From: Novosphingobium sp. JCM 18896
Lineage (GTDB): Bacteria; Pseudomonadota; Alphaproteobacteria; Sphingomonadales; Sphingomonadaceae
Assembly (NCBI RefSeq): GCF_025938095.1
Contig: NZ_JAPCZF010000002.1
Span: 186,001-250,000, forward strand
Length of the DNA: 64,000 nt
Direction: 5' to 3'
Under the pieces are notes generated by a model. The model made no database searches, was not told the origin of the DNA, and saw only the letters and a program-made list of their open reading frames with translations. Below, piece by piece: positions 1 to 64,000 of the stretch. Both the position numbers and the translations under genes were made by a program. Numbering within the stretch: the stretch's first letter is position 1; the number at the start of each line of letters is the position of its first letter.

Positions 1-1184
1 GTCGCCACGGCATTGCCGAGCACGTTGGTCGCGGTGCGCCCCATGTCGAGGAAGGTGTCGACGCCGAGGATCAGCGCGATGCCCTCCACCGGCAGACCGA
101 ACTGCGTGAGCGTCGCGGCGATCACGACGAGGCTCGCGCGCGGCACCGCGGCGATGCCCTTCGAAGTGACCATCAAGGTCAGCAGCATGGCGATCTGCTG
201 GCCGATCGACAGGTGGATGCCATAGGCCTGGGCGATGAACATCGTCGCGAAGCTCGTGTACATCATCGAGCCGTCGAGATTGAAGCTGTAGCCCAGCGGC
301 AGGACGAAGCCCGAGATGCGGCGCGGCACGCCGAACTTGTCGAGCTGCTCGAACAGCCGCGGCAGTGCGCTTTCCGAGCTCGCGGTCGAGAAGGCCAGCA
401 GCACCGGCTCGCGGATATAGCGCGCCAGCGCGATCGCGCGCTTCTTGAGCACGAGCGCGCACATGCCGAACAGGATCGACCAGAGGATCAGCAGCCCAAA
501 GTAGAACTCGCTCATCAGCGCGGCATAGGTGATGACGATGCCGAAGCCGCGGATCGCGATGACCGAGGCCATGGCGCCGAACACCGCGAAAGGCGCGAAG
601 CGCATGACGTAGTCGGTCGCCTGCATCATCACCTGGGCCAGCGCGTCGAGCCCCTTGACGATGATCTCGCCCTTCTCGCGCAGCGCCGACAGCGCAACGC
701 CGAAGAACAGCGAGAACACCAGGATCTGCAGCACGTTGTTCTTGGCCATCGCATCGGCCGCGCTGGTCGGGAACACCTCGAGCACGAAGTGGCGGAAGGT
801 GAAGTCGCCCGTGGCGAGCTGGCCGATGTCGCCGCCCGCCTTGAACGCCAGCCCGACGCCCGGCTGGAACACGTTGATCAGCAACAAACCGACGCCGATC
901 GAGATCAGGCTGGCGGTGATGAACCAGGCCAGAGCCCGCCCACCGATCCGGCCGAGCGCGGCGCTGTCGCCCATGTTGGCGATGCCGGTGACGAGGGTGG
1001 CGAAGACCAGCGGCGCGATGATCATCTTGATCAGGTGCAGGAACACGTCGGGCAGCAGCTTCAAAGTATCGGCGATCTGCGCGAGCGTCTTGTCGCCCTC
1101 GGGGAAGCTGTGATGCAGCGCGGTGCCCACCGCGATGCCCAGGAACAGGCCCGTCAGGATCCAGATCGTCAAACGTCGCGTCAT
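1..1184 (-). CDS. Dicarboxylate/amino acid:cation symporter (DAACS family), 3' end outside window
   Basis: Reading the minus strand from the ATG at 1184 gives about 394 residues with no stop before the window edge, so the C-terminus is missing. The protein begins MTRRLTIWILTGLFLGIAVG and carries the multiple hydrophobic helices of the DctA/GltP family. Visible hallmarks are the early KMIIAPLVFATLVTGIANMG segment, the serine-rich hairpin STASSESALP, and the late GYSFNLDGSMMY segment, which corresponds to the family's conserved substrate/Na+ region. The family takes up C4-dicarboxylates or acidic amino acids with H+ or Na+ across the inner membrane. The exact substrate cannot be read from the sequence. 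It is followed on the same strand, 83 bases upstream of its start, by dapE reading the same way. Confidence 0.85.
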   Translation of the reverse strand, partial: MTRRLTIWILTGLFLGIAVGTALHHSFPEGDKTLAQIADTLKLLPDVFLHLIKMIIAPLVFATLVTGIANMGDSAALGRIGGRALAWFITASLISIGVGLLLINVFQPGVGLAFKAGGDIGQLATGDFTFRHFVLEVFPTSAADAMAKNNVLQILVFSLFFGVALSALREKGEIIVKGLDALAQVMMQATDYVMRFAPFAVFGAMASVIAIRGFGIVITYAALMSEFYFGLLILWSILFGMCALVLKKRAIALARYIREPVLLAFSTASSESALPRLFEQLDKFGVPRRISGFVLPLGYSFNLDGSMMYTSFATMFIAQAYGIHLSIGQQIAMLLTLMVTSKGIAAVPRASLVVIAATLTQFGLPVEGIALILGVDTFLDMGRTATNVLGNAVA

Positions 1185-1267
1185 TCGGGATACCCTGTCA
1201 GAAAGCCGTCGGCGCGCAGGCTATCAGCGCGGCGCAGGCCCGGCAAATACCGCAAGCTGCGTAGGTG

Positions 1268-2401
1268 TCAGTCGCCCAGCGCGGCGTCGGCCACGCGGCG
1301 GTAGATCCGCGTCAGGACTTCGAGATCGGCGATCGCCACGGCCTCGTCGCGCTTGTGCATCGTCGCGTTGGACAGGCCGAACTCGATCACCGGGCACAGC
1401 GCGCGCAGGAAGCGCGCGTCGGAGGTGCCGCCGCTGGTCGAAGCCTCGGGGACGATACCGGTCTCGACCTCGACCGCCTCGGACACGAGGCGCGAGAATT
1501 CGCCGGGCAGGGTCAGGAAAGCCTCGCCCGAGATGACCGCACGCGTCGTGCCGCCGTGACGCGCGGCGATCTCGGCCACGCGGTCGGCCAGGCCCTGGCC
1601 CGTGTGCAGGTCGTTGAAGCGGATCGACACGCGTGCCGAAGCCTTGGCCGGGATCACGTTGGTCGCCGGATTGCCGATGCCGATGTCGGTGATCTCGAGG
1701 TTAGAGGCCTGGAACCAGTCGGTCCCCTCGTCGAGCACCAGCGCGTCGAGCTCGGCCAGCAGCGCCACCAGCTTGGGCGCCGGATTGTCCGCAAGATGCG
1801 GATAGGCGACGTGGCCCTGGGTACCCTCGACGTCGATCCAGATGTTGACCGAGCCGCGCCGGCCGATCTTCATCACGTCACCGAGCCGCGTCGACGAGGT
1901 CGGCTCGCCCACCAGGCAGAGATCGGGAATCGCGCCGACACTGCGCATATGCTCGATCAGCGCGACCGTGCCGTACTTGGCCGGGCCTTCCTCGTCGCCG
2001 GTGATGATGAAGCTGAGGGTGCCGGCATCGGCCGGGATCTCGCGCACCGCGGCGACCATCGCCGCGATCGCGCCCTTCATGTCGACCGCACCCCGCCCGT
2101 GGAGCAGGTCCCCGCGCCGTTCGGGCGCGAAAGGCGCCGAGGTCCAGCCGTCACCCGGCGGCACGACGTCGACATGGCCGGCGAAGGCGAAGTGGCGGCT
2201 GCCCGGCGGGCCCTGGCGGATCGCGAAGAGGTTCTCCACCGGCCCATCGGGCTCCTCGCCGGTCACCGCGCGGTGGACCGCGAAGCCCAGCGGCGCGAGC
2301 TGCGCCTCGAGGCAATCGAACACGAGCCCGGCCGCCGGCGTGACGCTCGGGCAGGCGATGAGGGCTTCGGCGAGGTCGAGGACGGTTTCGGCGACTTGCA
2401 T
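1268..2401 (-). CDS. dapE: Succinyl-diaminopimelate desuccinylase
   Basis: The 377-residue protein matches the M20 peptidase/DapE family in length and motifs. It has the metal-ligand segment GHVDVVPPGD near residue 75, GRGAVDMKGA near residue 105, and the ITGDEEGPAKYGT segment with the catalytic glutamate. The STSGGTSDARF segment near the C-terminus is diagnostic for DapE. It hydrolyses N-succinyl-LL-2,6-diaminopimelate to LL-diaminopimelate and succinate in lysine and peptidoglycan precursor synthesis, in the cytoplasm with two zinc ions. ATG start at 2401. Divergent from the cupin gene that starts 58 bases away. dapE is often next to dapD in other genomes, but dapD is not seen here. Confidence 0.95.
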   Translation of the reverse strand: MQVAETVLDLAEALIACPSVTPAAGLVFDCLEAQLAPLGFAVHRAVTGEEPDGPVENLFAIRQGPPGSRHFAFAGHVDVVPPGDGWTSAPFAPERRGDLLHGRGAVDMKGAIAAMVAAVREIPADAGTLSFIITGDEEGPAKYGTVALIEHMRSVGAIPDLCLVGEPTSSTRLGDVMKIGRRGSVNIWIDVEGTQGHVAYPHLADNPAPKLVALLAELDALVLDEGTDWFQASNLEITDIGIGNPATNVIPAKASARVSIRFNDLHTGQGLADRVAEIAARHGGTTRAVISGEAFLTLPGEFSRLVSEAVEVETGIVPEASTSGGTSDARFLRALCPVIEFGLSNATMHKRDEAVAIADLEVLTRIYRRVADAALGD

Positions 2402-2459
2402 GGGTATCTGCCGGCATATGGGCTATATCGCGCGGAAACAATACGGAACGAGGGAAACC

Positions 2460-2926
2460 ATGCCGAAGCTCGATCTCGAAGCGATCCCGCAGACCAACCG
2501 TACCGGCTATCCGGCGCCGTTCAACGAAGCGGTCCAGGGTCGCTGGTATCGACGGCTCGCACCCGTGGCGGGCTGACCCAGTTCGGGGCGAGCCACGTCG
2601 TGCTCAAGCCCGGCGCCTGGTCCTCGCAGCGGCACTGGCATCGCGGCGAGGACGAGCTGCTGGTAATGCTCGCCGGCGAGGCCGTGCTGATCGAGGATGG
2701 CGGCCGCACCGTGCTCCGCCCCGGCGACGTCTGCGCCTGGCCGCGCGACGTCGAGAACGGCCACCACCTGATCAACGAGAGCGATGCCGACTGCGTCTTC
2801 GTCGCGATCAGCGCCGGCCCCGATGCCGGCGGCTCCTATCCCGACATCGACATGATGTGGACGGGCGACGGCCGCTATCTGCACAAGGACGGCGAGCCTT
2901 ACGAAAGCCCGGGCAGACCGGCCTAA
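2460..2926 (+). pseudogene. Cupin-domain protein gene, interrupted by a probable 1-base deletion
   Basis: Translation from the ATG at 2460 gives MPKLDLEAIPQTNRTGYPAP through RRLAPVAG and then a stop (TGA, 2574-2576). In the +1-shifted frame the same family continues immediately as LTQFGASHVVLKPGAWSSQ, HWHRGEDELLVMLAGEA and so on to 2926. Joined at the GCGGG run around 2570-2573, the two pieces make one cupin of about 155 residues. It has the metal-binding HWHRGEDE motif (two His, one Glu) and the second cupin motif LRPGDVCAWPRDVENGHH. The total length (467) is one base short of a multiple of three, as expected for a single-base deletion. It may be a true pseudogene or a sequencing error; the base composition and codon use on both sides look normal. 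Function of an intact copy is unknown. Confidence 0.8.
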
Positions 2927-2929
2927 TTG

Positions 2930-2949
2930 TCCTCCCGATACGGAGAGGA
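2930..2949. repeat. Short hairpin resembling the ends of the REP-like element at 25.8 kb
   Basis: TCCTCCCGATACGGAGAGGA lies between the convergent cupin and GST genes. It is an imperfect inverted repeat and resembles the TCCTCCCCGAAACGGGGAGG end of the larger element at 25801. It could act as a weak bidirectional terminator. No T-tract is present. Confidence 0.35.
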
Positions 2950-3621
2950 TTACACCCGCACGCCAGGCGCCTCGTACTGCTCGATCACCCATTCCTCGGC
3001 CTCGGCCGCGGCGATCCATTGCTGCAGCCATTCGTGCTCCCACACGGCCTCCATATAGGCCTGGGCGAAGCCGGGAACGCCGATGCCGTAGGTCACGAAG
3101 CGACTGACCACGGGCGCATAGATGACGTCGGCCGCGCAGAACGAGCCGAACAGGTAGGGCCCACCCTTGCCGAACCGCGCACGCGCCTCGGCCCAGAGGC
3201 CGAGGATGCGGACGATGTCGCCGCGCGCCTCGTCGTCGATCTCCCAGCGCTCGAAGCGGCGGCGGATGTTCATCGGGCATTGCCGGCGCAGCGCGAAATA
3301 GGACGAATGCATCTCGGCCACCATCGACCGCGCCATGGCGCGCGCGTCGTCGGCCTTGGGCCAGAAGCGGTCGCGGCCGACCTTGTCGGCCAGATATTCG
3401 ATGATCGCGAGGCTGTCCCAGACCACTGCGTCGCCGTCCCACAGCACGGGTACCTTGCCCTGCGAGGGGCTGATCTCGCCGATCTGCTTCTTCTGCGCTT
3501 CCCAGTCGTCGCCGTGGATCGGGACCTGGATCTCCTCGAAGGCCACCCCCGACTGCTTGGCGGCGAGCCAACCGCGCAGCGACCACGACGAGTAGTTCTT
3601 GTTGCCGATGATGAGCTTCAT
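2950..3621 (-). CDS. Glutathione S-transferase family protein
   Basis: The protein has 223 residues, normal for cytosolic GSTs. The N-terminal thioredoxin-like domain starts MKLIIGNKNYSSWSLRGWLA; the serines near residue 10-13 are at the usual place of the catalytic Ser/Tyr. KVPVLWDGDAVVWDSLAIIEYLAD (about residues 56-80) is the conserved glutathione-binding cis-Pro and SxAI motif. An all-helical C-terminal domain follows, with FGSFCAADVIYAPVVSRF. It probably conjugates glutathione to electrophiles, or acts as a lyase or isomerase; substrate unknown. Convergent with the cupin pseudogene. Confidence 0.88.
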   Translation of the reverse strand: MKLIIGNKNYSSWSLRGWLAAKQSGVAFEEIQVPIHGDDWEAQKKQIGEISPSQGKVPVLWDGDAVVWDSLAIIEYLADKVGRDRFWPKADDARAMARSMVAEMHSSYFALRRQCPMNIRRRFERWEIDDEARGDIVRILGLWAEARARFGKGGPYLFGSFCAADVIYAPVVSRFVTYGIGVPGFAQAYMEAVWEHEWLQQWIAAAEAEEWVIEQYEAPGVRV

Positions 3622-3682
3622 GCCGGCAAGGCTAGGCGTTCAGGCTGACGGTGTCGAGAATGAACGAGAGGAGTACGAGGTG

Positions 3683-5368
3683 CTAGATCGTACCGTAGTA
3701 ATGCAAGAACGCTGGTGAGCGCCAAATATCTTCAAACTTGGAGCCATGGTACTGTGATCGCCACTTTTCGAACCATCGCAACGCCGCCGGGGAACACGGC
3801 TGCCTGTCGGCAAACCTCAAGAAGTAACGGGTTTCCCTGCGCGAGCCGAAGTTGGACGATTTCGCATGCGCGGACCGTGGAAAGCAAAGGACATAGGCGC
3901 CTTCGTGGACCGAAAGGCCTTGGATGGGCTCTTCGACGACCAACTGCGTATCGATGATTCGAAGCGGGCTATCGCGATCGACGATCAGCCAGTCAGGTTG
4001 CCGCGATGCAATATAGTCCAGAAGCCTATTGTCCCGCATCCGCTCGATCTGTTCGTAACTCCCGACAAGCCCCTCAAGCTGGATGACGCGGAACCGGTCA
4101 TCGAGGAAATAGCCGAAGATCCCGGCGCGGTCACCGATTGCGAATGTCATCCGTCCCCGCCCATCGCGATTGAGCGCCCGGGCGACGAGCACACTGTCCG
4201 ATCCGAATGCGATTTTGGACTTGCTATCGAACGGCTCGGTCAGGGGCCGGAATCGGCCGTAGTGGACCCAGAGCGCCGCAGAAATATGCGTCAGGAGGAT
4301 GACCAACGCGACGATCCGCCACACCCGGCCAGCGACGTGATAGCGGCCCCGCAATCCGGCTTGAATATCGGCAAGCTCAAGCAGGACGAAATAGACGACC
4401 AGCATCACCGACCAGAGGTACCATGGCCAGAGAGGCCAACCGGAAAGGATGCCGTAATAGAGCGCCGATACCACGACTGCGGAGAAACAGGCCGCCAGCG
4501 GGCCAGGATGCCGCAACGCGTAGATGCCTTTCAAACGGAGCAATAGCAGCGGACTCATCACGACGAGCGCCGGAATCAGGCGATTCATCAGGCGCAAACC
4601 TGTCGGCAGGTTCTCTCCGGGAATGTTGCCGACGGCTTTCGCGAGCCCCGACACCGGAACCAGCGTGCCGAACATGGCCAGATTGACAGCCATATATGCC
4701 GCAACAACCGCGATCAGAACGACGTGCTCGGCCCAACCGATCCTGCGTTTCGTGACCAGGTCATAGAGCGCGCGCCCGGCCACGAGAGCCAGAGCGTCGA
4801 GCCGTGCCAGAAACAACAGGCTCGCGAAAATGCCCCTCGTTTTCCAGGATCCGGCCTTGAAATAGAGCAGCGCCAGAGGCGGGATCAGCGCCGTCTCCAT
4901 CCCGGTGATCATGACGTCAGGGAACAGCACGACGGCCAAAGCCGCCGGCCAGGCATGGCCGTGGAACCGGCGCGACAGGAGCATGAAACTCACCACCGCG
5001 ACGAGCGCGATCGCATGAGTCAAAGCAACGAGCAGGACCCTATCACCGCCAACAAGCTTCGCCGCAAAGCTCAGGACGATCAGCCACAGCGGCTGATAGC
5101 CATTGGTCTCGATCGGGAGACTGAAAGCGCTGACACCGTGCCCGGCGACGTTCCTGGCAATCCCGAGATAGTAATAGGCATCGTCCTGGAAGAACGTGAC
5201 CCATTCCACGGGATCGAAGTGCAAAGTGACCCAGATGGCGAAAATCTGCTGCCCGATGACGAAGGCTATCAGCGCGAAGGCAAGGCCTTTTCCGAAGGCG
5301 GCGAGCAACCAGTCGTCGGCCCCGGCGGGATCCCCAGCGCGAGACACCGGATCGTTTTCAATGCCCAT
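3683..5368 (-). CDS. Polytopic membrane protein, GT-C glycosyltransferase-like
   Basis: The protein has 561 residues from the ATG at 5368; a GTG at 5383 would add five residues. It has a cytoplasmic N-terminus, then about 10-11 hydrophobic helices through roughly residue 365, then a soluble C-terminal domain of about 190 residues. In the first external loop it carries FFQDDAYYYLGIARN; a paired-acid motif in this loop is typical of GT-C enzymes that transfer sugars from polyprenyl phosphates. The TNGYQPLWL segment soon after is also common in such proteins. I cannot name donor or acceptor. The gene is visibly less GC-biased at third codon positions than its neighbours, which suggests transfer or relaxed codon selection. 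Confidence 0.55.
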   Translation of the reverse strand: MGIENDPVSRAGDPAGADDWLLAAFGKGLAFALIAFVIGQQIFAIWVTLHFDPVEWVTFFQDDAYYYLGIARNVAGHGVSAFSLPIETNGYQPLWLIVLSFAAKLVGGDRVLLVALTHAIALVAVVSFMLLSRRFHGHAWPAALAVVLFPDVMITGMETALIPPLALLYFKAGSWKTRGIFASLLFLARLDALALVAGRALYDLVTKRRIGWAEHVVLIAVVAAYMAVNLAMFGTLVPVSGLAKAVGNIPGENLPTGLRLMNRLIPALVVMSPLLLLRLKGIYALRHPGPLAACFSAVVVSALYYGILSGWPLWPWYLWSVMLVVYFVLLELADIQAGLRGRYHVAGRVWRIVALVILLTHISAALWVHYGRFRPLTEPFDSKSKIAFGSDSVLVARALNRDGRGRMTFAIGDRAGIFGYFLDDRFRVIQLEGLVGSYEQIERMRDNRLLDYIASRQPDWLIVDRDSPLRIIDTQLVVEEPIQGLSVHEGAYVLCFPRSAHAKSSNFGSRRETRYFLRFADRQPCSPAALRWFEKWRSQYHGSKFEDIWRSPAFLHYYGTI

Positions 5369-5417
5369 AGCGCCCCCGCTCACATCGAATGCCGTAACGG
5401 ATGCTTCGTGCCGCCCT

Positions 5418-6080
5418 TCAAAGCTCCGCGTCGGCGAGCACCGCGGCGCGCAGTTCGTCGATGCCCAGTTTGAGCTCGGACGAGGTCACCAGCACTTCGG
5501 GATAGGCGGCGACGTGTTTGCGCGCCTCGGCCTCGGTCGCGGCCTTCACCGCGGCAAGGTCGCTGGCCTTGATCTTGTCGGCCTTGGTCAGCACCAGGCG
5601 ATAGCCGACCGCCGACTGGTCGAGCATGTCCATCATCTCGATGTCGACCGGCTTGGGGCCGTGGCGCGAATCGATCAGCACCAGGGTCCGCTTGAGCACA
5701 TGGCGGCCGCGCAGAAAGTCGCGCACCAGCCGCTTCCACGCTTCGACCACCTTGGGCGGCGCCTTGGCGAAGCCGTAGCCGGGCATGTCGACCAGGCGCA
5801 GCAGGGTCGGTTCGCCGACGTCGAAGAAGTTGAGCTCCTGCGTGCGGCCCGGCGTGACCGAGGCGCGCGCGATCGCGCGGCGGCCGGTCAGCGCGTTGAG
5901 CAGCGACGACTTGCCGACGTTCGAACGCCCGGCGAAAGCGATCTCGGGCGCGTCGGGATCGGGCAGGAACTTGAGCGCGGGCGCGCTCTTGAGGAATTCC
6001 ACCCGCCCCGAGAACAGCTTGCCTGCGCGCTCGATCCGCTCCGCCTTGAGCTCTTCCGCGAGTTCTTCCTCTGGCGTCAC
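5418..6080 (-). CDS. engB: Ribosome biogenesis GTP-binding protein EngB/YsxC
   Basis: The 220-residue protein has the full set of G motifs: G1 GRSNVGKSSLLN (about residue 51), G2 TPGRTQ, G3 DMPGYG and G4 TKADK. It is a TRAFAC GTPase that assists late 50S subunit assembly. The GTG start at 6080 is preceded by GAGG at a suitable distance and lies 10 bases after the yidC stop, so the two are probably co-transcribed. The N-terminal extension of about 30 acidic and charged residues is longer than in E. coli. Confidence 0.95.
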   Translation of the reverse strand: MTPEEELAEELKAERIERAGKLFSGRVEFLKSAPALKFLPDPDAPEIAFAGRSNVGKSSLLNALTGRRAIARASVTPGRTQELNFFDVGEPTLLRLVDMPGYGFAKAPPKVVEAWKRLVRDFLRGRHVLKRTLVLIDSRHGPKPVDIEMMDMLDQSAVGYRLVLTKADKIKASDLAAVKAATEAEARKHVAAYPEVLVTSSELKLGIDELRAAVLADAEL

Positions 6081-6090
6081 CTGATCCGCC

Positions 6091-7848
6091 TCACTTGCCC
6101 GAGCGCGCCGTTACGACAGCGTCCTTGGCCGCCTGCGCCTTGAGCTGCGGATGCCGCGAATAGAGGTACTTCTGCTGCGCGATCGTCAGCAGGTTCGAGG
6201 TGATCCAGTAGATCAGCAGGCCTGCGGCGAAGGGCGCCATGACGAACATCATGATCCACGGCATGATCGCGAACATCTGCTGCTGCATCGGATCCATCGC
6301 CGCCGGGTTCAGCTTGAACTGCAGGTACATGGTGATGCCCAGCAGCAGCGCGAGCACGCCGATCGCCAGGAACGAGGGCGGGGTGAACGGCAGCAGGCCG
6401 AACAGGTTGAGGATGTGCAGCGGATCGGGCGCCGAAAGGTCCTTGATCCACAGCGCGAAGGGCTGGTGGCGCATCTCGATCGCCAGGATCAGCACCTTGT
6501 AGAGCGCGAAGAAGATCGGGATCTGCAGGAAGATCGGCAGACAGCCGGCGAGCGGATTGACGCCCTCCTGCTTGTACAGCGCCATGATCTCCTGCTGCTG
6601 CTTCTGCTTGTCGTCCTTGTAGCGATCCTGGATCGCCTTCATCTTCGGCTGGATCGCGCGCATCGCCGCCATCGAGGCGAACTGGCGCTGGGCGACCGGG
6701 AACATGATGCCGCGCACGATCAGGGTCAGCAGGATGATCGCGACACCGAAGTTGCCGACCGTGCTGAACAGCGCCTTCAGCAGCATGAAGATCGGCTTCT
6801 CGAACCAGCGGAACCAGCCCCAGTCGATCGCCAGGCCGAAGCGGGCGATGCCGCCGTCCTCGTAGCGATCGAGCACGGCGCTTTCCTTGGCGCCGGCGAA
6901 CAGACGCGTGGTGCGCACGAGCTGCTGGCCGGGCGCCACCGCGACCGAATGGTAGAGCAGGTCGGTGCGATAGAGATTGCCGCCGAGCGAGCGGAAGTCG
7001 CTGGTCGCGGCCGACTTGGCATCGGGGATCAGCGCCGACAGCCAGTAGACGTCGGTGAAGCCGGCCCAGTTGGTCTTGCCGGGGTTCGAGACGGTCTGCG
7101 CCTCGAGCACGTCCTTGTAGTTGGTCGCGAAGGAGACCGAGCCGTCATAGGCGCCGATCGGGCCCGAGTGGACGTTGAAGCTGTCGAGGCTGGCGGTCTT
7201 GTCGGTGCGGTTGACCAGCGCGAAGGGGCGCACGGTCACGGGCGCGCCGCCGCGGTTCACGACGCTCTGCGTCGCGGTGATCATGTAGTCCTGGTCGATC
7301 GCGAACCGGATCGTGAAGACCTGGCCCGTCGGATTGGTCCAAGTGATCGCCACCGGGCTCGCCGGGGTCAGCTTGGCACCGGCGGGTGCGGTCCAGACAG
7401 TCGAGGCGTTGGGCAGGGCCACGCCCTCACCCACCCAGCCGAACTGGGCGAAATGCTGCGCGGGCGTGCCGGCGGGCGAGAAGATGCGCGCGGGGCCGCT
7501 GTCCTTCTCGACGCTCGCGGTGTGGCGCTTGGTGGTCAGATCGTCGACCAGCGCACCGGTCAGGTTGATCGAACCGGCGAGGCCCGGGGCATCGACCGGA
7601 ATGCGGCCGCCGGCGGCGAGCGCGGACTTGAGGTCGCGCGCTTCGAGCGCGATGTCGGCCGAATTGGTCAGCCCGCCCTCGCGCGTCGGCTTGCCGGGTG
7701 CCGGCGCTTCGGGCGCGGCCGCGGGCGCCGCGGCGACGGGCTTGGGCTTGTTGGCGTTGGGGTAGACCTGCTTGACCCCATAGTCCCAACCGAAGAGGAT
7801 CAGCGCGGTCAGCACGACCGCAATGATGATGTTACGCTGATTGTCCAC
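6091..7848 (-). CDS. yidC: Membrane protein insertase YidC
   Basis: The 585-residue protein has the Gram-negative YidC layout. There is an N-terminal signal-anchor helix (residues about 5-25, MDNQRNIIIAVVLTALILFG), a large periplasmic beta-sandwich domain (about 60-350), and the conserved insertase core with five helices. The core contains QLAxMAAMRAIQPKMK-like cytoplasmic coiled-coil residues and the NPLAGCLPIFLQIPIFFALY segment (about residue 445). It inserts and folds inner-membrane proteins alone or with SecYEG. It sits in the classical rpmH-rnpA-yidD-yidC order, with engB immediately downstream. Confidence 0.97.
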   Translation of the reverse strand: MDNQRNIIIAVVLTALILFGWDYGVKQVYPNANKPKPVAAAPAAAPEAPAPGKPTREGGLTNSADIALEARDLKSALAAGGRIPVDAPGLAGSINLTGALVDDLTTKRHTASVEKDSGPARIFSPAGTPAQHFAQFGWVGEGVALPNASTVWTAPAGAKLTPASPVAITWTNPTGQVFTIRFAIDQDYMITATQSVVNRGGAPVTVRPFALVNRTDKTASLDSFNVHSGPIGAYDGSVSFATNYKDVLEAQTVSNPGKTNWAGFTDVYWLSALIPDAKSAATSDFRSLGGNLYRTDLLYHSVAVAPGQQLVRTTRLFAGAKESAVLDRYEDGGIARFGLAIDWGWFRWFEKPIFMLLKALFSTVGNFGVAIILLTLIVRGIMFPVAQRQFASMAAMRAIQPKMKAIQDRYKDDKQKQQQEIMALYKQEGVNPLAGCLPIFLQIPIFFALYKVLILAIEMRHQPFALWIKDLSAPDPLHILNLFGLLPFTPPSFLAIGVLALLLGITMYLQFKLNPAAMDPMQQQMFAIMPWIMMFVMAPFAAGLLIYWITSNLLTIAQQKYLYSRHPQLKAQAAKDAVVTARSGK

Positions 7849-7876
7849 GAAGGGTCCCTATTCTTGTCCGGCTCGA

Positions 7877-8086
7877 TCAGGGGACCGGATCATAGCCGTG
7901 TCCGCCCCAGGGGTGGCAGCGCAATAGACGCTTCAACGTCAGCCAGCCACCCTTAATCGCACCGTATTTCCCCACGGCTTCGATGCCATATTGGGAGCAC
8001 GACGGAGCATAGCGGCACGAGGGCGGCAGAATGCGCGACGGGCCAAGCTGCCAGGCACGCGCGATCCAGATGAGCAGATGTTTCAC
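7877..8086 (-). CDS. yidD: Membrane protein insertion efficiency factor YidD
   Basis: The small 69-residue protein has the family core [14 protein letters not shown] and [12 protein letters not shown] near the C-terminus, both diagnostic for YidD. It starts at an ATG that overlaps the rnpA stop by four bases (ATGA), indicating translational coupling. An amphipathic N-terminus ([12 protein letters not shown]) fits its known membrane-peripheral position, where it supports YidC-dependent insertion. Confidence 0.93.
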
Positions 8087-8466
8087 CGCTTCGGCCCGCC
8101 CTTCGGCTTGCGAGGCCCCTTGCGCGGCGGATCGCCCTTGCCGTCCTTGGCGCGGCCGAGCGCGGCCAGAAGCTCGTCGTGTAGCAGTGCGAAGTCGCGC
8201 TCTACCCCGCCCTCGCGCCCGATCAGGACGTGGTCGGTATCGGCCATGCCGTGGAGCGGCAGCACGTCGCGCAACAGCGCGCGGAAGCGGCGCTTCATGC
8301 GGTTGCGAACGACCGCATTGCCGATTCGCTTGGTGACGGTGATGCCGAAGCGCAGGCCCGCGCCCTCGTTGGGGCGAGCGAGCAGCACGAAACCGGGGCG
8401 CGACACGCGCAGGCCCCGGTTGGCGGCGAGAAAATCCGCGCGCCTAGTCAGGACCGCGGGCTTCAC
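8083..8466 (-). CDS. rnpA: Ribonuclease P protein component
   Basis: This is the protein subunit of RNase P, which binds the 5' leader of pre-tRNA and aids the catalytic RNA. The family signature is [24 protein letters not shown] (central RNR motif). I chose the GTG at 8466 ([12 protein letters not shown]), giving 127 residues. It leaves 23 bases after the rpmH stop, and alkaline residues begin immediately, as in homologues. The open frame continues upstream through rpmH without function. The C-terminus is a Lys/Arg/Pro/Gly-rich tail. The start is uncertain because rnpA starts often lie inside or just after rpmH. Confidence 0.92.
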
Positions 8467-8489
8467 CGCGCGATCCTGGACCGAATCGA

Positions 8490-8624
8490 TCAGGCCGAGA
8501 GCTTCTTGCGGCCGCGGGCGCGACGCGCGGCCAGGACCTTGCGGCCACCGACAGTGGCGGTGCGGGCGCGGAAGCCGTGACGGCGAGCGCGGACAAGGTT
8601 GCTGGGCTGGAACGTGCGCTTCAT
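8490..8624 (-). CDS. rpmH: 50S ribosomal protein L34
   Basis: A 44-residue basic protein that I translated directly from the minus strand: it begins [20 protein letters not shown] and ends GRKKLSA. It is nearly identical to the L34 consensus. L34 is a small component of the large ribosomal subunit near the 23S 5' region. It heads the rpmH-rnpA-yidD-yidC-engB unit. No dnaA gene or clear DnaA-box cluster is in the window, so the usual nearness to oriC cannot be claimed here. Confidence 0.97.
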
Positions 8625-8653
8625 CGCAAAACCTCAAATCTCAAACGAAATAG

Positions 8654-8673
8654 GGCCGCCCGCGAAGGCGGCC
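8654..8673 (-). terminator. Hairpin terminator after the COG3904-like gene
   Basis: On the minus strand a GGCCGCC/GGCGGCC stem with a six-base loop is followed by CTATTTCGTTT. It lies between the upstream secreted-protein gene and rpmH, so it probably separates the two transcripts. Confidence 0.5.
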
Positions 8674-8692
8674 GGATTACAGACGGGCGCCG

Positions 8693-9523
8693 TTAGTGCA
8701 GGGCGCGGGACGAGTCAAGCACGGCGAGCTGGAACGGGCCCGCAACGGGGGCTCCAACCGGCGCCTGAACGGGGGCGGCGCGGTCGAGCCGCACCCACTG
8801 CGCCATGTCGCCACGGCTCAGCCACTTGGCGCTCGAGAACGGCACCGAATTGGTCATCGCGTAGAAGGCACGCGCCTCGTCCGCGCTCATGCCGACGGCC
8901 TGGTAATAGTCGAGGTAGGCGCGATTCTTCGGCGCGTCGACGGCATAGTCGCTCGCCTGGCGGCCCGCGTCGTCTTCCCACGAATGCACCGCGAACAGCG
9001 CCGCGGGTTCGGCCGAGCGCTGCGCCCCGGCGAGGAACAGCTCGACCGCGCCCGAAGCGACGAAGCCGCCGTCGGGAACGTGAGTCGCGACCCCGCGCTC
9101 GCGCAGCATCAGGCCCAGCCGCAGGTTGGCGCGATCGTCCTCGGTGCCCGGGCACAGGACCATTTCGAGCATCGCGATTCCCGGATGGTCGCGCAGCATC
9201 GCAGCAAACTGGCCGGGCGTCGCGGCGTCGGTCACGCCGACGAGCGCGGCATGGCCTTCGTCGAGCACGCGGAACGGGCCATAGGCCGCGACACCGCGCG
9301 GCACCGGCGCCGGGCGATAGGTCGCGACGACACGCTCGGCGCTGAGTTCGGGTTCGTCGGCGCTCTGGACCAGCACGGCCGATTCGACCGCCGCTTCCAC
9401 CTGCGTCACTTCAGCCCCCGTCACGTCACCCCCCGTCACGTCGGCATAGACGATCTCCTGCGCCATCGCCGGCGCGGCGACGAGCGTGAGGAGCGGAAGC
9501 AGGAGTCGGGCGATCGAGCGCAT
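8693..9523 (-). CDS. Secreted/periplasmic COG3904-like protein
   Basis: The 276-residue protein starts with a clear Sec signal peptide (MRSIARLLLPLLTLVAAPAMA, cleavage after AMA). The body looks like the periplasmic proteins grouped as COG3904, a ClpP/crotonase-like fold. It has an alternating small/hydrophobic core, a GTEDDRANLRLGLMLRERG helix, then GGFVASGAVELFLAGAQR, where a Ser-x-Ala/Gly context resembles the nucleophile region of that fold. Enzymatic activity is not established for the family. No paralogue or partner gene is nearby. Confidence 0.5.
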   Translation of the reverse strand: MRSIARLLLPLLTLVAAPAMAQEIVYADVTGGDVTGAEVTQVEAAVESAVLVQSADEPELSAERVVATYRPAPVPRGVAAYGPFRVLDEGHAALVGVTDAATPGQFAAMLRDHPGIAMLEMVLCPGTEDDRANLRLGLMLRERGVATHVPDGGFVASGAVELFLAGAQRSAEPAALFAVHSWEDDAGRQASDYAVDAPKNRAYLDYYQAVGMSADEARAFYAMTNSVPFSSAKWLSRGDMAQWVRLDRAAPVQAPVGAPVAGPFQLAVLDSSRALH

Positions 9524-9687
9524 GCCCGGATTGTGCGCCCGATTCCTTTACCCGATGGCTGATCGGCATCGTTAATCGCGCGTTACCCCAAGCGCGCCCG
9601 GCATGATTGCTCCGATCCCGAGCCATTGCCTCGACAGCCGCGGGTAGCTGCGTCACACCTCCTTGGCAGACTGCGCAGGGGGCAAGC

Positions 9688-11196
9688 TTGGTCGCGCTGG
9701 TTTCGACGGTCGCCTATCTGGGGCTCGAGGCGCGTGCGATCGAGGTGCAGTGCCAGATCGCGCCGGGCCTGCCGCGCTTCCACGTCGTCGGCCTGCCCGA
9801 CAAGGCGGTGAACGAAAGCCGCCAGCGCGTGACCGCCGCGCTCGCCGCGATGGGGCTGGCGCTGCCGCCCAAGGTCATCACGATCAACCTCTCGCCGGCG
9901 GACCTGCCCAAGGAAGGCTCGCATTACGACCTGCCGATCGCGCTGGCCCTGCTCGCGGCGATGGGCGTGACCGACGCCGAACTGCTGGCGGACTACGTCG
10001 CAGTGGGCGAGCTCGCGCTCGACGGGCGCGTGATCGCTTCGCCCGGCGTGCTGCTGGCGGCGCTGCATGCCTCGGCCGCCGAGCGCGGACTGATCTGCCC
10101 GGCCGCGCAAGGATCGGAAGCGCGCTGGGCCAGCGGCATTTCGGTGATCGCCGCGCCCGATTTGATCAGCCTGCTCAACCACCTCAAGGGCTATCAGGTG
10201 CTGCCACCGCCCCTGCCCGGCGAGGCCGCGCCACCGACGCGTGGCCCCGATCTCGCCCAGGTCAAAGGCCAGGAGGTGGCCAAGCGCGCGCTCGAGATCG
10301 CCGCCGCGGGCGGGCACAACCTGCTGATGATCGGCCCGCCGGGCGCGGGCAAGTCGCTGCTGGCGTCATGCCTGCCCGGCGTGCTGCCCGAGCTGACACC
10401 GGCCGAAGCGCTCGAAGTGTCGATGGTCGCCTCGGTCGCGGGTACGCTCGAGGACGGACGCATCAGCCGCGCACGTCCGTTCCGCAGCCCCCACCATTCG
10501 GCCTCGATGGCGGCGCTGACCGGCGGCGGGCTGCGCGTGCGGCCGGGCGAGGTCAGCCTCGCGCATCTGGGCGTGCTGTTCCTCGACGAATTGCCCGAGT
10601 TCCAGCGCGCCGTACTCGATTCGCTGCGCCAGCCGCTGGAGACCGGCGAGGTCTCGGTCGCCCGCGCCAATGCTCACGTAACCTATCCTGCGCGGGTCCA
10701 ACTGATCGCGGCCATGAACCCCTGTCGCTGCGGGCACCTTGGCGATCCCGCACTCGGCTGCAGTCGTGCGCCGCGCTGCGCGGCCGATTACCAGAGCAAG
10801 GTTTCGGGCCCGCTGCTCGATCGGATCGATCTCCACGTCGAGGTCGATCCGGTCAGCGCCGCCGACCTGGCCCTGCCGCCGCCGAGCGAAGGTTCGGCCG
10901 AGGTCGCCGCAAGAGTCGCCGCGGCACGCGCGATCCAGACCGCGAGGGGCGAGGCGAGCGGCGCGCGCACCAATGCCGAGCTCGACGGCGCCGCGCTCGA
11001 CGCCCATGCCACGCCCGACGAGCCCGGACGCAAGCTGCTGATCCAGGCCGCCGACGCAATGCGCCTGTCGGCCCGCGGCTATACGCGAGTCTTGCGCGTC
11101 GCGCGCACGATCGCCGATCTCGCCGCCGCGCCGACGATCGGCCGCGCGCATATTGCCGAAGCGCTCAGCTATCGCCGAAGGCCGCCACGCGCCTGA
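9688..11196 (+). CDS. yifB: YifB family Mg chelatase-like AAA ATPase (ComM-like)
   Basis: The N-terminal domain (about residues 1-150) is the YifB ChlI-like Lon-fold region, starting after VALVSTVAYLGLEARAIEV. It is followed by the AAA+ domain with Walker A GPPGAGKSLL, Walker B LFLDELPEF and the zinc-like MNPCRCGHLGD loop. A C-terminal Mg-chelatase-type helical domain ends GRAHIAEALSYR. I chose the TTG at 9688 because AGGGGGC lies just upstream and homologues start there. The open frame begins earlier at 9607. The resulting 502 residues fit the family. E. coli and Vibrio ComM is a helicase that aids branch migration during natural transformation; a similar role here is inferred only from family. 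Confidence 0.9.
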   Translation: MVALVSTVAYLGLEARAIEVQCQIAPGLPRFHVVGLPDKAVNESRQRVTAALAAMGLALPPKVITINLSPADLPKEGSHYDLPIALALLAAMGVTDAELLADYVAVGELALDGRVIASPGVLLAALHASAAERGLICPAAQGSEARWASGISVIAAPDLISLLNHLKGYQVLPPPLPGEAAPPTRGPDLAQVKGQEVAKRALEIAAAGGHNLLMIGPPGAGKSLLASCLPGVLPELTPAEALEVSMVASVAGTLEDGRISRARPFRSPHHSASMAALTGGGLRVRPGEVSLAHLGVLFLDELPEFQRAVLDSLRQPLETGEVSVARANAHVTYPARVQLIAAMNPCRCGHLGDPALGCSRAPRCAADYQSKVSGPLLDRIDLHVEVDPVSAADLALPPPSEGSAEVAARVAAARAIQTARGEASGARTNAELDGAALDAHATPDEPGRKLLIQAADAMRLSARGYTRVLRVARTIADLAAAPTIGRAHIAEALSYRRRPPRA

Positions 11197-11260
11197 TGCG
11201 TTGAGGCTGGCTGCCGGCTGTGCCAAGACACCGCCACCCCCCGTTCGAAAGGCAAAGACG

Positions 11261-11713
11261 ATGGCACTCGGCAATCCCCCGCGCAGCCCCGCCGAAATGG
11301 ATTTCACGATCGCCGGCCCCAGCCACGTCGAGGCCTATCGCGCGACCGGGGGCGAGACCGGCTACATCTGGAACAACGCCACCACCCTGCTGCTGACCAC
11401 CAAAGGTCGCAAGTCGGGCGAGGACAAGACCGTGCCGCTGATCTTCGTCGGCGACGGGCCGAACTACGTGATCATCGCCTCGCTCGGCGGCGCGCCCAAG
11501 CATCCGGTATGGTACCTGAACCTAGAGGCCGAGCCGCTGGTCACCCTGCAGGTCAAGGACAAGGTGTTCCAGGCCCGCGCCCACACCGCACCCTCGCCCG
11601 AGCGCGAAAGGCTCTGGGCCAAGGCGGTCGAGGCCTGGCCGCAGTACGATGACTATCAGGCCAAGACCGACCGCGAGATTCCGGTGGTCGTGCTGGAGCC
11701 CGTCGCCGCCTAG
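11261..11713 (+). CDS. Deazaflavin-dependent nitroreductase (Ddn) family protein
   Basis: The 150-residue protein has the small split-barrel fold signature of the Ddn/F420H2-dependent quinone reductase family. LLLTTKGRKSGEDKTVPLIFV is followed by YVIIASLGGAPKHPVWYLNL; the GRKSG and KHPxWYxNL motifs are the family hallmark. In actinobacteria members bind F420 or FMN. Which cofactor is used here is unknown. The ATG at 11261 was taken because the MALGNPPRSPAEM start fits homologues. The stop overlaps the stop of the convergent GNAT gene. Confidence 0.82.
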   Translation: MALGNPPRSPAEMDFTIAGPSHVEAYRATGGETGYIWNNATTLLLTTKGRKSGEDKTVPLIFVGDGPNYVIIASLGGAPKHPVWYLNLEAEPLVTLQVKDKVFQARAHTAPSPERERLWAKAVEAWPQYDDYQAKTDREIPVVVLEPVAA

Positions 11714-12213
11714 AGCGCGCGGACCATATAGCACGACGCATCGCCGTAGCTCTCGAGCTTGCGCGTCAGCGTCGCGTCGGCGGCCACGGGTTCGAAACCC
11801 AGCCCTCGCCAGAACCGCACAGAATCGTTGACCGAGACGAGCGCGATCCGCGCCGCGCCCTGCCCGCGCGCGTCGCCAGCCAAACGCTCGACGACTGGCC
11901 GGGCATGCCCCTGCCCCCTCATGTCGGGATGCAGCGCCAGATCGTGCAGGTACCAGGTATCGCGAGCCTCTGGCAGCTCGCCAAGCAGGCTGTTCAGCGG
12001 CGGTATCGCGCCGAGCGGCCAGGGGTAGGCGATCAGATAGCCTCTGACCGCATCCCCTTCGGCCAGCACGAAACAGCCCTGCGGGAACAGCGCGAAACGC
12101 TCGGCAAAGCAGGCGCGCCGCTCGAAATGGTCGGGAAAGGCCAAGGCCGCCACGGCGGCGACGCCGTCAACGTCATCGCCGTGCATCGCACGCCAATGCG
12201 CGGCCTGCCCCAT
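11710..12213 (-). CDS. GNAT family N-acetyltransferase
   Basis: The 167-residue GNAT protein has the acetyl-CoA pyrophosphate-binding motif A segment LHDLALHPDMRGQGHARPVVERL (Q/RxxGxG/A type). The later IALVSVNDSVRFWRGLGFEP is the typical motif B with the FWRGLGF strand-helix. Substrate unknown. It starts two bases after the upstream GST stop, so the two genes are likely co-transcribed. Confidence 0.82.
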   Translation of the reverse strand: MGQAAHWRAMHGDDVDGVAAVAALAFPDHFERRACFAERFALFPQGCFVLAEGDAVRGYLIAYPWPLGAIPPLNSLLGELPEARDTWYLHDLALHPDMRGQGHARPVVERLAGDARGQGAARIALVSVNDSVRFWRGLGFEPVAADATLTRKLESYGDASCYMVRAL

Positions 12214-12214
12214 C

Positions 12215-12859
12215 CTACTTGGTCGTGCCCGCGAACAGCCCCTTGAGATCGACCGCGCCGCCCTTGGCTTCGGCGCGCTTGTAGGCCTCGCGCTCGCGCA
12301 TGCGGGCGAGATGCGCCTTCATGTTGGGCCAGTTGTCGATCTGGCCGAAGCCTTCGAGCAGTTCCTCGAAGAAGGTCAGCTGGATGTCGGCGGCGGTGAA
12401 CTGGCCGGGGACGATCGTCTCGGCACCGTCGAGCGCGGCCTCGATCAGCCCGAACGAAGCGGCGGCGGCCTGGGCGATCATGTCGCGCATGGCGTCGTCG
12501 GCTTGCCCCATCGCCAGGCGCACGAACTGCATCGCCGGCCCCTTTGCCGAGCCTTCGATGAAGGTCAGCCACTGGTAGAAGCGCATGGCATCGGCCGTGC
12601 CCGGTGCCGGACGCAGCCGGCCCTCGCCATAGGCTTCGAGCAGGTAGAGCAGCACGCCGGTCGATTCGACCATGGCCAGGCCATTGTCCTCGATCGTCGG
12701 CGCCTTCGCGGCGGGATGGATCGCGCGCAAGCTATCGGGCGAGCGCCGCGTCACCGGATCGCGGCGGTGCAGCACCATCTCGTAAGGCAGGCCCAGCTCT
12801 TCCATCAGCCAGAGCACGACATGCGAATGCGAATTGGTCAGGTGATGGACGGTGATCAC
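12215..12859 (-). CDS. Glutathione S-transferase family protein
   Basis: The 214-residue protein has the N-terminal thioredoxin-like domain. It shows IHPAAKAPTIEDNGLAMVESTGVLLYLLE, giving the cis-Pro (AP) and the ES glutathione-carboxylate motif. A helical C-terminal domain follows with an N-capping-like FTAADIQLTFFEEL. The N-terminal active-site strand VHHLTNSHSHVVLWLMEELG places a Ser/His cluster at the catalytic helix, close to bacterial GSTs annotated as YfcG- or Ure2-like. Substrate unknown. First gene of a GST-GNAT pair. Confidence 0.85.
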   Translation of the reverse strand: MITVHHLTNSHSHVVLWLMEELGLPYEMVLHRRDPVTRRSPDSLRAIHPAAKAPTIEDNGLAMVESTGVLLYLLEAYGEGRLRPAPGTADAMRFYQWLTFIEGSAKGPAMQFVRLAMGQADDAMRDMIAQAAAASFGLIEAALDGAETIVPGQFTAADIQLTFFEELLEGFGQIDNWPNMKAHLARMREREAYKRAEAKGGAVDLKGLFAGTTK

Positions 12860-13005
12860 TGCGGCTCTCCCATGCGGTACCGACAGGGACCGCTCGCCCG
12901 CAGTCTAGCGCCTAAGCGCAGGCTCAGGAACGGGGCGCGGCGATACCGGGCGCAGGAACCGCGACTGCGATCCTTGCACCCGGCTGCATCCGATTGCCCG
13001 CAGGC

Positions 13006-13344
13006 TTACGTATGTGCCGGCTTCGGCGCGGTTTCTTCGTGGATCCGCGCGCGCGCCTTGTCGGCACCGGCTTCCATCTTCTCGCCCGCACGGTCGGCGG
13101 CGGCTTCGGCCTTGTCGACCGCACCGCTGATCGCCTTGGCGCTGTCGCTGGCGGCGTCGCCGACCGCGTTCGCGGCATTGCCAGCGGCATTGTCGACGGC
13201 GCTACCGGCCTTGCCGGCGGCGCTGTCGACGTCCTGGCCGACCGATTCGGCGGTCTGCTCGGCGTGCTCCTGGGTCTTCTCCGAACACCCCGCCACCGCG
13301 AGTCCGGCTGCGAGCGAAAGGGCGACGATCAAGGTCTTGCGCAT
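13006..13344 (-). CDS. Small Ala/Asp-rich lipoprotein with amphipathic helical repeats
   Basis: A 112-residue protein starting MRKTLIVALSLAAGLAVAGC, a lipoprotein signal peptide with an AGC lipobox. The mature part is a run of roughly 11-residue amphipathic helical units rich in Ala, Asp, Lys and Glu, of the type AGKAGSAVDNAAGNAANAVG. This recalls LEA-like or apolipoprotein-like stress proteins and Lpp-type helices. The open frame extends 23 residues upstream, but that part overlaps the GMC oxidoreductase stop and lacks signal-peptide character. Role unknown; an envelope stress protein is a guess. Confidence 0.7.
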   Translation of the reverse strand: MRKTLIVALSLAAGLAVAGCSEKTQEHAEQTAESVGQDVDSAAGKAGSAVDNAAGNAANAVGDAASDSAKAISGAVDKAEAAADRAGEKMEAGADKARARIHEETAPKPAHT

Positions 13345-13402
13345 GGGCTCTCCCCTTTGGAAACTGCGCCCTGAACAACGATCGTCGCGGATCGAAGTTC
13401 CC

Positions 13403-14998
13403 TCAGCGCGCATCCTCGAGGATCATCGCCGCGGCCTTTTCGCCGACCATGATCGACGGCGCATTGGTGTTGGCCGCGGGCATGATCGGCATGATCGAGG
13501 CATCGGCGACGCGCAGGCCGGCCACCCCGCGCACGCGCAGCCGCGGATCGACCACCGAAGCCGCGTCGCCGCCCATGCGGCAAGTGCCGACGGGGTGATA
13601 GCCGATGCCGCTCTCGTTGCGGATGCGCTGCTCCCACTCGGCGTCGGTGGTCGGCACCGGGCTGGGCGTGAAGCCGCCGACCGTCACCGCGGACAGCGCC
13701 GGGGTCTTGAAGATCTCCTGCACCTGCTTGGCACCGCTGATCATCGTCGCGATGTCGTCGGGGTGGCCGAGCAGGCGGTGGTCGATCACTGGCTTGTCGG
13801 CAGCGTCGGCGCTCTTGAGGCGGATTTCGCCGCGGCTCTTGGGCTTGGCGACGTTGCAGTAGACGGTCACGCCCGGCAGCTCGTGCGGCTTGCGCTTGGC
13901 CATGTCGTAGCACATCAGCCCGAACGACAGCTTGATGTCGGGAAAGGCCAGGTCGGGGGTCGAGCGGAGGTAGGCCATCGCCTCGACCGGGACGATCGTC
14001 ATCAGGCCCTTGTTGGTGAAGACATAGCGCAGGAATTCGCGCGCCAGGGTCAGCGGCTTCATCATCTGGTTGTAGGTGCGCTGGGTGACCTGGAAGGTCG
14101 AATGGAAGCTCGCGTGCTCCTGCAGGTTCTGGCCGACCTCGGGCGCGTCGACCAGCACCTCGATGCCATGCGCTTTCAGCTGCTCGGCCGGACCGATGCC
14201 CGAACGCATGAGCACGGCCGGCGAACAGACCGCGCCGGTGCTGAGGATCACCTCCCGCTGCGCGCTCACGGTCTTCGTGACGCCGTTCTGGCTGTAGCGC
14301 ACGCCCGTCGCGCGGCCGTCCTCGATCACCACCCTGTCGACCAGTGCGCCGGTCACCACGGTCAGGTTCGGGCGACCCAAGGCCGGCTTGAGGAAGGCCT
14401 CGGCCGCGCTCGAACGCTGGCCGTGCTTCTGCGTGACGAACATACGAAACGCGCCGTCGACGTCGCCCGCGCAATAGTCCTCGACCGCGCGCAGGCCGTA
14501 TTCGGCGCAGCCCTCGACGAAGACCTTGGCCAGCGGATGCTGCGAGGTCGGCAGGCCGACGCCGAGCGGACCGGTGGTGCCGTGATCCTGGCTCGGGGCT
14601 TCCGAAAAATCCTCGCTCTTCTTGAAGAACGGCAACACGTCGTTCCAGGCCCAGCCCGTGCAGCCGAGATCCTGCGCCCAGGCGTCGTAGTCGGACCTGT
14701 CGCCGCGGATGTAGATCATGCCGTTGATCGACGAGCCACCGCCGAGCAGCTTGCCCGCGTTCCACGGCACCCGCCGGCCGTTGAGCGAGGGATCGGGCTC
14801 GGTCAGGTGTTGCCAGTCGTTCTCGCCGAAGATCATCTTCATGCCGCCCGCGGGCATGCGGTTCATGAAGCCGTCCGAGGTACCGCCCGCCTCGAGCAGC
14901 ACCACGCGATTGGCCGGGTTTTCCGACAGCCGCGCCGCCAGCACGCAGCCGGCGCTGCCGCCGCCCGCGATCACATAGTCCGCACTCTCCACAGTCAT
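13403..14998 (-). CDS. GMC family FAD-dependent oxidoreductase (choline/alcohol dehydrogenase type)
   Basis: The 531-residue flavoprotein starts with the FAD-binding Rossmann motif [22 protein letters not shown] signature 1 lies around residue 80 ([18 protein letters not shown]) and signature 2 around residue 255 ([19 protein letters not shown]). Near the C-terminus is [13 protein letters not shown] with the catalytic His; the second catalytic His/Asn is in the [17 protein letters not shown] segment. It oxidises an alcohol such as choline or a long-chain or aromatic alcohol. Starts 16 bases after the stop of the LLM gene, so the two are probably one operon. Confidence 0.9.
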
Positions 14999-15014
14999 CC
15001 CCTGTAACCCCCAA

Positions 15015-16079
15015 TCATCCTGCCGCGCGCAGCGCCGGCATCACCTCGCGGGCAAACAGCTTGGCCGCCTCGCCCCATTCCTTCGGATAGAACCCCGGCC
15101 CGACCACGACGAAGCGATCGAGCCCCGCCGCGCGCAACGCCAGCAGCCGCTCGGTACAATGATCGGGCGTGCCGACCACGGCGAAGCGCTTGACGAATTC
15201 GGGCGTCATGCCGCCGCCGACGATGCGGTCCTTGGCGTCGTGGACGCCGTGCTTGGTCATGTCGTAGCCATCCTTGATGGCGTCCATGTTCTGCGCCATC
15301 GCTGCATCGGCCGGGCCGACGGTCTTGCCCTGGATCACCTGGAAGCGCGCGAGCGGCGGCGCCATGTGCATCGCCACGTCCATCGCCGTCGCCTCGTCCG
15401 AATGGCAGACGACGATCACCTGCGCGCCGTAGGAGCGTGGCGTTGGCTCGTGCTGCCGCGCCAGGTCCAGCGCCCATTGCATGCGCTCGATCTCGGCGCC
15501 GACGCTGAAGGTCACGCGCTCGGCGATCCGCGCGCCCATGGCGATCACCTTGGGCCCGGTCGCGGCGACGTCGAGCGGGACTTTGGGCAGGCCCTCAGGC
15601 AACCAGCGCAGCCGCACGCCCTCGGGCCGCGCGCCGAGCGACAGGCCCTCGTGCGAGGGCGCCGCGCCCGTGGTGCTGCCGCTGTCGGCAAACGGCACTT
15701 CCGCACCCGACAGCAGCGCCTGCAGGGTTTCGAGCGACTTCTCGAACCAGGCCAGCTTCACCGGCGCATAGCCGAGATAGGCGAGCGCCGAATCGCCACG
15801 GCCGATGCCGAGCACTGCGCGGCCTTGGGAGATCGCCTGGATCGTCGCGATTGAGGTGGCCGAGACCGCCAGATTGCGCGTGAAGGGGTTGGTCACGCCG
15901 GGCGAGAGCTTGAGCCGCTCGGTCCAGGCCGCCCAGGCGCCCATCTGCGCATAGGGATCGGCCGAGAGCGACTGCGAATCCATGAACATCTGGCCGTCCC
16001 AGCCTTCGGCCTCGACGCCGCGGGCGAGTTCGGGCGTCGCGCCCGTGTTCGAGCCTCCGGCCCGCCAGATTTCCAGCAT
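15015..16079 (-). CDS. LLM class luciferase-like oxidoreductase
   Basis: The 354-residue TIM-barrel protein belongs to the bacterial luciferase-like monooxygenase superfamily. Supporting segments are [42 protein letters not shown] and the flavin phosphate-binding [18 protein letters not shown]. Members use FMNH2 or F420. The ATDV-like cofactor choice cannot be settled from the sequence. Co-oriented with the GMC dehydrogenase immediately downstream, which suggests a shared catabolic route for a hydroxylated substrate. Confidence 0.85.
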
Positions 16080-16166
16080 GGTTCTCTCCCTACCTGCGCG
16101 GCCTATGCAGCCGTTTGCGAAGCGAGAGTCAAATACCGTCTAATGTTTCGCTATGGCGAACGAACG

Positions 16167-16934
16167 TCAGTGATCCATGTCGAGCTGGCGCAGCACTTCG
16201 GCGATCACGCGCGGATCGTTGGCGAAGCCGAGATGGTTGCAGCGCACCGCGACCGCACGGTCGCGCTCGCTGGGCCAGCCGCAGGCCGATCGCGGTGCGA
16301 CCACGCCGTCGCGCGGGCTCCATAGTGCTATCGTCGGCACCGGCGGCTTCGACGGCTCGCATTCGATCGGCGGCGCGTCGACCGTATGCCCCGTGATCAG
16401 CTGATAGGCGCGCCAGGCGTTGTTGGCGCGGCGATCGCCCGAAAATGGCGTGCCCATGGTGATCACCCGCGATACGGAATCGGGCTGGCGATGCGCGATC
16501 TCGCGCGCGAACAGGCCGCCGAGGCTCCAGCCGACGAGCGCGACGGGCTCGCCGTAGTGCCGGGCCAGTGCGCCCACGCGGCGCATCAGGAACACGAAGT
16601 TCTCTTCGGTCGGCCCGAAGTTGAAGCCCATGCCCCAGTCCTGCGCCTCGTGACCGGCTGCGCAGAGCGCGAGCTCCATCCGCCGCATGCGACCCGGATG
16701 CGCGCCGAAGCCCGGCAGCAGCATGACCGGCTGGGGATTGTGCGCGATGTGGTGCGGCACCTCGCGCGGCAAGCCGCGACCGGCGAGCGCGCCGAGTTCG
16801 GCCAGCAGCAGCTTGAGCGGCGGCCCGCTCACGCCTTCGGGGCGCGGCTGGCGGGCCAGCGCGGTACGCCGCACGACCTCCCGGCTCGCGCCCATCGCCC
16901 TGTCACGGAAAGTCCCGAACATCGTCGCTATCAT
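16167..16934 (-). CDS. Alpha/beta hydrolase
   Basis: The 255-residue protein has the alpha/beta hydrolase core: VMLLPGFGAHPGRM (oxyanion-region HG-like loop), then GEPVALVGWSLGGLFAREIA with the nucleophile elbow GWSLGG. Then come TIALWSPRDGVVAP, where the Asp is a plausible triad acid, and CNHLGFANDPRV with the His. It resembles lipase-like esterases that act on small lipids or esters. An alternative start MFGTF lies 12 bases downstream. Substrate unknown. Confidence 0.85.
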   Translation of the reverse strand: MIATMFGTFRDRAMGASREVVRRTALARQPRPEGVSGPPLKLLLAELGALAGRGLPREVPHHIAHNPQPVMLLPGFGAHPGRMRRMELALCAAGHEAQDWGMGFNFGPTEENFVFLMRRVGALARHYGEPVALVGWSLGGLFAREIAHRQPDSVSRVITMGTPFSGDRRANNAWRAYQLITGHTVDAPPIECEPSKPPVPTIALWSPRDGVVAPRSACGWPSERDRAVAVRCNHLGFANDPRVIAEVLRQLDMDH

Positions 16935-16991
16935 CGGCTCCGTGTAACGGCGTCAGGCTAACGCCGGCTGAACGTCACTTCGCCGCCCGTG

Positions 16992-17567
16992 TCACTTGGC
17001 CGGCGGCGGCGCGGCGGTCATCTCGGTGCCGTTGCACTCGCCCGCGCGGTGCGAGGCGATCGACATCTCCATCGACATCGGCATGCCGGGCTGGACCTCG
17101 CCTTCGGACTTCACCTGGATGTCGTAGCTGGTCTCGCTGTAGGTGCCGGCCATCGTCATCTTGAGCTTCTGCCCGCCGCGGTCGCAGGTCATCGTCGCGT
17201 CGATCTTGCCGCCGGCCATGGCGAAGTTGTCGTACTTGCAGTCCTTGGCGCCCGCCTGGAAGAAGCCGGCGTCGGGCTTGTTCGCCTGTTCGGGCGTCAG
17301 ACAGCTCGCGAAGGTCTGGGCCTGGCCGGTCTGCTTGCTCATGGCTTCCTTGGCCTGCGGCGGCATGCCCGGAATTTCCATCTTGGCGATCTTCACGCTC
17401 GATTCCCAGCGCCCCGGCTGCGGCTTGATTCCGCTCTCGTCGACCTTCTTCGCGACCGATTCGACCGACTCGTCCTTGGCGACCACGCCCTCCTTCTTGC
17501 AGGCCGAAAGCGACAGCGCGGCGAGCGTGGTGGCGGCAACCAGAGCAGCGGAACGGAATGCGGTCAT
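16992..17567 (-). CDS. DUF3617 domain lipoprotein
   Basis: A 191-residue protein with an N-terminal lipoprotein signal (MTAFRSAALVAATTLAALSL, lipobox LSAC). The body has the DUF3617 pattern: a PGRWESSVKIAKMEIPGMPP segment near residue 50, ASCLTPEQANKP, several conserved cysteines (TMTCDRGGQKLKM) and a C-terminal beta half (TYSETSYDIQVKSEGE). This family is common in sphingomonads and other proteobacteria, exported, and of unknown function. Confidence 0.8.
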   Translation of the reverse strand: MTAFRSAALVAATTLAALSLSACKKEGVVAKDESVESVAKKVDESGIKPQPGRWESSVKIAKMEIPGMPPQAKEAMSKQTGQAQTFASCLTPEQANKPDAGFFQAGAKDCKYDNFAMAGGKIDATMTCDRGGQKLKMTMAGTYSETSYDIQVKSEGEVQPGMPMSMEMSIASHRAGECNGTEMTAAPPPAK

Positions 17568-17698
17568 ACGGTCATCTCCCTGAATTCGGCCGTCACGGTA
17601 TCAGCCGGCCCGAACCTCCCAAAGCATTTTGCGGCGCCAGGTTCCTGACGAAAGCACGATCCCGCCAGTCAAGCCGACCTTTCAGTCCAGCCGCCCCG

Positions 17699-18202
17699 TC
17701 AGTCCAGCCGCCAAGTGTACGAGGGATCGTTACGGTCGCGCGAACCGCCGCTGCTGCCCATGCCGGCATCGCCGGGCAGGACCGGATCGGTCCGCGTATA
17801 GTCGACCAGCATCTTACGCTTGGCGATGCGCCATTCGCCATCACGCCGCTCGAACCGATCGACATAGCGGCCGAAGACGATGAAGTCGCGCTCGGGGCCT
17901 TTGTCGTCGGCCGGGGTGCGGTGCGACGAGATCGTGTAGTGCTCGGCCCAGGCCGCGTCGCCTTTGACCTCGACGAGCTGGTTGCCCGTGTTGTGCCAGG
18001 TGACCGAGAACAGGCCGAGCACCATGCGGCCCATGCCGATGAAGCTCTCGACGTCGAGCGGCTCGTGCAGCTCGATCACCGCGTCGGAGTGGAAGCACGA
18101 TCGCATCAGCTCCTCGTCACGGCGGTCGTTGGCGCGGCAATAGCGCAGGTGCACGTCCTTGATCTCGGACTCGGCAATCACGTCGTCGATGGTCTTGGGC
18201 AT
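17699..18202 (-). CDS. NTF2/SnoaL-like protein
   Basis: The 167-residue protein has the cone-shaped alpha+beta fold pattern of SnoaL_4/NTF2 proteins. It opens with [20 protein letters not shown] and [20 protein letters not shown], then a beta sheet with [12 protein letters not shown] and [16 protein letters not shown]. Relatives include ring-hydroxylating dioxygenase beta-like and ketosteroid-isomerase-like proteins; catalytic residues cannot be assigned. I took the second of two consecutive ATG codons because GGAGAG then has better spacing. Confidence 0.75.
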
Positions 18203-18290
18203 CATTCTCTCCGATCTCTTTGGCCGGCGTTACAGACAGTGCTGACCAGAGCGTCAATCCCCGGATGGGAAGGTTGAACCCGCCAGCCTT

Positions 18291-18305
18291 GTTCGCCATA
18301 TGTAC
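18291..18305 (+). promoter_or_regulatory. Candidate LexA (SOS) box upstream of uvrB
   Basis: GTTC-GCCATAT-GTAC matches the alphaproteobacterial LexA consensus GTTC-N7-GTTC with one mismatch. It lies five bases before the chosen uvrB start. uvrB is commonly SOS-controlled, so the position is meaningful, but a single 8-base match can occur by chance. Confidence 0.45.
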
Positions 18306-18309
18306 GCAC

Positions 18310-20499
18310 ATGGCCGAACTCGTCATCCGTCGCGGACTCGAAGAGCCCGTCACCACCGAAACCTTCGTTCCCCACCGCCCCGCCCGCCCCGAAAAGAGCG
18401 ATGGCGGCCGCCGGTTCGAGCTGGTTTCGGACTATCAGCCCTCGGGCGACCAGCCGACGGCGATCGCCGAACTGACCGAGGCCGCGTTGTCGGGCGACAA
18501 GACCCAGGTCCTGCTCGGCGTCACCGGCTCGGGCAAGACCTTCACCATGGCCAGCGTGATCGCGCATCTCCAGCGCCCTGCGCTGATCCTGGCGCCCAAC
18601 AAGATTCTCGCCGCCCAGCTCTATGGCGAGTTCAAGAGCTTCTTCCCGAACAACGCGGTCGAGTATTTCGTCTCCTACTACGACTACTACCAGCCCGAGG
18701 CCTACGTGCCGCGCTCGGACACCTACATCGAGAAGGAAAGCTCGGTGAACGAGGCGATCGACCGCATGCGCCACTCGGCCACGCGCGCGCTGCTCGAACG
18801 CGACGACGTGATCATCGTCGCCTCGGTGAGCTGCCTCTACGGCATCGGCTCGGTCGAAACCTATTCGGCGATGATCTTCGATCTCAAGAAGGGCCAGTCG
18901 GAGGACCAGCGCGAGATCATCCGCAAGCTCGTCGCGCTCCAGTACAAGCGCAACGATGCGGCATTCGGCCGCGGCAACTTCCGCGTGCGCGGCGACAGCC
19001 TCGAGATCTTCCCCTCGCACTACGAGGATATGGCCTGGCGCGTCTCGTTCTTCGGTGACGAGATCGAGGAAATCGCCGAATTCGATCCGCTGACCGGCAA
19101 GAAGGGCGCGAGCCTGAACTCGGTGCGCGTCTATGCCAATTCGCACTACGTCACGCCCGGGCCGACGATGAAGCAGGCGAGCGAGGCGATCCGCTTCGAG
19201 CTCAGCGAGCGGCTCAAGGAGCTCGAGGCCGAGGGCAAGCTGCTCGAGCACCAGCGGCTCGAACAGCGCACCAATTTCGATCTCGAGATGATCGCCGCCA
19301 CGGGATCCTGCGCGGGCATCGAGAACTACAGCCGATTCCTGACCGGCCGCCTGCCCGGCGAGCCGCCGCCGACCTTGTTCGAATACCTGCCCGACAATGC
19401 GCTGCTGTTCGTCGACGAGAGCCACCAGACCGTGCCGCAGATCGGTGCCATGGCCAGGGGCGACCATCGCCGCAAGCTGACCCTCGCCGAATACGGCTTC
19501 CGCCTGCCGAGCTGCATCGACAACCGCCCGCTGCGCTTCAACGAATGGGACGCGATGCGTCCGCAGACCGTCGCGGTCTCGGCCACGCCGGGCGGCTGGG
19601 AAATGGAGGAGACTGGCGGCGTCTTCGCCGAGCAGGTGATCCGCCCGACCGGCCTGATCGACCCGCCGGTGCTGATCCGCCCGGTCGAGGATCAGGTCCA
19701 GGACTGCATCAACGAGTGCCGCGAGACCGCGAAGGCCGGCTATCGCACCTTGGTCACCACCCTGACCAAGCGCATGGCCGAGGACCTGACCGAATTCATG
19801 CACGAGGCGGGCCTCAAGGTCCGCTACATGCACTCCGACGTCGAGACACTCGAACGCATCGAGCTGATCCGCGACCTACGCCTCGGCGTCTACGACGTGC
19901 TCGTCGGCATCAACCTGCTGCGCGAAGGCCTCGACATCCCCGAATGCGGGCTCGTCTGTATCCTCGACGCCGACAAGGAAGGCTTCCTGCGCTCGGAAAC
20001 CTCGCTGATCCAGACGATCGGCCGCGCCGCGCGCAACGTCGACGGCCGCGTGATCCTCTATGCCGACCGCATGACCGGCTCGATGGAACGCGCGATCGCC
20101 GAGACCGACCGCCGCCGCGAACGGCAGGAGGCCTACAACCTCGAACACGGCATCACCCCGCAGACGATCAAGCGCAATATCCACGACATCGTCGCCGACA
20201 CCGCGAGCCGCGACGGCGTGCTGGTCGACATCGACGCCGAGGGCGATAACAACCTCGTCGGCCACAACCTGCGGTCGTACATCGAAGAGCTCGAAAAGAA
20301 GATGCGCACCGCGGCGGCGGACCTCGAGTTCGAGGAGGCGGGTCGGCTCAGGGACGAGATCCGGCGCTTGGAAGCGGGCGAACTTGGCTTGCCCGAGGGC
20401 CAGCAGAAGGCACCGCTGGTCGGACGGTCGAATGAAGGGAAGCCGGGGACGCGGAAGGGACGGTTCGGCAAGGAGAGCAAGCGGAAGTGGGGGCGTTAG
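18310..20499 (+). CDS. uvrB: Excinuclease ABC subunit B
   Basis: The 729-residue protein has all UvrB parts. Walker A is [12 protein letters not shown] (about residue 75). The beta-hairpin is [20 protein letters not shown]. The helicase motifs include [18 protein letters not shown] and [13 protein letters not shown], and a C-terminal UVR coiled coil has [20 protein letters not shown]. It loads damaged DNA for UvrC incision in nucleotide excision repair. The ATG at 18310 ([13 protein letters not shown]) matches family starts, although no strong ribosome-binding site precedes it. The frame is open from 18220. Confidence 0.96.
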
Positions 20500-20581
20500 C
20501 CGTAACCACGCTCACAACGGCGAGACATCCTTGTTCATAGGTTCGACAAAGGCGATCCGAAGGGCCCTGACGGCGGTAATT

Positions 20582-20595
20582 ACCTGCGCTCAGGT
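20582..20595. promoter_or_regulatory. Short palindrome upstream of hicA
   Basis: ACCTG-CGCT-CAGGT is a perfect five-base inverted repeat, 26 bases before the hicA start, in the otherwise unremarkable 122-base uvrB-hicA gap. It could be an operator for the toxin-antitoxin locus. The HicB here lacks a visible DNA-binding domain, which weakens this. Confidence 0.3.
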
Positions 20596-20621
20596 GTGCC
20601 ACATAAAGGCACGGAGGCCAC

Positions 20622-20876
20622 ATGACCCAGATCGAAAAGCTCTATGCTCAACTCGTCGCCAACCGTGCCGCAATGCGGTTTACCGACTTCCGGCGGATCC
20701 TAGAAGCCTTCGGCTTTACGCTTGATCGCATCAAGGGCAGTCACCACATCTTCAAGCATCCGCTTGTCTCACGTCCGCTCAGCATCCAGCCACGCGGAGA
20801 CAGCAAGGCAAAGCCCTATCAAGTCGACCAGTTTCTCGATATCGTCGAAGAGTTCGGGCTCAAGATGAAGAAGTGA
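20622..20876 (+). CDS. hicA: HicA-type mRNA interferase toxin
   Basis: An 84-residue YcfA/HicA protein. The double-stranded-RNA-binding-like fold is visible as FTDFRRILEAFGFTLDRIKG followed by SHHIFKHPLVSRPLSIQPRG; the His in GSHHIF is the catalytic residue of the family. It would cleave mRNA unless bound by HicB. The stop codon overlaps the hicB start (TGATG), giving the usual toxin-first HicAB order. Confidence 0.85.
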   Translation: MTQIEKLYAQLVANRAAMRFTDFRRILEAFGFTLDRIKGSHHIFKHPLVSRPLSIQPRGDSKAKPYQVDQFLDIVEEFGLKMKK

Positions 20877-21097
20877 TGGAACCGCGCTACCACATCAATC
20901 TCTTCTGGTCGCAGCGTGACGAGAGCTGGGTCGCAGATGTGCCCGATCTCAAGTCCTGCGCCGCATTCGGTGACACGCCAGAAGAGGCGCTTGCCGAGGC
21001 TCGATTGGCAATCGAAGGCTGGCTAGAGACCGCCTTGGCCAACGATCTGCCGATTCCCGAGCCGCGCTATCGCCCCGCGATCTACGCCGCCGGATAA
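20876..21097 (+). CDS. hicB: HicB-like antitoxin, short form
   Basis: The 73-residue protein has the partial RNase H fold of HicB: YHINLFWSQRDESWVADVPDLKSCAAFGDTPEEAL followed by EARLAIEGWLETAL. It would neutralise the adjacent HicA. The ATG at 20876 overlaps the hicA stop; a GTG at 20873 is an alternative. The protein ends soon after the RNase H-like domain (PRYRPAIYAAG) without a helix-turn-helix or ribbon-helix-helix domain. Confidence 0.82.
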   Translation: MEPRYHINLFWSQRDESWVADVPDLKSCAAFGDTPEEALAEARLAIEGWLETALANDLPIPEPRYRPAIYAAG

Positions 21098-21103
21098 ACC
21101 ATC

Positions 21104-21994
21104 CTAAGCCGCCAGCCGCTCCTTCGCGGCCTTCACATCCCTTGCCGGCGACAGCCCGAAGAACCGCCCATACTCGCGCGTGAATTGCGGCACGCTCTCG
21201 TAGCCGACCTCGAAGGCCGCGTGGCTCGACGATAGCCCGCGGGCGAGCATCAGGCGGCGGGCCTCGATCAGGCGGAGCTGTTTCTGGAACTGCAGCGGCG
21301 AGAGCGAGGTCACCGTGCGGAAGTGCTGGTGGAACGACGACGGGCTCATGCCGGCGACCGCCGCTAGCCGCTCGACCGGCAGGGCGCGCGCATAGTCGGC
21401 GCGCAGCACCGCCACCGCGCGGGCGATGCGCTGGACGTGGCCGTCGGGCAGGCCGAGCAGGCGGATCGCATTGCCGTGGTGGCCGGCGAGCAGCCAGTAA
21501 TGCATCTCGCGCAGCAATTGCGCCTGGAGCACCGGCGCGGCCGCGGGGCGATCGAGCAGGCGCAGCAGTCGCAACGCCGCGTCGGCGACCTCGCGTTCGG
21601 TCGTGTCGACGCGCACCGGCGACTCGGCGGTGCTACCCACAGCGACTGCGTCGATCTCGGCCGAGAGCTCGGCGACGATCGCCGCGTCGAGCTGGAGCAC
21701 CAGCGAATAGTAAGGCGCCGCCGGGCTGGCGCGGACGATCTGGCTGGTGGTCGGCACGTCGGCCGCGACCAGCAGGGTCTCGCCGGCGGAAAAGGCAAAG
21801 GTCTGCGCGCCCATCGTCACGGTCTTGGCGCCCTGCACGACGATCACGACATGCGGCTGGGCGACGGCGTGGATCAGGTCGCTCGTATACAGCGAGCGCG
21901 CCAGGTTCATGCCGGGGATCGCGGTGGGAATGATCACCTCGTCCTGGACCAGCGTCTCGGCATGGCGGCGCACGGCGTCGAGAAGTTCTTTCAT
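21104..21994 (-). CDS. AraC family transcriptional regulator (AraC_N type)
   Basis: A 296-residue regulator with an N-terminal cupin-like AraC_N domain (VVQGAKTVTMGAQTFAFSAGETLLVAADVP). The C-terminal double helix-turn-helix includes PVERLAAVAGMSPSSFHQHFR and SSHAAFEVGYESVPQFTREYGRFFG. I chose the ATG at 21994 (MKELLDAVRRHAE); the frame is open 39 residues further but that part is Arg/Cys-rich and overlaps the promoter region. This subgroup (YqhC-like) often regulates a divergent oxidoreductase, as seen here with the SDR. Confidence 0.9.
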   Translation of the reverse strand: MKELLDAVRRHAETLVQDEVIIPTAIPGMNLARSLYTSDLIHAVAQPHVVIVVQGAKTVTMGAQTFAFSAGETLLVAADVPTTSQIVRASPAAPYYSLVLQLDAAIVAELSAEIDAVAVGSTAESPVRVDTTEREVADAALRLLRLLDRPAAAPVLQAQLLREMHYWLLAGHHGNAIRLLGLPDGHVQRIARAVAVLRADYARALPVERLAAVAGMSPSSFHQHFRTVTSLSPLQFQKQLRLIEARRLMLARGLSSSHAAFEVGYESVPQFTREYGRFFGLSPARDVKAAKERLAA

Positions 21995-22104
21995 GCCCTG
22001 CCTTCTACAGGCGGGATCGGACGGCGAAAACCGGCTTCGTAGGATTAGGCAAGGATCGACGAGCTTCCGGCAACGCCGTAGGCTCGGCTTGCGGCACAAG
22101 AGCT

Positions 22105-22146
22105 TGGTCACACCGACCTAAATGGTCACTCCGACCTAATGGTCAC
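22105..22146. promoter_or_regulatory. Direct-repeat operator candidate between the AraC regulator and the SDR
   Basis: TGGTCAC[A/T]CCGACCTAA occurs twice in a row (22105-22122 and 22123-22139), with a third partial TGGTCAC at 22140. Tandem direct repeats of about 17 bases in a divergent AraC-regulator/target gap fit how AraC-family proteins bind DNA. The repeats end 22 bases before the SDR start and so overlap its likely promoter. Confidence 0.5.
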
Positions 22147-22167
22147 TTTGGCCGAAAGGACCCTTCC

Positions 22168-22923
22168 ATGACCAAGATCACTCTCATCACCGGTGGCAGC
22201 CGCGGCCTGGGCCGCAACACGGCGCTCTCGATTGCTAAGCGCGGCGGCGACGTCGTCCTGACCTACCACAGCCGCGCCGACGAGGCCGAGGAGGCCGTCG
22301 CCGAGATCGCGGCGCTGGGCCGCAAGGCCGTGGCGCTGCAGCTCGACACCAGCAAGGCCGCGGGCTTCGCCGATTTCGCCGACCGGCTGCGCACGGCGCT
22401 GCGCGACACCTGGCAGCGCGACTCGTTCGACCACCTCGTCAACAACGCCGGCTACGGCGAATATGCGACGATCGCCGAGACCACCGAGGCGCAGTTCGAC
22501 GCGATGGTCAACGTCCACTTCAAGGGCACGTTCTTCCTGACGCAGACCTTGCTGCCGCTGATCGCCGATGGCGGCCGCGTGGTGAACCTGTCGACCGGCC
22601 TCACCCGCTTCGCGCTGCCCGGCTATGCCGCCTATGCCGCGGCCAAGGCCGCGGTCGAGGTGCTCAGCGTCTACATGGCCAAGGAGTTCGGCGCGCGCGG
22701 GATTGCCGTGAACACCGTGGCGCCGGGTGCGATCGAGACCGATTTCGGCGGCGGCGCAGTGCGCGACAATGCCGATCTGAACCAGCACCTGTCGAGCATC
22801 ACCGCGCTCGGCCGCGTCGGCGTGCCCGACGACATCGGCCCGATGATCGCCAACCTGCTCGACGAGGGCAATCGCTGGGTCAATGCGCAGCGGATCGAGG
22901 TCTCGGGCGGTCAGGCGATCTGA
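22168..22923 (+). CDS. Short-chain dehydrogenase/reductase
   Basis: The 251-residue classical SDR has the NAD(P)-binding TGGSRGLGRNTA motif, VNNAG at about residue 92, and catalytic Ser (NLSTGL) with YAAAK. It ends in the usual SGGQAI. AAAGGA precedes the ATG at 22168. Basic residues after the glycine motif (YHSRADE) suggest NADP(H) preference. The substrate is probably an aldehyde or ketone and may be an inducer of the divergent AraC regulator. Confidence 0.9.
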   Translation: MTKITLITGGSRGLGRNTALSIAKRGGDVVLTYHSRADEAEEAVAEIAALGRKAVALQLDTSKAAGFADFADRLRTALRDTWQRDSFDHLVNNAGYGEYATIAETTEAQFDAMVNVHFKGTFFLTQTLLPLIADGGRVVNLSTGLTRFALPGYAAYAAAKAAVEVLSVYMAKEFGARGIAVNTVAPGAIETDFGGGAVRDNADLNQHLSSITALGRVGVPDDIGPMIANLLDEGNRWVNAQRIEVSGGQAI

Positions 22924-22983
22924 TCGCGGCTGGCCTGCTGGCGAACCGCGCTCTTCCCGCCATGGGGAGGGCGCGAAGCCGCG

Positions 22984-23574
22984 TCAGAGCTTGCCGAAGC
23001 GGCCCTCGAAGCCCGCCGTATCGCCCGAGGCGAGGAACTTCGCCTGCTCGACCCAGGAATCGCGGCGGATGCGGCCGGCGAACGTGCCGAGCTGCGCATC
23101 GACGCGATCGATGTCGGCATCGGTCCAGGCCGCGACCTGCGCATAGGTGGTGACGCCGAGCGAATTGAGCAGCGCGACGAGCTTGGGTCCGACGCCCTTG
23201 ATACGGCGGAGGTCGTCGGCCTCACCTGCAGTGGGGGCAGGTGCGGCAGCCGGCGCAGGAGCGGGCGGCGGAGCGGCCTGCTCCGGTTCGGCGTCGACCA
23301 CCTCGCTCGCGGCAGCGGCGGCGATGACTTCGCCCAGGCCGCCCATCACCGAGGGGCCGGTATCGGCGAAAGAGGCAGCCGTCACGGCCGAGGGCGCGTC
23401 GATCAGCGCCTGGTTGCGCGCGGCGGGGGCGGCGCCTTCGTCGAGCACGTCGGGCGCATGGCCACGCTGGCGATTGTCGCGCGAACCGCGGCCGAACAGC
23501 CACCAGGCGACCAAGAGGCCGATGACGAGCGCGAGCGCAAAGGCGACCCAATTGGCTTCGATGGTCTGCAGCAC
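22984..23574 (-). CDS. Membrane-anchored protein with C-terminal helix-hairpin-helix domain
   Basis: The 196-residue protein starts with one transmembrane helix (NWVAFALALVIGLLVAWWLF). A low-complexity Ala/Pro linker follows (PPPAPAPAAAPAP, about residues 100-115). The C-terminal domain, with DDLRRIKGVGPKLVALLNSL, is a helix-hairpin-helix fold like the one appended to NuoE and some ribosomal or helicase proteins. The GTG start at 23574 is preceded by GGAGGGGG. It starts three bases after the stop of the small membrane gene, so both are translated together. Role unknown. Confidence 0.7.
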   Translation of the reverse strand: MLQTIEANWVAFALALVIGLLVAWWLFGRGSRDNRQRGHAPDVLDEGAAPAARNQALIDAPSAVTAASFADTGPSVMGGLGEVIAAAAASEVVDAEPEQAAPPPAPAPAAAPAPTAGEADDLRRIKGVGPKLVALLNSLGVTTYAQVAAWTDADIDRVDAQLGTFAGRIRRDSWVEQAKFLASGDTAGFEGRFGKL

Positions 23575-23577
23575 GTC

Positions 23578-23757
23578 CTACCCCCTCCGGTTGAGCGCCA
23601 GCCGTCCGATCCCCAGGCCCACGGCATAGGTGCCGAGCAGCATCGCCATGAGCACCGGCCCGCCGACCGCGCCCTTGTGGGCGAGTATCATCGAGAAGGC
23701 GATGCCGGCGACGGCAAAGGCGCCGGCGGGGATGAGGATCAGGTGCGGGCTTTTCAC
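23578..23757 (-). CDS. Small two-helix membrane protein
   Basis: A 59-residue protein from a GTG at 23757, with two hydrophobic helices (LILIPAGAFAVAGIAFSMIL and GPVLMAMLLGTYAVGLGIG). The open frame continues upstream to 23853, but the extra 32 residues are not hydrophobic and look like non-coding sequence next to the inverted repeat. Its stop lies three bases before the start of the helix-hairpin-helix gene. No family recognised. Confidence 0.5.
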   Translation of the reverse strand: MKSPHLILIPAGAFAVAGIAFSMILAHKGAVGGPVLMAMLLGTYAVGLGIGRLALNRRG

Positions 23758-23860
23758 CCGCTCGGCATAGCATCGCGCGGGAAAGTGGGAACCGGTTTTA
23801 TTGACGAAGCCGCCTGCGGATCGAGTGTCTTTTCGGAGACCCAACCGCGGCATAACTTTC

Positions 23861-23965
23861 CCCGTCGCCCCTGCGTAGGCAGGGGCCCAACTGACCGCGC
23901 CTCCATGCGCCTTCCGTTGCAGGATGAGAGCTCGGCTGGGCCCCTGCCTACGCAGGGGCGACGGG
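23861..23965. repeat. REP/BIME-like inverted repeat
   Basis: Two 29-base arms at 23861-23889 and 23937-23965 are perfect reverse complements (outer end CCCGTCGCCCC). Each arm contains its own smaller palindrome (CCCCTGCGTAGGCAGGGG, one central mismatch). The 47-base loop holds nothing gene-like. This build, nested palindromes in an intergenic gap, is that of a bacterial REP/BIME element. The rest of the 23758-24009 gap shows no gene. Confidence 0.8.
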
Positions 23966-24009
23966 AAGAATACGGCGGCAAGAAAGGGTGAAGTAGGAAA
24001 GCGCTTAGC

Positions 24010-25713
24010 TCACCCGCCCTTATCCTCCTCCAGCACCGCGCCGTCATTGCGCGCGAGCGAGCCTGCGACGCCGACCAAGCGCAGGAACTCCTGTCGCCAG
24101 AAATCCTGCTGCCGGCCCGCCAGCGAGACGATCTGCGCCGGGGTGAAGCCATTCATCATGGCATCGCCGCGCAAGGTCTGACCAAAGGCCGCGACCGCCG
24201 TGGCGAAAGCGAAGTCGCCAGTCGGCCGCGCCGAGGCCTGGAGCAGCCGCGCCGGGACCGGCCGCTCGATCAGCCGCGAGGTCGTGCCGTCGGGCAGCTT
24301 GTAGCGCAGCTTGACGAAGGCCAGCTCGCCCGCCTTGCCAACAGCCGTCGCGGCGGCAGCCTCCTCGTAGCGCCGCGGACCGATCCAGCCCTGTGCACCG
24401 GCCGGAACGATCTCGTAGATCGCGGTGACCTGATGCCCGGCGCCGATGTCGCCGGCATCGACCTTGTCGTTGTCGAAGTCCTCCTCGCGCAGCGCGCGGT
24501 TCTCGTAGCCTAGCAGGCGGTACTGGCTGACCTGGGCGGGGTTGAACTCGACCTGGATCTTCACGTCCTTGGCGATCGTGAACAAGGTCGAGCTCATCTG
24601 GTCGCCAAGCACCTTCTTCGCCTCGAGCGCGGAATCGATGTAGGCGTAGTTGCCGTTCCCGTGATCGGCGATCTGCTCCATCATCGCTTCGTTGTAGTTG
24701 CCCGTGCCGAAGCCCAGCGTGGTCAGGGTGATGCCGCTGTCGCGTTCGCGCTCGACCATTTCGATCAGCGCCTTGTTGTCGCTGACGCCGACGTTGAAAT
24801 CGCCGTCGGTGGCGAGAAGGATGCGGTTGACCCCGCCCTTGATGAAGTTGTCGCGCGCGATGTTGTAGGCGAGCTGCAGCCCGGCCCCGCCCGCGGTCGA
24901 GCCGCCCGCGTTCAGGCGATCGAGCGCGGCCTTGATCTTGGACTCGTCATTGGTCGGCTCGAGCACGAGACCCGCGGCCCCCGCATAGACCACGATCGAG
25001 ACGCGATCCTTGGCGGAAAGCTCGCCCGCCAGTCCCGAGAGCGCCGTCTTGACCAAAGGCAGCTTGTCCTCGCTCGACATCGAGCCCGAGACGTCGACGA
25101 GGAACACGAGGTTCGCCGGCGGCCGCGCTCCCGCGCTCGCCAGATCGTAGCCGCGCAGGCCGATACGCATCAGCCGCGTCGCCGGGTTCCACGGCGTCAC
25201 CGCGACGTCGGTGGTCACGGTGAACGGCGTGTCGCGCGTGATCGGCGTCGCATAGTCGTAGCGGAAATAGTTGATCATCTCCTCGCTGCGCACGGCATCC
25301 CTGGGCGGCATCTGGCCAAGGCCGAGGAAGCGGCGGGCATTGGCATAGGCGCCAGTGTCAACGTCGACCGAGAAGGTCGAGACCGGATCGGTCCGCGCGA
25401 TATGCACGGCGCCGACCGCCTTGCCGTCGTAGCGCTCGGTGCCCGCCGGTACGGGGACGATGACGGGGCGAACATAGGTGCGGGCATAGCGCTCCTGCAT
25501 CGCCGCGCCTTTGGCGGGGGCATAGGCAAGCGCCGCTGGCGGAGGAGGAGGCGGCGGAGGAGGGGGTGCGAGCCGCCCATCATCGACGCGCGTCGCGGTC
25601 ACGACGACGTCCTGTCCCTCGCCCGAGGCGCTGCGCGGCTTTTCCGATGACGCGGCGCAGCCGGCTACGAGTGCGACGGTGCAGCTTGCTGTGACTATCC
25701 TGGCCAGATGCAT
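24010..25713 (-). CDS. von Willebrand factor type A domain lipoprotein (YfbK-like)
   Basis: The 567-residue protein begins with a lipoprotein signal (MHLARIVTASCTVALVAGC). A proline run (PPPPPPPPP, about residue 52) forms a linker before the conserved N-terminal region with STFSVDVDTGAYANARRFL. The VWA domain contains the MIDAS motif DVSGSMSS (about residue 215), the Thr near ATDGDFNVG and the Asp after it. The C-terminal DUF3520-type domain follows. Close relatives are exported and function unknown. Followed upstream by the second REP-like element, so probably monocistronic. Confidence 0.88.
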   Translation of the reverse strand: MHLARIVTASCTVALVAGCAASSEKPRSASGEGQDVVVTATRVDDGRLAPPPPPPPPPPAALAYAPAKGAAMQERYARTYVRPVIVPVPAGTERYDGKAVGAVHIARTDPVSTFSVDVDTGAYANARRFLGLGQMPPRDAVRSEEMINYFRYDYATPITRDTPFTVTTDVAVTPWNPATRLMRIGLRGYDLASAGARPPANLVFLVDVSGSMSSEDKLPLVKTALSGLAGELSAKDRVSIVVYAGAAGLVLEPTNDESKIKAALDRLNAGGSTAGGAGLQLAYNIARDNFIKGGVNRILLATDGDFNVGVSDNKALIEMVERERDSGITLTTLGFGTGNYNEAMMEQIADHGNGNYAYIDSALEAKKVLGDQMSSTLFTIAKDVKIQVEFNPAQVSQYRLLGYENRALREEDFDNDKVDAGDIGAGHQVTAIYEIVPAGAQGWIGPRRYEEAAAATAVGKAGELAFVKLRYKLPDGTTSRLIERPVPARLLQASARPTGDFAFATAVAAFGQTLRGDAMMNGFTPAQIVSLAGRQQDFWRQEFLRLVGVAGSLARNDGAVLEEDKGG

Positions 25714-25800
25714 GGCATTCCCTCCTCCGACGATCGCCCGTGGAGGAGGCCAAAAAACCCGTGAACCGCGACTGAATGTTTCGGAGGCGCGATCAATTGA

Positions 25801-25932
25801 TCCTCCCCGAAACGGGGAGGGGGACCGCGACGCGTAGCGGCGTGGTGGAGGGGGTTCGCCGCTAACACCGCGCTCGCCTGAGAGCCCCCTCCACCATGCT
25901 TCGCATGGTCCCCCTCCCCATGCTGGGGAGGA
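25801..25932. repeat. Large nested inverted-repeat (REP/BIME-like) element
   Basis: Starts with TCCTCCCC/GGGGAGG hairpin and ends with the mirror-image CCCC/GGGGAGGA hairpin. Inner arms GGTGGAGGGGG (around 25842-25854) and CCCCCTCCACC (25884-25895) pair perfectly, as do GGGAGGGGGA and TCCCCCTCCC. The whole folds into a cruciform-like structure between the VWA gene start and the flippase stop. This type of G/C-rich hairpin pair is scattered in sphingomonad genomes (from memory of such genomes, not a search). Confidence 0.75.
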
Positions 25933-27432
25933 TTAAGCCTTGGCGCTCTTGCGGAACAGCACGCGGTCCTCGGGGCCGAAGCCCTTGTTCCAGATCACCC
26001 AGCAATAGACCGCGAGGATCGCCGGAATGCCGAAGGCGAGCTCGGCCCATTCGGGCAGGAAGCGCGTCGCCGCCCAGCCCACGACCGAGGCGGCGGCAGC
26101 CGCCCAGACCAGCGGCCAGCGCCAGTTGTTGATCCGCTCGCCGAGCAGCCGCGAGAGCAGCCAGGACTTGAGCACCGAGGCGATCGCCAGCGACAGCATC
26201 AGCGCCGCGGCCGCCGCGGCGGCGCGATAGAGTTGGTCGAGCCCGAGATCGTCGACGAGCAGGATGCCGCCCACGGTCAGCCCGGCCTGGATCGCGATCG
26301 TCAGCAGCGAGATCGCCAGGTTCTTCATCCGCGCCATGTAGATCAGCGCCGAATCGGCGACGACCGCGGTCGCCGCGACGACTTCGGCCGCGAGCAGGAA
26401 GGCCAGCGCACCGGTGCCGCCGACGAAGTGCGGGCCGACCAGGCCCATCACGCCCTCGCCGGGAATGCCCAGGGCCAGCGCGATGCCACACTGCGCCGCG
26501 GTGATCCAGAAGCCCACCTGGCAGACCTGTAGCGCGATCGCGTGATAGTCCTTGTTCTTGAGGCTGCGCGTGATCACCGGGCCGAGGATCGGCTCGAAGC
26601 TGGTCTTGAGCTTCTGCGGCAGGCTCGCGACCTGCTGGGCGATGTAGTAGACGCCGACCGCGCTCGGCGAAGCGAACATGCCGAGGATGAACACGTCGAG
26701 CCGGCGCGAGCCCCATTCGACGCCCTCGGCCAGGGCCAAAGGCAGGTTGGCCCGCGCGAGGCCGAGCAGGTGGAACGGGTGCGGGCGCCATTGCTGCGGC
26801 AGGCCATAGGCCCGCACCAGCGGCACCACCGCGGCGAGCATCGTGCAGACGTTGGCGAAGATGAAGGCCAGCGCCAGCCCGCCGTCGGGCACGAGGTAGT
26901 AGAAGCCCAGCGCCGAACCCGAGATCGTCCAGGGCTCGACGATCGAGCGCGCCTTGACCGTCGCGCCGACGTTGAAGTGATAGGCCAGCGCGGCGAGCGC
27001 GATGTCGGTCATGGTGATCGGGATGATCGCCAGCGGCAGCATCAGATCGTAGATCGAATAGCGCCCGCTCGGGAACATCGGCGCGGGGAACAGCCACAAG
27101 GCCGTCGCCGCGCAGGCGCCGAAGAACACCGAGATCAGCATGGCATCGCCAACCGCATTGGCGGGATGACCCTCTTCCTCGGTCAGCCGCCGCGCGAGCC
27201 CGCGCTTGAGCCCCATCGAGCTCAGCAGCGCGAGGAATTCGATGACCACCAGCGCCGAGGCGAGGCGGCCGAGCGAGTCGGCGCCGTAGAGACGGCCCGC
27301 GATCAGCAGGAAGGGGATCCGGCCCATCAGGCGGATCGGGAAGCCCAGCAGGTTGGTGCGCCCGCCCTTGGCGATGGCGGCGATGTCGTCGCGCTGCGGC
27401 TCCTGGCCGGCGCCCGTCGATGTTTCGGTCAA
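25933..27432 (-). CDS. Polysaccharide flippase (Wzx/MATE-like membrane protein)
   Basis: The 499-residue polytopic protein has about 12-14 hydrophobic helices and the typical opening IAKGGRTNLLGFPIRLMGRIPF of O-antigen/lipid-linked oligosaccharide flippases. It likely moves polyprenyl-linked sugars across the inner membrane. The start codon is TTG at 27432, whose last two bases overlap the gpsA stop (TTGA), so its translation is probably coupled to gpsA. Its partner glycosyltransferases are not in the window. It lies last in tsaD-gpsA-flippase. Confidence 0.75.
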   Translation of the reverse strand: MTETSTGAGQEPQRDDIAAIAKGGRTNLLGFPIRLMGRIPFLLIAGRLYGADSLGRLASALVVIEFLALLSSMGLKRGLARRLTEEEGHPANAVGDAMLISVFFGACAATALWLFPAPMFPSGRYSIYDLMLPLAIIPITMTDIALAALAYHFNVGATVKARSIVEPWTISGSALGFYYLVPDGGLALAFIFANVCTMLAAVVPLVRAYGLPQQWRPHPFHLLGLARANLPLALAEGVEWGSRRLDVFILGMFASPSAVGVYYIAQQVASLPQKLKTSFEPILGPVITRSLKNKDYHAIALQVCQVGFWITAAQCGIALALGIPGEGVMGLVGPHFVGGTGALAFLLAAEVVAATAVVADSALIYMARMKNLAISLLTIAIQAGLTVGGILLVDDLGLDQLYRAAAAAAALMLSLAIASVLKSWLLSRLLGERINNWRWPLVWAAAAASVVGWAATRFLPEWAELAFGIPAILAVYCWVIWNKGFGPEDRVLFRKSAKA

Positions 27433-28427
27433 GCCTTATGCTCCAGCTCGGCCTTGAGCGGCCGCGCGAGTAGTTCGGACACGACCGCGCGCGCCGGCGC
27501 CGCGCCCGCGAGCAGCCGCGCGACGGCCTCGACGATCGGCATGTCGATATTGGCGGCGCGCGCGAGCTCGGCGAGCACGGGCGCGGTGGCGGCGCCTTCG
27601 GCGACGCTGGTCTTGCCGGCGAGCGCCTCGGCCGCGCTCTGGCCTTCGCCGAGCGCCTTGCCGAGCGAGAAGTTGCGGCTCGAGGTCGAGGAACAGGTCA
27701 GCACGAGATCGCCCAGCCCGCAGAGCCCCGACAGCGTTTCGGCCCGCGCGCCACGAGCGAGACCGAAGCGCAGCATCTCGGCATAGCCGCGCGCGATCAG
27801 CGCGGCGCGGGCGTTCTGGCCGAGTTGCAGGCCCTCGACCACGCCGCAGGCGATCGCCAGTACGTTCTTGACCGCGCCACCGATCTCGGCGCCGATCAGG
27901 TCGTCCGAATAGTAGGGCCGGAAGGCCGGCCGCGCGATCAGCGGCGAGAGCCGCTGCCACTGCGCCTCGCCGCCGGCGCAGGCGAGCGTCACCGCGGTGG
28001 GCAAGCCCGCCGCGACCTCATGCGCGAAGGTCGGCCCCGAGAGCACGGCGAGGTTGGCCGCGGGCGAAGCGTCGCGCGCGACGTCGGCCATCAGGCGGCT
28101 GGTGCCCGCCTCGATGCCCTTGGCGCAAAGCACGAGATCGCGCTCACCGTCGGGAAGTCCGGCAAGGACCGAGCCGAGAAACTGCGCCGGCACCACCGCG
28201 AGCAAGGCCGGCAAGCCGCCGAGCTCGGCGATGTCGCCGGTGGCGCGCACGCTGTCGGCCAGCTTGGCGCTCGGCAGGAACAGGCTGTTGGTGTGCTTGG
28301 CGTTGATCTCGGCGACGAGCTCGGGTTCGCGCGCCCAGAGCACGACCTCGCTGCCGTCGCTGGCCAGAGCCTGCGCAAGCGCCGTGCCCCAGGCGCCCGC
28401 ACCAATGACGCCGATAGAAGAGGTCAT
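27429..28427 (-). CDS. gpsA: Glycerol-3-phosphate dehydrogenase [NAD(P)+]
   Basis: The 332-residue protein has the N-terminal Rossmann motif [14 protein letters not shown], the AKGIE segment with the conserved Lys near residue 110, and the catalytic [15 protein letters not shown] helix with Lys. It makes sn-glycerol 3-phosphate for phospholipid synthesis. The ATG overlaps the tsaD stop (ATGA), and its own stop overlaps the flippase start, forming a tight three-gene operon. Confidence 0.95.
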
Positions 28428-29452
28428 GCCTTCACTCCCGCACCGCGCACCGGTTCGGCCGCCGCGTCGAGCGGCCAGCGCGGCCGCGGCGCGAAATCGA
28501 GCGGATCATCCTGACCGAGCCGCTCGGCCCCGGCCCAGGCGATCATCGCGGCATTGTCGGTGCAGAGCCCCAGCGGCGGCGCGACGAAGCGCAGGCCATT
28601 GTCCGCGGCCAGGCCTTCGAGCGCCGCGCGGACCGCCTTGTTCGCGGCGACGCCGCCGGCGACGACCAGCGCCGTGACGGGACCCGCGGCCGAAACCGCG
28701 CGTTTCGTGCGATCGATCACGCAGTCGACGGCGGCCTGCTGGAACGATGCGGCGATGTCGGCATCGGCGTGGATTTCGGCCTGCTTCGCGCGCAGCACCG
28801 CGCTTTTGAGCCCGGCGAAGGAGAAATGCGGCTCGGCGCTGCCCAGCAACGGCCGCGGCAAGGGCACGTTCTTGGCGTTACCTTCCGCCGCCAGCCGCTC
28901 GACCGCGGGGCCGCCCGGATAGCCGAGGCCGAGGATCTTGGCGGTCTTGTCGAAGGCCTCGCCCAGCGCATCGTCGATCGTCGTCGCCAGCCGGCGATAG
29001 GCGCCGACACCCTCGACCAGCAGCAACTGGCAATGCCCGCCCGAGGCGAGCAGCAGCAGGTAGGGGAATTCCAGGGTCTCGTCAGCCAGCCGCGGCGACA
29101 GCGCGTGGCCTTCGAGGTGGTTGATCGCGATCAGCGGCTTGTCGCCGGCCATCGCCAGTGCTTTGGCGGTGACCAGCCCGACCATCACGCCGCCGATCAG
29201 CCCCGGGCCCGCGGTGGCGGCAACGGCGTCGACATCGGCGAGGGTCATGCCGGCATCGGCCAGGGTCGCCTCGATCAAGGGTGTCAGTATCTCGGCATGG
29301 GCACGCGCGGCGATCTCGGGCACGACACCGCCATAGGGGCGGTGCGCCTCGTCCTGCGAGGCGATACGCTGCGCGAGGATGACGCGATCCTCCGACACCA
29401 GCGCAGCGGCGGTCTCGTCGCACGAGCTCTCGATGCCAAGGACTATCCTCAT
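28424..29452 (-). CDS. tsaD: tRNA N6-adenosine threonylcarbamoyltransferase
   Basis: The 342-residue protein starts [19 protein letters not shown], the universal TsaD/Kae1 opening. The iron-binding motif NHLEGH is at about residue 110, ASGGHCQL follows, and the late [11 protein letters not shown] and [12 protein letters not shown] segments are present. With TsaB/TsaE it transfers threonylcarbamoyl to A37 of ANN-decoding tRNAs. I preferred the ATG at 29452, with GGAAG upstream, to the GTG at 29464. Divergent from hemC, 45 bases apart. Confidence 0.96.
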
Positions 29453-29497
29453 CCGCGCTTCCACTTAGTGAGATTGGAGACTAGCACAAGCCGCGCC

Positions 29498-30448
29498 ATG
29501 AACCCGAATGCTCTTGATCGCCCCCTCCGCCTCGGCTCCCGCAAGTCCCCCCTCGCCCTCGCGCAAGCCGAAGAGGCGCGCGCACGCCTGATCGCGGCGC
29601 ACGGCTTGAGCGAGACTGACGTCGAAATCGTCTCGGTCACCGCCAGCGGCGACCGCATCCAGGACCGGCCGCTCGCCGAGATCGGCGGCAAGGCGCTGTG
29701 GACCAAGGAACTCGACGCCGCGCTGATCGCCGGCGAGATCGACTTCGCGGTGCATTCGGCCAAGGACGTCGAGACGATCCGCCCCGCCCAGATCGCCATC
29801 GCCGCGATCCTGCCGCGCGAGGACGTGCGCGACGTGCTGGTCGGCGCCGCCAGCGTTGCCGCACTGCCGCAGGGCGCCGTCGTCGGCACCAGCGCCCCGC
29901 GCCGCGCCGCGCTGCTGCTCCACACAAGGCCCGACTGCACGGTCGTGCCGATCCGCGGCAATGTCGCCACGCGCCTCGCCAAGCTGGCCGCGGGCGAGGC
30001 CGATGCGACCTTCCTCGCCGCGGCCGGGCTCAAGCGTCTGGGCGAGACCGGCACCGGCCACGCCCTGCCCGCCGACGAGTGGCTGCCCGCACCGGGTCAG
30101 GCCGCGATCGCGATCGAATGCCGCGCCGACGATGCGGCCACGCAGGCGCTGCTGGCCGCGATCGATCACACGCCGAGCCGCGACGCCGTGCTGGCCGAAC
30201 GCGCACTGCTGGCGGCGCTCGGCGGCAATTGCCACAGCCCGATCGCCGTGCTGACCGCGGCCGAGGGCAACGCGCTCCACCTGCGCGCGGCGATCTTCAG
30301 CCCCGATGGCGCCCACCGCGTCGAGGCCGAAGCGCGCTTCGCCGCGAATGACGCCGCGGGGCCGGCACGCCTCGCCGCGCAGTTGCTCGCCGAGGCACCC
30401 GAGGCCGTCACCGTCCATTTCACCGGCCCACCCACCACCGCAACATGA
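29498..30448 (+). CDS. hemC: Porphobilinogen deaminase (hydroxymethylbilane synthase)
   Basis: The 316-residue protein joins four porphobilinogen units. Visible features are LRLGSRKSPLALAQAEE near the start, the KDVE/HSAKDV segment with the catalytic Asp, GTSAPRRAALL and PIRGNVATRL (substrate arginines). GGNCHSPIAV contains the Cys that carries the dipyrromethane cofactor. The ATG at 29498 gives the family length. hemD starts 10 bases after its stop. Confidence 0.96.
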   Translation: MNPNALDRPLRLGSRKSPLALAQAEEARARLIAAHGLSETDVEIVSVTASGDRIQDRPLAEIGGKALWTKELDAALIAGEIDFAVHSAKDVETIRPAQIAIAAILPREDVRDVLVGAASVAALPQGAVVGTSAPRRAALLLHTRPDCTVVPIRGNVATRLAKLAAGEADATFLAAAGLKRLGETGTGHALPADEWLPAPGQAAIAIECRADDAATQALLAAIDHTPSRDAVLAERALLAALGGNCHSPIAVLTAAEGNALHLRAAIFSPDGAHRVEAEARFAANDAAGPARLAAQLLAEAPEAVTVHFTGPPTTAT

Positions 30449-30458
30449 TGCCCACGCC

Positions 30459-31175
30459 ATGATCCCGCTTGCGGTCATCCGGCCGCAGCCCGGCTGCGAC
30501 GCCACGGTCGCGGCGGCGCGCGCGCTCGGGCTCGATGCTCGCGGGTTCCCGCTTTTCGCGGTATCGGCGATCGCCTGGGAGCCGCTCGCAGCCGACAGCT
30601 TCGACGCGCTGCTGCTCGGCAGCGCCAATGCCCCGCGCCATGCCGGCGCGGCGCTGGCCGCCTATGCCGGCAAGCCCGCCTATACGGTCGGCGCGACCAC
30701 GGCCGAGGCCGCCCGCGCGGCCGGTCTCGACGTGGTGGCGAGCGGTGTCGGCGGGATCAAGGCGCTGCTGCCGTTGGTCCGGCCCGAACATCGCCGGCTG
30801 CTGCGGCTGTCGGGCCGCGAACGCATGGTGCTGAGCCCGCCGCGCGGCGTGTCGATCATCGAGCGCGTGGTCTATGCCAGCGAGCCGCTGCCGATGTCGC
30901 CGGCGCTCAGGCAGGTGCTCGCCGCGCCCGCCGTGGTCGCGCTGCATTCGGCCGAAGCCGCGCAGCACCTCGCCGCGCTCTGCGACGACCATCGGCTCGA
31001 ACGCGGCCGGATCGCGCTCGCCACGATCGGCCCGCGCGTCTCGCGCGCGGCGGGCACCGGCTGGGCCGCGATCGCCACCGCCGCCGTGCCGAACGACACG
31101 GCATTGCTGGCCTTGGCGCAGGACTTGTGCCAAACCCCGGCCGCTGAAAGGAATTGCGGGCCTGATGCCGGATGA
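30459..31175 (+). CDS. hemD: Uroporphyrinogen-III synthase
   Basis: The 238-residue two-domain HemD protein starts MIPLAVIRPQPGCDATVAAA, with FDALLLGSANAPRHAG in the first domain. The family's low conservation leaves motif support modest: YTVGATTAEAARAAGLDV and the late ALATIGPRVSRAAG are typical. Context (directly after hemC, before the mitofilin-like gene) makes the call strong. The next gene starts inside its last four codons. Confidence 0.87.
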   Translation: MIPLAVIRPQPGCDATVAAARALGLDARGFPLFAVSAIAWEPLAADSFDALLLGSANAPRHAGAALAAYAGKPAYTVGATTAEAARAAGLDVVASGVGGIKALLPLVRPEHRRLLRLSGRERMVLSPPRGVSIIERVVYASEPLPMSPALRQVLAAPAVVALHSAEAAQHLAALCDDHRLERGRIALATIGPRVSRAAGTGWAAIATAAVPNDTALLALAQDLCQTPAAERNCGPDAG

Positions 31176-32097
31176 AACGCTGAGCCAACCGTTGCCGCTG
31201 CCAAGGCCGCGCCGGAATCTGACCACCACCCTGCTGGCCGCCGTGCTGGCCTTCCTCGTGGGCGGCGGCATCGTCGCCTGGCTGGCGCAGACTGGCCAGT
31301 TGCCCGCGAGCCTGCGCGAGGCGCGCACCGCCCGCATGGCGCCGCAGCCCAGCGCCGTGCCGCTGGCCGCCAGCGCCCCCGTCCCACAGCCCAGCGCCCT
31401 GCCGACCGATCCGGCCTCGCTCGGCGGGGTCGAGACGCGGCTCGCCCTGCTCGAAGACCGGCTGACGCGGATCGACAGCGAGGCGACCGCCGCCTCGGGC
31501 CATGCCGCCCGCTCCGAAGCCCTGCTCGTCGCCTATGCCGCGCGCCGGCGCATCGACAAGGGCGAACCGCTGAGCTTCGTCGCCGACCAGCTGACCCTGC
31601 GCTTCGGTGGTGCCCAGCCGCAGGCGGTGCAGACGATCATCGCCGCCGCCAAGCGCCCGATCACGCTCGACGAGCTGATCGGCCAGCTCGAGGCGGTCGC
31701 GCCCGTGCTCACCGGCACCCAGCGCGACGAGAGCACCTGGACGCGCATCCGCCGCGAGATCGCCAGCCTGTTCGTCGTGCGCCGCGCCCCCGTCCCCGCC
31801 GCCACCGCCGAAAGCCGCATCGCCCGCGCCCGCCTGATGCTCGCACGCGGCAAGATCGGCGAAGCCGTGGCCGAGGTCGAGCGCCTGCCCGGTGCCGAAG
31901 GCGCCCAGCCCTGGATCGGCGAAGCCCGCCGCTACGAGAACACCCAGCGCGCACTCGACGTCATCGAGACCGCCGCCATGCTCGAACCGCGCACCCTGCG
32001 CGACGGCGCCGGCAAGACCGTCGACCAGCCGAGCCCACTGGCGCCCGACGCCGGGGCGGCGGTTGAAACCGCAGCACCGGCGACCGGCTCGTTCTAG
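31165..32097 (+). CDS. Mitofilin-like/HemX-like membrane protein
   Basis: A 310-residue protein with a short cytoplasmic N-terminus, one transmembrane helix (TTTLLAAVLAFLVGGGIVAWLA, about residues 20-41), a Pro/Ala linker, then a helical, partly coiled-coil periplasmic domain (ETRLALLEDRLTRIDSEATA). It ends with a C-terminal region like bacterial mitofilin/COG4223 proteins that follow hemC-hemD in alphaproteobacteria. The ATG at 31165 overlaps the hemD end and AAAGGA lies about 11 bases upstream. The stop shares the CTAG palindrome with the stop of the convergent hydrolase. Role probably in membrane organisation or haem-pathway association; not proven. Confidence 0.75.
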   Translation: MPDETLSQPLPLPRPRRNLTTTLLAAVLAFLVGGGIVAWLAQTGQLPASLREARTARMAPQPSAVPLAASAPVPQPSALPTDPASLGGVETRLALLEDRLTRIDSEATAASGHAARSEALLVAYAARRRIDKGEPLSFVADQLTLRFGGAQPQAVQTIIAAAKRPITLDELIGQLEAVAPVLTGTQRDESTWTRIRREIASLFVVRRAPVPAATAESRIARARLMLARGKIGEAVAEVERLPGAEGAQPWIGEARRYENTQRALDVIETAAMLEPRTLRDGAGKTVDQPSPLAPDAGAAVETAAPATGSF

Positions 32098-32840
32098 GCG
32101 ATCGTTACGACCAGCCCGTCCTCGGCCGTTTCGTAGCGCTCCCGATCGGGATGGTTGAGCATGTCGTCGCTCATGTGCGTGAGCACGAGCCGCTTGGGGC
32201 GCATCTCGGCCAGGTTCGCCTCGATCGCGTCGAGGCTCAGATGCGTCGCGATCGTCTTGTCGCGGAAATAGGCCTCGGCGATGAACAGGTCCGCGTCGCG
32301 CGCCGCGGGAATCAGATCCGGCGTCCACTCGGTATCGCCGGTATAGGTCACCGCGCGCCCCTCGGCCTCGATCCGCACCGATAGATAAGGCCCGCCGGGT
32401 GGGCCGTGCAGCGCCTGGAAGGCGCCGACCGACACGCCGTCGACCGCGCGCGTCTCGCTCGCGGCGATCTCGACGAGGTCGAGTGCGAACTTCTGCGTCG
32501 CCGTGGAAGAGCCCGGGAACGCGGTCTCCATCACCCGCTCGTACCAGGCAGGCAGGCCCACCGGCCCGACGATCGTCAGCGGTGTGCGGCGCTTGCTGAA
32601 GAACTGTGCGTCGAGGATGAAGAACGGGATGCCGCCGAAGTGGTCCGCGTGGAAATGGGTGACGACGATCGTGCGGATCGCGTTGCGATCGATACCCAGC
32701 CGCTTCATCGCCACCAGCGACGAGGCGCCGCAGTCGATCAGCAGGTTGGTCGTCGCGCCGGTCAGGTGAAAGCAGGTGTTGAAGCGGCCGCCCGAGCCGA
32801 AGGCATCGCCGCAGCCGACGAATTGCAGCGACAGCCCCAT
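32094..32840 (-). CDS. MBL-fold metallo-hydrolase (RNase Z-like)
   Basis: The 248-residue protein has the metallo-beta-lactamase motif VTHFHADHFGGIPFF, an upstream GCGDAFGSGGRFNTCF and the later LTHMSDDML with a metal-binding His. The SGGRFNTCF start is typical of RNase Z-like or phosphodiesterase-like sphingomonad proteins, but the exo-site of true tRNase Z is not evident. Start chosen at ATG 32840; the frame is open further into the neighbouring gene. It sits 11 bases after the ubiH-type gene stop on the same strand. Confidence 0.82.
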   Translation of the reverse strand: MGLSLQFVGCGDAFGSGGRFNTCFHLTGATTNLLIDCGASSLVAMKRLGIDRNAIRTIVVTHFHADHFGGIPFFILDAQFFSKRRTPLTIVGPVGLPAWYERVMETAFPGSSTATQKFALDLVEIAASETRAVDGVSVGAFQALHGPPGGPYLSVRIEAEGRAVTYTGDTEWTPDLIPAARDADLFIAEAYFRDKTIATHLSLDAIEANLAEMRPKRLVLTHMSDDMLNHPDRERYETAEDGLVVTIA

Positions 32841-32851
32841 TCCGCCCCCTT

Positions 32852-34066
32852 CTATCCGCGCAGCAGCTCCGGCAGATTGCCCGAAACGCCGCGCGCCTCG
32901 TCCATGAAGAAGCGCTTGAGCACCGGCAGGCGCTGGATCGCACCCATGCCCAGCCGACGCACCGCGCTCGGCAGGCGGCCGGGGACACCGAACAGGCGGT
33001 TGATCCCGTCGGTCACCGACATCACCGCGAAGGCATCGAGGCTGCGCCAGCGCTCGTAGCGCGCGAGCACCTGGGCGTCGCCGGGCTCGAGCCCCAGCCG
33101 CATGCCCTCGGTCAGCACTTCGACGAGCGCGCCGACGTCGCGCAGGCCGAGGTTGAGCCCCTGGCCGGCGATCGGGTGCATACCGTGCGCGGCATCGCCG
33201 ATCACCGCCAGGCGATCCTCGACCACGCGCGCGGCGTGGTGGAAGTTGAGCGGATAGGACATGCGCGGCGCCGACAATTCGATCGCGCCGAAGATCCCCT
33301 GCATGTGCTTGGTGACTTCGGCGAGGAAGCCGCGATCGGACAGGCCGATCACGCCCTTGGCGTCCTTCTCCGCCACGGTCCAGACCAGCGCCGAGCGATG
33401 GCGCCCATCGGCCGTATCGAGCAGCGGCAGCAGCGCGAAGGGCCCCGAGGGATAGAAGATTTCCCAGGCGACGTTGTCGTGCGGCTTCTCGTGGTAGAGG
33501 CCGGTGACCATCGCGCGGTGCTTGTAATCCCACTTCGCCAGCGAGAAGCCGGCCTCGTCGCGCGTCGGCGACTGGCGGCCTTCGGCGGCGACGAGCAGGC
33601 TGCCCGCGAGCACGCGCCCGTCCCTGAGCGTGACCGAAACACCGTGCGGCCCGCGCTCGCGTTCCGCAACCTCGGCGCTGGTGTGCCAGGCGATCAAGGG
33701 CTCCTCGCGCGCCGCAGCGAACAGCGCGAGCCTCAGGTCGCGATTGGCGAACATGCGCCCCAAGGTGCCCTCCTCGGGCTCGGGGCGGAAATCGATGCGG
33801 CCGGGCTTCATGCCGTCGGTCACCGCGATCGCGGCGATCGGGCAGCCCAGCGGTTCGAGCCGGTCGGCGAGGCCGATATTGCCGAACAGGTTCCAGCTCG
33901 CGGTCGAGATCGCCGAGGCGCGGCCGTCGGCGCCCTCGGCGGTCAATTCCTCGGGGCTCGCCTTGTCGACGACGTGGCTGGTGATGCCCGCCTTGGCGGC
34001 GGCGAGCGCCAGCGTCATGCCGACGAGCCCGCCCCCGAGAATGACCAGATCGCGGCGTTCTTCCAT
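32852..34066 (-). CDS. UbiH/UbiF/COQ6-type FAD-dependent hydroxylase
   Basis: The 404-residue flavoprotein has the N-terminal FAD motif ILGGGLVGMTLALAAAKAG and the C-terminal FAD motif VIGDAAHGMHPIAGQGLNLGL; the latter is the signature of ubiquinone biosynthesis hydroxylases. It probably hydroxylates the aromatic ring of a polyprenyl phenol in ubiquinone synthesis (C5, C6 or C1). Which position cannot be told from the sequence. ATG at 34066; the open frame runs into the phosphatase gene but homologues start here. Confidence 0.88.
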   Translation of the reverse strand: MEERRDLVILGGGLVGMTLALAAAKAGITSHVVDKASPEELTAEGADGRASAISTASWNLFGNIGLADRLEPLGCPIAAIAVTDGMKPGRIDFRPEPEEGTLGRMFANRDLRLALFAAAREEPLIAWHTSAEVAERERGPHGVSVTLRDGRVLAGSLLVAAEGRQSPTRDEAGFSLAKWDYKHRAMVTGLYHEKPHDNVAWEIFYPSGPFALLPLLDTADGRHRSALVWTVAEKDAKGVIGLSDRGFLAEVTKHMQGIFGAIELSAPRMSYPLNFHHAARVVEDRLAVIGDAAHGMHPIAGQGLNLGLRDVGALVEVLTEGMRLGLEPGDAQVLARYERWRSLDAFAVMSVTDGINRLFGVPGRLPSAVRRLGMGAIQRLPVLKRFFMDEARGVSGNLPELLRG

Positions 34067-34083
34067 GCCCGCCGGACTAGGCG

Positions 34084-35787
34084 TCACGGCTGGGGCTGGC
34101 AAGTATCCCCGGCGCTGCCGTCGAGATCGAGACAGCGGCCATCGAACTCGCTGGCCGCGACCTTGAGGCCGAGGACGGCGGCAAGGCTGGGCGCGATGTC
34201 GACGGTCTCGACCGGGGCCGGCTGCTCGAAGCCCGGCAGACCGCGGCGCCAGAACAGCATCGGCACGCGCCGGTCGTAGTCCCAGACGCTGCCGTGGCCG
34301 GCAGTATAGCCGGGCGCCGGATCGGGGATCGCCATGACGCCGCGCTTGAGGAAGGCGACGACGTCGCCCGACCGCTCGGCATCGAACGATTCGCGCGCAC
34401 GTTCGAGCAGGGTCCAGTCCTGCGGCGAAGCGGTCGGCCGCGCCTGGGCGGCGATTTCCGCGCCGGTATAGGCCGCGGAGACATCGGGGCTGGCGCGCAG
34501 CCGCGCGACCAGCGCCGCCTGGACCTTGGCCTTCTGCTCGGGCGTCAGGTTGCGCGCGATGTAATAGTCGCCGCCGGCCCCGTCGCCATAGATCAGCGCG
34601 CCCGCGGGCGGGGTCACGCCGGTCTCGGCCGCGATCGCCTGGCCGAGCGCTGCGGGATTGAGCGCCTTGTCGGCGCGGCTGGCGGCCGGATAGGCCTGCT
34701 GGTTCAGCCGTTCGGTCGCGTCGAGGCCGCCGTGGTCGGCGCTGAGGACGACGACATAGTCGAGCTTGCGCGCGTCGAGCCCCGTGAGCAGGCGGCCGAT
34801 CGTCTTGTCGAGTTCGGCCAGCTGGACGCACATCTCGGCGCCGCCGTTACCCAGCGCATGGCCGACATAGTCGGTCGCCGAATAGGAGACCGAGAGGATG
34901 TCGGGCGCCTTGCCCTTGCCCAGCTGCATCTCGTCGACGAGCTTGAGCGCGAGGTCGCCGGTCGCCGCGTCGATCCGCGGCGAGACGCGGAAGGCGTCGG
35001 GCTTGCCGGGTTCGAGCACGAAGCGGCCGTTGCCGATGGTGAAGGTCTTGACCGGCACGGCACGGTCGGCGGCCATGCACCAAGTGGGCAGCGCGATGGC
35101 GGGGGCGCCGGCCTGCAGCAGCTTGGCCACCGCGGCGTTCTCTGCCTGGGCCGCGGGCGACAGCGGCTTGCCGGCGAAGCTGGTGAAGGCGCTACCCTTC
35201 CACCAGTAGCCGGCGTCGATCGCGTGGCCGCCCATCATCACCACCGCGCGATCCTTGGCCGAGACCGCGACGTTGCGCGCTTCGGGCCAGGCCGCCTTCA
35301 TCCGCTCGCCCAGGGTCGGCACCTTGAGGTGCCAGGCCGAGACCACGGGATCGCGCGAGGTGCTGGCCGGATCGCGCTCGTCCTCCGAGCAGTAGACGCG
35401 CTTGTCGGCGCGGGCGATCGCCGGATCGAACCAGTTGTTGGCGATGATGCCGGTGCGCGCGGGGTGCGCGCCGGTCAGCAGAGTCGAGTGGCCGGGGCAG
35501 GTCTCGGTCGCGGCGTGCGACTGGAAGCCCGAAGGGAACACCGCGCCTTCCTGCAACCGCGCCAGGCCGGCGGTGAAATAGCGGCGATAGCGAGCGAAGA
35601 GATCGGCCGAGAACTGATCGACCGAGATCGCCACGACCAGCCGCGGCGGCGCGGTGGGGGCGGGGGCCTGAGCGGAGGCTTGCGTGGGCGCGGAAGCCGG
35701 CGGTGCCTTGTCCGCAGTCTTCGCGAGTGCGGCACCCGAGGCCGTGAGCGCCAGAACGAGAGCGAACGAAGCGAACGAGCGACGCAT
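34084..35787 (-). CDS. Alkaline phosphatase, PafA/SPAP type (secreted)
   Basis: The 567-residue protein has a signal peptide (MRRSFASFALVLALTASGAALA). It has an AP-superfamily fold with a threonine nucleophile in AATETCPGHST (about residues 92-102). The Asn in IIANNWFDP and the Lys/Arg pair in SAKDRAVVMMGG are the phosphate-binding set known from the Sphingomonas alkaline phosphatase SPAP. Zinc ligands occur in SVDQF, TDYVGHA and SADHGGLD. It should release phosphate from monoesters in the periplasm. ATG at 35787 has AAGGA six bases upstream; an upstream ATG at 35793 is too close to it. Divergent from the dsbD-like gene. Confidence 0.9.
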   Translation of the reverse strand: MRRSFASFALVLALTASGAALAKTADKAPPASAPTQASAQAPAPTAPPRLVVAISVDQFSADLFARYRRYFTAGLARLQEGAVFPSGFQSHAATETCPGHSTLLTGAHPARTGIIANNWFDPAIARADKRVYCSEDERDPASTSRDPVVSAWHLKVPTLGERMKAAWPEARNVAVSAKDRAVVMMGGHAIDAGYWWKGSAFTSFAGKPLSPAAQAENAAVAKLLQAGAPAIALPTWCMAADRAVPVKTFTIGNGRFVLEPGKPDAFRVSPRIDAATGDLALKLVDEMQLGKGKAPDILSVSYSATDYVGHALGNGGAEMCVQLAELDKTIGRLLTGLDARKLDYVVVLSADHGGLDATERLNQQAYPAASRADKALNPAALGQAIAAETGVTPPAGALIYGDGAGGDYYIARNLTPEQKAKVQAALVARLRASPDVSAAYTGAEIAAQARPTASPQDWTLLERARESFDAERSGDVVAFLKRGVMAIPDPAPGYTAGHGSVWDYDRRVPMLFWRRGLPGFEQPAPVETVDIAPSLAAVLGLKVAASEFDGRCLDLDGSAGDTCQPQP

Positions 35788-35880
35788 AGGCATTCCTTGA
35801 AAATTCGAGCCGGAACCGGCAGAGCCCTGATGGCTGGCCCGCACTGCGCGCGCAAGGCCCTGTCAGGAGCGACGACCGGA

Positions 35881-37917
35881 ATGCGCTGCTATCGCCTGCT
35901 TGTTGCGGTGTTGTGGCAGGTCCTCGCGCTGTTTGCGACGGCCGCCGCTGCCCAGGCTGCACCGACCCACATCCAGGCCGAGCTCGTCGCCGAAAGCGCC
36001 GCGAATCCCGGCGAGACGCTGTGGCTGGCGCTGCGCATGCGGCCCGAGCCGGGCTGGCACGGCTACTGGTCGAACCCCGGCGACGCGGGCCTCGGCATGA
36101 CGCTCGGCTGGACTCTGCCGGCGGGCGCCAAGGCCGGCGAGCCGCGCTATCCGGTGCCCGAGACCCTGCTGATCTCGGGGCTGATGAACCACGTCTACGA
36201 GCACGAATATGCGGTGCTGGTGCCGCTGAACCTGGCGGCCGACGCGGCGCCGGGCCAGCAGCTCGTGCGCGTCGAGGCGCAGTGGCTCGCCTGTACCGAC
36301 AAGATCTGCGTGCCCGAACAGGCGAGCCTCGAAACCACGGTGACGATCGGTCCGCGCGGCACGCCCGATGCGCGCTTCGACACCTGGCGCCGCCACCTGC
36401 CCGCGCCGCTCGGCGCCGAGGCGCACTTCGTGCGCGAGGGCGGCACGATCCGCCTGGGCATCCCGCTGCCCGCGAGTCTCGACCTGGCCGAGCCCCACCT
36501 TTTTGCCACCGAGGACCGGCTGATCGCCTATGCCGCGCCGCAAAAGTTCAGCCGCAAGGGCGACCTGCTGATCGTCGAGCTCGAACGCCCCAAGCTCGCG
36601 GCGAAGGAGCCCGTGCGCCTGTCCGGGGTGCTGCGGCTCAACGCGGCCGGCGACGGCGTGAGTTTCGATGCCGCACCCGGCGCCGTGCCGACCGACGGCA
36701 CGCCGCTGGCCGCCGAGGCACCGGCAACGACAGCGAGCCTGCCCTGGCTGCTGCTGCTGGCGCTGGCCGGCGGCCTGCTGCTCAACGTCATGCCCTGCGT
36801 CTTCCCGATCCTCAGCCTCAAGGCCCTGAGCCTCGCGCGTTCGGGCGAGAGTGCGGCCCATGCCCGGCGCGAGGGGCTGGCCTACAGCGCCGGCGTCATC
36901 GTCGCCTGCGCCCTGCTGGGGGCGCTGCTGCTGAGCCTGCGCGCCGCGGGCGAGGAAGTGGGCTGGGCCTTCCAGCTGCAGGAGCCCGGAGTCGTCGCGG
37001 CGCTGCTGCTGCTGGCCGTGGCGATTACCGCCAACCTGCTCGGCCTGTTCGAATTCGCCGTGCCCGGCTTCGCCACCGAGGGATCCCCGCAGGGCGCCTT
37101 CGCCACCGGCCTGCTCGCGGCTTTCGTCGCCACCCCCTGCACCGGCCCGTTCATGGCCGCGGCGATGGGCGCGGCGCTGCTGCTGCCGGTGCCTTCGGCG
37201 ATGGCGCTGTTCGTCGCACTCGGCCTGGGCCTGGCACTGCCGTTCCTGGCGATCGCCTATGTCCCGGCACTGCGACGCGCGCTGCCCAAACCCGGCGCCT
37301 GGATGGCGAAGTTCAAGCTGGTCATGGCACTGCCGATGGCGCTGACAGCCGCAGCGCTGCTGTGGCTGTCATGGCGTATCGGCGGCAGCGATTTTCTGCG
37401 TCTGGCGGCAGTCATGGCGGTGGGTGTCCTGGCCGTGTTGACCGAGATCGGACGGCGGCAGCGGGCGGGGCGCTCGGCCCTGGCGACGGCCCTGGCCGGT
37501 CTGGTCGTCACGGTTGTCGGCGGCGCTCTGGCGCTGTCGATGATCGACGCCAAACCCGCGGCCGAAACCCAGGGCATCCTGCCCGCCAAGCCCTTCTCCG
37601 AAGCCGCACTTTCCGAAGCGCGCTCTGCCGGCAAGCCAGTCTTCGCCTATTTCACCGCCGACTGGTGCCTGACCTGCAAGGTCAACGAGCAGGTCGCGAT
37701 CGAACGCGAGGAAGTGCGCGACGCCTTCGCCAAGGCCGGGGTCGTCGTGCTGCGCGGCGACTGGACGCGGCGCGATCCCGCGATCACGCGCTACCTGACG
37801 GCGCAGGGCGCGGCGGGCGTACCGCTCTATGTCTGGTATCCGGCCGGCAAGAACGCGCCGCGGCAATTGCCGCAGGTCTTGACCGCCGATGGACTGGTCG
37901 CGCTGACCAAGCCCTGA
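35881..37917 (+). CDS. DsbD/ScsB-family thiol:disulfide interchange protein
   Basis: The 678-residue protein has a signal peptide (MRCYRLLVAVLWQVLALFAT). The periplasmic N-terminal domain has a cysteine pair (WLACTDKICVPEQ, about residue 140). Eight or so membrane helices follow with the electron-shuttling cysteines in NVMPCVFPILSLKAL and ATPCTGPFMAAAM. The C-terminal thioredoxin domain carries the CxxC in DWCLTCKVNE. It moves electrons from cytoplasmic thioredoxin to periplasmic targets. The frame is open far upstream and an ATG at 35830 is possible, but the signal peptide favours 35881. Confidence 0.92.
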   Translation: MRCYRLLVAVLWQVLALFATAAAAQAAPTHIQAELVAESAANPGETLWLALRMRPEPGWHGYWSNPGDAGLGMTLGWTLPAGAKAGEPRYPVPETLLISGLMNHVYEHEYAVLVPLNLAADAAPGQQLVRVEAQWLACTDKICVPEQASLETTVTIGPRGTPDARFDTWRRHLPAPLGAEAHFVREGGTIRLGIPLPASLDLAEPHLFATEDRLIAYAAPQKFSRKGDLLIVELERPKLAAKEPVRLSGVLRLNAAGDGVSFDAAPGAVPTDGTPLAAEAPATTASLPWLLLLALAGGLLLNVMPCVFPILSLKALSLARSGESAAHARREGLAYSAGVIVACALLGALLLSLRAAGEEVGWAFQLQEPGVVAALLLLAVAITANLLGLFEFAVPGFATEGSPQGAFATGLLAAFVATPCTGPFMAAAMGAALLLPVPSAMALFVALGLGLALPFLAIAYVPALRRALPKPGAWMAKFKLVMALPMALTAAALLWLSWRIGGSDFLRLAAVMAVGVLAVLTEIGRRQRAGRSALATALAGLVVTVVGGALALSMIDAKPAAETQGILPAKPFSEAALSEARSAGKPVFAYFTADWCLTCKVNEQVAIEREEVRDAFAKAGVVVLRGDWTRRDPAITRYLTAQGAAGVPLYVWYPAGKNAPRQLPQVLTADGLVALTKP

Positions 37918-37980
37918 TCCGTCATCGCCGGCCGCCGATCGTCAGCGTCGCGAAGGCGGATGTGACGGCTAGAAGAATCC

Positions 37981-38085
37981 GTTTCCGATGTTCTGGAAAC
38001 CAATCAGCAATAAACGAGTTAGACCTGCATCCCTCTTCTCCCCAACTCGGAGCGGCTTCTTTCACAAGAAGGCCGCTCTTTCTTT
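37981..38085 (+). ncRNA. Possible small RNA or structured 3' region ending in a terminator
   Basis: The 177-base gap between convergent dsbD-like and fliA genes contains an AT-richer stretch. A GTTTCC-N8-GGAAAC hairpin (37981-38000) is followed by the strong terminator hairpin at 38050. It could be the 3' untranslated end of the dsbD transcript or an independent small RNA. I see no convincing promoter of its own. Confidence 0.3.
38050..38085 (+). terminator. Rho-independent terminator downstream of the dsbD-like gene
   Basis: GAGCGGCTTCTT and AAGAAGGCCGCTC pair with one bulge around a TCAC loop, followed by TTTCTTT. The T-tract orientation suits plus-strand transcripts coming from the dsbD-like gene. 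Confidence 0.8.
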
Positions 38086-38094
38086 ATCCCGGGA

Positions 38095-38862
38095 TCACAG
38101 GACTTCGGCGACGCCTTCGAGTTCCTTGCGCAGATGGCCGAGTGCCTGCGCCTTGAGCTGGTGCACGCGCGGAATGCTGACCGACAGCACCTGCGCGATT
38201 TCCGAGAGGTTCAGCTCTTCCACGAAATAGAGCTGGATCACCATCTGCAGGCGCTCGGGCAGCGAGGTGATCGCCGCGATCACCGCACCGCGGGTTTCCT
38301 CGTCCACCAGCATCGCGAAGCTGTCGGGGCGATCGTCGGCGAAGGCCATGTCGCTGTCCGAATAGGCGTCGTCGATTGCCTCGAAACGCAGCGGCTCGCT
38401 CGCATGGCGCAGGCTCGCCAGCTCGTTCAGATCGATGCCCAGCGCCTCGGCCAGTTCAGCCGGAGCCGCCTCGCGGCCAAGCTGCAGGCGCAGCGCCTCC
38501 TCGGTGGCGCGCAATTGCTTGCGCCGTTCGGTCGCCCCGCGCGACAGCGGCACCGAGCGGCGGATCATGTCGACCATGGCGCCGCGCACGCGCATCTTCG
38601 CATAGGCGGCGAAACCGTCCTCGCCCGGCCCTTGGTGCTTCTGCGCACACTCGGTCAGCGCGACCAGGCCCGACTGGATCAGATCCTCGATCTCGATGCC
38701 CGGACGGCCCGAGCCGTGGACGTGCCAGGCGATACGGCGGACCATGGGCAGGAACCGGCGAATGCGGTCGCCGATGTCGCTGCCATAGGCACCGGCAACA
38801 GCGTTGCCATAGGCTCCGGCTACGGATTTCCCGGTGGCGAAGGACCTGTGATCGTATTTCAT
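38095..38862 (-). CDS. fliA: RNA polymerase sigma factor FliA (sigma-28)
   Basis: The 255-residue protein has sigma-70 region 2 (IEIEDLIQSGLVALTECAQ, MRVRGAMVDMIRRS), region 3 (LGREAAPAELAEALGIDLNEL) and region 4 (LPERLQMVIQLYFVEELNLSEIAQVLSVSIPRVHQL). The arrangement and the RGAMxDxxR segment are those of flagellar FliA/WhiG sigma factors. It should transcribe late flagellar genes such as fliC. FlgM, its likely anti-sigma factor, is encoded at 42381. The ATG overlaps the flhA stop (ATGA). Confidence 0.93.
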   Translation of the reverse strand: MKYDHRSFATGKSVAGAYGNAVAGAYGSDIGDRIRRFLPMVRRIAWHVHGSGRPGIEIEDLIQSGLVALTECAQKHQGPGEDGFAAYAKMRVRGAMVDMIRRSVPLSRGATERRKQLRATEEALRLQLGREAAPAELAEALGIDLNELASLRHASEPLRFEAIDDAYSDSDMAFADDRPDSFAMLVDEETRGAVIAAITSLPERLQMVIQLYFVEELNLSEIAQVLSVSIPRVHQLKAQALGHLRKELEGVAEVL

Positions 38863-40982
38863 GCGGCCAGGCTTTCGTGAGAATCGTGGTAGTTGGGTTG
38901 GGGCAGGCCCGGGGCCTGCTGAGCGGCGCCGACGACGTCGATCACTTCGATCGGCTGGGTCGGGGGAAGTTCGGCGATCGACAGCACGAGGCAGGTCGGT
39001 GCGCGGAGCCTGAGGAGACCGGCCAGGGCACGGCGCGCGCGCGGCTGGACGATCAGGGCGAGCGGCACGGCACCCGGCCCGCGGTTCGCGATCAGGCCCG
39101 AGATATGCTCGCCGATGGTGCGGGCGAGATCGGGCTCGATGACCGGGATGCCCGTGGTCGGATCGACCATGCCCTGGACGATCATGTTCTCGAGGCTTGC
39201 GTCGAGCGTGATCACCGGCAGGCGCTCGTGCGGTCCGCAGATGCGGCCGACGATCAGCGGGCCGAGGTCGGCGCGCAGCAGTTCGACCAGGCGATCGTGA
39301 TCGTTGGTCACCTGGACCGACTTGCTCAGGCTGGCGAGGATCGGCAGCGGGTGCGAGATCGGCACGCCGTCCTCGAGTACCGCGCGCAGCACGCGGGTCA
39401 CCGCGGCCAGCGACAGCGGCGCCGGGTAGACCGTCTCGACCAGGCCGGCCGAATGCTCCTTGATGCCGTCGAGCAGGTTGCGGACCTCGTCGGGGCCGAG
39501 CAGTTCCTGCGGACGTTCGGACAGCAGCTGGTTCAGGTGCGTGGCGATGACCGTGCTGGCGTCGACCGTCAGGAAGCCTTCGGCGATGGCGATGTCGCGC
39601 GAGGTGTTGTCGATCCAGATCGCCGGGCAGCCGAAGCTCGGATCCCAGGTTTCCTCGCCTTGCAGCATGTGGCCCTCGCGCGCCTCACCGGCGTTGATCG
39701 CGAGGATCTTGTCGGGGCGCACCGAGGAGCCGCCGAGCGGCACGCCGCCCAGGACCACGCGATATTCGTGCGGCGGCATCTCGATCGCGTCGCGGACGCG
39801 GAACTGCGGTACGACGAAGCCGAAGGCCTGGCTCAGCTGCTTGCGCACGCCGGTGATGCGGGCGACCAGCGGCGAACCGCGGCGGTCGTCGACCAGGTGG
39901 ACCAGGCCATAGCCGAGCTCGATCGTGACGAGCGTGTGGTCCGAAACGTCCTGCAAGGTGATCTTGGCCGGATCGGGCGGCGGCGGCGGGGCCTCGGCGA
40001 CGGGGATCGACAGGCGCTGCTCGCGCTTCTTGAGCTTGTGCCAGATGAAACCGGCCATGCCCGCGGCGGGCAGGAAGATCGTCTGCGGCATCGCCGGAAT
40101 GACGCCGATCAGGCCGAGGATGACCGCGACCGGCAGCCAGGTGCCCGGCGAGGCGAACTGGTGACCGATCTGGCCGGCCAGGTCGTTGCTGTCGGCCACG
40201 CGGGTGACGATGACGGCGGCGGCGATCGACAGCAGCAGCGCGGGAACCTGCGCGACCAGCGCGTCGCCGATGGCCAGGGTGATATAGGCCGAGGCGGCTT
40301 CGCCCGCCGACATGCCGTGGCTGATCATGCCCAGGCAGAAGCCGGCGATGATGTTGACGCCCAGGATCAGCAGCGCGGCGACCGCGTCGCCCTTCACGAA
40401 CTTGCTGGCACCGTCCATGGCGCCGTAGAACTCCGCCTCGGTGCCGACTTCGACGCGGCGCTTCTTGGCTTCGTCGGCGGTCAGCAGGCCGGCGGCGAGA
40501 TCGGCGTCGATCGCCATCTGCTTGCCGGGCAAGGCGTCCAGGGTGAAGCGGGCCGAAACTTCCGACACGCGGCCCGCGCCCTTGGTGACCACGACCATGT
40601 TGATGATCATCAGGATCATGAACACGAAGATACCGACGGCGAAGTTGCCGCCGATCAGGAAGGCGCCGAAGGCCTCGATGACGTGGCCGGCAGCGGCTTC
40701 GCCCTCGTGGCCGTGGACCAGCACGACGCGGGTCGAGGCGACGTTGAGCGCCAGGCGCAGCAGGGTGGCGAACAGCAGCACGGTGGGGAACGACGAGAAG
40801 TCGAGCACCTTGGCCGCGTTCATCGCCGCCATCAGCACCGCGATCGACAGCGCGATGTTGAGCACGAACGAGATGTCGAGAACGATTGGCGCGACCGGAA
40901 TGATCATCAGACCGATCAGGGTCATGATGCCGGCGGGGAGCGCCAGGGCCGATCCACGGAACATGCGGGTAAACGCCATCAT
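38859..40982 (-). CDS. flhA: Flagellar type III export apparatus protein FlhA
   Basis: The 707-residue protein has about eight N-terminal transmembrane helices including NIALSIAVLMAAMNAAKVLD. The family's FHIPEP region includes STRVVLVHGHEGEAAAGHVI, and the loop contains KGDAVAALLILGVNIIAGFCLGM. A cytoplasmic C-terminal domain of about 340 residues binds chaperone-substrate complexes. It forms the export gate with FliPQR and FlhB, none of which is in this window. It follows the transglycosylase gene by three bases and is coupled to fliA. Confidence 0.96.
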   Translation of the reverse strand: MMAFTRMFRGSALALPAGIMTLIGLMIIPVAPIVLDISFVLNIALSIAVLMAAMNAAKVLDFSSFPTVLLFATLLRLALNVASTRVVLVHGHEGEAAAGHVIEAFGAFLIGGNFAVGIFVFMILMIINMVVVTKGAGRVSEVSARFTLDALPGKQMAIDADLAAGLLTADEAKKRRVEVGTEAEFYGAMDGASKFVKGDAVAALLILGVNIIAGFCLGMISHGMSAGEAASAYITLAIGDALVAQVPALLLSIAAAVIVTRVADSNDLAGQIGHQFASPGTWLPVAVILGLIGVIPAMPQTIFLPAAGMAGFIWHKLKKREQRLSIPVAEAPPPPPDPAKITLQDVSDHTLVTIELGYGLVHLVDDRRGSPLVARITGVRKQLSQAFGFVVPQFRVRDAIEMPPHEYRVVLGGVPLGGSSVRPDKILAINAGEAREGHMLQGEETWDPSFGCPAIWIDNTSRDIAIAEGFLTVDASTVIATHLNQLLSERPQELLGPDEVRNLLDGIKEHSAGLVETVYPAPLSLAAVTRVLRAVLEDGVPISHPLPILASLSKSVQVTNDHDRLVELLRADLGPLIVGRICGPHERLPVITLDASLENMIVQGMVDPTTGIPVIEPDLARTIGEHISGLIANRGPGAVPLALIVQPRARRALAGLLRLRAPTCLVLSIAELPPTQPIEVIDVVGAAQQAPGLPQPNYHDSHESLAA

Positions 40983-40985
40983 CGA

Positions 40986-41888
40986 TTACATTCCGAACTT
41001 CTGGAGCTGGCCGTAGGCGGCGCGGACATTGGCGGGGACGCTCGACGCGCCACCGACGGAGGTGGAGGCGAAGGCGTTCTGAAGGGTTTCGGCCATCGAG
41101 CGACGCGCCGTCGGCAGGTCGGACATCTCTTGCCGGGCGGCAGCGAATTGCCGGGCGATCGGGCCGCCGGTCACCTCGGGCTGCCCCTGCGGCTGAAAAT
41201 TGGCGAGCTGGGTCATGCCCAGGCCCGTGTCGTAGTCCATCGGCGGCAGGCCGCCGTCTTCCATGGCGTTCGACACCTTGGCGCGCATCAGTTCCATGAC
41301 GCCCGCGACCGAGCGCGGCACGCCGCCATCGAAGAAGATGCCGCGGTTGGCCGCGGCCGCCTTGGGCAGGATCGCAGCGGCGCTCTGGCCGGGGTTGGTC
41401 TGCAGCGCGGAAAGGAACTGCTGGGCGCCGGCCGAGCCGAGGAAATGCGCCATGTAGAGCTCGGCGGCATCGGGCTCGCGGCCCAACGTAGCGGTAAGCT
41501 CAGCCTTGTTGTCGTTGGCCAGCTCGGCGGCCATCAGCGCCGAAGTGTCGGCATCATAGCGCATCGCCATGATCTGCGAGCGGGCCGAGGGGTCGGTGAC
41601 GCGGCCGCCGTCGATCATCGCGTCGGCCCAGCCCATGCCGTGGTCGCCGCCGTGCTTCTCGAGCGTGCGGAGCCAGGTGCCGTTGGTGAACTGGTAGAGG
41701 CCCGCGGCGCTGGAAGTCGGGGCCTTGGCGCCGGGATTGAGGCTGGATTCGATCTTCGCCTGCGCCAGCAGGTAGTCGAAGTCGACACCCGTCTTCTGCG
41801 CAGCGCGGGCGATCGCAGCACGCACGCCACCGTTGGCCGGTGGCACGCGGCTTGCCGAAAAACCTGCAATGGACTGAGGCTCGCTCAA
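40986..41888 (-). CDS. Lytic transglycosylase-like protein, flagellar
   Basis: The 300-residue protein contains an SLT-type region: DFDYLLAQAKIESSLNPGAK (catalytic Glu in AKIESSL, about residue 46), then SSAAGLYQFTNGTWL and the YMAHFLGSAGAQQFL segment. It lacks an obvious signal peptide, so it may be exported through the flagellar apparatus. It is the first gene of the (SLT)-flhA-fliA unit with its own sigma-54 promoter. FlgJ in this window has no muramidase domain, so this protein is a good candidate to open peptidoglycan for the rod. Confidence 0.85.
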   Translation of the reverse strand: MSEPQSIAGFSASRVPPANGGVRAAIARAAQKTGVDFDYLLAQAKIESSLNPGAKAPTSSAAGLYQFTNGTWLRTLEKHGGDHGMGWADAMIDGGRVTDPSARSQIMAMRYDADTSALMAAELANDNKAELTATLGREPDAAELYMAHFLGSAGAQQFLSALQTNPGQSAAAILPKAAAANRGIFFDGGVPRSVAGVMELMRAKVSNAMEDGGLPPMDYDTGLGMTQLANFQPQGQPEVTGGPIARQFAAARQEMSDLPTARRSMAETLQNAFASTSVGGASSVPANVRAAYGQLQKFGM

Positions 41889-41926
41889 GCCAAACTCCCG
41901 GTATCAAATGAACCGGAAGCTTACTC

Positions 41927-41943
41927 AGCAAGCATCGTGCCAA
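41927..41943 (-). promoter_or_regulatory. Sigma-54 promoter of the transglycosylase-flhA-fliA unit
   Basis: On the minus strand TTGGCACG-ATGC-TTGCT matches the -24/-12 consensus at all conserved positions, with correct GG-N10-GC spacing. It lies about 40 bases before the ATG at 41888. A TTGCCG half-site (41955-41960) is just upstream. The rest of the 41889-42039 gap shows nothing else. Confidence 0.85.
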
Positions 41944-42039
41944 TTATGTCTGGATTGCCGGATGCAGGGTGTGCGATCCGACCAAAGTCTTAGACGGACG
42001 CGGCCGAAACCGCGCCAGAAAGCCTTAGATCAACGCGCC

Positions 42040-42381
42040 TCAGGCGCGGGCGTAGGCATAGGCCGCGCGCGAACCCGTGCCACCGGGCTTGTAGACCGCG
42101 CCGGTGCCGGTCAGGGTCTCGATCCGCGAGGAAACGTTGGCGGCAATCAGGTTGCGCACCTGGCGATTGACCTCGTTGAGGCGCTTGGCGGCCTCGAGCA
42201 GGCCGCGGCACTCGTCGTCGAGCTCGCTGACGCCCGAGCTGTCGAGCGTACCGCAGAGCTTCTGCTTGTCGTTCGCGGTGCCCAGGATGGCATCGAGGTC
42301 GAGACCGGCAAGCGCCTGCCGCTCGGCTTCGAGGACGGCAACCATGTGCCGCAGGGTCTCGCGAAGGGCTTTCGAGTCCAT
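42040..42381 (-). CDS. flgN: FlgN-type flagellar export chaperone
   Basis: The 113-residue all-alpha protein starts MDSKALRETLRHMVAVLEAE and has the long amphipathic helices of FlgN (LDDECRGLLEAAKRLNEVNR, QVRNLIAANVSSRIETL). It directly follows flgM, whose stop overlaps its start by one base (TAATG). FlgN escorts FlgK and FlgL to the export gate. The similarity is mainly in pattern and context, as usual for this family. Confidence 0.78.
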   Translation of the reverse strand: MDSKALRETLRHMVAVLEAERQALAGLDLDAILGTANDKQKLCGTLDSSGVSELDDECRGLLEAAKRLNEVNRQVRNLIAANVSSRIETLTGTGAVYKPGGTGSRAAYAYARA

Positions 42382-42659
42382 TACTGGCCTTTCGTCAGCA
42401 GCATGCCGGCTGCAATGATGCCGTCGGCAATCTTGGCGGGGAAAACGGGGTACTGCCCGGTTTCGATCGCCTTACGAATAACTTCGACGCGGCTGGTGTC
42501 GACCGGTGCTTCGCCAGGATCCAGCACGTCGCTTGCGGCGACGGTGGACGGGGTTCCGCTCTTGGTCTCCGCGGTTTCGCGAAGTCCGGCGGACTGACGG
42601 GCAATCCGGACGTCAACCGCGCCAATCGGGCGCGTCGGTCCCAGTTCGATTGGTGGCAT
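42381..42659 (-). CDS. flgM: Anti-sigma-28 factor FlgM
   Basis: A 92-residue protein with an unstructured N-terminal half. The conserved C-terminal sigma-binding helix segment is VDTSRVEVIRKAIETGQYPV followed by FPAKIADGIIAAG. It holds FliA inactive until the hook-basal body is complete and FlgM is exported. GAAGGAGC precedes the ATG. Transcribed with flgN, away from flgA. Confidence 0.9.
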   Translation of the reverse strand: MPPIELGPTRPIGAVDVRIARQSAGLRETAETKSGTPSTVAASDVLDPGEAPVDTSRVEVIRKAIETGQYPVFPAKIADGIIAAGMLLTKGQ

Positions 42660-42730
42660 GATGCCGCTCCTTCACTCTCTCGAGCCTCAGAACGGTGCCG
42701 GGAAGATTTCTTTAAGGGCCTGCGTGATTT

Positions 42731-42738
42731 TTACCGGC
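42731..42738 (-). promoter_or_regulatory. Possible sigma-28 -10 element before flgM
   Basis: GCCGGTAA on the minus strand differs in one base from the sigma-28 -10 consensus GCCGATAA and sits about 70 bases before flgM in the 118-base flgA-flgM gap. No good -35 (TAAA) lies 15 bases upstream, so this is tentative. Confidence 0.25.
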
Positions 42739-42777
42739 TCTCTCGGAAAACTACCTGTCGCTGGGACCACAAAGTCG

Positions 42778-43275
42778 TCAGGGCAGCGGGATCGCGACCA
42801 TGCCGGGGCGGACGATCTGCGCGCGCAGCGTGTCCTTGGCATTCGCCGCGGCGGCCGCATTGCTGCTGACCGCGCGTACGCGGATCCAGGCACCGACGGG
42901 GCCGGCCTCGAGCGCTTCGCCCGGCTGCGACACGGTGAAGCCATCGCCCTGGACCGCGATCGTCACGGCATCGCCGCGCGTGACCGCCGGCAGGACCGGG
43001 ACCGCCGCAGCGCCCAGCGTGGCATTGGCCACCTGGACGAAGATCCGCCAGCCGCCCGGACACTGCACGAGCACCGAATCACGGCGCATGCCGTTCCAGG
43101 TCACCGCCAGAGGGGCAGCGCAGGATTGCAGGCGGAGACGGCGATCGACGGGGTTCGAGGCACCGCCGGGGGCGCCGATCGGCGCACCGGTGAAAGCCGC
43201 GACCTCGCGGTCGATGGCGTCGAGATCGGCAAAGCCGGCGGCAGCCGCCAGCGTCAAGCCAAGAGCCAAACTCAT
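42778..43275 (-). CDS. flgA: Flagellar basal body P-ring formation protein FlgA
   Basis: The 165-residue protein has a signal-peptide-like start (MSLALGLTLAAAAGFA). The SAF-type C-terminal domain includes PAVTRGDAVTIAVQGDGFTVS and RVRAVSSNAAAAANAKDTLRAQIV. The late VRVxNxxSxxxxxGxV-like pattern is the FlgA hallmark. It chaperones FlgI during P-ring assembly in the periplasm. It starts 16 bases after the stop of the small Asp-bearing membrane gene, so it is likely in the same transcript as the stator-like pair. Confidence 0.9.
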   Translation of the reverse strand: MSLALGLTLAAAAGFADLDAIDREVAAFTGAPIGAPGGASNPVDRRLRLQSCAAPLAVTWNGMRRDSVLVQCPGGWRIFVQVANATLGAAAVPVLPAVTRGDAVTIAVQGDGFTVSQPGEALEAGPVGAWIRVRAVSSNAAAAANAKDTLRAQIVRPGMVAIPLP

Positions 43276-43291
43276 GGTCGTTCCTTTGCAA

Positions 43292-43819
43292 TCAGTTGCT
43301 GGGAACGGCCTTCTGCAAAGTCTGTGCCATTGTCGCCGAAGCCTGTGAATCGGGCGAATCGAAAGCCAGCGCGGCGGTGGTTCCGCCCTGCCCCGGCTCG
43401 ATGACGATGCGCGCGCGCAGCCCCGCCTGGCCCGCGTCCTGCGCCAGCACCGCGGCCTGGCTCATCGCCCGCGCCTGCTCGCCGGGGCGGTACTGCGCGA
43501 CGATGGTCAGCTGCTGGCGCGCATCGGCCGACTGGTCGCGCAGCCACTGGCCGAGCGGCGGCGCGCCGGGCGCGGCACGATAGAGCGCAAGCACCTCGCC
43601 CTGCTGCGACAGCGGCGAGCTGTTCTTGGCAGAGGCCGCTTCTTGCCGGGCGGCAACGGCAGGCCTTGCCGGTTTTGCCGGCGCGTCCTCGGCCGAGGCG
43701 AGCGCCGCGGCGGTGACCATGAACAGGATCAGCGACAGGTCGGCGAGCAGGTACTGCCAGCCGCTGCCCGACCGTCCGCTGAGCGACGAGCTGGCCGAGA
43801 GGGCAGACCCGGCGATCAT
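43292..43819 (-). CDS. Small single-helix membrane protein, possible partner of the MotA/TolQ-like channel
   Basis: The 175-residue protein has one N-terminal transmembrane helix, WQYLLADLSLILFMVTAAAL (about residues 21-40). Its Asp27 occupies the place of the proton-carrying Asp in MotB/ExbD/TolR (compare WKVAYADFVTAMMAFF in motB of this window). The rest is an Ala/Glu-rich periplasmic domain (about residues 50-175) without an OmpA-like peptidoglycan-binding motif. The start overlaps the stop of the MotA/TolQ-like gene (ATGA). No named family recognised; role as channel partner is inference. Confidence 0.65.
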   Translation of the reverse strand: MIAGSALSASSSLSGRSGSGWQYLLADLSLILFMVTAAALASAEDAPAKPARPAVAARQEAASAKNSSPLSQQGEVLALYRAAPGAPPLGQWLRDQSADARQQLTIVAQYRPGEQARAMSQAAVLAQDAGQAGLRARIVIEPGQGGTTAALAFDSPDSQASATMAQTLQKAVPSN

Positions 43820-44481
43820 GCCGAAAGCTTCTCGGGCACGAACTGCGGCCGCGTACGCGCGGGCATGGCGCCCGCAACCTGCTTGGCCAGCCAGTCGACG
43901 ATCTTCTGGCGCTCGCTCTCTTCCTCGGTGGCGACGCGCTCGACCGCGCGGGCCAGCGGCGCGAGCACCAGGTTGGCGAGCAACAGGCCATAGAGCGTCG
44001 CGCAGACCGCCATCGAGATCGCGCCCATGTAGGCGTGCTTGTTGATGCCGTCGGCGGGAAGCTGGGTCAGCGAGAACAGCGTCGCGGCAAGGCCGAAGAC
44101 CGGCGCGAGGTCCGCGGCCTGGGCCAGGGTGCGCACGGCGCGGGTGTCGGTCAGCAGGCGGCGCTGCTTGTTCGCCTCGTGGATTTCGAGCAGGCCGGCG
44201 ACCGAGCGCGTGCCGATCATGCGATCGGTCGCCTCGTCCATCTCGCGGTCACCCGAATGGATCGGCTGAACGCGCAGCACGCCTTCGCGCTGGATCTGCT
44301 GGACCTTGATCGCGAGCTCGGAGCGCGCCTCGCTGGCGTCGAAGCGCTTGCCGCCGAGCCGGCCGATGCCCGCGAGCGCGGCGCCGAAATCGCCCGTGCC
44401 ACAGCGCAGCACGGTCGCGAGCAGCGTTCCGCCCACGACGATCGAGGCCGACACCGGATCCAAAAGGCTGGCAAGGTTCAT
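43816..44481 (-). CDS. MotA/TolQ/ExbB-family proton channel protein (second stator-like subunit)
   Basis: The 221-residue protein has two clear hydrophobic N-terminal stretches, starting MNLASLLDPVSASIVVGGTLLATVL. A cytoplasmic loop and two more helices follow (AADLAPVFGLAATLFSLTQLP and AISMAVCATLYGLLLANLVLAPLA), the MotA_ExbB domain. The MotA-type PP/GT motifs are only partly kept. I preferred the ATG at 44481, with GAAGGGG 11 bases upstream, to the GTG at 44493. It is divergent from flgB and precedes the small Asp-bearing protein and flgA. The true stator genes motA-motB lie at 53483-55192. Confidence 0.8.
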   Translation of the reverse strand: MNLASLLDPVSASIVVGGTLLATVLRCGTGDFGAALAGIGRLGGKRFDASEARSELAIKVQQIQREGVLRVQPIHSGDREMDEATDRMIGTRSVAGLLEIHEANKQRRLLTDTRAVRTLAQAADLAPVFGLAATLFSLTQLPADGINKHAYMGAISMAVCATLYGLLLANLVLAPLARAVERVATEEESERQKIVDWLAKQVAGAMPARTRPQFVPEKLSA

Positions 44482-44505
44482 CGAGAAAAGCACCCCTTCG
44501 CGTGA

Positions 44506-44532
44506 AACCTAGAACGGCAAGGCCGGCAGGAT
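44506..44532 (-). promoter_or_regulatory. Candidate sigma-28-like promoter of the stator-like/flgA unit
   Basis: Reading the minus strand, GCCGTTCT preceded at 15 bases by CTGA resembles the fliC promoter (GCCGCTCT, TTAA). Both share TTGCCG[C/T]TCTAG. The -35 match is poor, and the TTGCCG part could instead be an activator half-site. Confidence 0.3.
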
Positions 44533-44568
44533 TTCAGACCGACTCGGACAAATTTTGCCGCCGGCACC

Positions 44569-44584
44569 CGGCAACGCTTTGCCG
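44569..44584. promoter_or_regulatory. Activator palindrome (FlbD/ftr-like) upstream of flgB
   Basis: CGGCAA-CGCT-TTGCCG is a perfect palindrome and close to the Caulobacter ftr element bound by FlbD. It lies 43 bases upstream of the flgB -24 element and between the flgB and stator-like genes, so it could act on both. A further TTTTGCCGCCGGCA lies just before it. Confidence 0.65.
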
Positions 44585-44626
44585 CATTCACCCCTAACAA
44601 ATCGCCAAAACCCGCCATTTTTCGAT

Positions 44627-44643
44627 TTGGCACGGTGCTTGCT
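44627..44643 (+). promoter_or_regulatory. Sigma-54 promoter of flgBCDEF
   Basis: TTGGCACG-GTGC-TTGCT fits the -24/-12 consensus with correct spacing, 35 bases before the flgB start. Confidence 0.88.
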
Positions 44644-44677
44644 CATTCAGGCGGGTGATGCACACGGAGCTCGTTCG

Positions 44678-45025
44678 ATGAGTGAAGGCCTGTTCGGAAT
44701 ACACGCTGCTGCGCTGGAACTTCAGTCCCAGCGCATGGGGCTTATCACGTCCAACATCGCCAACGCCGCCACCCCCGGCTACAAGGCCAAGGACATCGAC
44801 TTCGCCGCAGCGCTGAAGGCGAAGACCTCGGGCATGAGCACCGACCAGGCGACCTCGGCCGCCACGCTCTATCGCGTACCGCTGATGCCCTCGCTCGACG
44901 GCAACACGGTCGAGCTGCCGACCGAGCAGCTCGCCTTCACGCAGAACGCCGTCGGCTATTCGTCCACGCTCAGCTTCATCCGCGGCCGCGTCGAGACGAT
45001 CACGCGCGCGTTGAAGGGAGACTAA
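44678..45025 (+). CDS. flgB: Flagellar basal-body rod protein FlgB
   Basis: The 115-residue proximal rod protein has the N-terminal SQRMGLITSNIANAATPGYKAKDIDF, the rod/hook-family motif. GGAGC lies 10 bases before the ATG at 44678. It ends in the typical amphipathic helix (LSFIRGRVETITRALKG). It is first in flgB-flgC-flgD-flgE-flgF. Residues 60-95 have the usual loop with LPTEQLAFTQNAVGYSS. Confidence 0.95.
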   Translation: MSEGLFGIHAAALELQSQRMGLITSNIANAATPGYKAKDIDFAAALKAKTSGMSTDQATSAATLYRVPLMPSLDGNTVELPTEQLAFTQNAVGYSSTLSFIRGRVETITRALKGD

Positions 45026-45028
45026 CCC

Positions 45029-45430
45029 ATGCCCGCGATGAACATCTTCGACGTTGCGCAGCGGGGCATGTCGGCACAGCTCGTGCGCATGAACGCGGCC
45101 TCGTCGAACCTGGCCAACGCCGGTTCGGTCGCCAGCAGCGAGGAAGGCGCCTATCGCCCGATCCGCGCGGTCTTCGCCGAACAGCTCGACAAGACCAGCG
45201 GCCTTTCGACGGTCAACGTCCAGTCGGTCATGCGCGAGAACGCGCGCGCCGTCCGCGAACACAATCCCGACCATCCGCTCGCCGACGAGAACGGCGACGT
45301 GTGGACCAGCCCGGTCGATGAGAACACCGAGATGGTCGAGATGCTCGATTCCGCCCGCCAATACCAGAACCTGGTCGAGGCGCTCACTACCGCCAAGCAG
45401 CTCATGCTCGATACGATGAGGCTCAAATGA
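45029..45430 (+). CDS. flgC: Flagellar basal-body rod protein FlgC
   Basis: The 133-residue rod protein begins MPAMNIFDVAQRGMSAQLVRM with ASSNLANAGSV and ends with the conserved ARQYQNLVEALTTAKQLMLD helix. It starts three bases after flgB, and its stop overlaps the flgD start (ATGA). Confidence 0.96.
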   Translation: MPAMNIFDVAQRGMSAQLVRMNAASSNLANAGSVASSEEGAYRPIRAVFAEQLDKTSGLSTVNVQSVMRENARAVREHNPDHPLADENGDVWTSPVDENTEMVEMLDSARQYQNLVEALTTAKQLMLDTMRLK

Positions 45431-45753
45431 CTTCTATCTTTAGCGGCGTAAACGCCACGTCCTCGGCCGCCAGCGCCACCACCGACTCCAAGGTCGGCAA
45501 GGGCATGGGCTCGATGGACGGCACCGACTTCCTGAAGCTGCTGACCACCCAGCTGCAGAACCAGGATCCGACCGATCCGATGGATAACAGCCAGATGCTC
45601 GCACAGATGGCGCAGTTCACCTCGCTGTCGAACTCGACCGAGCAGACTTCGACGCTGAAGGCCATCGCCGACAAGCTTGATACCGTGATCACGAACACCG
45701 GCACCAAGACGCCGACCCCCACGCCGACGCCGACGCCGTCGACCACCGCCTGA
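45427..45753 (+). CDS. flgD: Flagellar hook-capping protein FlgD, N-terminal domain only
   Basis: The 108-residue protein contains the FlgD N-terminal motif: MDGTDFLKLLTTQLQNQDPT followed by PMDNSQMLAQMAQFTSL. Typical FlgD proteins are about 220 residues, with a C-terminal tudor/FnIII-like part. That part is absent here. Instead the protein ends with a Thr-Pro tail (KTPTPTPTPTPSTTA), and flgE starts 25 bases later, leaving no room for a frameshifted remainder. It should cap the growing hook. Confidence 0.9.
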   Translation: MTSIFSGVNATSSAASATTDSKVGKGMGSMDGTDFLKLLTTQLQNQDPTDPMDNSQMLAQMAQFTSLSNSTEQTSTLKAIADKLDTVITNTGTKTPTPTPTPTPSTTA

Positions 45754-45778
45754 TCCAGATTCTACCGGGAGACCGAAT

Positions 45779-47227
45779 ATGTCCTTCTACACCTCGCTCA
45801 GCGGCCTGAAGAACGCCCAGACGGGCCTCGGCGTCACTGCCAACAACATCGCCAACGCCGAAACGCTCGGCTTCAAGAAGAGCCGCACGCTCTTCGCCGA
45901 CCTCGTCACCGGCACCAACCCGAAGATGCAGATGGGCATCGGCTCGACCGTGCAGTCGATCACCCAGACCCAGTCGATGGGTCCGATCGAGCAGACCGGC
46001 GGCGCGCTCGACATGGCGATCAACGGCGACGGCTTCTTCACCAAGGTCAACCCGATCTCGGGCGAAACGATGTACACGCGCTCGGGCGCGTTCAGCGTCG
46101 ACGACAACGGCTTCGTCAAGGACGGCGCCGGCAACCGCCTGCAGATCTTCGCGGCCGACGCCGACGGCAAAGTCCAGCTCGATGCCAACGGCAAGCCCGT
46201 GAGCTCGCCGGTCAGCCTGCAGCTGCCGTCGAAGAGTGCGCCTTCGCCGTTCGCGAGTGCGATCGTGACGGCCAACGGCTCGGCGCAGGTGACCTATGAA
46301 AACGGCACGACGGAATCGATCGCGCTGCCCAAGCAGAGCACGCCATCGGCCTTCGCCAGCTCGGCCGTCAACGGCTCTGGCACTAGCGCAACCATCACCG
46401 CCACCTTCGCCGACGGTTCGACGCAATTGATCACGCCCGCCGCCACCATTCCCGCGCCGGCCCTGATCGCGGAAATCTCCGGCACCAACATCACCTACAA
46501 GGATGCCGCTGGCAAAACCTATACGGCGGCTGCTGACGTCGCTCTTCCCGCGACGAATGCATCGGGATCGGCTCGCGCCAGCGCAACGCCTCAGGCCAAC
46601 GGCTCGGTCCTGGTATACTATAACGACGGAACGTCGGAATCGATCGCTCCGCCGACCATGGCCCCCTTCCCCCTCGCCAGCGTGTCCGCCTCCGCCCCCT
46701 ACACGGCGACTTACACGTCCCCGCCGACCAACACGGACGTGGCGATCACGCTTCCGACCGAAAGCACCGCGTCCGCCTTCGCAAGCGCGACCGTCGTCGA
46801 TGGCAAGGCCATGGTCACCTATGCCAACGGCGCCGTCGAATCGATCGATCTGCCGACCCAGGCTCCTGCCGCGGCTTTCGCCGGCGTCACGGTCGACAAG
46901 GACGGTATGGTCCGCGTGTCGTTTGCCGACGGCAAGAGCCAGTCGCTGGGTAAGGTCGCGCTCGCGCAGTTCTCGGCGGTCGACGGCCTCAAGCAGACCG
47001 GTTCGTCGAACTGGGTCGCCACCGGCCTTTCGGGCGACGCCGAATACGGCCTGCCCGGCGGCGGCACCTTCGGCGGCCTGAGCTCGGGCTCGCTCGAGCG
47101 TTCGAACGTCGACATCACCGAGGAACTGGTCGGCCTGATCACCATGCAGCGCTATTTCCAGGCGAATGCCAAGGCGATCGATACGGCCAGCCAGATCTCG
47201 CAGACCGTGCTGAACCTGCGGACCTGA
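45779..47227 (+). CDS. flgE: Flagellar hook protein FlgE with internal repeats
   Basis: The 482-residue protein has the conserved N-terminus (SGLKNAQTGLGVTANNIANA), then the hook D1 region (NGDGFFTKVNPISGETMYTRSG). The C-terminus (SNVDITEELVGLITMQRYFQ, then ANAKAIDTASQISQTVL) identifies hook/FlgE. The middle (about residues 155-398) is an array of about seven 30-40-residue units, each ending in a strand like VTYENGTTESIALP. It forms the flexible hook. GGGAG precedes the ATG. Confidence 0.92.
   Translation: MSFYTSLSGLKNAQTGLGVTANNIANAETLGFKKSRTLFADLVTGTNPKMQMGIGSTVQSITQTQSMGPIEQTGGALDMAINGDGFFTKVNPISGETMYTRSGAFSVDDNGFVKDGAGNRLQIFAADADGKVQLDANGKPVSSPVSLQLPSKSAPSPFASAIVTANGSAQVTYENGTTESIALPKQSTPSAFASSAVNGSGTSATITATFADGSTQLITPAATIPAPALIAEISGTNITYKDAAGKTYTAAADVALPATNASGSARASATPQANGSVLVYYNDGTSESIAPPTMAPFPLASVSASAPYTATYTSPPTNTDVAITLPTESTASAFASATVVDGKAMVTYANGAVESIDLPTQAPAAAFAGVTVDKDGMVRVSFADGKSQSLGKVALAQFSAVDGLKQTGSSNWVATGLSGDAEYGLPGGGTFGGLSSGSLERSNVDITEELVGLITMQRYFQANAKAIDTASQISQTVLNLRT
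46241..46972 (+). repeat. Intragenic beta-unit repeats in flgE
   Basis: Translated units start near residues 155, 188, 225, 261, 296, 330 and 363. Each has a [P/A]xxFASA-type start, a variable turn and a strand of pattern VTYxNGxxESIxLP. The last unit (VRVSFADGKSQSLGKVALAQ) is the one normal FlgE proteins possess. The DNA is diverged, so this is an old duplication. Confidence 0.75.
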
Positions 47228-47265
47228 TCCGCAGGCTAGGCCCTGAATGACCGGAGTCTTCTAGA

Positions 47266-48015
47266 ATGGACCGTCTGATCTACACGGCTGCGACGGGCAT
47301 GACTGCGGCGATGACGCGCCAGCGCGTCGTCGCCAGCAACCTGTCCAATGCCCAGACCATCGGCTTCCGCGCCGAGATGCTGCAGTCGACGCCGATGACG
47401 CTCGACGGTCCCCAACTCGAAGTCCGGGCCCTGAATTCGACCGCCGTTCGCGGCGCCAACATGCAGGCCGGCTCGATCGTCGAGACCGGCAACCCGCTCG
47501 ACATCGCCCTCCAGGGCGATGCCATGCTGGGCGTGCAGGCGCCCGACGGCGGCGAGGGCTATACCCGCCGCGGCGACCTCTCGGTCTCGCAGACCGGCGT
47601 GCTGCAGAACGGCGAGGGCTTGCCGGTCCTCGGCCAGAGCGGCGCGCCGATCACCGTGCCACTCGGCAACAAGGTCACCATCACCCCCGACGGTGACGTG
47701 ATGGTCCAGGATCCGGCGACGCCCGACGCGCCGGCCACCACGGTCGACAAGCTCAAGCTCGCCGCGTTTCGCGGCAGCAAGATGGAAAAGGACCTGACCG
47801 GCATTTTCCGGGCGCCGGCCGGCGGAATTTTGCCGGTCGACGAAACGGCAAAGGTCATCCCGGCCTCGCTCGAGCAGTCGAACGTCAAGCCGACCGAGGT
47901 TCTGGTCGAGATGGTCGAAGCCCAGCGAAGCTTTGATATGCGGACGAAATTGATCGCCACCGCCAAGGAACTCGATGAGGGTGGCGCCAGCCTGATGCGG
48001 ATTACCCCGGGCTGA
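47266..48015 (+). CDS. flgF: Flagellar basal-body rod protein FlgF
   Basis: The 249-residue proximal-to-distal rod protein starts MDRLIYTAATGMTAAMTRQR with VVASNLSNAQTIGFRAEM. The central GEGYTRRGDLSVSQTGVLQ and the C-terminal VLVEMVEAQRSFDMRTKLI are rod-family segments. FlgF-specific length and order fit. It is the last gene of the flgB unit; 74 bases with a sigma-54 promoter separate it from flgG. Confidence 0.94.
   Translation: MDRLIYTAATGMTAAMTRQRVVASNLSNAQTIGFRAEMLQSTPMTLDGPQLEVRALNSTAVRGANMQAGSIVETGNPLDIALQGDAMLGVQAPDGGEGYTRRGDLSVSQTGVLQNGEGLPVLGQSGAPITVPLGNKVTITPDGDVMVQDPATPDAPATTVDKLKLAAFRGSKMEKDLTGIFRAPAGGILPVDETAKVIPASLEQSNVKPTEVLVEMVEAQRSFDMRTKLIATAKELDEGGASLMRITPG
47830..47851. 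promoter_or_regulatory. Possible activator site inside flgF
   Basis: TTGCCG-N10-CGGCAA within the flgF coding sequence lies about 190 bases upstream of the flgG -24 element, a workable distance for a sigma-54 enhancer. Half-sites identical to those at flgB are involved. The wide spacing and coding constraint make it uncertain. Confidence 0.3.
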
Positions 48016-48018
48016 TAG

Positions 48019-48036
48019 CGGCAATCGACCCGGCAA
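48019..48036 (+). promoter_or_regulatory. Two direct CGGCAA half-sites upstream of flgG
   Basis: CGGCAA occurs at 48019-48024 and 48031-48036, immediately before the flgG -24 element. The half-sites match those in the flgB and fliC/activator regions. Confidence 0.45.
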
Positions 48037-48053
48037 TTGGCACGGGTCTTGCT
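48037..48053 (+). promoter_or_regulatory. Sigma-54 promoter of flgGHIJKL-motAB
   Basis: TTGGCACG-GGTC-TTGCT has full -24/-12 consensus and spacing, 37 bases before the flgG start. It splits the flagellar operon into two transcription units. Confidence 0.88.
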
Positions 48054-48089
48054 TAGTTTGGCCTGACACCGTCCTGACGGAGATTTCGA

Positions 48090-48878
48090 ATGCCCACTTC
48101 CGCTCTTCACGTCGCCCGCACCGGCCTGGACGCCCAGGATCAGCGCATGCGCGTCATCGCCAACAACCTGGCGAACGTCAGCACCACGGGCTACAAGCGC
48201 GACCGCGCCAACTTCGCGACCCTGGCTTACCAGGACTCGCGCGTCGCCGGTCAGCAGTCGTCGAACGAAACCCAGTACGCCACCGGCCTCAACCTCGGCA
48301 CCGGCGTCAGCGTCCAGTCGACCTCGCGCATCGAGACCCAGGGCACGATGCAGACCACGGGCAACTCCTACGACCTCGCGCTCGACGGCGACGGCTACTT
48401 CCAGGTGCAGATGCCCGGCGGCCAGACCGCCTATACCCGCGCCGGCAATTTCAGCCGCTCGCCCGATGGCCAGCTGGTCACCGCGCAGGGCTATCAGGTG
48501 ATCCCGGCGATCCAGATCCCCGAAGGCGCGCAGTCGATCTCGGTCTCGGCCGACGGCACCGTCTCGGCGATGGTCCAGGGCCAGACCGAAGCCCAGGAGC
48601 TCGGCCAGATCACCATCGCCAGCTTCACCAATCCCGCCGGTCTTCAGGCCGCCGCGGACAACTTCCTGCTCGAGACCGGCGCCAGCGGCCCCGCCCAAAT
48701 CGGCGTGGCCGGCCAGGACGGCCGCGGCCAGATCAAGCAGGGCATGCTCGAAGGCTCGAACGTCTCGATCGTCGAGGAACTGGTCGACATGATCGAATGC
48801 CAGCGCGCCTACGAGATCAACTCGAAGATGATCTCGGCGGTCGACGAAATGCTCCGCAACGCGAACCAGACGCTGTAA
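48090..48878 (+). CDS. flgG: Flagellar basal-body rod protein FlgG (distal rod)
   Basis: The 262-residue protein opens with ARTGLDAQDQRMRVIANNLA and VSTTGYKRDRANFATL, the FlgG signature, then LDGDGYFQVQMPGGQTAYTR. The C-terminus SNVSIVEELVDMIECQRAYEINSK is also typical. Normal length. It forms the distal rod. flgH starts five bases after its stop. Confidence 0.96.
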   Translation: MPTSALHVARTGLDAQDQRMRVIANNLANVSTTGYKRDRANFATLAYQDSRVAGQQSSNETQYATGLNLGTGVSVQSTSRIETQGTMQTTGNSYDLALDGDGYFQVQMPGGQTAYTRAGNFSRSPDGQLVTAQGYQVIPAIQIPEGAQSISVSADGTVSAMVQGQTEAQELGQITIASFTNPAGLQAAADNFLLETGASGPAQIGVAGQDGRGQIKQGMLEGSNVSIVEELVDMIECQRAYEINSKMISAVDEMLRNANQTL

Positions 48879-48883
48879 TCGTC

Positions 48884-49630
48884 ATGACCGCTTCCGCTCC
48901 CCTGCCCCTCGGCATTCCGACCTGGCGCAAGCGCCGCGCCCCCGCCGGCAACGGTTCGTTCCCGCAGCGCATGCCGCTGCTGGCCGCGACCGTGATCGCT
49001 GCGACCGCGCTCTCGGCCACGCCCGCGCTCGCCAAGAAAGCTCCGAAGGAAACCTTCGAGGCGACCCTGCCCGTCGCCGCGCCCGTTACGGGTCCGGCCA
49101 CCGGCGGCATCTTCAACGCTTCGATGGGCTATGCCCCGCTTTACGGCGGCACCCGCGCCCGCATGGTCGGCGATGCGCTGACCATCATGCTGGTCGAGCG
49201 GACCAACGCCTCGAAGACTGTTGGCTCGCAGAGCCAGCGCGACGGCGGCGTCTCGCTGACCACGCCCTCGGCCGGCCCGCTGTCGATCGACCCCAACGCG
49301 CTTAAGGCCTCGAACAATTCGTCGTTCAAGGGTTCTGGCAATGCATCGCAGACCAGCACCCTCAACAGCTCGCTTTCGGTCACCATCGCCGAAGTGCGTC
49401 CGAACGGCACCGCTCTGGTGCGCGGACAGAAGCGCATGCTGCTGAGCCAGGGCGACGAATGGGTCCAGGTCTCGGGCATCGTGCGCCTGATCGACATCGA
49501 CGAAAACAATACGATCGATTCGACCAAGGTCGCTGATGCCAACATCCAATATTCGGGCAAGGGTGCGCTCCAGCGCGCCAGCAAGCAGGGCTGGCTCGGC
49601 CGGTTCTTCAACATGATCAGCCCGTTCTGA
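48884..49630 (+). CDS. flgH: Flagellar L-ring protein FlgH, without lipobox
   Basis: The 248-residue protein has the L-ring core: GDALTIMLVERTNASKTVGS, then SLSVTIAEVRPNGTALVRGQ and WVQVSGIVRLIDIDENNTI. These mark FlgH. The N-terminus is unusual: after a basic stretch (WRKRR) there is a Sec-like signal (MPLLAATVIAATALSATPALA) that ends in ALA-KK with no cysteine. Standard FlgH is a lipoprotein. An internal ATG at codon 30 could be the real start and leaves a normal signal peptide. Confidence 0.92.
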   Translation: MTASAPLPLGIPTWRKRRAPAGNGSFPQRMPLLAATVIAATALSATPALAKKAPKETFEATLPVAAPVTGPATGGIFNASMGYAPLYGGTRARMVGDALTIMLVERTNASKTVGSQSQRDGGVSLTTPSAGPLSIDPNALKASNNSSFKGSGNASQTSTLNSSLSVTIAEVRPNGTALVRGQKRMLLSQGDEWVQVSGIVRLIDIDENNTIDSTKVADANIQYSGKGALQRASKQGWLGRFFNMISPF

Positions 49631-49641
49631 GGAATCCCGCG

Positions 49642-50790
49642 ATGACCACGACCTTCAACGCCATCGTCGCCGACGTCCGCTCGCTGATGCGGGATTCCAT
49701 GATGTGGGCCTGCCTGCTCGCGGCCTTCGCCTTCCTCGGCCCGCAGACCGCCCACGCCGAACGCGTCCGCGATCTCGGCGCCTACCAGGGCGTGCGTTCG
49801 AACCAGCTGACCGGCTACGGCATCGTCGTGGGCCTCGCGGGTACGGGCGACGACAACCTCGAATATCTGACCCAGGCGATGAAGGGCGTGTCGGGCCGCA
49901 TGGGCCTGCAGCTTCCCGCCGGCGTCGCACCGGGCCTCAAGAACGCCGCCGCCGTGATGGTGACGGCCGACCTGCCCGCCTTCGCCAAGCCCGGCCAGCG
50001 CCTCGACATCACCGTCTCGACCATCGGCAAGGCCAAGAGCCTGCGCGGCGGCACGCTGATCATGACGCCGCTCCAGGGCGCCGACGGTCAGATCTACGCC
50101 ATGGCGCAGGGCAACCTCGCCGTCGGCGGTCTCGGCGTTTCGGCCAAGGACGGCTCGATGCTCACGGTCAACGTGCCCACCGTCGGCCGTATCGCCGATG
50201 GTGCCTCGGTCGAGCGCGCGGTCGCCACCGGCTTCGAGAGCGCCGACACGATCCGCTACAACCTGTTCAACGCCGACTTCCTCACCGCCACGCGCGTGCG
50301 CGACGCGGTCAACCGCTTCATGCCCGGCACCGCCTCGATCGAGGACGGCGTCACCATCGCGATGAAGCTGCCGCAGGACGTCAACACCCGCGCGAGCGTG
50401 ATGGCCGCGATCGAGATGATCGAGGTGACCCCGGCCGAGACCGCCGCCAAGGTGATCGTCAACAGCCGCACCGGCACCGTCGTCATCAACAGCGCCGTGC
50501 GCCTGAGCCCCGCGGCGATCAGCCAGGGCAAGCTCACCGTCCGCGTCGACGAGAACCCGACCGTCAGCCAGCCCGAGCCGTTCAGCAAGGGCCGCACGAC
50601 GACGCAGCAGAACAGCGACATCACGACCAACGACGAAGGCGGCAAGGTCATCCTGATGAAGCCCGGCGCTTCGCTGGCCAAGATCGTCGATGCGCTCAAC
50701 CTGCTGGGTGTCGGCGCTTCGGACCTGGTCGCGATCCTCGAGGCGCTCAAGCAGGCCGGCGCGCTCAAGGCCGAAATGGTGGTGATCTGA
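49642..50790 (+). CDS. flgI: Flagellar P-ring protein FlgI
   Basis: The 382-residue protein has a signal-type hydrophobic segment (residues about 15-35), RVRDLGAYQGVRSNQLTGYGIVVGL and the AAAVMVTADLPAFAKPGQRLDIT core. These are diagnostic for FlgI. It assembles in the periplasm with help from FlgA. The long N-terminal stretch before the signal (MTTTFNAIVADVRSLMRDSM) suggests the true start may be an internal ATG near 49687. Confidence 0.95.
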   Translation: MTTTFNAIVADVRSLMRDSMMWACLLAAFAFLGPQTAHAERVRDLGAYQGVRSNQLTGYGIVVGLAGTGDDNLEYLTQAMKGVSGRMGLQLPAGVAPGLKNAAAVMVTADLPAFAKPGQRLDITVSTIGKAKSLRGGTLIMTPLQGADGQIYAMAQGNLAVGGLGVSAKDGSMLTVNVPTVGRIADGASVERAVATGFESADTIRYNLFNADFLTATRVRDAVNRFMPGTASIEDGVTIAMKLPQDVNTRASVMAAIEMIEVTPAETAAKVIVNSRTGTVVINSAVRLSPAAISQGKLTVRVDENPTVSQPEPFSKGRTTTQQNSDITTNDEGGKVILMKPGASLAKIVDALNLLGVGASDLVAILEALKQAGALKAEMVVI

Positions 50791-50791
50791 C

Positions 50792-51187
50792 ATGGTCTCG
50801 ATCAGCACCCCTTCCATCGCCCAGAGCACCGCGGCCAGCACCGCAACCGGCACCGCGTCCGCCAACCCGGCTGGCGCGGCGGACGGCGGCAAGCTGACCG
50901 GCGTCGCCAAGCAGTTCGAGGCGATCTTCATCCGCCAGATGCTCGCGGCCGCGCGCAAGACCAGCTTCGGCGGCGAAGACAGCCTGATGAGCGGCAAGGG
51001 CATGGATACTTTCCGCCAGATGCAGGACGAGCAGTTCGCCGACATCGCTTCGGACACCGGCGCCTTCGGTCTCGGCAAGATGATCGAGACGCACCTCGCG
51101 CGCCTGCTCGGCAACGGCGACGCCGCGAAGACGGCTGACGCAACGGGCACGGCAGACACCGCTACCGCCGCGAAGCAGGGAGCATAA
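50792..51187 (+). CDS. flgJ: Rod-binding protein FlgJ, muramidase domain absent
   Basis: The 131-residue protein carries the FlgJ rod-capping domain (AKQFEAIFIRQMLAAARKTS and DTFRQMQDEQFADIASDTGAFG). It ends before any glucosaminidase domain, as in many alphaproteobacteria. Ala/Thr-rich flexible ends are present. Peptidoglycan cleavage may be supplied by the lytic transglycosylase at 40986. It starts one base after the flgI stop. Confidence 0.9.
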   Translation: MVSISTPSIAQSTAASTATGTASANPAGAADGGKLTGVAKQFEAIFIRQMLAAARKTSFGGEDSLMSGKGMDTFRQMQDEQFADIASDTGAFGLGKMIETHLARLLGNGDAAKTADATGTADTATAAKQGA

Positions 51188-51190
51188 GAC

Positions 51191-52534
51191 GTGGCATCCG
51201 ACCTTCTCTCGATCGGCAAGAGCGGCGCCCTGGCCGCGCGCACGGCGCTCGACGTCACCGCGCAGAACATCACCAATGCCTCGACCGAAGGCTACATTCG
51301 CCGCTCGGTGCTCCAGGAGGAAGTCTCCTCCGCGGGTGGCGCGGGCCGTGCCGCCGACATCTCGCTCTCGGGCGTGCGCGTCGAGCGCCTGGTCCGCAAC
51401 GCCGACATGTTCCGCCAGGCCGAAGTGCGCCGCACCGGCTCGGACTCGGCGCGCGCCAATGCCGAAGTCAGCGGTCTCGAGAACATCGAGGACGCGCTCG
51501 AGCAGTCGGGCGTCTACAACGCCGTCGTCGGCTTCGAGAGCTCGCTCCAGCAGCTCGCTTCCGATGCGACCGATCCCGCGCTGCGCGCCTCGGTGGTCGA
51601 GAGCGCGCGCACGATGACGCGCACGCTCAACATCGCCTCGCAGAGCCTCGACCAGGCCGGCCAGGGTCTGACGTTCGAGGCGACCGACGGCGTCAATCAG
51701 ATCAACATCCTCTCGGCCGAACTCTCCCGCGTGAACCTGCGTCTGACGCGCGCCGCCGATGCCAGCTCGGACCAGACGACGCTGCTCGACCAGCGCGACC
51801 ACTTGCTCGAGGAAATGAGCAAGTTCGTCGACGTCGCGACGACGTTCAATGCCGACGACACCGTCTCGGTCAAGGTTGGCGGCGTCGACCTCGTCGCCAA
51901 CGGGACCTCCTATCCCTTCGGGCTCAAGACCGCCGCCAACGGCACGATCTCGTTCACGATCAACGGCGATCCGGTCAAGCCGATCTCGGGCTCGCTGGTC
52001 GGCAAGCAACAGGCGCTCGACAAGCTTGACGAGATCCGCACGGGTCTCAACTCGATCGCCAGCGACCTCGCCGCCAAGGTCAACGACATCCAGGACAACG
52101 GCGTCGATCTGAACGGCGCGGTCGGCACCGCGATGTTCGCGGCTTCGTCGGGTACGATGATTACCGCCGCCAACATCAAGCTGAATTTCGAGGACGGCTC
52201 CAAGATCGCCACGGCGCCGGCCGGATCCCCCGCCGGCAGCCGCGACCAGTCGAACCTGGCCGCGCTGATGTCGGGCATTTCCTCGGTCGATCCCGCGGGC
52301 AAGACCGACAAGCTGATCTTCACGATCTCGAGCGCCGTCCAGGGCCGCAAGGTCACGCGCGATGCACTCGACGCGATCGCCTCCACTGCGAAGATCACGC
52401 TCTCGGCCCAGGCCGGCGTCAGCCTCGATAACGAAGCTGCAAACCTTGTGCGCTATCAGCAAGCTTTCCAGGCATCGGGCCGGGTCATGCAGGTCGCGTC
52501 GGAAATCTTCGATTCGATCCTGGGCATCAAGTGA
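51191..52534 (+). CDS. flgK: Flagellar hook-associated protein FlgK (HAP1)
   Basis: The 447-residue protein starts MASDLLSIGKSGALAARTAL with VTAQNITNASTEGYIRRSV, the FlgK opening, and ends with NEAANLVRYQQAFQASGRVM. The middle has LSAELSRVNLRLTRAADAS. It is somewhat shorter than the 550-residue enteric form but has both conserved ends. It links hook and filament. Confidence 0.94.
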   Translation: MASDLLSIGKSGALAARTALDVTAQNITNASTEGYIRRSVLQEEVSSAGGAGRAADISLSGVRVERLVRNADMFRQAEVRRTGSDSARANAEVSGLENIEDALEQSGVYNAVVGFESSLQQLASDATDPALRASVVESARTMTRTLNIASQSLDQAGQGLTFEATDGVNQINILSAELSRVNLRLTRAADASSDQTTLLDQRDHLLEEMSKFVDVATTFNADDTVSVKVGGVDLVANGTSYPFGLKTAANGTISFTINGDPVKPISGSLVGKQQALDKLDEIRTGLNSIASDLAAKVNDIQDNGVDLNGAVGTAMFAASSGTMITAANIKLNFEDGSKIATAPAGSPAGSRDQSNLAALMSGISSVDPAGKTDKLIFTISSAVQGRKVTRDALDAIASTAKITLSAQAGVSLDNEAANLVRYQQAFQASGRVMQVASEIFDSILGIK

Positions 52535-52542
52535 GACCGTAG

Positions 52543-53451
52543 ATGACTTCGATCAGCACCAGCACCGCCGCTTTCTACGATCGTGCCAAGAACGACATCG
52601 GCACGATCCGCAAGCGCGCCGAAACGTTGCAGCAGCAGCTGGGCAGCGGCGACAAGCTCGAGCGCTCGTCGGATGATCCCGTGGCCGCCTCGCGGCTGCG
52701 TATGCTGGCGCGCACCGATAAGCTGTCGAACATCGACGAAAGCAACGCGGGCCGCGCTACTGCCGACCTGACCTTGGCCGATTCCGCGCTCAAGACCTTC
52801 GCCGACTACATCACCAATGCCAAGGTGCTCGCGAACAACGCGGCCAACGGCACGATCACCGACGCGCAGCGCGCCAGCATCGGTTACGAAATCGAACAGA
52901 TTTTCGGCAACCTCATCAACCTGGCGAATTCGCGCGATTCGAACGGTCATGCGCTGTTCGGCGGCGAGAGCTCGGGCGATGCCTATCAGCTCGATGGCAC
53001 GGGTAAACCGCAGTACATCGGCACGGGCACCGCGGGTGACCTCGCACTCGGCGACGGCCAGTCGATCAGCCGCGGCCTGACCGGTCCGCAGATCCTGGGC
53101 ACCGCGCCCAACGACATCCTGACCAAGATCCAGAAGCTCGCTTCCGATCTGCAGACCGGCACCGGTGATCGCCAGAAGATGGCGAACGACGGCATCACGA
53201 TGCTCGAGACCAGCCTCGACCAGATCACCACGAGCTCGACCCTGGTCGGCTCGCGGCTCAACTGGATCGACCTGACCTCCGAGCGCCGCACCAACCTGGG
53301 CGAGCTGCGCGCCGACGAACAGACGCGGATCGGCGCAACCGACTTGCCGTCGACGATCGCCGAGCTGCAGCAGACCATGACCGTTCTCGAAGCCAGCCAG
53401 GCCAGCTTCACCAAGCTGTCGAGCCTCTCGCTGTTCTCGATGCTCAACTGA
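52543..53451 (+). CDS. flgL: Flagellar hook-associated protein FlgL (HAP3)
   Basis: The 302-residue protein has the flagellin-like N-terminal helix (IRKRAETLQQQLGSGDKLER), then SSDDPVAASRLRML. The C-terminal helix is DLPSTIAELQQTMTVLEASQ with SLSLFSML. The order after flgK and the length identify FlgL. It caps the hook-filament junction. motA starts 31 bases later without a separate promoter that I can see. Confidence 0.92.
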   Translation: MTSISTSTAAFYDRAKNDIGTIRKRAETLQQQLGSGDKLERSSDDPVAASRLRMLARTDKLSNIDESNAGRATADLTLADSALKTFADYITNAKVLANNAANGTITDAQRASIGYEIEQIFGNLINLANSRDSNGHALFGGESSGDAYQLDGTGKPQYIGTGTAGDLALGDGQSISRGLTGPQILGTAPNDILTKIQKLASDLQTGTGDRQKMANDGITMLETSLDQITTSSTLVGSRLNWIDLTSERRTNLGELRADEQTRIGATDLPSTIAELQQTMTVLEASQASFTKLSSLSLFSMLN

Positions 53452-53482
53452 CGCATACTGATTTTCCAAGGGGCTTAGTTCA

Positions 53483-54346
53483 ATGTTCGTAGCAGTCGGT
53501 ATCGTCATCCTGCTGGCCATGGTGTTCGGCGGCTTCGCCATCACCGGCGGGTCGCTCGGACCCGTGCTTCACGCCATTCCGCACGAAATGCTGATCATCG
53601 GCGGCGCCGCAGTCGGCGCCATCGTGACCGGCAACTCGATGCACGAACTCAAGGCCTTCGGCGGCGGCTTCATGCGCGCGGCGAAGGGCCCCAAGCACAA
53701 CAAGCAGGATCACATCGACGTCATCATCCTGACGACGCGCCTGATGAAGCTGCTGCGCAGCGAAGGCCCGGTCGCGCTGGAAAGCCACGTCCAGGATCCC
53801 AAGAGCTCGGCGATCTTCGCCGAATTCCCGCGCCTGCTGGCGAACAAGCCGCTGGTCGACCTGATCGCCGACACGCTGACCTTGATCGTCGTCTCGTCGG
53901 GCACGCTCGAAGTCCACGCGGTCGAAGAGGTCATGGACAATGCGATGAAGACGCATTTCCACGAGCTGCACGAACCCCAGCACGCGATCCAGGGCCTGGC
54001 CGACGCGCTTCCGGCACTCGGCATCGTCGCGGCCGTTCTCGGCGTGGTCAAGACCATGGGCTCGATCGACAAGCCGCCGAGCATCCTCGGTGGCATGATC
54101 GGCTCGGCCCTCGTCGGTACCTTCCTCGGGATTCTGCTCGCCTACGGTATCGTCGCGCCCATCGCCGGCCGCCTCAAGCAGGTGAACGAGCAGGACGAGA
54201 TGATCTTCCACGCGGTCAAGCAGGTGATCGTCGCCTCGCTCCACGGCTGGCCCCAGCCGCTGGTCGTCGAGAGCGCCCGCTCGGGCCTGGGCCACGCCTT
54301 CCGTCCGGGTCTCTCGGAACTGCTCGACGCGATGCGGGGACGCTAA
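53483..54346 (+). CDS. motA: Flagellar motor stator protein MotA
   Basis: The 287-residue protein has four transmembrane helices with the MotA pattern: AVGIVILLAMVFGGFAITGG at the start, then GIVAAVLGVVKTMGSIDKPP and GLIGSALVGTFLGILLAYGI-like helix 4. The cytoplasmic loop holds basic and acidic residues that face FliG. With MotB it forms the proton channel driving rotation. motB starts three bases after its stop. Confidence 0.94.
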   Translation: MFVAVGIVILLAMVFGGFAITGGSLGPVLHAIPHEMLIIGGAAVGAIVTGNSMHELKAFGGGFMRAAKGPKHNKQDHIDVIILTTRLMKLLRSEGPVALESHVQDPKSSAIFAEFPRLLANKPLVDLIADTLTLIVVSSGTLEVHAVEEVMDNAMKTHFHELHEPQHAIQGLADALPALGIVAAVLGVVKTMGSIDKPPSILGGMIGSALVGTFLGILLAYGIVAPIAGRLKQVNEQDEMIFHAVKQVIVASLHGWPQPLVVESARSGLGHAFRPGLSELLDAMRGR

Positions 54347-54349
54347 GCC

Positions 54350-55192
54350 ATGGCTGCCGCGAAGAAGGGCGGGAAGCAGGAGCTTCCGCCACCGGTCATC
54401 GTCAAGAAGATCACCATCGTCGCGGGCGGCCACCACGGCGGCGCCTGGAAGGTGGCCTATGCGGACTTCGTGACCGCGATGATGGCCTTCTTCCTGCTGC
54501 TGTGGATTCTCGGCGCCACGACCGAGAAGCAGCGCAAGGGCATCGCCGACTACTTCACGCCGACCCTGGTCAAGCTGCGCGAGAACAGCGCAGGCTCGGG
54601 CGCCGGCCTGCTCGGCGGTTCCTCGGTGACCGACGTCGACAACTATCCGCACCGTGCCGGCCAGACCGGCACCCAGGCCATGACCATCCCCCGCGACGCC
54701 ACCGGCGGTCCGAAGGAAGGCAGCGGCCGCAGCAACCGCGTCAAGAAGATGGAGCAGCAGCTCCAGGAGAAGATGCAGGCGAACGAGGCCCTCAAGCGTC
54801 TCGCCAAGCAGGTCCGCATGGTCGACACCACGCAGGGCATCCGCATCGACCTGGTCGACAATGCCGACTTCTCGATGTTCATGCTCGGCACGACCGTGCT
54901 GACGCCAGACGCCTCGCAGCTGCTCAAGGTGATCGGCGATACCGTCGCACCGCAGGGCGGCGGCCTGACGATCCGCGGGCATACCGATTCGCTGCCGTGG
55001 AAATCGGGCGGCGCCAACAACTGGTCGCTGTCCGCCGGCCGCGCCGAGGCGACCCGCCAGGCGCTGATGCGCTCGGGCATCACCGAGGATCGCTTCCGCC
55101 GGATCGAAGGCGTCGCCGATCGCGAGTTGCTCGTACGCGACAACCCGCAGGATCCGCGCAACCGACGTATATCCATCCTGTTGCAGGATTGA
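54350..55192 (+). CDS. motB: Flagellar motor stator protein MotB
   Basis: The 280-residue protein has one N-terminal helix WKVAYADFVTAMMAFFLLLW with the proton-carrying Asp (about residue 42) and a linker. The C-terminal OmpA-like peptidoglycan-binding domain includes GHTDSLPWKSGGANNWSLS, AGRAEATRQALM and NRRISILL. It anchors the stator. Last gene of the flgG unit; a strong hairpin follows its stop. Confidence 0.95.
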   Translation: MAAAKKGGKQELPPPVIVKKITIVAGGHHGGAWKVAYADFVTAMMAFFLLLWILGATTEKQRKGIADYFTPTLVKLRENSAGSGAGLLGGSSVTDVDNYPHRAGQTGTQAMTIPRDATGGPKEGSGRSNRVKKMEQQLQEKMQANEALKRLAKQVRMVDTTQGIRIDLVDNADFSMFMLGTTVLTPDASQLLKVIGDTVAPQGGGLTIRGHTDSLPWKSGGANNWSLSAGRAEATRQALMRSGITEDRFRRIEGVADRELLVRDNPQDPRNRRISILLQD

Positions 55193-55200
55193 TTGCCCCT

Positions 55201-55226
55201 CCCCCCGAGGCCACGGCTTCGGGGGG
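55201..55226 (+). terminator. Hairpin after motB
   Basis: CCCCCCGA and TCGGGGGG pair around a short loop (GGCCACGGCT). No T-run follows, but stem strength and position at the end of the flagellar unit suggest a terminator. Confidence 0.6.
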
Positions 55227-55266
55227 ACCCCCTTGCCAGTCCCGACACCACTCCTAGATTCGGGCG

Positions 55267-56313
55267 ATGACCTGGATCGCCGAGCTTGGACTGTCGCTTC
55301 CCCTGATCCAGGCGCCCATGGCGGGCACCTCTACCCCCGAACTCGCCGCAGCCGTCGCGAACGCCGGCGCGCTCGGTTCGATCGCGGTCGGCGCGACCGA
55401 TGCCGCCGGCGCCGCGGCGATGATCGCCCGCACCCGCGCGCTGACCGCGCGACCGTTCAACGTGAACCTCTTCGTCCACGCCACGCCGCAGGCCGATGCC
55501 GCGCGCGAAGCCGCCTGGCTGGCCGAGCTGGCACCGCTGTTCGCACGCTACGGCGCGACGCCGCCGGCCGGGCTGCGCACGATCTACCAGAGCTTCAATG
55601 ACGACGACGCCATGCTGGCCTTGCTGGTCGAGCAGGCGCCGCCAGTGGTCAGCTTTCATTTCGGCCTGCCCGATGCCGCACGGATCGCCGCGCTCAAGGC
55701 GGCGGGCTGCACGCTGATCGCCACGGCCACGAGCCTCGCCGAAGCCGCCGCGTGCAAGGCCGCGGGGATCGACGCCCTGGTCGCACAGGGATGGGAGGCC
55801 GGTGGTCATCGCGGCGTGTTCGATCCCGATGTCCCCGACGACCGGCTCGGCACTTTCGCACTCACGCGCCTGCTCGTCACGCAGGCCGGGCTGCCGGTCA
55901 TCGCCGCGGGCGGGATCATGGACGGCCAGGGCATCCGCGCCGCGCTCGATCTCGGCGCCGTGGCGGCGCAGCTCGGCACGGCCTTCGTCCGCTGTCCCGA
56001 GAGCAGCACCGACGAGGCCTATCGCCAGGCCATGGCCGGCGACGCGGCCGAGCATACGGTGATGACCCGCGCGATCTCGGGCCGGCCCGCGCGCTGCCTG
56101 GCCAACCGCTTCACCGCCTGGGACGCCGAAGCCGATCGGAGGCCGCCCGCCTACCCGATCGCCTATGATGCGGGCAAAGCGCTCAACCTCGCGGCCAAGA
56201 CGACGGGCGAGCATGGCTTCGGCGCGCAATGGGCGGGACAGGGCGCGCCGCTGAGCCGGGCGCTGCCCGCCGCAGAACTCGTCGCACGGCTGGCCGAGGA
56301 GGCCGGACTGTAA
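55267..56313 (+). CDS. NAD(P)H-dependent flavin oxidoreductase/nitronate monooxygenase
   Basis: The 348-residue TIM-barrel flavoprotein of the YrpB/nitronate-monooxygenase (2-nitropropane dioxygenase) family has [20 protein letters not shown] at the start. Later come [13 protein letters not shown] and [20 protein letters not shown], the FMN phosphate-binding segment. It may detoxify alkyl nitronates. It is a stand-alone gene in the metabolic insert between flagellar units. Confidence 0.9.
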
Positions 56314-56334
56314 TCGGAGAGATTGCCTGCCGCG

Positions 56335-56365
56335 CCATATAGGGGTAGGGGGTACCCCTATATGG
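56335..56365. promoter_or_regulatory. Operator palindrome for the DmeR/RcnR-type regulator
   Basis: Two perfect 13-base arms (CCATATAGGGGTA and TACCCCTATATGG) flank GGGGG. G/C-tract flanked by AT-rich inverted arms is the operator type bound by RcnR/CsoR-family proteins. It overlaps the regulator's start codon (56362-56364), so binding would directly block transcription or translation of dmeR-dmeF. Confidence 0.8.
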
Positions 56366-56637
56366 GACATCTTTCGGACAAGAGCGCGGATCTGCTGCCG
56401 CGCGTACGCAGGATCGCGGGCCAGGTCGGCGCGATCGAGCGAGCACTGACCGCCGACGCGAGCTGCGGCGACGTGCTGCACCTCGTTGCCGCCGTGCGCG
56501 GCGCGGTGAACGGGCTGCTCGACGAGATCATCGTCGATCATCTCGATCAGCATGTCGCCCTGCCGGGGCTCAGCGACGCCGAGCGCGCCGCGGGCGCCGA
56601 AGAGCTGATGGCGGTGATCCGCCGCTACGCGAAATGA
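56362..56637 (+). CDS. dmeR: Metal-sensing repressor, RcnR/DmeR type (CsoR family)
   Basis: The 91-residue all-helical protein has His3 (MGHLSD), Cys35 (ADASCGDVLH), His60 and His64 (IIVDHLDQH). These are exactly the positions that bind Ni(II)/Co(II) in E. coli RcnR. The N-terminal half (LPRVRRIAGQVGAIERAL) is the CsoR/RcnR DNA-binding helix. Start at 56362 is supported by this numbering; no clear ribosome-binding site precedes it, and the operator covers it. The ATGA overlap with the transporter gene shows coupling. Metal: cobalt/nickel by inference. Confidence 0.88.
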   Translation: MGHLSDKSADLLPRVRRIAGQVGAIERALTADASCGDVLHLVAAVRGAVNGLLDEIIVDHLDQHVALPGLSDAERAAGAEELMAVIRRYAK

Positions 56638-57590
56638 GCGCGACGATGATCCCCGTTCCCGGTCATGCGCCCGACCACGATCACGTCTTCCTCGCCGCCG
56701 CGCACGACGATCATGCGCGCCGCACGCGCTGGGTCGTGGTGCTGACCGCGCTGATGATGGTCGGCGAGATCCTGGCCGGCTACTGGACCGGTTCGATGGC
56801 GCTGCTCGCCGACGGCTTCCACATGGCGACGCACGCCGGCGCGCTCGCGGTGGCCGCGGCAGCCTATGCCTATGCCCGGCGGCATGCGCGCGATCCGGGC
56901 TTCAGCTTCGGCACGGGCAAGGTCGGCGATCTCGCCGGTTTCGCGTCGGCCATGGCACTGGGGCTGATCGCGCTCGGCATCGGCGTGGAATCGGTCATGC
57001 GCCTGTTCGCGCCGATCACGGTCGCTTTCGGCGAGGCGACCCTGATCGCCGTCGTCGGTCTGGCGGTGAACCTGATCAGCGCCGCGCTGCTCTCGGGCGG
57101 CCACCATCACCACCACCACCACCACCACCACCATGGACATGGCCATGATCACGGGCATCACCACGGCCATTCGCATGGCGGCGACAACAATCTGCGCTCG
57201 GCCTATGTCCACGTCCTCGCGGACGCGCTGACCTCGGTCCTGGCGATCGCCGCGCTGCTGGCGGGGCGCTATCTCGGCTGGCAGTGGATGGACCCCGTCA
57301 TGGGCCTGGTCGGCGCCGTGGTCATCGCCCGCTGGTCCTGGACCTTGATGCGCGACACCGCCGCGGTGCTGCTCGACCGCACCGACGATCACGTCGCCGA
57401 AGAGGTGCGCGAACTGGTCGAGGCGCCGGGCGATGCACGGCTCGCCGATCTCCACGTCTGGCGCGTCGGCCCCGAGGCCCATGCCGCGATCGTCAGCGTC
57501 GTCGCGCAGGCCGGGGTCACGCGCGACACCATTAGCGCGCGGCTCGCGCCGGTCCACGAACTGGCGCACGTCACCATCGAGTGCCGCTGA
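56634..57590 (+). CDS. dmeF: Cation diffusion facilitator DmeF (Co/Ni/Zn efflux)
   Basis: The 318-residue CDF protein has six membrane helices with GSMALLADGFHMATHAGALA (metal site D and H) and AYVHVLADALTSVLAIAALL. Between helices four and five lies a His-rich loop with 11 consecutive His codons (57102-57134) followed by GHGHDHGHHHGHSHG. The layout and the neighbouring RcnR-type regulator match the DmeR-DmeF system of rhizobia, which exports cobalt and nickel. Metal choice here is inferred. Confidence 0.9.
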   Translation: MSATMIPVPGHAPDHDHVFLAAAHDDHARRTRWVVVLTALMMVGEILAGYWTGSMALLADGFHMATHAGALAVAAAAYAYARRHARDPGFSFGTGKVGDLAGFASAMALGLIALGIGVESVMRLFAPITVAFGEATLIAVVGLAVNLISAALLSGGHHHHHHHHHHHGHGHDHGHHHGHSHGGDNNLRSAYVHVLADALTSVLAIAALLAGRYLGWQWMDPVMGLVGAVVIARWSWTLMRDTAAVLLDRTDDHVAEEVRELVEAPGDARLADLHVWRVGPEAHAAIVSVVAQAGVTRDTISARLAPVHELAHVTIECR

Positions 57591-57661
57591 CCGCGCGACC
57601 GCTCATGCTTGCCCACGGGCATCGGTGATCTATCCTGCTCGGCAAACGAGGGAGAGACACG

Positions 57662-58087
57662 ATGGCCAACACGGGCCCGCTGGAAGACCGCCTGCTGATC
57701 CGCGAACTCTACGGGCTCTACGGCGATGCCAGTTGCCGCGGTGATCGCGAGGCCTGGAACGCCTGCTTCACCGAGGCTGGCGAATGGAACTCGCACATGT
57801 TCGCCTGCGCCGGCGCCGCCGCGCGGCGCGCCGAATGGGACAAGCTCTGGGCCGATTGGGAAGCGGTCGCATTCTGGGGCGAGATCGGCTGGATCCGCGT
57901 CGAGGGTAATGGCGCGACCGCGCGGTCCTATGCGCGCGAGATCGTCCAGCTCAAGTCCGGCGGCCTGTTCAAGCTGTTCGGCAGCTACGACGATGCGCTG
58001 GTCCGTCAGGACGGAACCTGGCGGTTCAGCAAGCGCACCTATGCGCCGATGATCCTCGAGGCGCCGGAGGGCCCGTTGGCGGGTTAA
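57662..58087 (+). CDS. NTF2/SnoaL-like protein
   Basis: The 141-residue protein has the alpha+beta cone fold pattern: LEDRLLIRELYGLYGDASCR, then DREAWNACFTEAGEWNSHMF and a beta half ending TWRFSKRTYAPMILE. GAGGGAGAG precedes the ATG. Substrate or partner unknown. It is the last gene before the fliC-side RNA modules. Confidence 0.75.
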   Translation: MANTGPLEDRLLIRELYGLYGDASCRGDREAWNACFTEAGEWNSHMFACAGAAARRAEWDKLWADWEAVAFWGEIGWIRVEGNGATARSYAREIVQLKSGGLFKLFGSYDDALVRQDGTWRFSKRTYAPMILEAPEGPLAG

Positions 58088-58098
58088 CCTTTGCCGGC

Positions 58099-58158
58099 AA
58101 AAGAAAGAGCCCGGTGGTCATGGCGGCCACCGAGCTCGAGTGCCGGGAAGGGACCGGC
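58099..58158 (-). ncRNA. Candidate small RNA B (downstream of fliC)
   Basis: On the minus strand, hairpin GCCGG-TCCCTTC-CCGGC (58158-58142) is followed by a terminator hairpin (58137-58107, stem GAGCTCGGTGG/CCACCGGGCTC) and TTTCTTTT. The order and the TCCCTTC loop match module A, so the two look like paralogous small RNAs or processed pieces of the fliC 3' region. No own promoter identified. Confidence 0.5.
58107..58137 (-). terminator. Rho-independent terminator of small RNA candidate B
   Basis: Long GC-rich stem with a short loop followed on the minus strand by TTTCTTTT (plus-strand AAAAGAAA at 58099-58106). Confidence 0.65.
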
Positions 58159-58216
58159 TTTGTCCTGTCGATCTTCTGCTTCCGACGAGAACGCGGGAAC
58201 TAGTCGCGTCCGGATG

Positions 58217-58287
58217 AAGGAAACGAGAGCCCGGCGGATCATGGCTGTGACGCCGGGCTCTCATGTTTCGCGGGGAAGGGACCCGCG
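58217..58287 (-). ncRNA. Candidate small RNA A (downstream of fliC)
   Basis: On the minus strand, hairpin CGCGGG-TCCCTTC-CCCGCG (58287-58269) is followed by a terminator with a 12-base perfect stem (58262-58225) and GTTTCCTT. It begins about 55 bases after the fliC stop. Loop sequence and module order repeat in candidate B. Confidence 0.5.
58225..58262 (-). terminator. Rho-independent terminator after fliC (module A)
   Basis: GAGAGCCCGGCG and CGCCGGGCTCTC form a perfect 12-base stem with a 14-base loop, followed on the minus strand by GTTTCCTT. It would end fliC transcripts. Confidence 0.75.
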
Positions 58288-58341
58288 GCAGTCGATCAAT
58301 CGGTTATGTAGTCGTTAAGGTATTCAGTCTCGTCGGTGCTC

Positions 58342-59166
58342 TTAGCGGAGCAGCGAGAGGACGCCCTGGGCCGACTGGTTGGCCTGCGAGAGCATGGCCG
58401 TCGAAGCCTGGCTGACGATCTGGGCCTTGGCGAGCGCGGTCGTTTCGGCCGAGTAGTCGGCGTCTTCGATGCGGCTGCGGGCGTCCGACAGGTTCGTCAC
58501 GTTGTTGGTCAGGTTGTTGACCGCCGATTCCAGACGGCTCTGGCTGGCACCCAGCGAGGCGCGGGTCGTGTTGATCGCGGCGAGCGCGGTGTCGACGTTG
58601 CCGATCGTGGTACCGGCAGCCGAAGCGCTCGAAACGTCGAGGGCCGAAGCATTGACCTTGGTGCCGTCGATGCCCTTGATCTTCAGGTCGATCGTGTTGC
58701 CCGAGTCCGAACCGGCCTGGATGGTCACCTGGACCGAACCGGTCGAGGTCTTGTCGAACAGCGTCACGCCGTTGAACTTGGTGTTGGTCAGGATGTCGTC
58801 GATCTGCGAGGTCAGTTCGGTGACTTCGGCCTGCAGGTTGGTGCGGTCCGACGACTGGTAGGTGCCCGACTTCGACTGGATCGACAGTTCACGAACGCGC
58901 TGCAGCATGTTGGTGACTTCGTTCAGCGCGCCGTCGGCGGTCTGAGCGAGGGCGATGCCGTCGTTGGCGTTGCGGATGGCCTGCGTCATGCCGCGGACCT
59001 GCGAGGTCATGGTCGTGGCGATCGCGAGACCGGCCGCGTCGTCCTTGGCGCTGTTGATGCGCTTGCCGGTCGACAGACGCTCCATCGCGTTGCCCAGAGC
59101 CTTGGCGGCCGAGTTACCGGCGTTAGCCGCTTTCATCGCGCCGATGTTGGTGTTGATAACTGCCAT
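58342..59166 (-). CDS. fliC: Flagellin FliC
   Basis: The 274-residue flagellin opens [20 protein letters not shown] with the D0/D1 helix pattern and [20 protein letters not shown]. The C-terminus [20 protein letters not shown] and the final QGVLSLLR are universal flagellin segments. The variable middle is short (about residues 125-215), typical for alphaproteobacteria. The ATG at 59166 is chosen; the open frame extends 41 residues but that part is promoter. Monocistronic, on the strand opposite to the activator operon. Confidence 0.97.
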
Positions 59167-59235
59167 GTCAAACTCCCGTAAGTAGACCCGAATGGGGGTG
59201 CCGCCCGAGTGCATTCGATGCGGCTGCCAGGAGCT

Positions 59236-59262
59236 AGAGCGGCAAGCGGAAGCGGAAATTAA
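59236..59262 (-). promoter_or_regulatory. Sigma-28-like promoter of fliC
   Basis: Minus strand TTAA-N15-GCCGCTCT: -35 agrees with TAAA at three of four bases, -10 with GCCGATAA at GCCG plus one further base. The start point would give a leader of about 60 bases. FliA is encoded in this window. The -10 half differs enough to keep this tentative. Confidence 0.55.
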
Positions 59263-59273
59263 GTGCCGCTTTT

Positions 59274-59290
59274 TTTGCCGGTGCGGCAAA
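59274..59290. promoter_or_regulatory. TTGCCG/CGGCAA palindrome 1 (fliC/activator region)
   Basis: TTTGCCG-GTG-CGGCAAA, perfect, just upstream of the fliC -35 element. Arms are the reverse polarity of the flgB palindrome. Confidence 0.6.
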
Positions 59291-59340
59291 TCGTTGCCGG
59301 GGCCTTCCCCCTCGCGCGAGCCTTATATGGGCGGAAACAC

Positions 59341-59359
59341 GCTTGCCGGTCCGGCAAGC
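59341..59359. promoter_or_regulatory. TTGCCG/CGGCAA palindrome 2 (fliC/activator region)
   Basis: GCTTGCCG-GTC-CGGCAAGC, perfect eight-base arms, three bases from palindrome 3, in the 305-base gap between fliC and the activator. Confidence 0.6.
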
Positions 59360-59361
59360 CC

Positions 59362-59379
59362 TTGCCGAAAAAACGGCAA
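59362..59379. promoter_or_regulatory. TTGCCG/CGGCAA palindrome 3 (fliC/activator region)
   Basis: TTGCCG-AAAAAA-CGGCAA, nearest to the activator gene, with A-tract spacer. A further half-site (TTTTTGCCG, 59415-59423) follows. The remainder of the gap holds no gene. Confidence 0.55.
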
Positions 59380-59471
59380 AATAGGGGAAAACACGTAGCC
59401 TTAAATTACCAATGTTTTTGCCGTCCGTGCGCGAAAGAGGGTTACGCAAGATGGTTAATCCGAGGGTAAAG

Positions 59472-60773
59472 ATGACCGGAATGGAATTCAGCGACGTGGT
59501 GGCCAAGCAGCACGCTCCCCTGGTTCAGCGCGCATCGGCAATTGCCGCCGCGCAGGCCCTGGGAACCACGACGCAGCTGCGCGACGTCAACGATCGCTCG
59601 CCGCAGGCCGGCCAGGCCCACGTCGTCACCCTCGAGCAGAACGCCTCGCCCGAGATCGTCCGCGAAGGCGCCCAGCGCTTCCGCCTGCGCTACGACGAGG
59701 CCGCCGGTGAGGCCGCCCTCGCCGCGCTGCTCGCCTGCGCCGCCAAGCCCGGCATGCCGATCGCCGCCGACACCGAGAGCCTCTCGGTCCTGGCGCTCGC
59801 CGATCGCCTCGCCGCCAGCGAGATCCCGGTGCTGATCAACGGCCCGACCGGCACCGGCAAGGAAGTGCTGAGCCGCTTCATCCACGAGCGTAGCCCGCGC
59901 GCCGGCAAGCCCTTCGTCGCCGTCAACTGCGCCGCGATGCCCGAAGCCATGCTCGAAGCCCTGCTGTTCGGCCACCAGAAGGGCGCCTTCACCGGCGCCA
60001 CCTCGTCGAGCGAAGGCTTCTTCCGCGCGGCCGACGGCGGTACCCTGCTGCTCGACGAAATCGCCGAGATGCCGATCACGCTGCAGGCCAAGCTGCTCCG
60101 CGCGCTGCAGGAAGGCGAAGTCGTTCCGATCGGCTCGACCCTGCCGATCAAGGTCGACGTCCGCATCATCGCCTGCGCCAACCGCGACCTGCCGACCGAA
60201 GTCGCCGAAGGCCGCTTCCGTGCCGACCTGTTCTACCGCCTCAACGTCTTCCCGCTCGCGCTCAAGCCGCTGCGCGACCGTCCCGAGGACATCGCCCCGC
60301 TCGCCTTCGCGCTGGCCCTGCGTCACGCGACCCCGGGCAAGTCGATGCCCTGGATCTCGGACGCGGCGATCGCGCTGCTCAAGGTCCACGGCTGGCCGGG
60401 CAACGTCCGCGAGCTCGAGAACGTGATCCGCCGCGCCCTGCTGCTCGCCGACGGCAAGCCGCAGGTCGGCCCCGAGCACATCGTGTTCGACGGCACCGCC
60501 CGCCTGGTTCCGGCCGAGATGGCCGCGCCGATGGGCATGGGCGCCGTGTCGATGCCGCAGATGCCGGCAGCGGCCGAGGCTCCGGCCGGCGGCAAGCGCC
60601 TGTCGAACATCGTCCAGCTCTCCGAAGCGCGCGCCATCATGGCCACGCTCGAAGCCTGCGGTGGCAGCCGCGTTCAGGCCGCCCGCCAGCTCGGTATCTC
60701 GGAACGCACCCTGCGTTACCGCCTCGCTTCCTTCCGTGAGGCCGGTCTCGCCGTGGCAGGAGGTCGTAGATGA
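59472..60773 (+). CDS. Sigma-54-dependent activator of flagellar genes (FlbD-like, no receiver domain)
   Basis: The 433-residue protein has an N-terminal region of about 100 residues without receiver signature. The AAA+ domain has Walker A GPTGTGKE (about 124-131), the sigma-54-contacting loop GAFTGA (171-176) and Walker B LLLDEI (192-197), then [17 protein letters not shown]-terminal Fis-type helix-turn-helix is [20 protein letters not shown]. The ATG at 59472 has GAGGG upstream; ATGs at 59451 and 59481 are alternatives. It overlaps fliE by four bases (ATGA). The GAFTGA loop makes it a real activator, probably of the three sigma-54 promoters here. Confidence 0.88.
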
Positions 60774-61135
60774 ACCCCTTGAGCGGAGCCGGCAACGCCG
60801 CCGGCGTGCAGCAGATCATCGCCATGCGCCAGCAGATCATCGACAAGTCGACGATCCTGCAGCAGCTTCACGGTCCGCAGGGTGCCCAGGCCCCCGCGCA
60901 GACCAACGGCCCGGCAGGCGGCTTCCAGGACGCGCTCAAGTCCGCCCTGGATAGCGTCAACGGCAAGCAGCAGAATGCCGAGGCGATCACCGACGCCTAC
61001 CAGCGCGGCGAAGTCACCGACGTCGCCAAGGTCATGCTGGCGCGTCAGGAATCGAGCGTCGCCTTCGAAGCCACGCTTCAGGTTAGAAACCGTCTGTTAT
61101 CCGCATATCAAGAAATCATGCGGATGGGGGTCTGA
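60770..61135 (+). CDS. fliE: Flagellar hook-basal body complex protein FliE
   Basis: The 121-residue protein has the FliE C-terminal consensus: AEAITDAYQRGEVTDVAKVM followed by QESSVAFEATLQVRNRLLSA and YQEIMRMGV. FliE joins MS-ring and rod. The start overlaps the activator stop; AGGAGG precedes it. fliF starts three bases after its stop. Confidence 0.95.
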   Translation: MNPLSGAGNAAGVQQIIAMRQQIIDKSTILQQLHGPQGAQAPAQTNGPAGGFQDALKSALDSVNGKQQNAEAITDAYQRGEVTDVAKVMLARQESSVAFEATLQVRNRLLSAYQEIMRMGV

Positions 61136-61138
61136 TAA

Positions 61139-62827
61139 ATGAGTGATCTCGTCCCTGCCACGCCGCAAGGCTCGGTCCTCGCACCGCTCACCGATCCGGC
61201 GGGCGGCAGTGCCATGTCGCGGCTCAAGGCCTTCACCGGCCAGAGCGCGGTCAAGAAGATGCTGCCCGTGTTCCTCGGCGCCTCGGCGCTGGGCGCGGTC
61301 GCGCTGACCTACATGACCCTCGCGCCGGCGCCGCAGCGCACGCTCTACAGCCAGCTCGACGACAGCGAGCGGGCGGGCGTGGTCGATGCGCTCGACAAGG
61401 CGAACATCGCCTACAAGATCAACAACGACACCGGCGCGCTGACCGTCAACGAGGACGATCTCTACAAGGCGCGCATGCTCGTCGCCCAGAACGGCGCCGT
61501 CGCGGCGCCCGAGAGCGGCGACCAGATGCTCGACAAGCTGCCGATGGGCGCGAGCCGCGAGCTCGAGGGCGAACGCCTGCGTTCGGCGCGCGAACGCGAC
61601 ATGCAGCTGACGATCATGGAGATCGACGGCGTCGAATCCGTGCGCGTGCACCTCGCCGAGGCCGAGAAGTCGGTCTTCGTGCGCGACAACCTGCCGCCGA
61701 CGGCTTCGGTCATGGTCCGCCTCGCACGCGGCCGCCAGCTTTCGGACAGCCAGGTCATGGCGATCGTCAACCTCGTCGCCGGCTCGGTCCCGGGCCTGAC
61801 GCCCGACCAGGTCCGCGTCGTCGACCAGCACGGCCGCCTGCTCTCGGACAAGACGAGCAAGGCCGACAGCGACCGTCTCGAACTGCAGACCCGCATGGAA
61901 GAGAAGCTGCGCACCCAGGTTTCGGCACTGCTCGCGCCGATGCTCGGCGAAGGCAACTTCTCGAGCGAGATCCAGGTCGAGCTCGACATGGACCAGGTCA
62001 CCTCGGCGCGCGAAAGCTACGACAAGCAGGGCGTGGTCCGCAGCGAGACCGAACAGCAGTCGCAGACCTCGACCGCCCAGCCGGCGGCCGGTGTCCCCGG
62101 CGTGCTCTCGAACACGCCGCCTCCGCCGACCACGGCCCAGGCCGCACCGCCGCAGGGCACCCAGCCCGCCCCCGGTGCGCCGACGCCGCAGAGCTCGGAC
62201 TCGAGCACGACGCGCAATTACGAACTGGGCCGCGAAGTCGCCGTCGCCAACACGACGCCGGGCAAGGTCAAGCGCATCTCGGTCGCCGTCGCGCTCAGCG
62301 CCAAGGCGATGAAGAACGGCAAGGCCGCCGACATCGACCAGATCAAGCAGCTGGTCAGCGCCGCGGTTGGTGCCGACCAGGCGCGCGGTGATCAGGTTGC
62401 GGTCATCACCCGCAGCTTCGAGAACGTACCCGACGTTCCGACGCCGTTCTACGAAGCGCCGTGGTTCGCCACGGTGGTGCGCAACGTCGTCGCGCTGATC
62501 GCCGTCCTCCTCGTCCTGCTGCTGGGCGTCCGCCCGCTGATCAAGGCGCTGAAGCGCGAGCCCGCCGCCGGCGGCGCGAACGCCGGCGCGGCCGGGGCTG
62601 CCGGTGAGGCCGCGGAGGGAAACGTTGAACTGGCGGAAGCCGATCCGATCCCCGCCGCACTTCCCGCCGAAGCCATGATCGATGCCGAAACCGGTGTGGT
62701 CGATCCCGAACTGCTGAGCCAGCAGGTCGGCCTCGCCCAGCGCATCGTCGCCGAAAAGCCCGAGAGCGCGGTCGTCGCGCTTCGCCAGATGCTCAACCCG
62801 CCCGCTGCTGAGGCTGCCGCACAATGA
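61139..62827 (+). CDS. fliF: Flagellar MS-ring protein FliF
   Basis: The 562-residue protein has two membrane helices: VKKMLPVFLGASALGAVALT (about 37-56) and VVRNVVALIAVLLVLLLGVR (about 446-465). A large periplasmic part lies between them with the YscJ/FliF motifs (AARxAGMPxxGx-like LYKARMLVAQNG, ERDMQLTIMEIDGVESVRVH). The C-terminal tail binds FliG. A Pro/Ala/Thr-rich insert sits near residues 310-360. Stop overlaps the fliG start (ATGA). Confidence 0.96.
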   Translation: MSDLVPATPQGSVLAPLTDPAGGSAMSRLKAFTGQSAVKKMLPVFLGASALGAVALTYMTLAPAPQRTLYSQLDDSERAGVVDALDKANIAYKINNDTGALTVNEDDLYKARMLVAQNGAVAAPESGDQMLDKLPMGASRELEGERLRSARERDMQLTIMEIDGVESVRVHLAEAEKSVFVRDNLPPTASVMVRLARGRQLSDSQVMAIVNLVAGSVPGLTPDQVRVVDQHGRLLSDKTSKADSDRLELQTRMEEKLRTQVSALLAPMLGEGNFSSEIQVELDMDQVTSARESYDKQGVVRSETEQQSQTSTAQPAAGVPGVLSNTPPPPTTAQAAPPQGTQPAPGAPTPQSSDSSTTRNYELGREVAVANTTPGKVKRISVAVALSAKAMKNGKAADIDQIKQLVSAAVGADQARGDQVAVITRSFENVPDVPTPFYEAPWFATVVRNVVALIAVLLVLLLGVRPLIKALKREPAAGGANAGAAGAAGEAAEGNVELAEADPIPAALPAEAMIDAETGVVDPELLSQQVGLAQRIVAEKPESAVVALRQMLNPPAAEAAAQ

Positions 62828-63852
62828 ACGCCGAAACCTCCATCCCCTTCGATGACGCCGATCGCGCCGCGGTCATGGTGATGTTGCTCGAGGACGATCA
62901 GGCCGCGACGATCCTGTCGCAGCTCGAACCGCACGAGCTGCGTCTGCTCGGCGAGAAGATGTGCGCGCTGGGCGAGATCCAGCCCGAGGTGATCGCCCAC
63001 GCCATCGCCAACTTCGTCGATCGCACCGAGAAGATGGGCATGATCGTCCACGATCGCGTCGGTCACGTGCGCTCGCTGATGACGCGCGCGGTGGGCGAGA
63101 TCAAGGCCGACGGCCTGATGGAACGCATCCAGCCGACGCCCGAACGCGCGCCCAACCTCGAGCTCGCGCGCTGGCTGACGCCGAAGTCGCTGATGCCGCT
63201 GGTCAAGGGCGAGCATCCGCAGGCGATCGCCGTGCTGCTGGTCCAGCTCGATCCCGAGGTCGCGGCCGAAGTGCTCCACTCGCTGCCGACCGAAATCCAG
63301 CCCGAGGTGGTGCATCGCATCGCCACGCTGGGCCCGGTCTCGCCCGAGGCGCTGCAGATGCTCGAAGAGCTGCTGACCCGCAAGATCGGCGAATGCCACG
63401 GCGGTGCCGGTGCGGCGCTCACCATGGGCGGTGCCAAGGAAGCCGCGGACATCATCAACAATGCGGGCAAGGCGATGGAAAAGCGCGTCATGCCCGAGAT
63501 CACCAAGCTCGACAAAATCCTCGCCAAGGAAATCGAGAGCGAGATGTTCAAGTTCGAGCACCTCTTCGTGCTCAACGCGCAGGCGATGGGTTCGCTGCTG
63601 CGCGAGGTCGACAACGACTCGCTGATCGACGCGCTCAAGGGCATCTCGGAAGAGGAACGCGAAGTGTTCTTCGCCGCCATGTCGAGCCGCGCGGCCGACG
63701 GCGTCAAGGACGAGATCGCCGCACGCGGCCGCACCAAGCTGGCCGACGTGGTCGCGGCACAGAAGGCGATCGTCGCGATCGCCCGCCGCCTCTCGGCCGA
63801 AGGCACGATCGTGTTCGGTGTTGGTGGTGGTGGCGACGACGAATATGTCTGA
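62824..63852 (+). CDS. fliG: Flagellar motor switch protein FliG
   Basis: The 342-residue protein has the three armadillo-like domains. N-terminal: DDADRAAVMVMLLEDDQAAT. Middle: EHPQAIAVLLVQLDPEVAAEVLHSLP with the EHPQ motif. C-terminal: KGISEEEREVFFAAMSSRAA with charged residues that meet MotA. It couples torque from the stator to the rotor. fliH starts eight bases before its stop. Confidence 0.96.
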   Translation: MNAETSIPFDDADRAAVMVMLLEDDQAATILSQLEPHELRLLGEKMCALGEIQPEVIAHAIANFVDRTEKMGMIVHDRVGHVRSLMTRAVGEIKADGLMERIQPTPERAPNLELARWLTPKSLMPLVKGEHPQAIAVLLVQLDPEVAAEVLHSLPTEIQPEVVHRIATLGPVSPEALQMLEELLTRKIGECHGGAGAALTMGGAKEAADIINNAGKAMEKRVMPEITKLDKILAKEIESEMFKFEHLFVLNAQAMGSLLREVDNDSLIDALKGISEEEREVFFAAMSSRAADGVKDEIAARGRTKLADVVAAQKAIVAIARRLSAEGTIVFGVGGGGDDEYV

Positions 63853-64000
63853 CGGCCAGTTCACGGCAGGCCTGTCCTTCGGGACGGTCTCGAGCGGCAG
63901 CGGCTTCCGCAGCGACGCGCGCTTCGTCTCGCTCGGCGGCGGTGCGGCTTATGCCGCGCCCGAACCGCAGGTCGAACAGCATTTCGAGGCCGAGGATCCC
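63845..64000 (+). CDS. fliH: Flagellar assembly protein FliH (5' end only)
   Basis: Only 52 codons are in the window: MSDGQFTAGLSFGTVSSGSG and onward, ending at the right edge with an acidic QVEQHFEAEDP. The start overlaps fliG and the position, right after fliG, is that of fliH, the regulator of the FliI ATPase. Sequence support alone is weak because FliH N-termini are poorly conserved. Confidence 0.6.
   Translation, partial: MSDGQFTAGLSFGTVSSGSGFRSDARFVSLGGGAAYAAPEPQVEQHFEAEDP

Follow-up and report, generated by a model that had tools for sequence, protein, structure and literature searches.

A stator-like gene pair between flgB and flgA in the flagellar gene cluster of Novosphingobium sp. 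JCM 18896

Results

The gene pair and its surroundings

The window, i.e., the whole analyzed stretch of 64,000 nucleotides from Novosphingobium sp. JCM 18896, contains two overlapping genes on the reverse strand. The upstream gene (43816..44481) encodes a MotA/PomA-like subunit of 221 aa with three predicted transmembrane helices that lacks transmembrane helix 1; its assignment to the MotA_ExbB family of Pfam was based on 33.4 bits versus a cut-off of 22.9. The downstream gene (43292..43819) encodes a MotB-like partner of 175 aa, and its start shares four bases (ATGA) with the stop of the MotA-like gene. The partner carries the transmembrane motif W21-x4-A26-D27, followed by a short linker and a predicted OmpA-like periplasmic domain at about residues 76–155. 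The gene for the P-ring chaperone, flgA, lies 16 bases downstream of the partner gene (42778..43275, reverse strand), and beyond it are found, in this order, flgM, an FlgN-like gene, a lytic-transglycosylase-like gene, flhA, and fliA. On the other side, flgB was read as diverging from the pair, which thus sits between flgB and flgA.

The ordinary stator genes lie outside the pair on the forward strand (53483..55192; motA 53483–54346, motB 54350–55192), and this MotB carries MotB_plug and OmpA domains. As the genome contains two further MotA_ExbB-family genes, read as tolQR and exbBD from their neighbors, the described pair is the fourth one in this genome. A preliminary description of the locus had reported a MotA-like gene that overlaps the gene of a small partner, a WxxxxAD pattern with Asp27 in the partner helix, flgA 16 bases farther on, and a separate complete motA-motB in the same cluster; all of this was confirmed, including both coding regions.

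Elsewhere in the window, FlgD (45427–45753) reads as just 108 residues, compared with open frames of about 216–262 residues in several sister lineages. An open reading frame of 281 residues (58336–59181) ahead of a sigma-54 activator gene is present in 7 of the 9 clusters compared and had no match in Pfam or NCBIfam up to E 1.

The gene order was compared at 38 loci in addition to the window; two of them, L005 and L015, come from a single genome, and L007 and L008 are near-copies. The four-base overlap within the pair was present in 38/38 loci, and flgA was directly next in 35, 17 of these with a four-base overlap as scored, while the other three loci end at contig ends. This regularity shows that the arrangement is not due to chance. 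In the genus g3, the pair and flgA lie about 1.2–1.4 kb apart at three loci (L087, L090, and L093). An opposed gene that reads as diguanylate-cyclase-like (GGDEF) fills this gap in L087 (4468–5568) and in L093 (4429–5529).

The divergent intergenic region between the pair and flgB (44482..44678) contains a sigma-54-type site, TGGCACGGTGCTTGCT, that points toward flgB, and a TGGCAC-type site was found in 20 of the 38 upstream regions. It also contains the palindrome GGCAAAGCGTTGCC (GGCAA-N4-TTGCC), which we take to be FlbD/ftr-like; a palindrome-like element occurs in 29/38 upstream regions. The element CTGAAA-N14-GCCGTTC is located upstream of the pair and was present in 18/38 upstream regions; within the window there is one match, versus 0.38 expected by chance.

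In one genome without the pair (G398), FlgP-like and FlgT_N genes occupy the slot between flgB and flgA (L121, 3779–4165 and 4162–5238). As this was the one clear case among 296 genomes, the idea that FlgP/FlgT generally take the place of the pair was not retained.

The MotA-like subunit lacks the first helix

The sequence match of the MotA-like protein to PomA (PomA structures at E 2e-10) begins at residue 29, which corresponds to the second helix. An alignment of 88 family rows had 12–19 residues ahead of the helix-2 motif, compared with 37–42 residues in 19 full-length relatives. In this row set, the G108 genome is represented at least twice and other near-copies are possible; L008, L015, and L045, the last being the second copy of the window, were left out. 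The start codons nearest to the window's start had been chosen, and the upstream frames of all 88 rows were then checked. No earlier start was present in 25 rows, and in 16 rows there was one only within 14 residues. Among the other 47 rows, only two showed a borderline hydrophobic stretch upstream (1.61 and 1.35), compared with 2.33–2.76 for four full-length relatives. Together, the short N-termini and the upstream frames indicate that MotA helix 1 is missing from the whole family, with three transmembrane helices remaining, and that the earlier reading as a four-helix MotA/TolQ/ExbB-like protein is wrong. The four-helix square fold was also rejected because the structural model aligns to PomA only from residue 24.

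This model, built from an alignment of 10 sequences, had a mean pLDDT of 77. Its best structural match was PomA, with a VIA Z of 18.5 for model residues 1–205 on chain residues 24–229, versus a Z of 10.8 for the best TolQ. The torque-generating interface of stator A subunits comprises at least four helices; the PomA cytoplasmic domain aligns with the MotA-like sequence, but the 10-sequence model has two short helices there. In the MotA tree, TolQ and ExbB, which were represented by one row each from the window's own genome, were split with a support of 100/99 from the MotA/PomA rows and from all 21 rows of the pair. Canonical MotA separated from the MotA-like proteins of the pair. The pair rows did not form one clade in the tree as drawn, with which a single origin of the pair would nevertheless be compatible. 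Membership in the TolQ/ExbB group was rejected on the basis of the tree split and the lower fold score. Judged from phylogeny and the predicted fold, the pair belongs with the PomA/MotA-type flagellar stators and not with TolQR or ExbBD.

The partner has a predicted OmpA-like domain without the binding motif

The partner was modeled with a single transmembrane helix (residues 21–41) that contains Asp27, a disordered linker, and a beta-alpha-beta-alpha-beta-beta domain, for which the block pLDDT was 81–91 (residues 81–150). The top ranks of the VIA comparison for this domain were OmpA-like (Z 7.2) and MotB (Z 6.8), values that are below the tool's safe level and close to the scores of about 6 of some unrelated folds. 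The partner model had no Foldseek match with E < 0.001, and the OmpA profile matched neither the window's partner nor that of L016. However, sister-lineage partners occupy the same site, and most share the four-base overlap; of six that were scanned, three were above the OmpA PF00691 cut-off and one was above the MotB_plug cut-off. These matches support the prediction that the window's partner has an OmpA-like periplasmic domain by fold. Profile comparisons gave no match between the window-type partners (A2) and the window's MotB, a weak match of A2 to the sister-lineage partners (29 columns, probability 71), and a modest match of the latter to MotB (probability 46, E 2e-4).

The linker between transmembrane helix and domain comprises about 34 residues in the partner, compared with about 117 in the window's MotB, and the plug and long linker of MotB/PomB are absent. 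The peptidoglycan-binding motif, which we take to be of the GHTD and LSxxR type, is present in the window's ordinary MotB, but none was seen in the window's partner or in the A2 consensus. The loss is graded: The motif is kept in form (GHVD/GGTD-like plus R) in some Sphingomonas-type partners, with the D and R positions retained by reading in L074, L075, L083, and L091; in others about half of it survives, and in the window's lineage it has disappeared. The proposed lack of a peptidoglycan-binding domain thus applies to the binding motif, but not to the domain as such, which is predicted to be present.

Ion-path positions are kept, and rotor-contact charges vary

The ion-path positions of the MotA-like protein were nearly invariant in the 88 rows, with P127 in 88/88, T134 in 87/88, and T162 in 82/88 (Ser in five others). 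The equivalent residues of PomA line the ion path. The transmembrane Asp was present in 86/86 partners, in 85 by motif and in one by eye; L081, which has no partner, was excluded from this count. The ion-path positions have been kept, and ion binding and flow are putative functions of the pair.

The charges at the rotor interface were less uniform. MotA R90 and E98 make contact with FliG, according to PMC7564593. At the respective positions (R88 and E96 of PomA), the window's protein has Q64 and Q72. The R88 position was occupied by Arg in 29 of the 88 MotA-like rows, compared with 19/19 full-length relatives, and the E96 position was acidic in 38/88 rows, compared with 16/19 full-length relatives. 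However, in the Sphingomonas-type and related lineages, 16/16 rows have kept the acid at the E96 position. The loss of contact charges therefore depends on the lineage, which makes it less likely that rotor contact was lost throughout the family. As some partners of Sphingomonas-type lineages also keep the peptidoglycan motif, both anchoring and rotor contact could persist in these lineages.

Distribution of the pair

In the genus, 149 genomes were analyzed, of which 123 contained the pair and 131 contained FlhA. Both were found in 122 genomes, the pair only in one, FlhA only in nine, and neither in 17 (Fisher p 5e-15, uncorrected for kinship). The pair was present in 122 of the 128 congeners with the main FlhA type. 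Four of the six others (G075, G053, G065, and G114) are cut by or at contig ends. FlhA was located at contig ends in G065 and G114, and the loci of G075, G053, G117, and G019 were read. In G117, the 778 bases ahead of flgA contain no partner; G019 has neither flgA nor the pair, and its lytic enzyme gene is broken. In the one genome with the pair and without FlhA (G086), a contig end lies about 1.2 kb from the pair (L033). Two weak candidates were counted as negative, a 50-residue match in G068, where the DNA revealed no convincing remnant of a decayed copy, and a match with 24% identity in G058. A second distinct FlhA type, with more than 800 bits to the family model, was found in 15 of the 149 congeners (G029, G035, G104, and 12 others). 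It occurred alone in three, and these three had no pair match.

In the order, 296 genomes were scanned. A pair match was found in 95 genomes of Sphingomonadaceae (f1), and 95/95 also carry an ordinary MotA. The order and class scans scored at most 10 candidates per genome, and part of the 95 family loci were read. A further 33 family genomes had canonical MotA and no pair match. Of these, 20 were read: 14 had flgA and flgB/C without the pair, and two had the pair (G314 and G409, which the scan had missed); four were ambiguous (G334, G385, G415, and G374), G374 being probably without the pair. Weak matches in other families of the order turned out to be full-length MotA of 253–258 residues (19 loci read). 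Among 289 genomes of the class, matches outside the order reached at most 90.3 bits, and the eight best of these loci again encode full-length MotA. Therefore, Sphingomonadaceae was the one family in which the form lacking helix 1 was seen, although rarer or more divergent forms may have been missed by the sequence search.

Nine clusters were compared, and no other gene of the window's cluster tracks the presence of the pair cleanly. FlgN, a fast-changing protein, was found only in pair-bearing clusters (3/5). The genes flgC to flgI, motAB, and flhA are kept in the four pair-less clusters of this comparison, and the loci also showed flgA. As some flagellated relatives without the pair thus have flgA, flgH, flgI, and motAB, the pair is dispensable for building a flagellum at the level of gene content. 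The preliminary description had named absence from normally flagellated relatives as an argument against its proposal; the gene-content half of this argument was borne out.

Evolution and selection

An FlhA tree with 43 rows (28 pair-bearing, 12 pair-less, and three outgroup rows) requires three changes for the pair. Of the pair-less rows, three form the earliest branches and nine are nested within; the tree carries a long-branch warning. This topology fits one gain and two later losses within Sphingomonadaceae. The dN/dS values of five pairs of loci were 0.05–0.43, which indicates selection on both genes. In G318, the MotA-like gene and flgA have no partner between them, and both threonines of the MotA-like protein have been lost.

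In other families of the order, four loci (L096, L100, L104, and L106) have a full-length PomA-type motA between genes that read as fliN-like and flbD-like, and no motB adjoins it in these four. Descent of the pair in place from a full-length PomA-type MotA near flhA, as found in other families, was not supported by this arrangement, nor by the tree, which does not join that MotA to the pair.

Discussion

We hypothesize that the pair derives from a stator and acts as an ion-driven, flagellum-linked actuator in the periplasm, which generates no torque and instead helps in the passage or maturation of ring or rod. This reading is tentative, and we put its probability at about 0.4. Five MotA-like and two partner subunits would form a membrane complex of the rotary MotA5:MotB2 kind. 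Ions would flow past Asp27 of the partner, and the MotA-like ring would rotate around the partner dimer. This motion would not be spent as torque on the rotor. Instead, at the base of this type of flagellum, the short partner would relay it into the periplasm, where the most likely target would be the passage or maturation of ring or rod. The use would thus be similar to that of TolQR, while the descent would not. The case for a use other than torque is that the lineage of the window no longer has, or has only in eroded form, several stator features, namely helix 1, plug-linker, peptidoglycan motif, and FliG-contact charges. A tie to the P-ring, to assembly, or to cell-wall passage is suggested by gene position, and the G398 locus gives a slight hint that the slot between flgB and flgA suits ring-side modules.

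The original proposal of an ion-driven flagellar module that does not serve torque has therefore been partly upheld. The PomA-like kinship, the ion-path positions, the lost stator features, and the flagellar linkage are in agreement with it. In contrast, the existence of flagellated relatives without the pair argues against an obligatory role, and the loci L087, L090, and L093 of g3 speak against a strict tie to FlgA. An unconventional stator, the other option in the proposal, keeps some probability, most of all in lineages with a partner that has retained the OmpA motif. A more specific scenario, which we regard as doubtful but worth stating, is that a stator was duplicated and then stripped to a Tol-like actuator, with ion flow helping the flagellum to cross or fit the cell wall at a P-ring, rod, or lytic-enzyme step. 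If true, a flagellum would contain a powered assembly step, and the assumed direction of stator evolution would be reversed.

The evidence also bears on other explanations. The PomA-like kinship would be expected as well of an auxiliary torque stator with unusual anchoring, which would dock at the rotor beside MotAB and add torque in some condition. This is unlikely, even if half of the scanned sister-lineage partners exceed the OmpA cut-off, four Sphingomonas-type partners keep the D and R positions, and the acid at the E96 position is retained in the Sphingomonas-type and related rows. Helix 1 and the plug-linker are missing, the binding motif is gone in the window's lineage, the R88 position is not conserved, and an ordinary MotA accompanies the pair match in every one of the 95 family genomes. 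This same co-presence would suit a regulatory or decoy stator, the subunits of which mix or compete with MotAB and thereby tune stator number or ion flow, and so would the GGDEF-type gene (by reading) that adjoins the pair in g3. We consider such a role rather unlikely, as the tree places the MotA-like protein far away from canonical MotA, and the pair has kept its own ion-path positions, for which a passive decoy would have no use.

The same near-invariant positions make it very improbable that the pair is a relic, i.e., a one-time stator drifting to loss. The dN/dS values and the presence in nearly all congeners with the main FlhA type point in the same direction, whereas the absence from two nested lineages on the most parsimonious count and the decay in G318 are what a relic would predict. 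Very little probability is likewise assigned to a general Tol/Exb-type envelope energizer that is only located in a flagellar cluster. The three-TM architecture and the short partner without a long linker would match, but the pair does not group with TolQ/ExbB in the tree, genes read as tolQR- and exbBD-like are present elsewhere in the genome, and 17 of the 18 congeners without FlhA had no pair match.

A literature search, judged by titles and abstract openings and with poor coverage of subscription journals, retrieved no paper recognizable as dealing with this pair. MotA, MotB, stator, flgA, and ExbB are not mentioned in PMC13015449. The pair is widespread, selectively maintained, and linked to the flagellum, and it keeps the ion-path positions while it has dropped several traits that define stators. 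It may represent a natural separation of ion conduction from torque, with graded forms across lineages, and it raises the question of whether ion flow via a dedicated motor is used in some step of flagellar assembly or maintenance.

Like PomAB and MotAB (MotA5:MotB2), the pair has adjacent genes, an A subunit that is PomA-like from helix 2 onward with the Pro/Thr/Thr positions, a transmembrane Asp in the B subunit, and a predicted OmpA-like periplasmic fold. Unlike them, it lacks helix 1 and the plug-linker, its binding motif is gone in the window's lineage, its rotor-contact charges are eroded, and it is found alongside a complete MotAB. With TolQR and ExbBD it shares an A subunit of three TM helices and a short B subunit that has no long linker, but it is set apart from them by the tree, the lower fold scores, the predicted OmpA-like domain of the partner, and the flagellar locus. 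Flagellar stators have been described as structurally conserved, and the four-helix square fold, the plug-linker, and the OmpA-related anchor are listed as unique to them in a recent study (mBio 2025, PMC12505986). In that division between flagellar and generic ion transporters, the kinship of the pair would be on the flagellar side, although it has neither the square four-helix fold nor the plug-linker.
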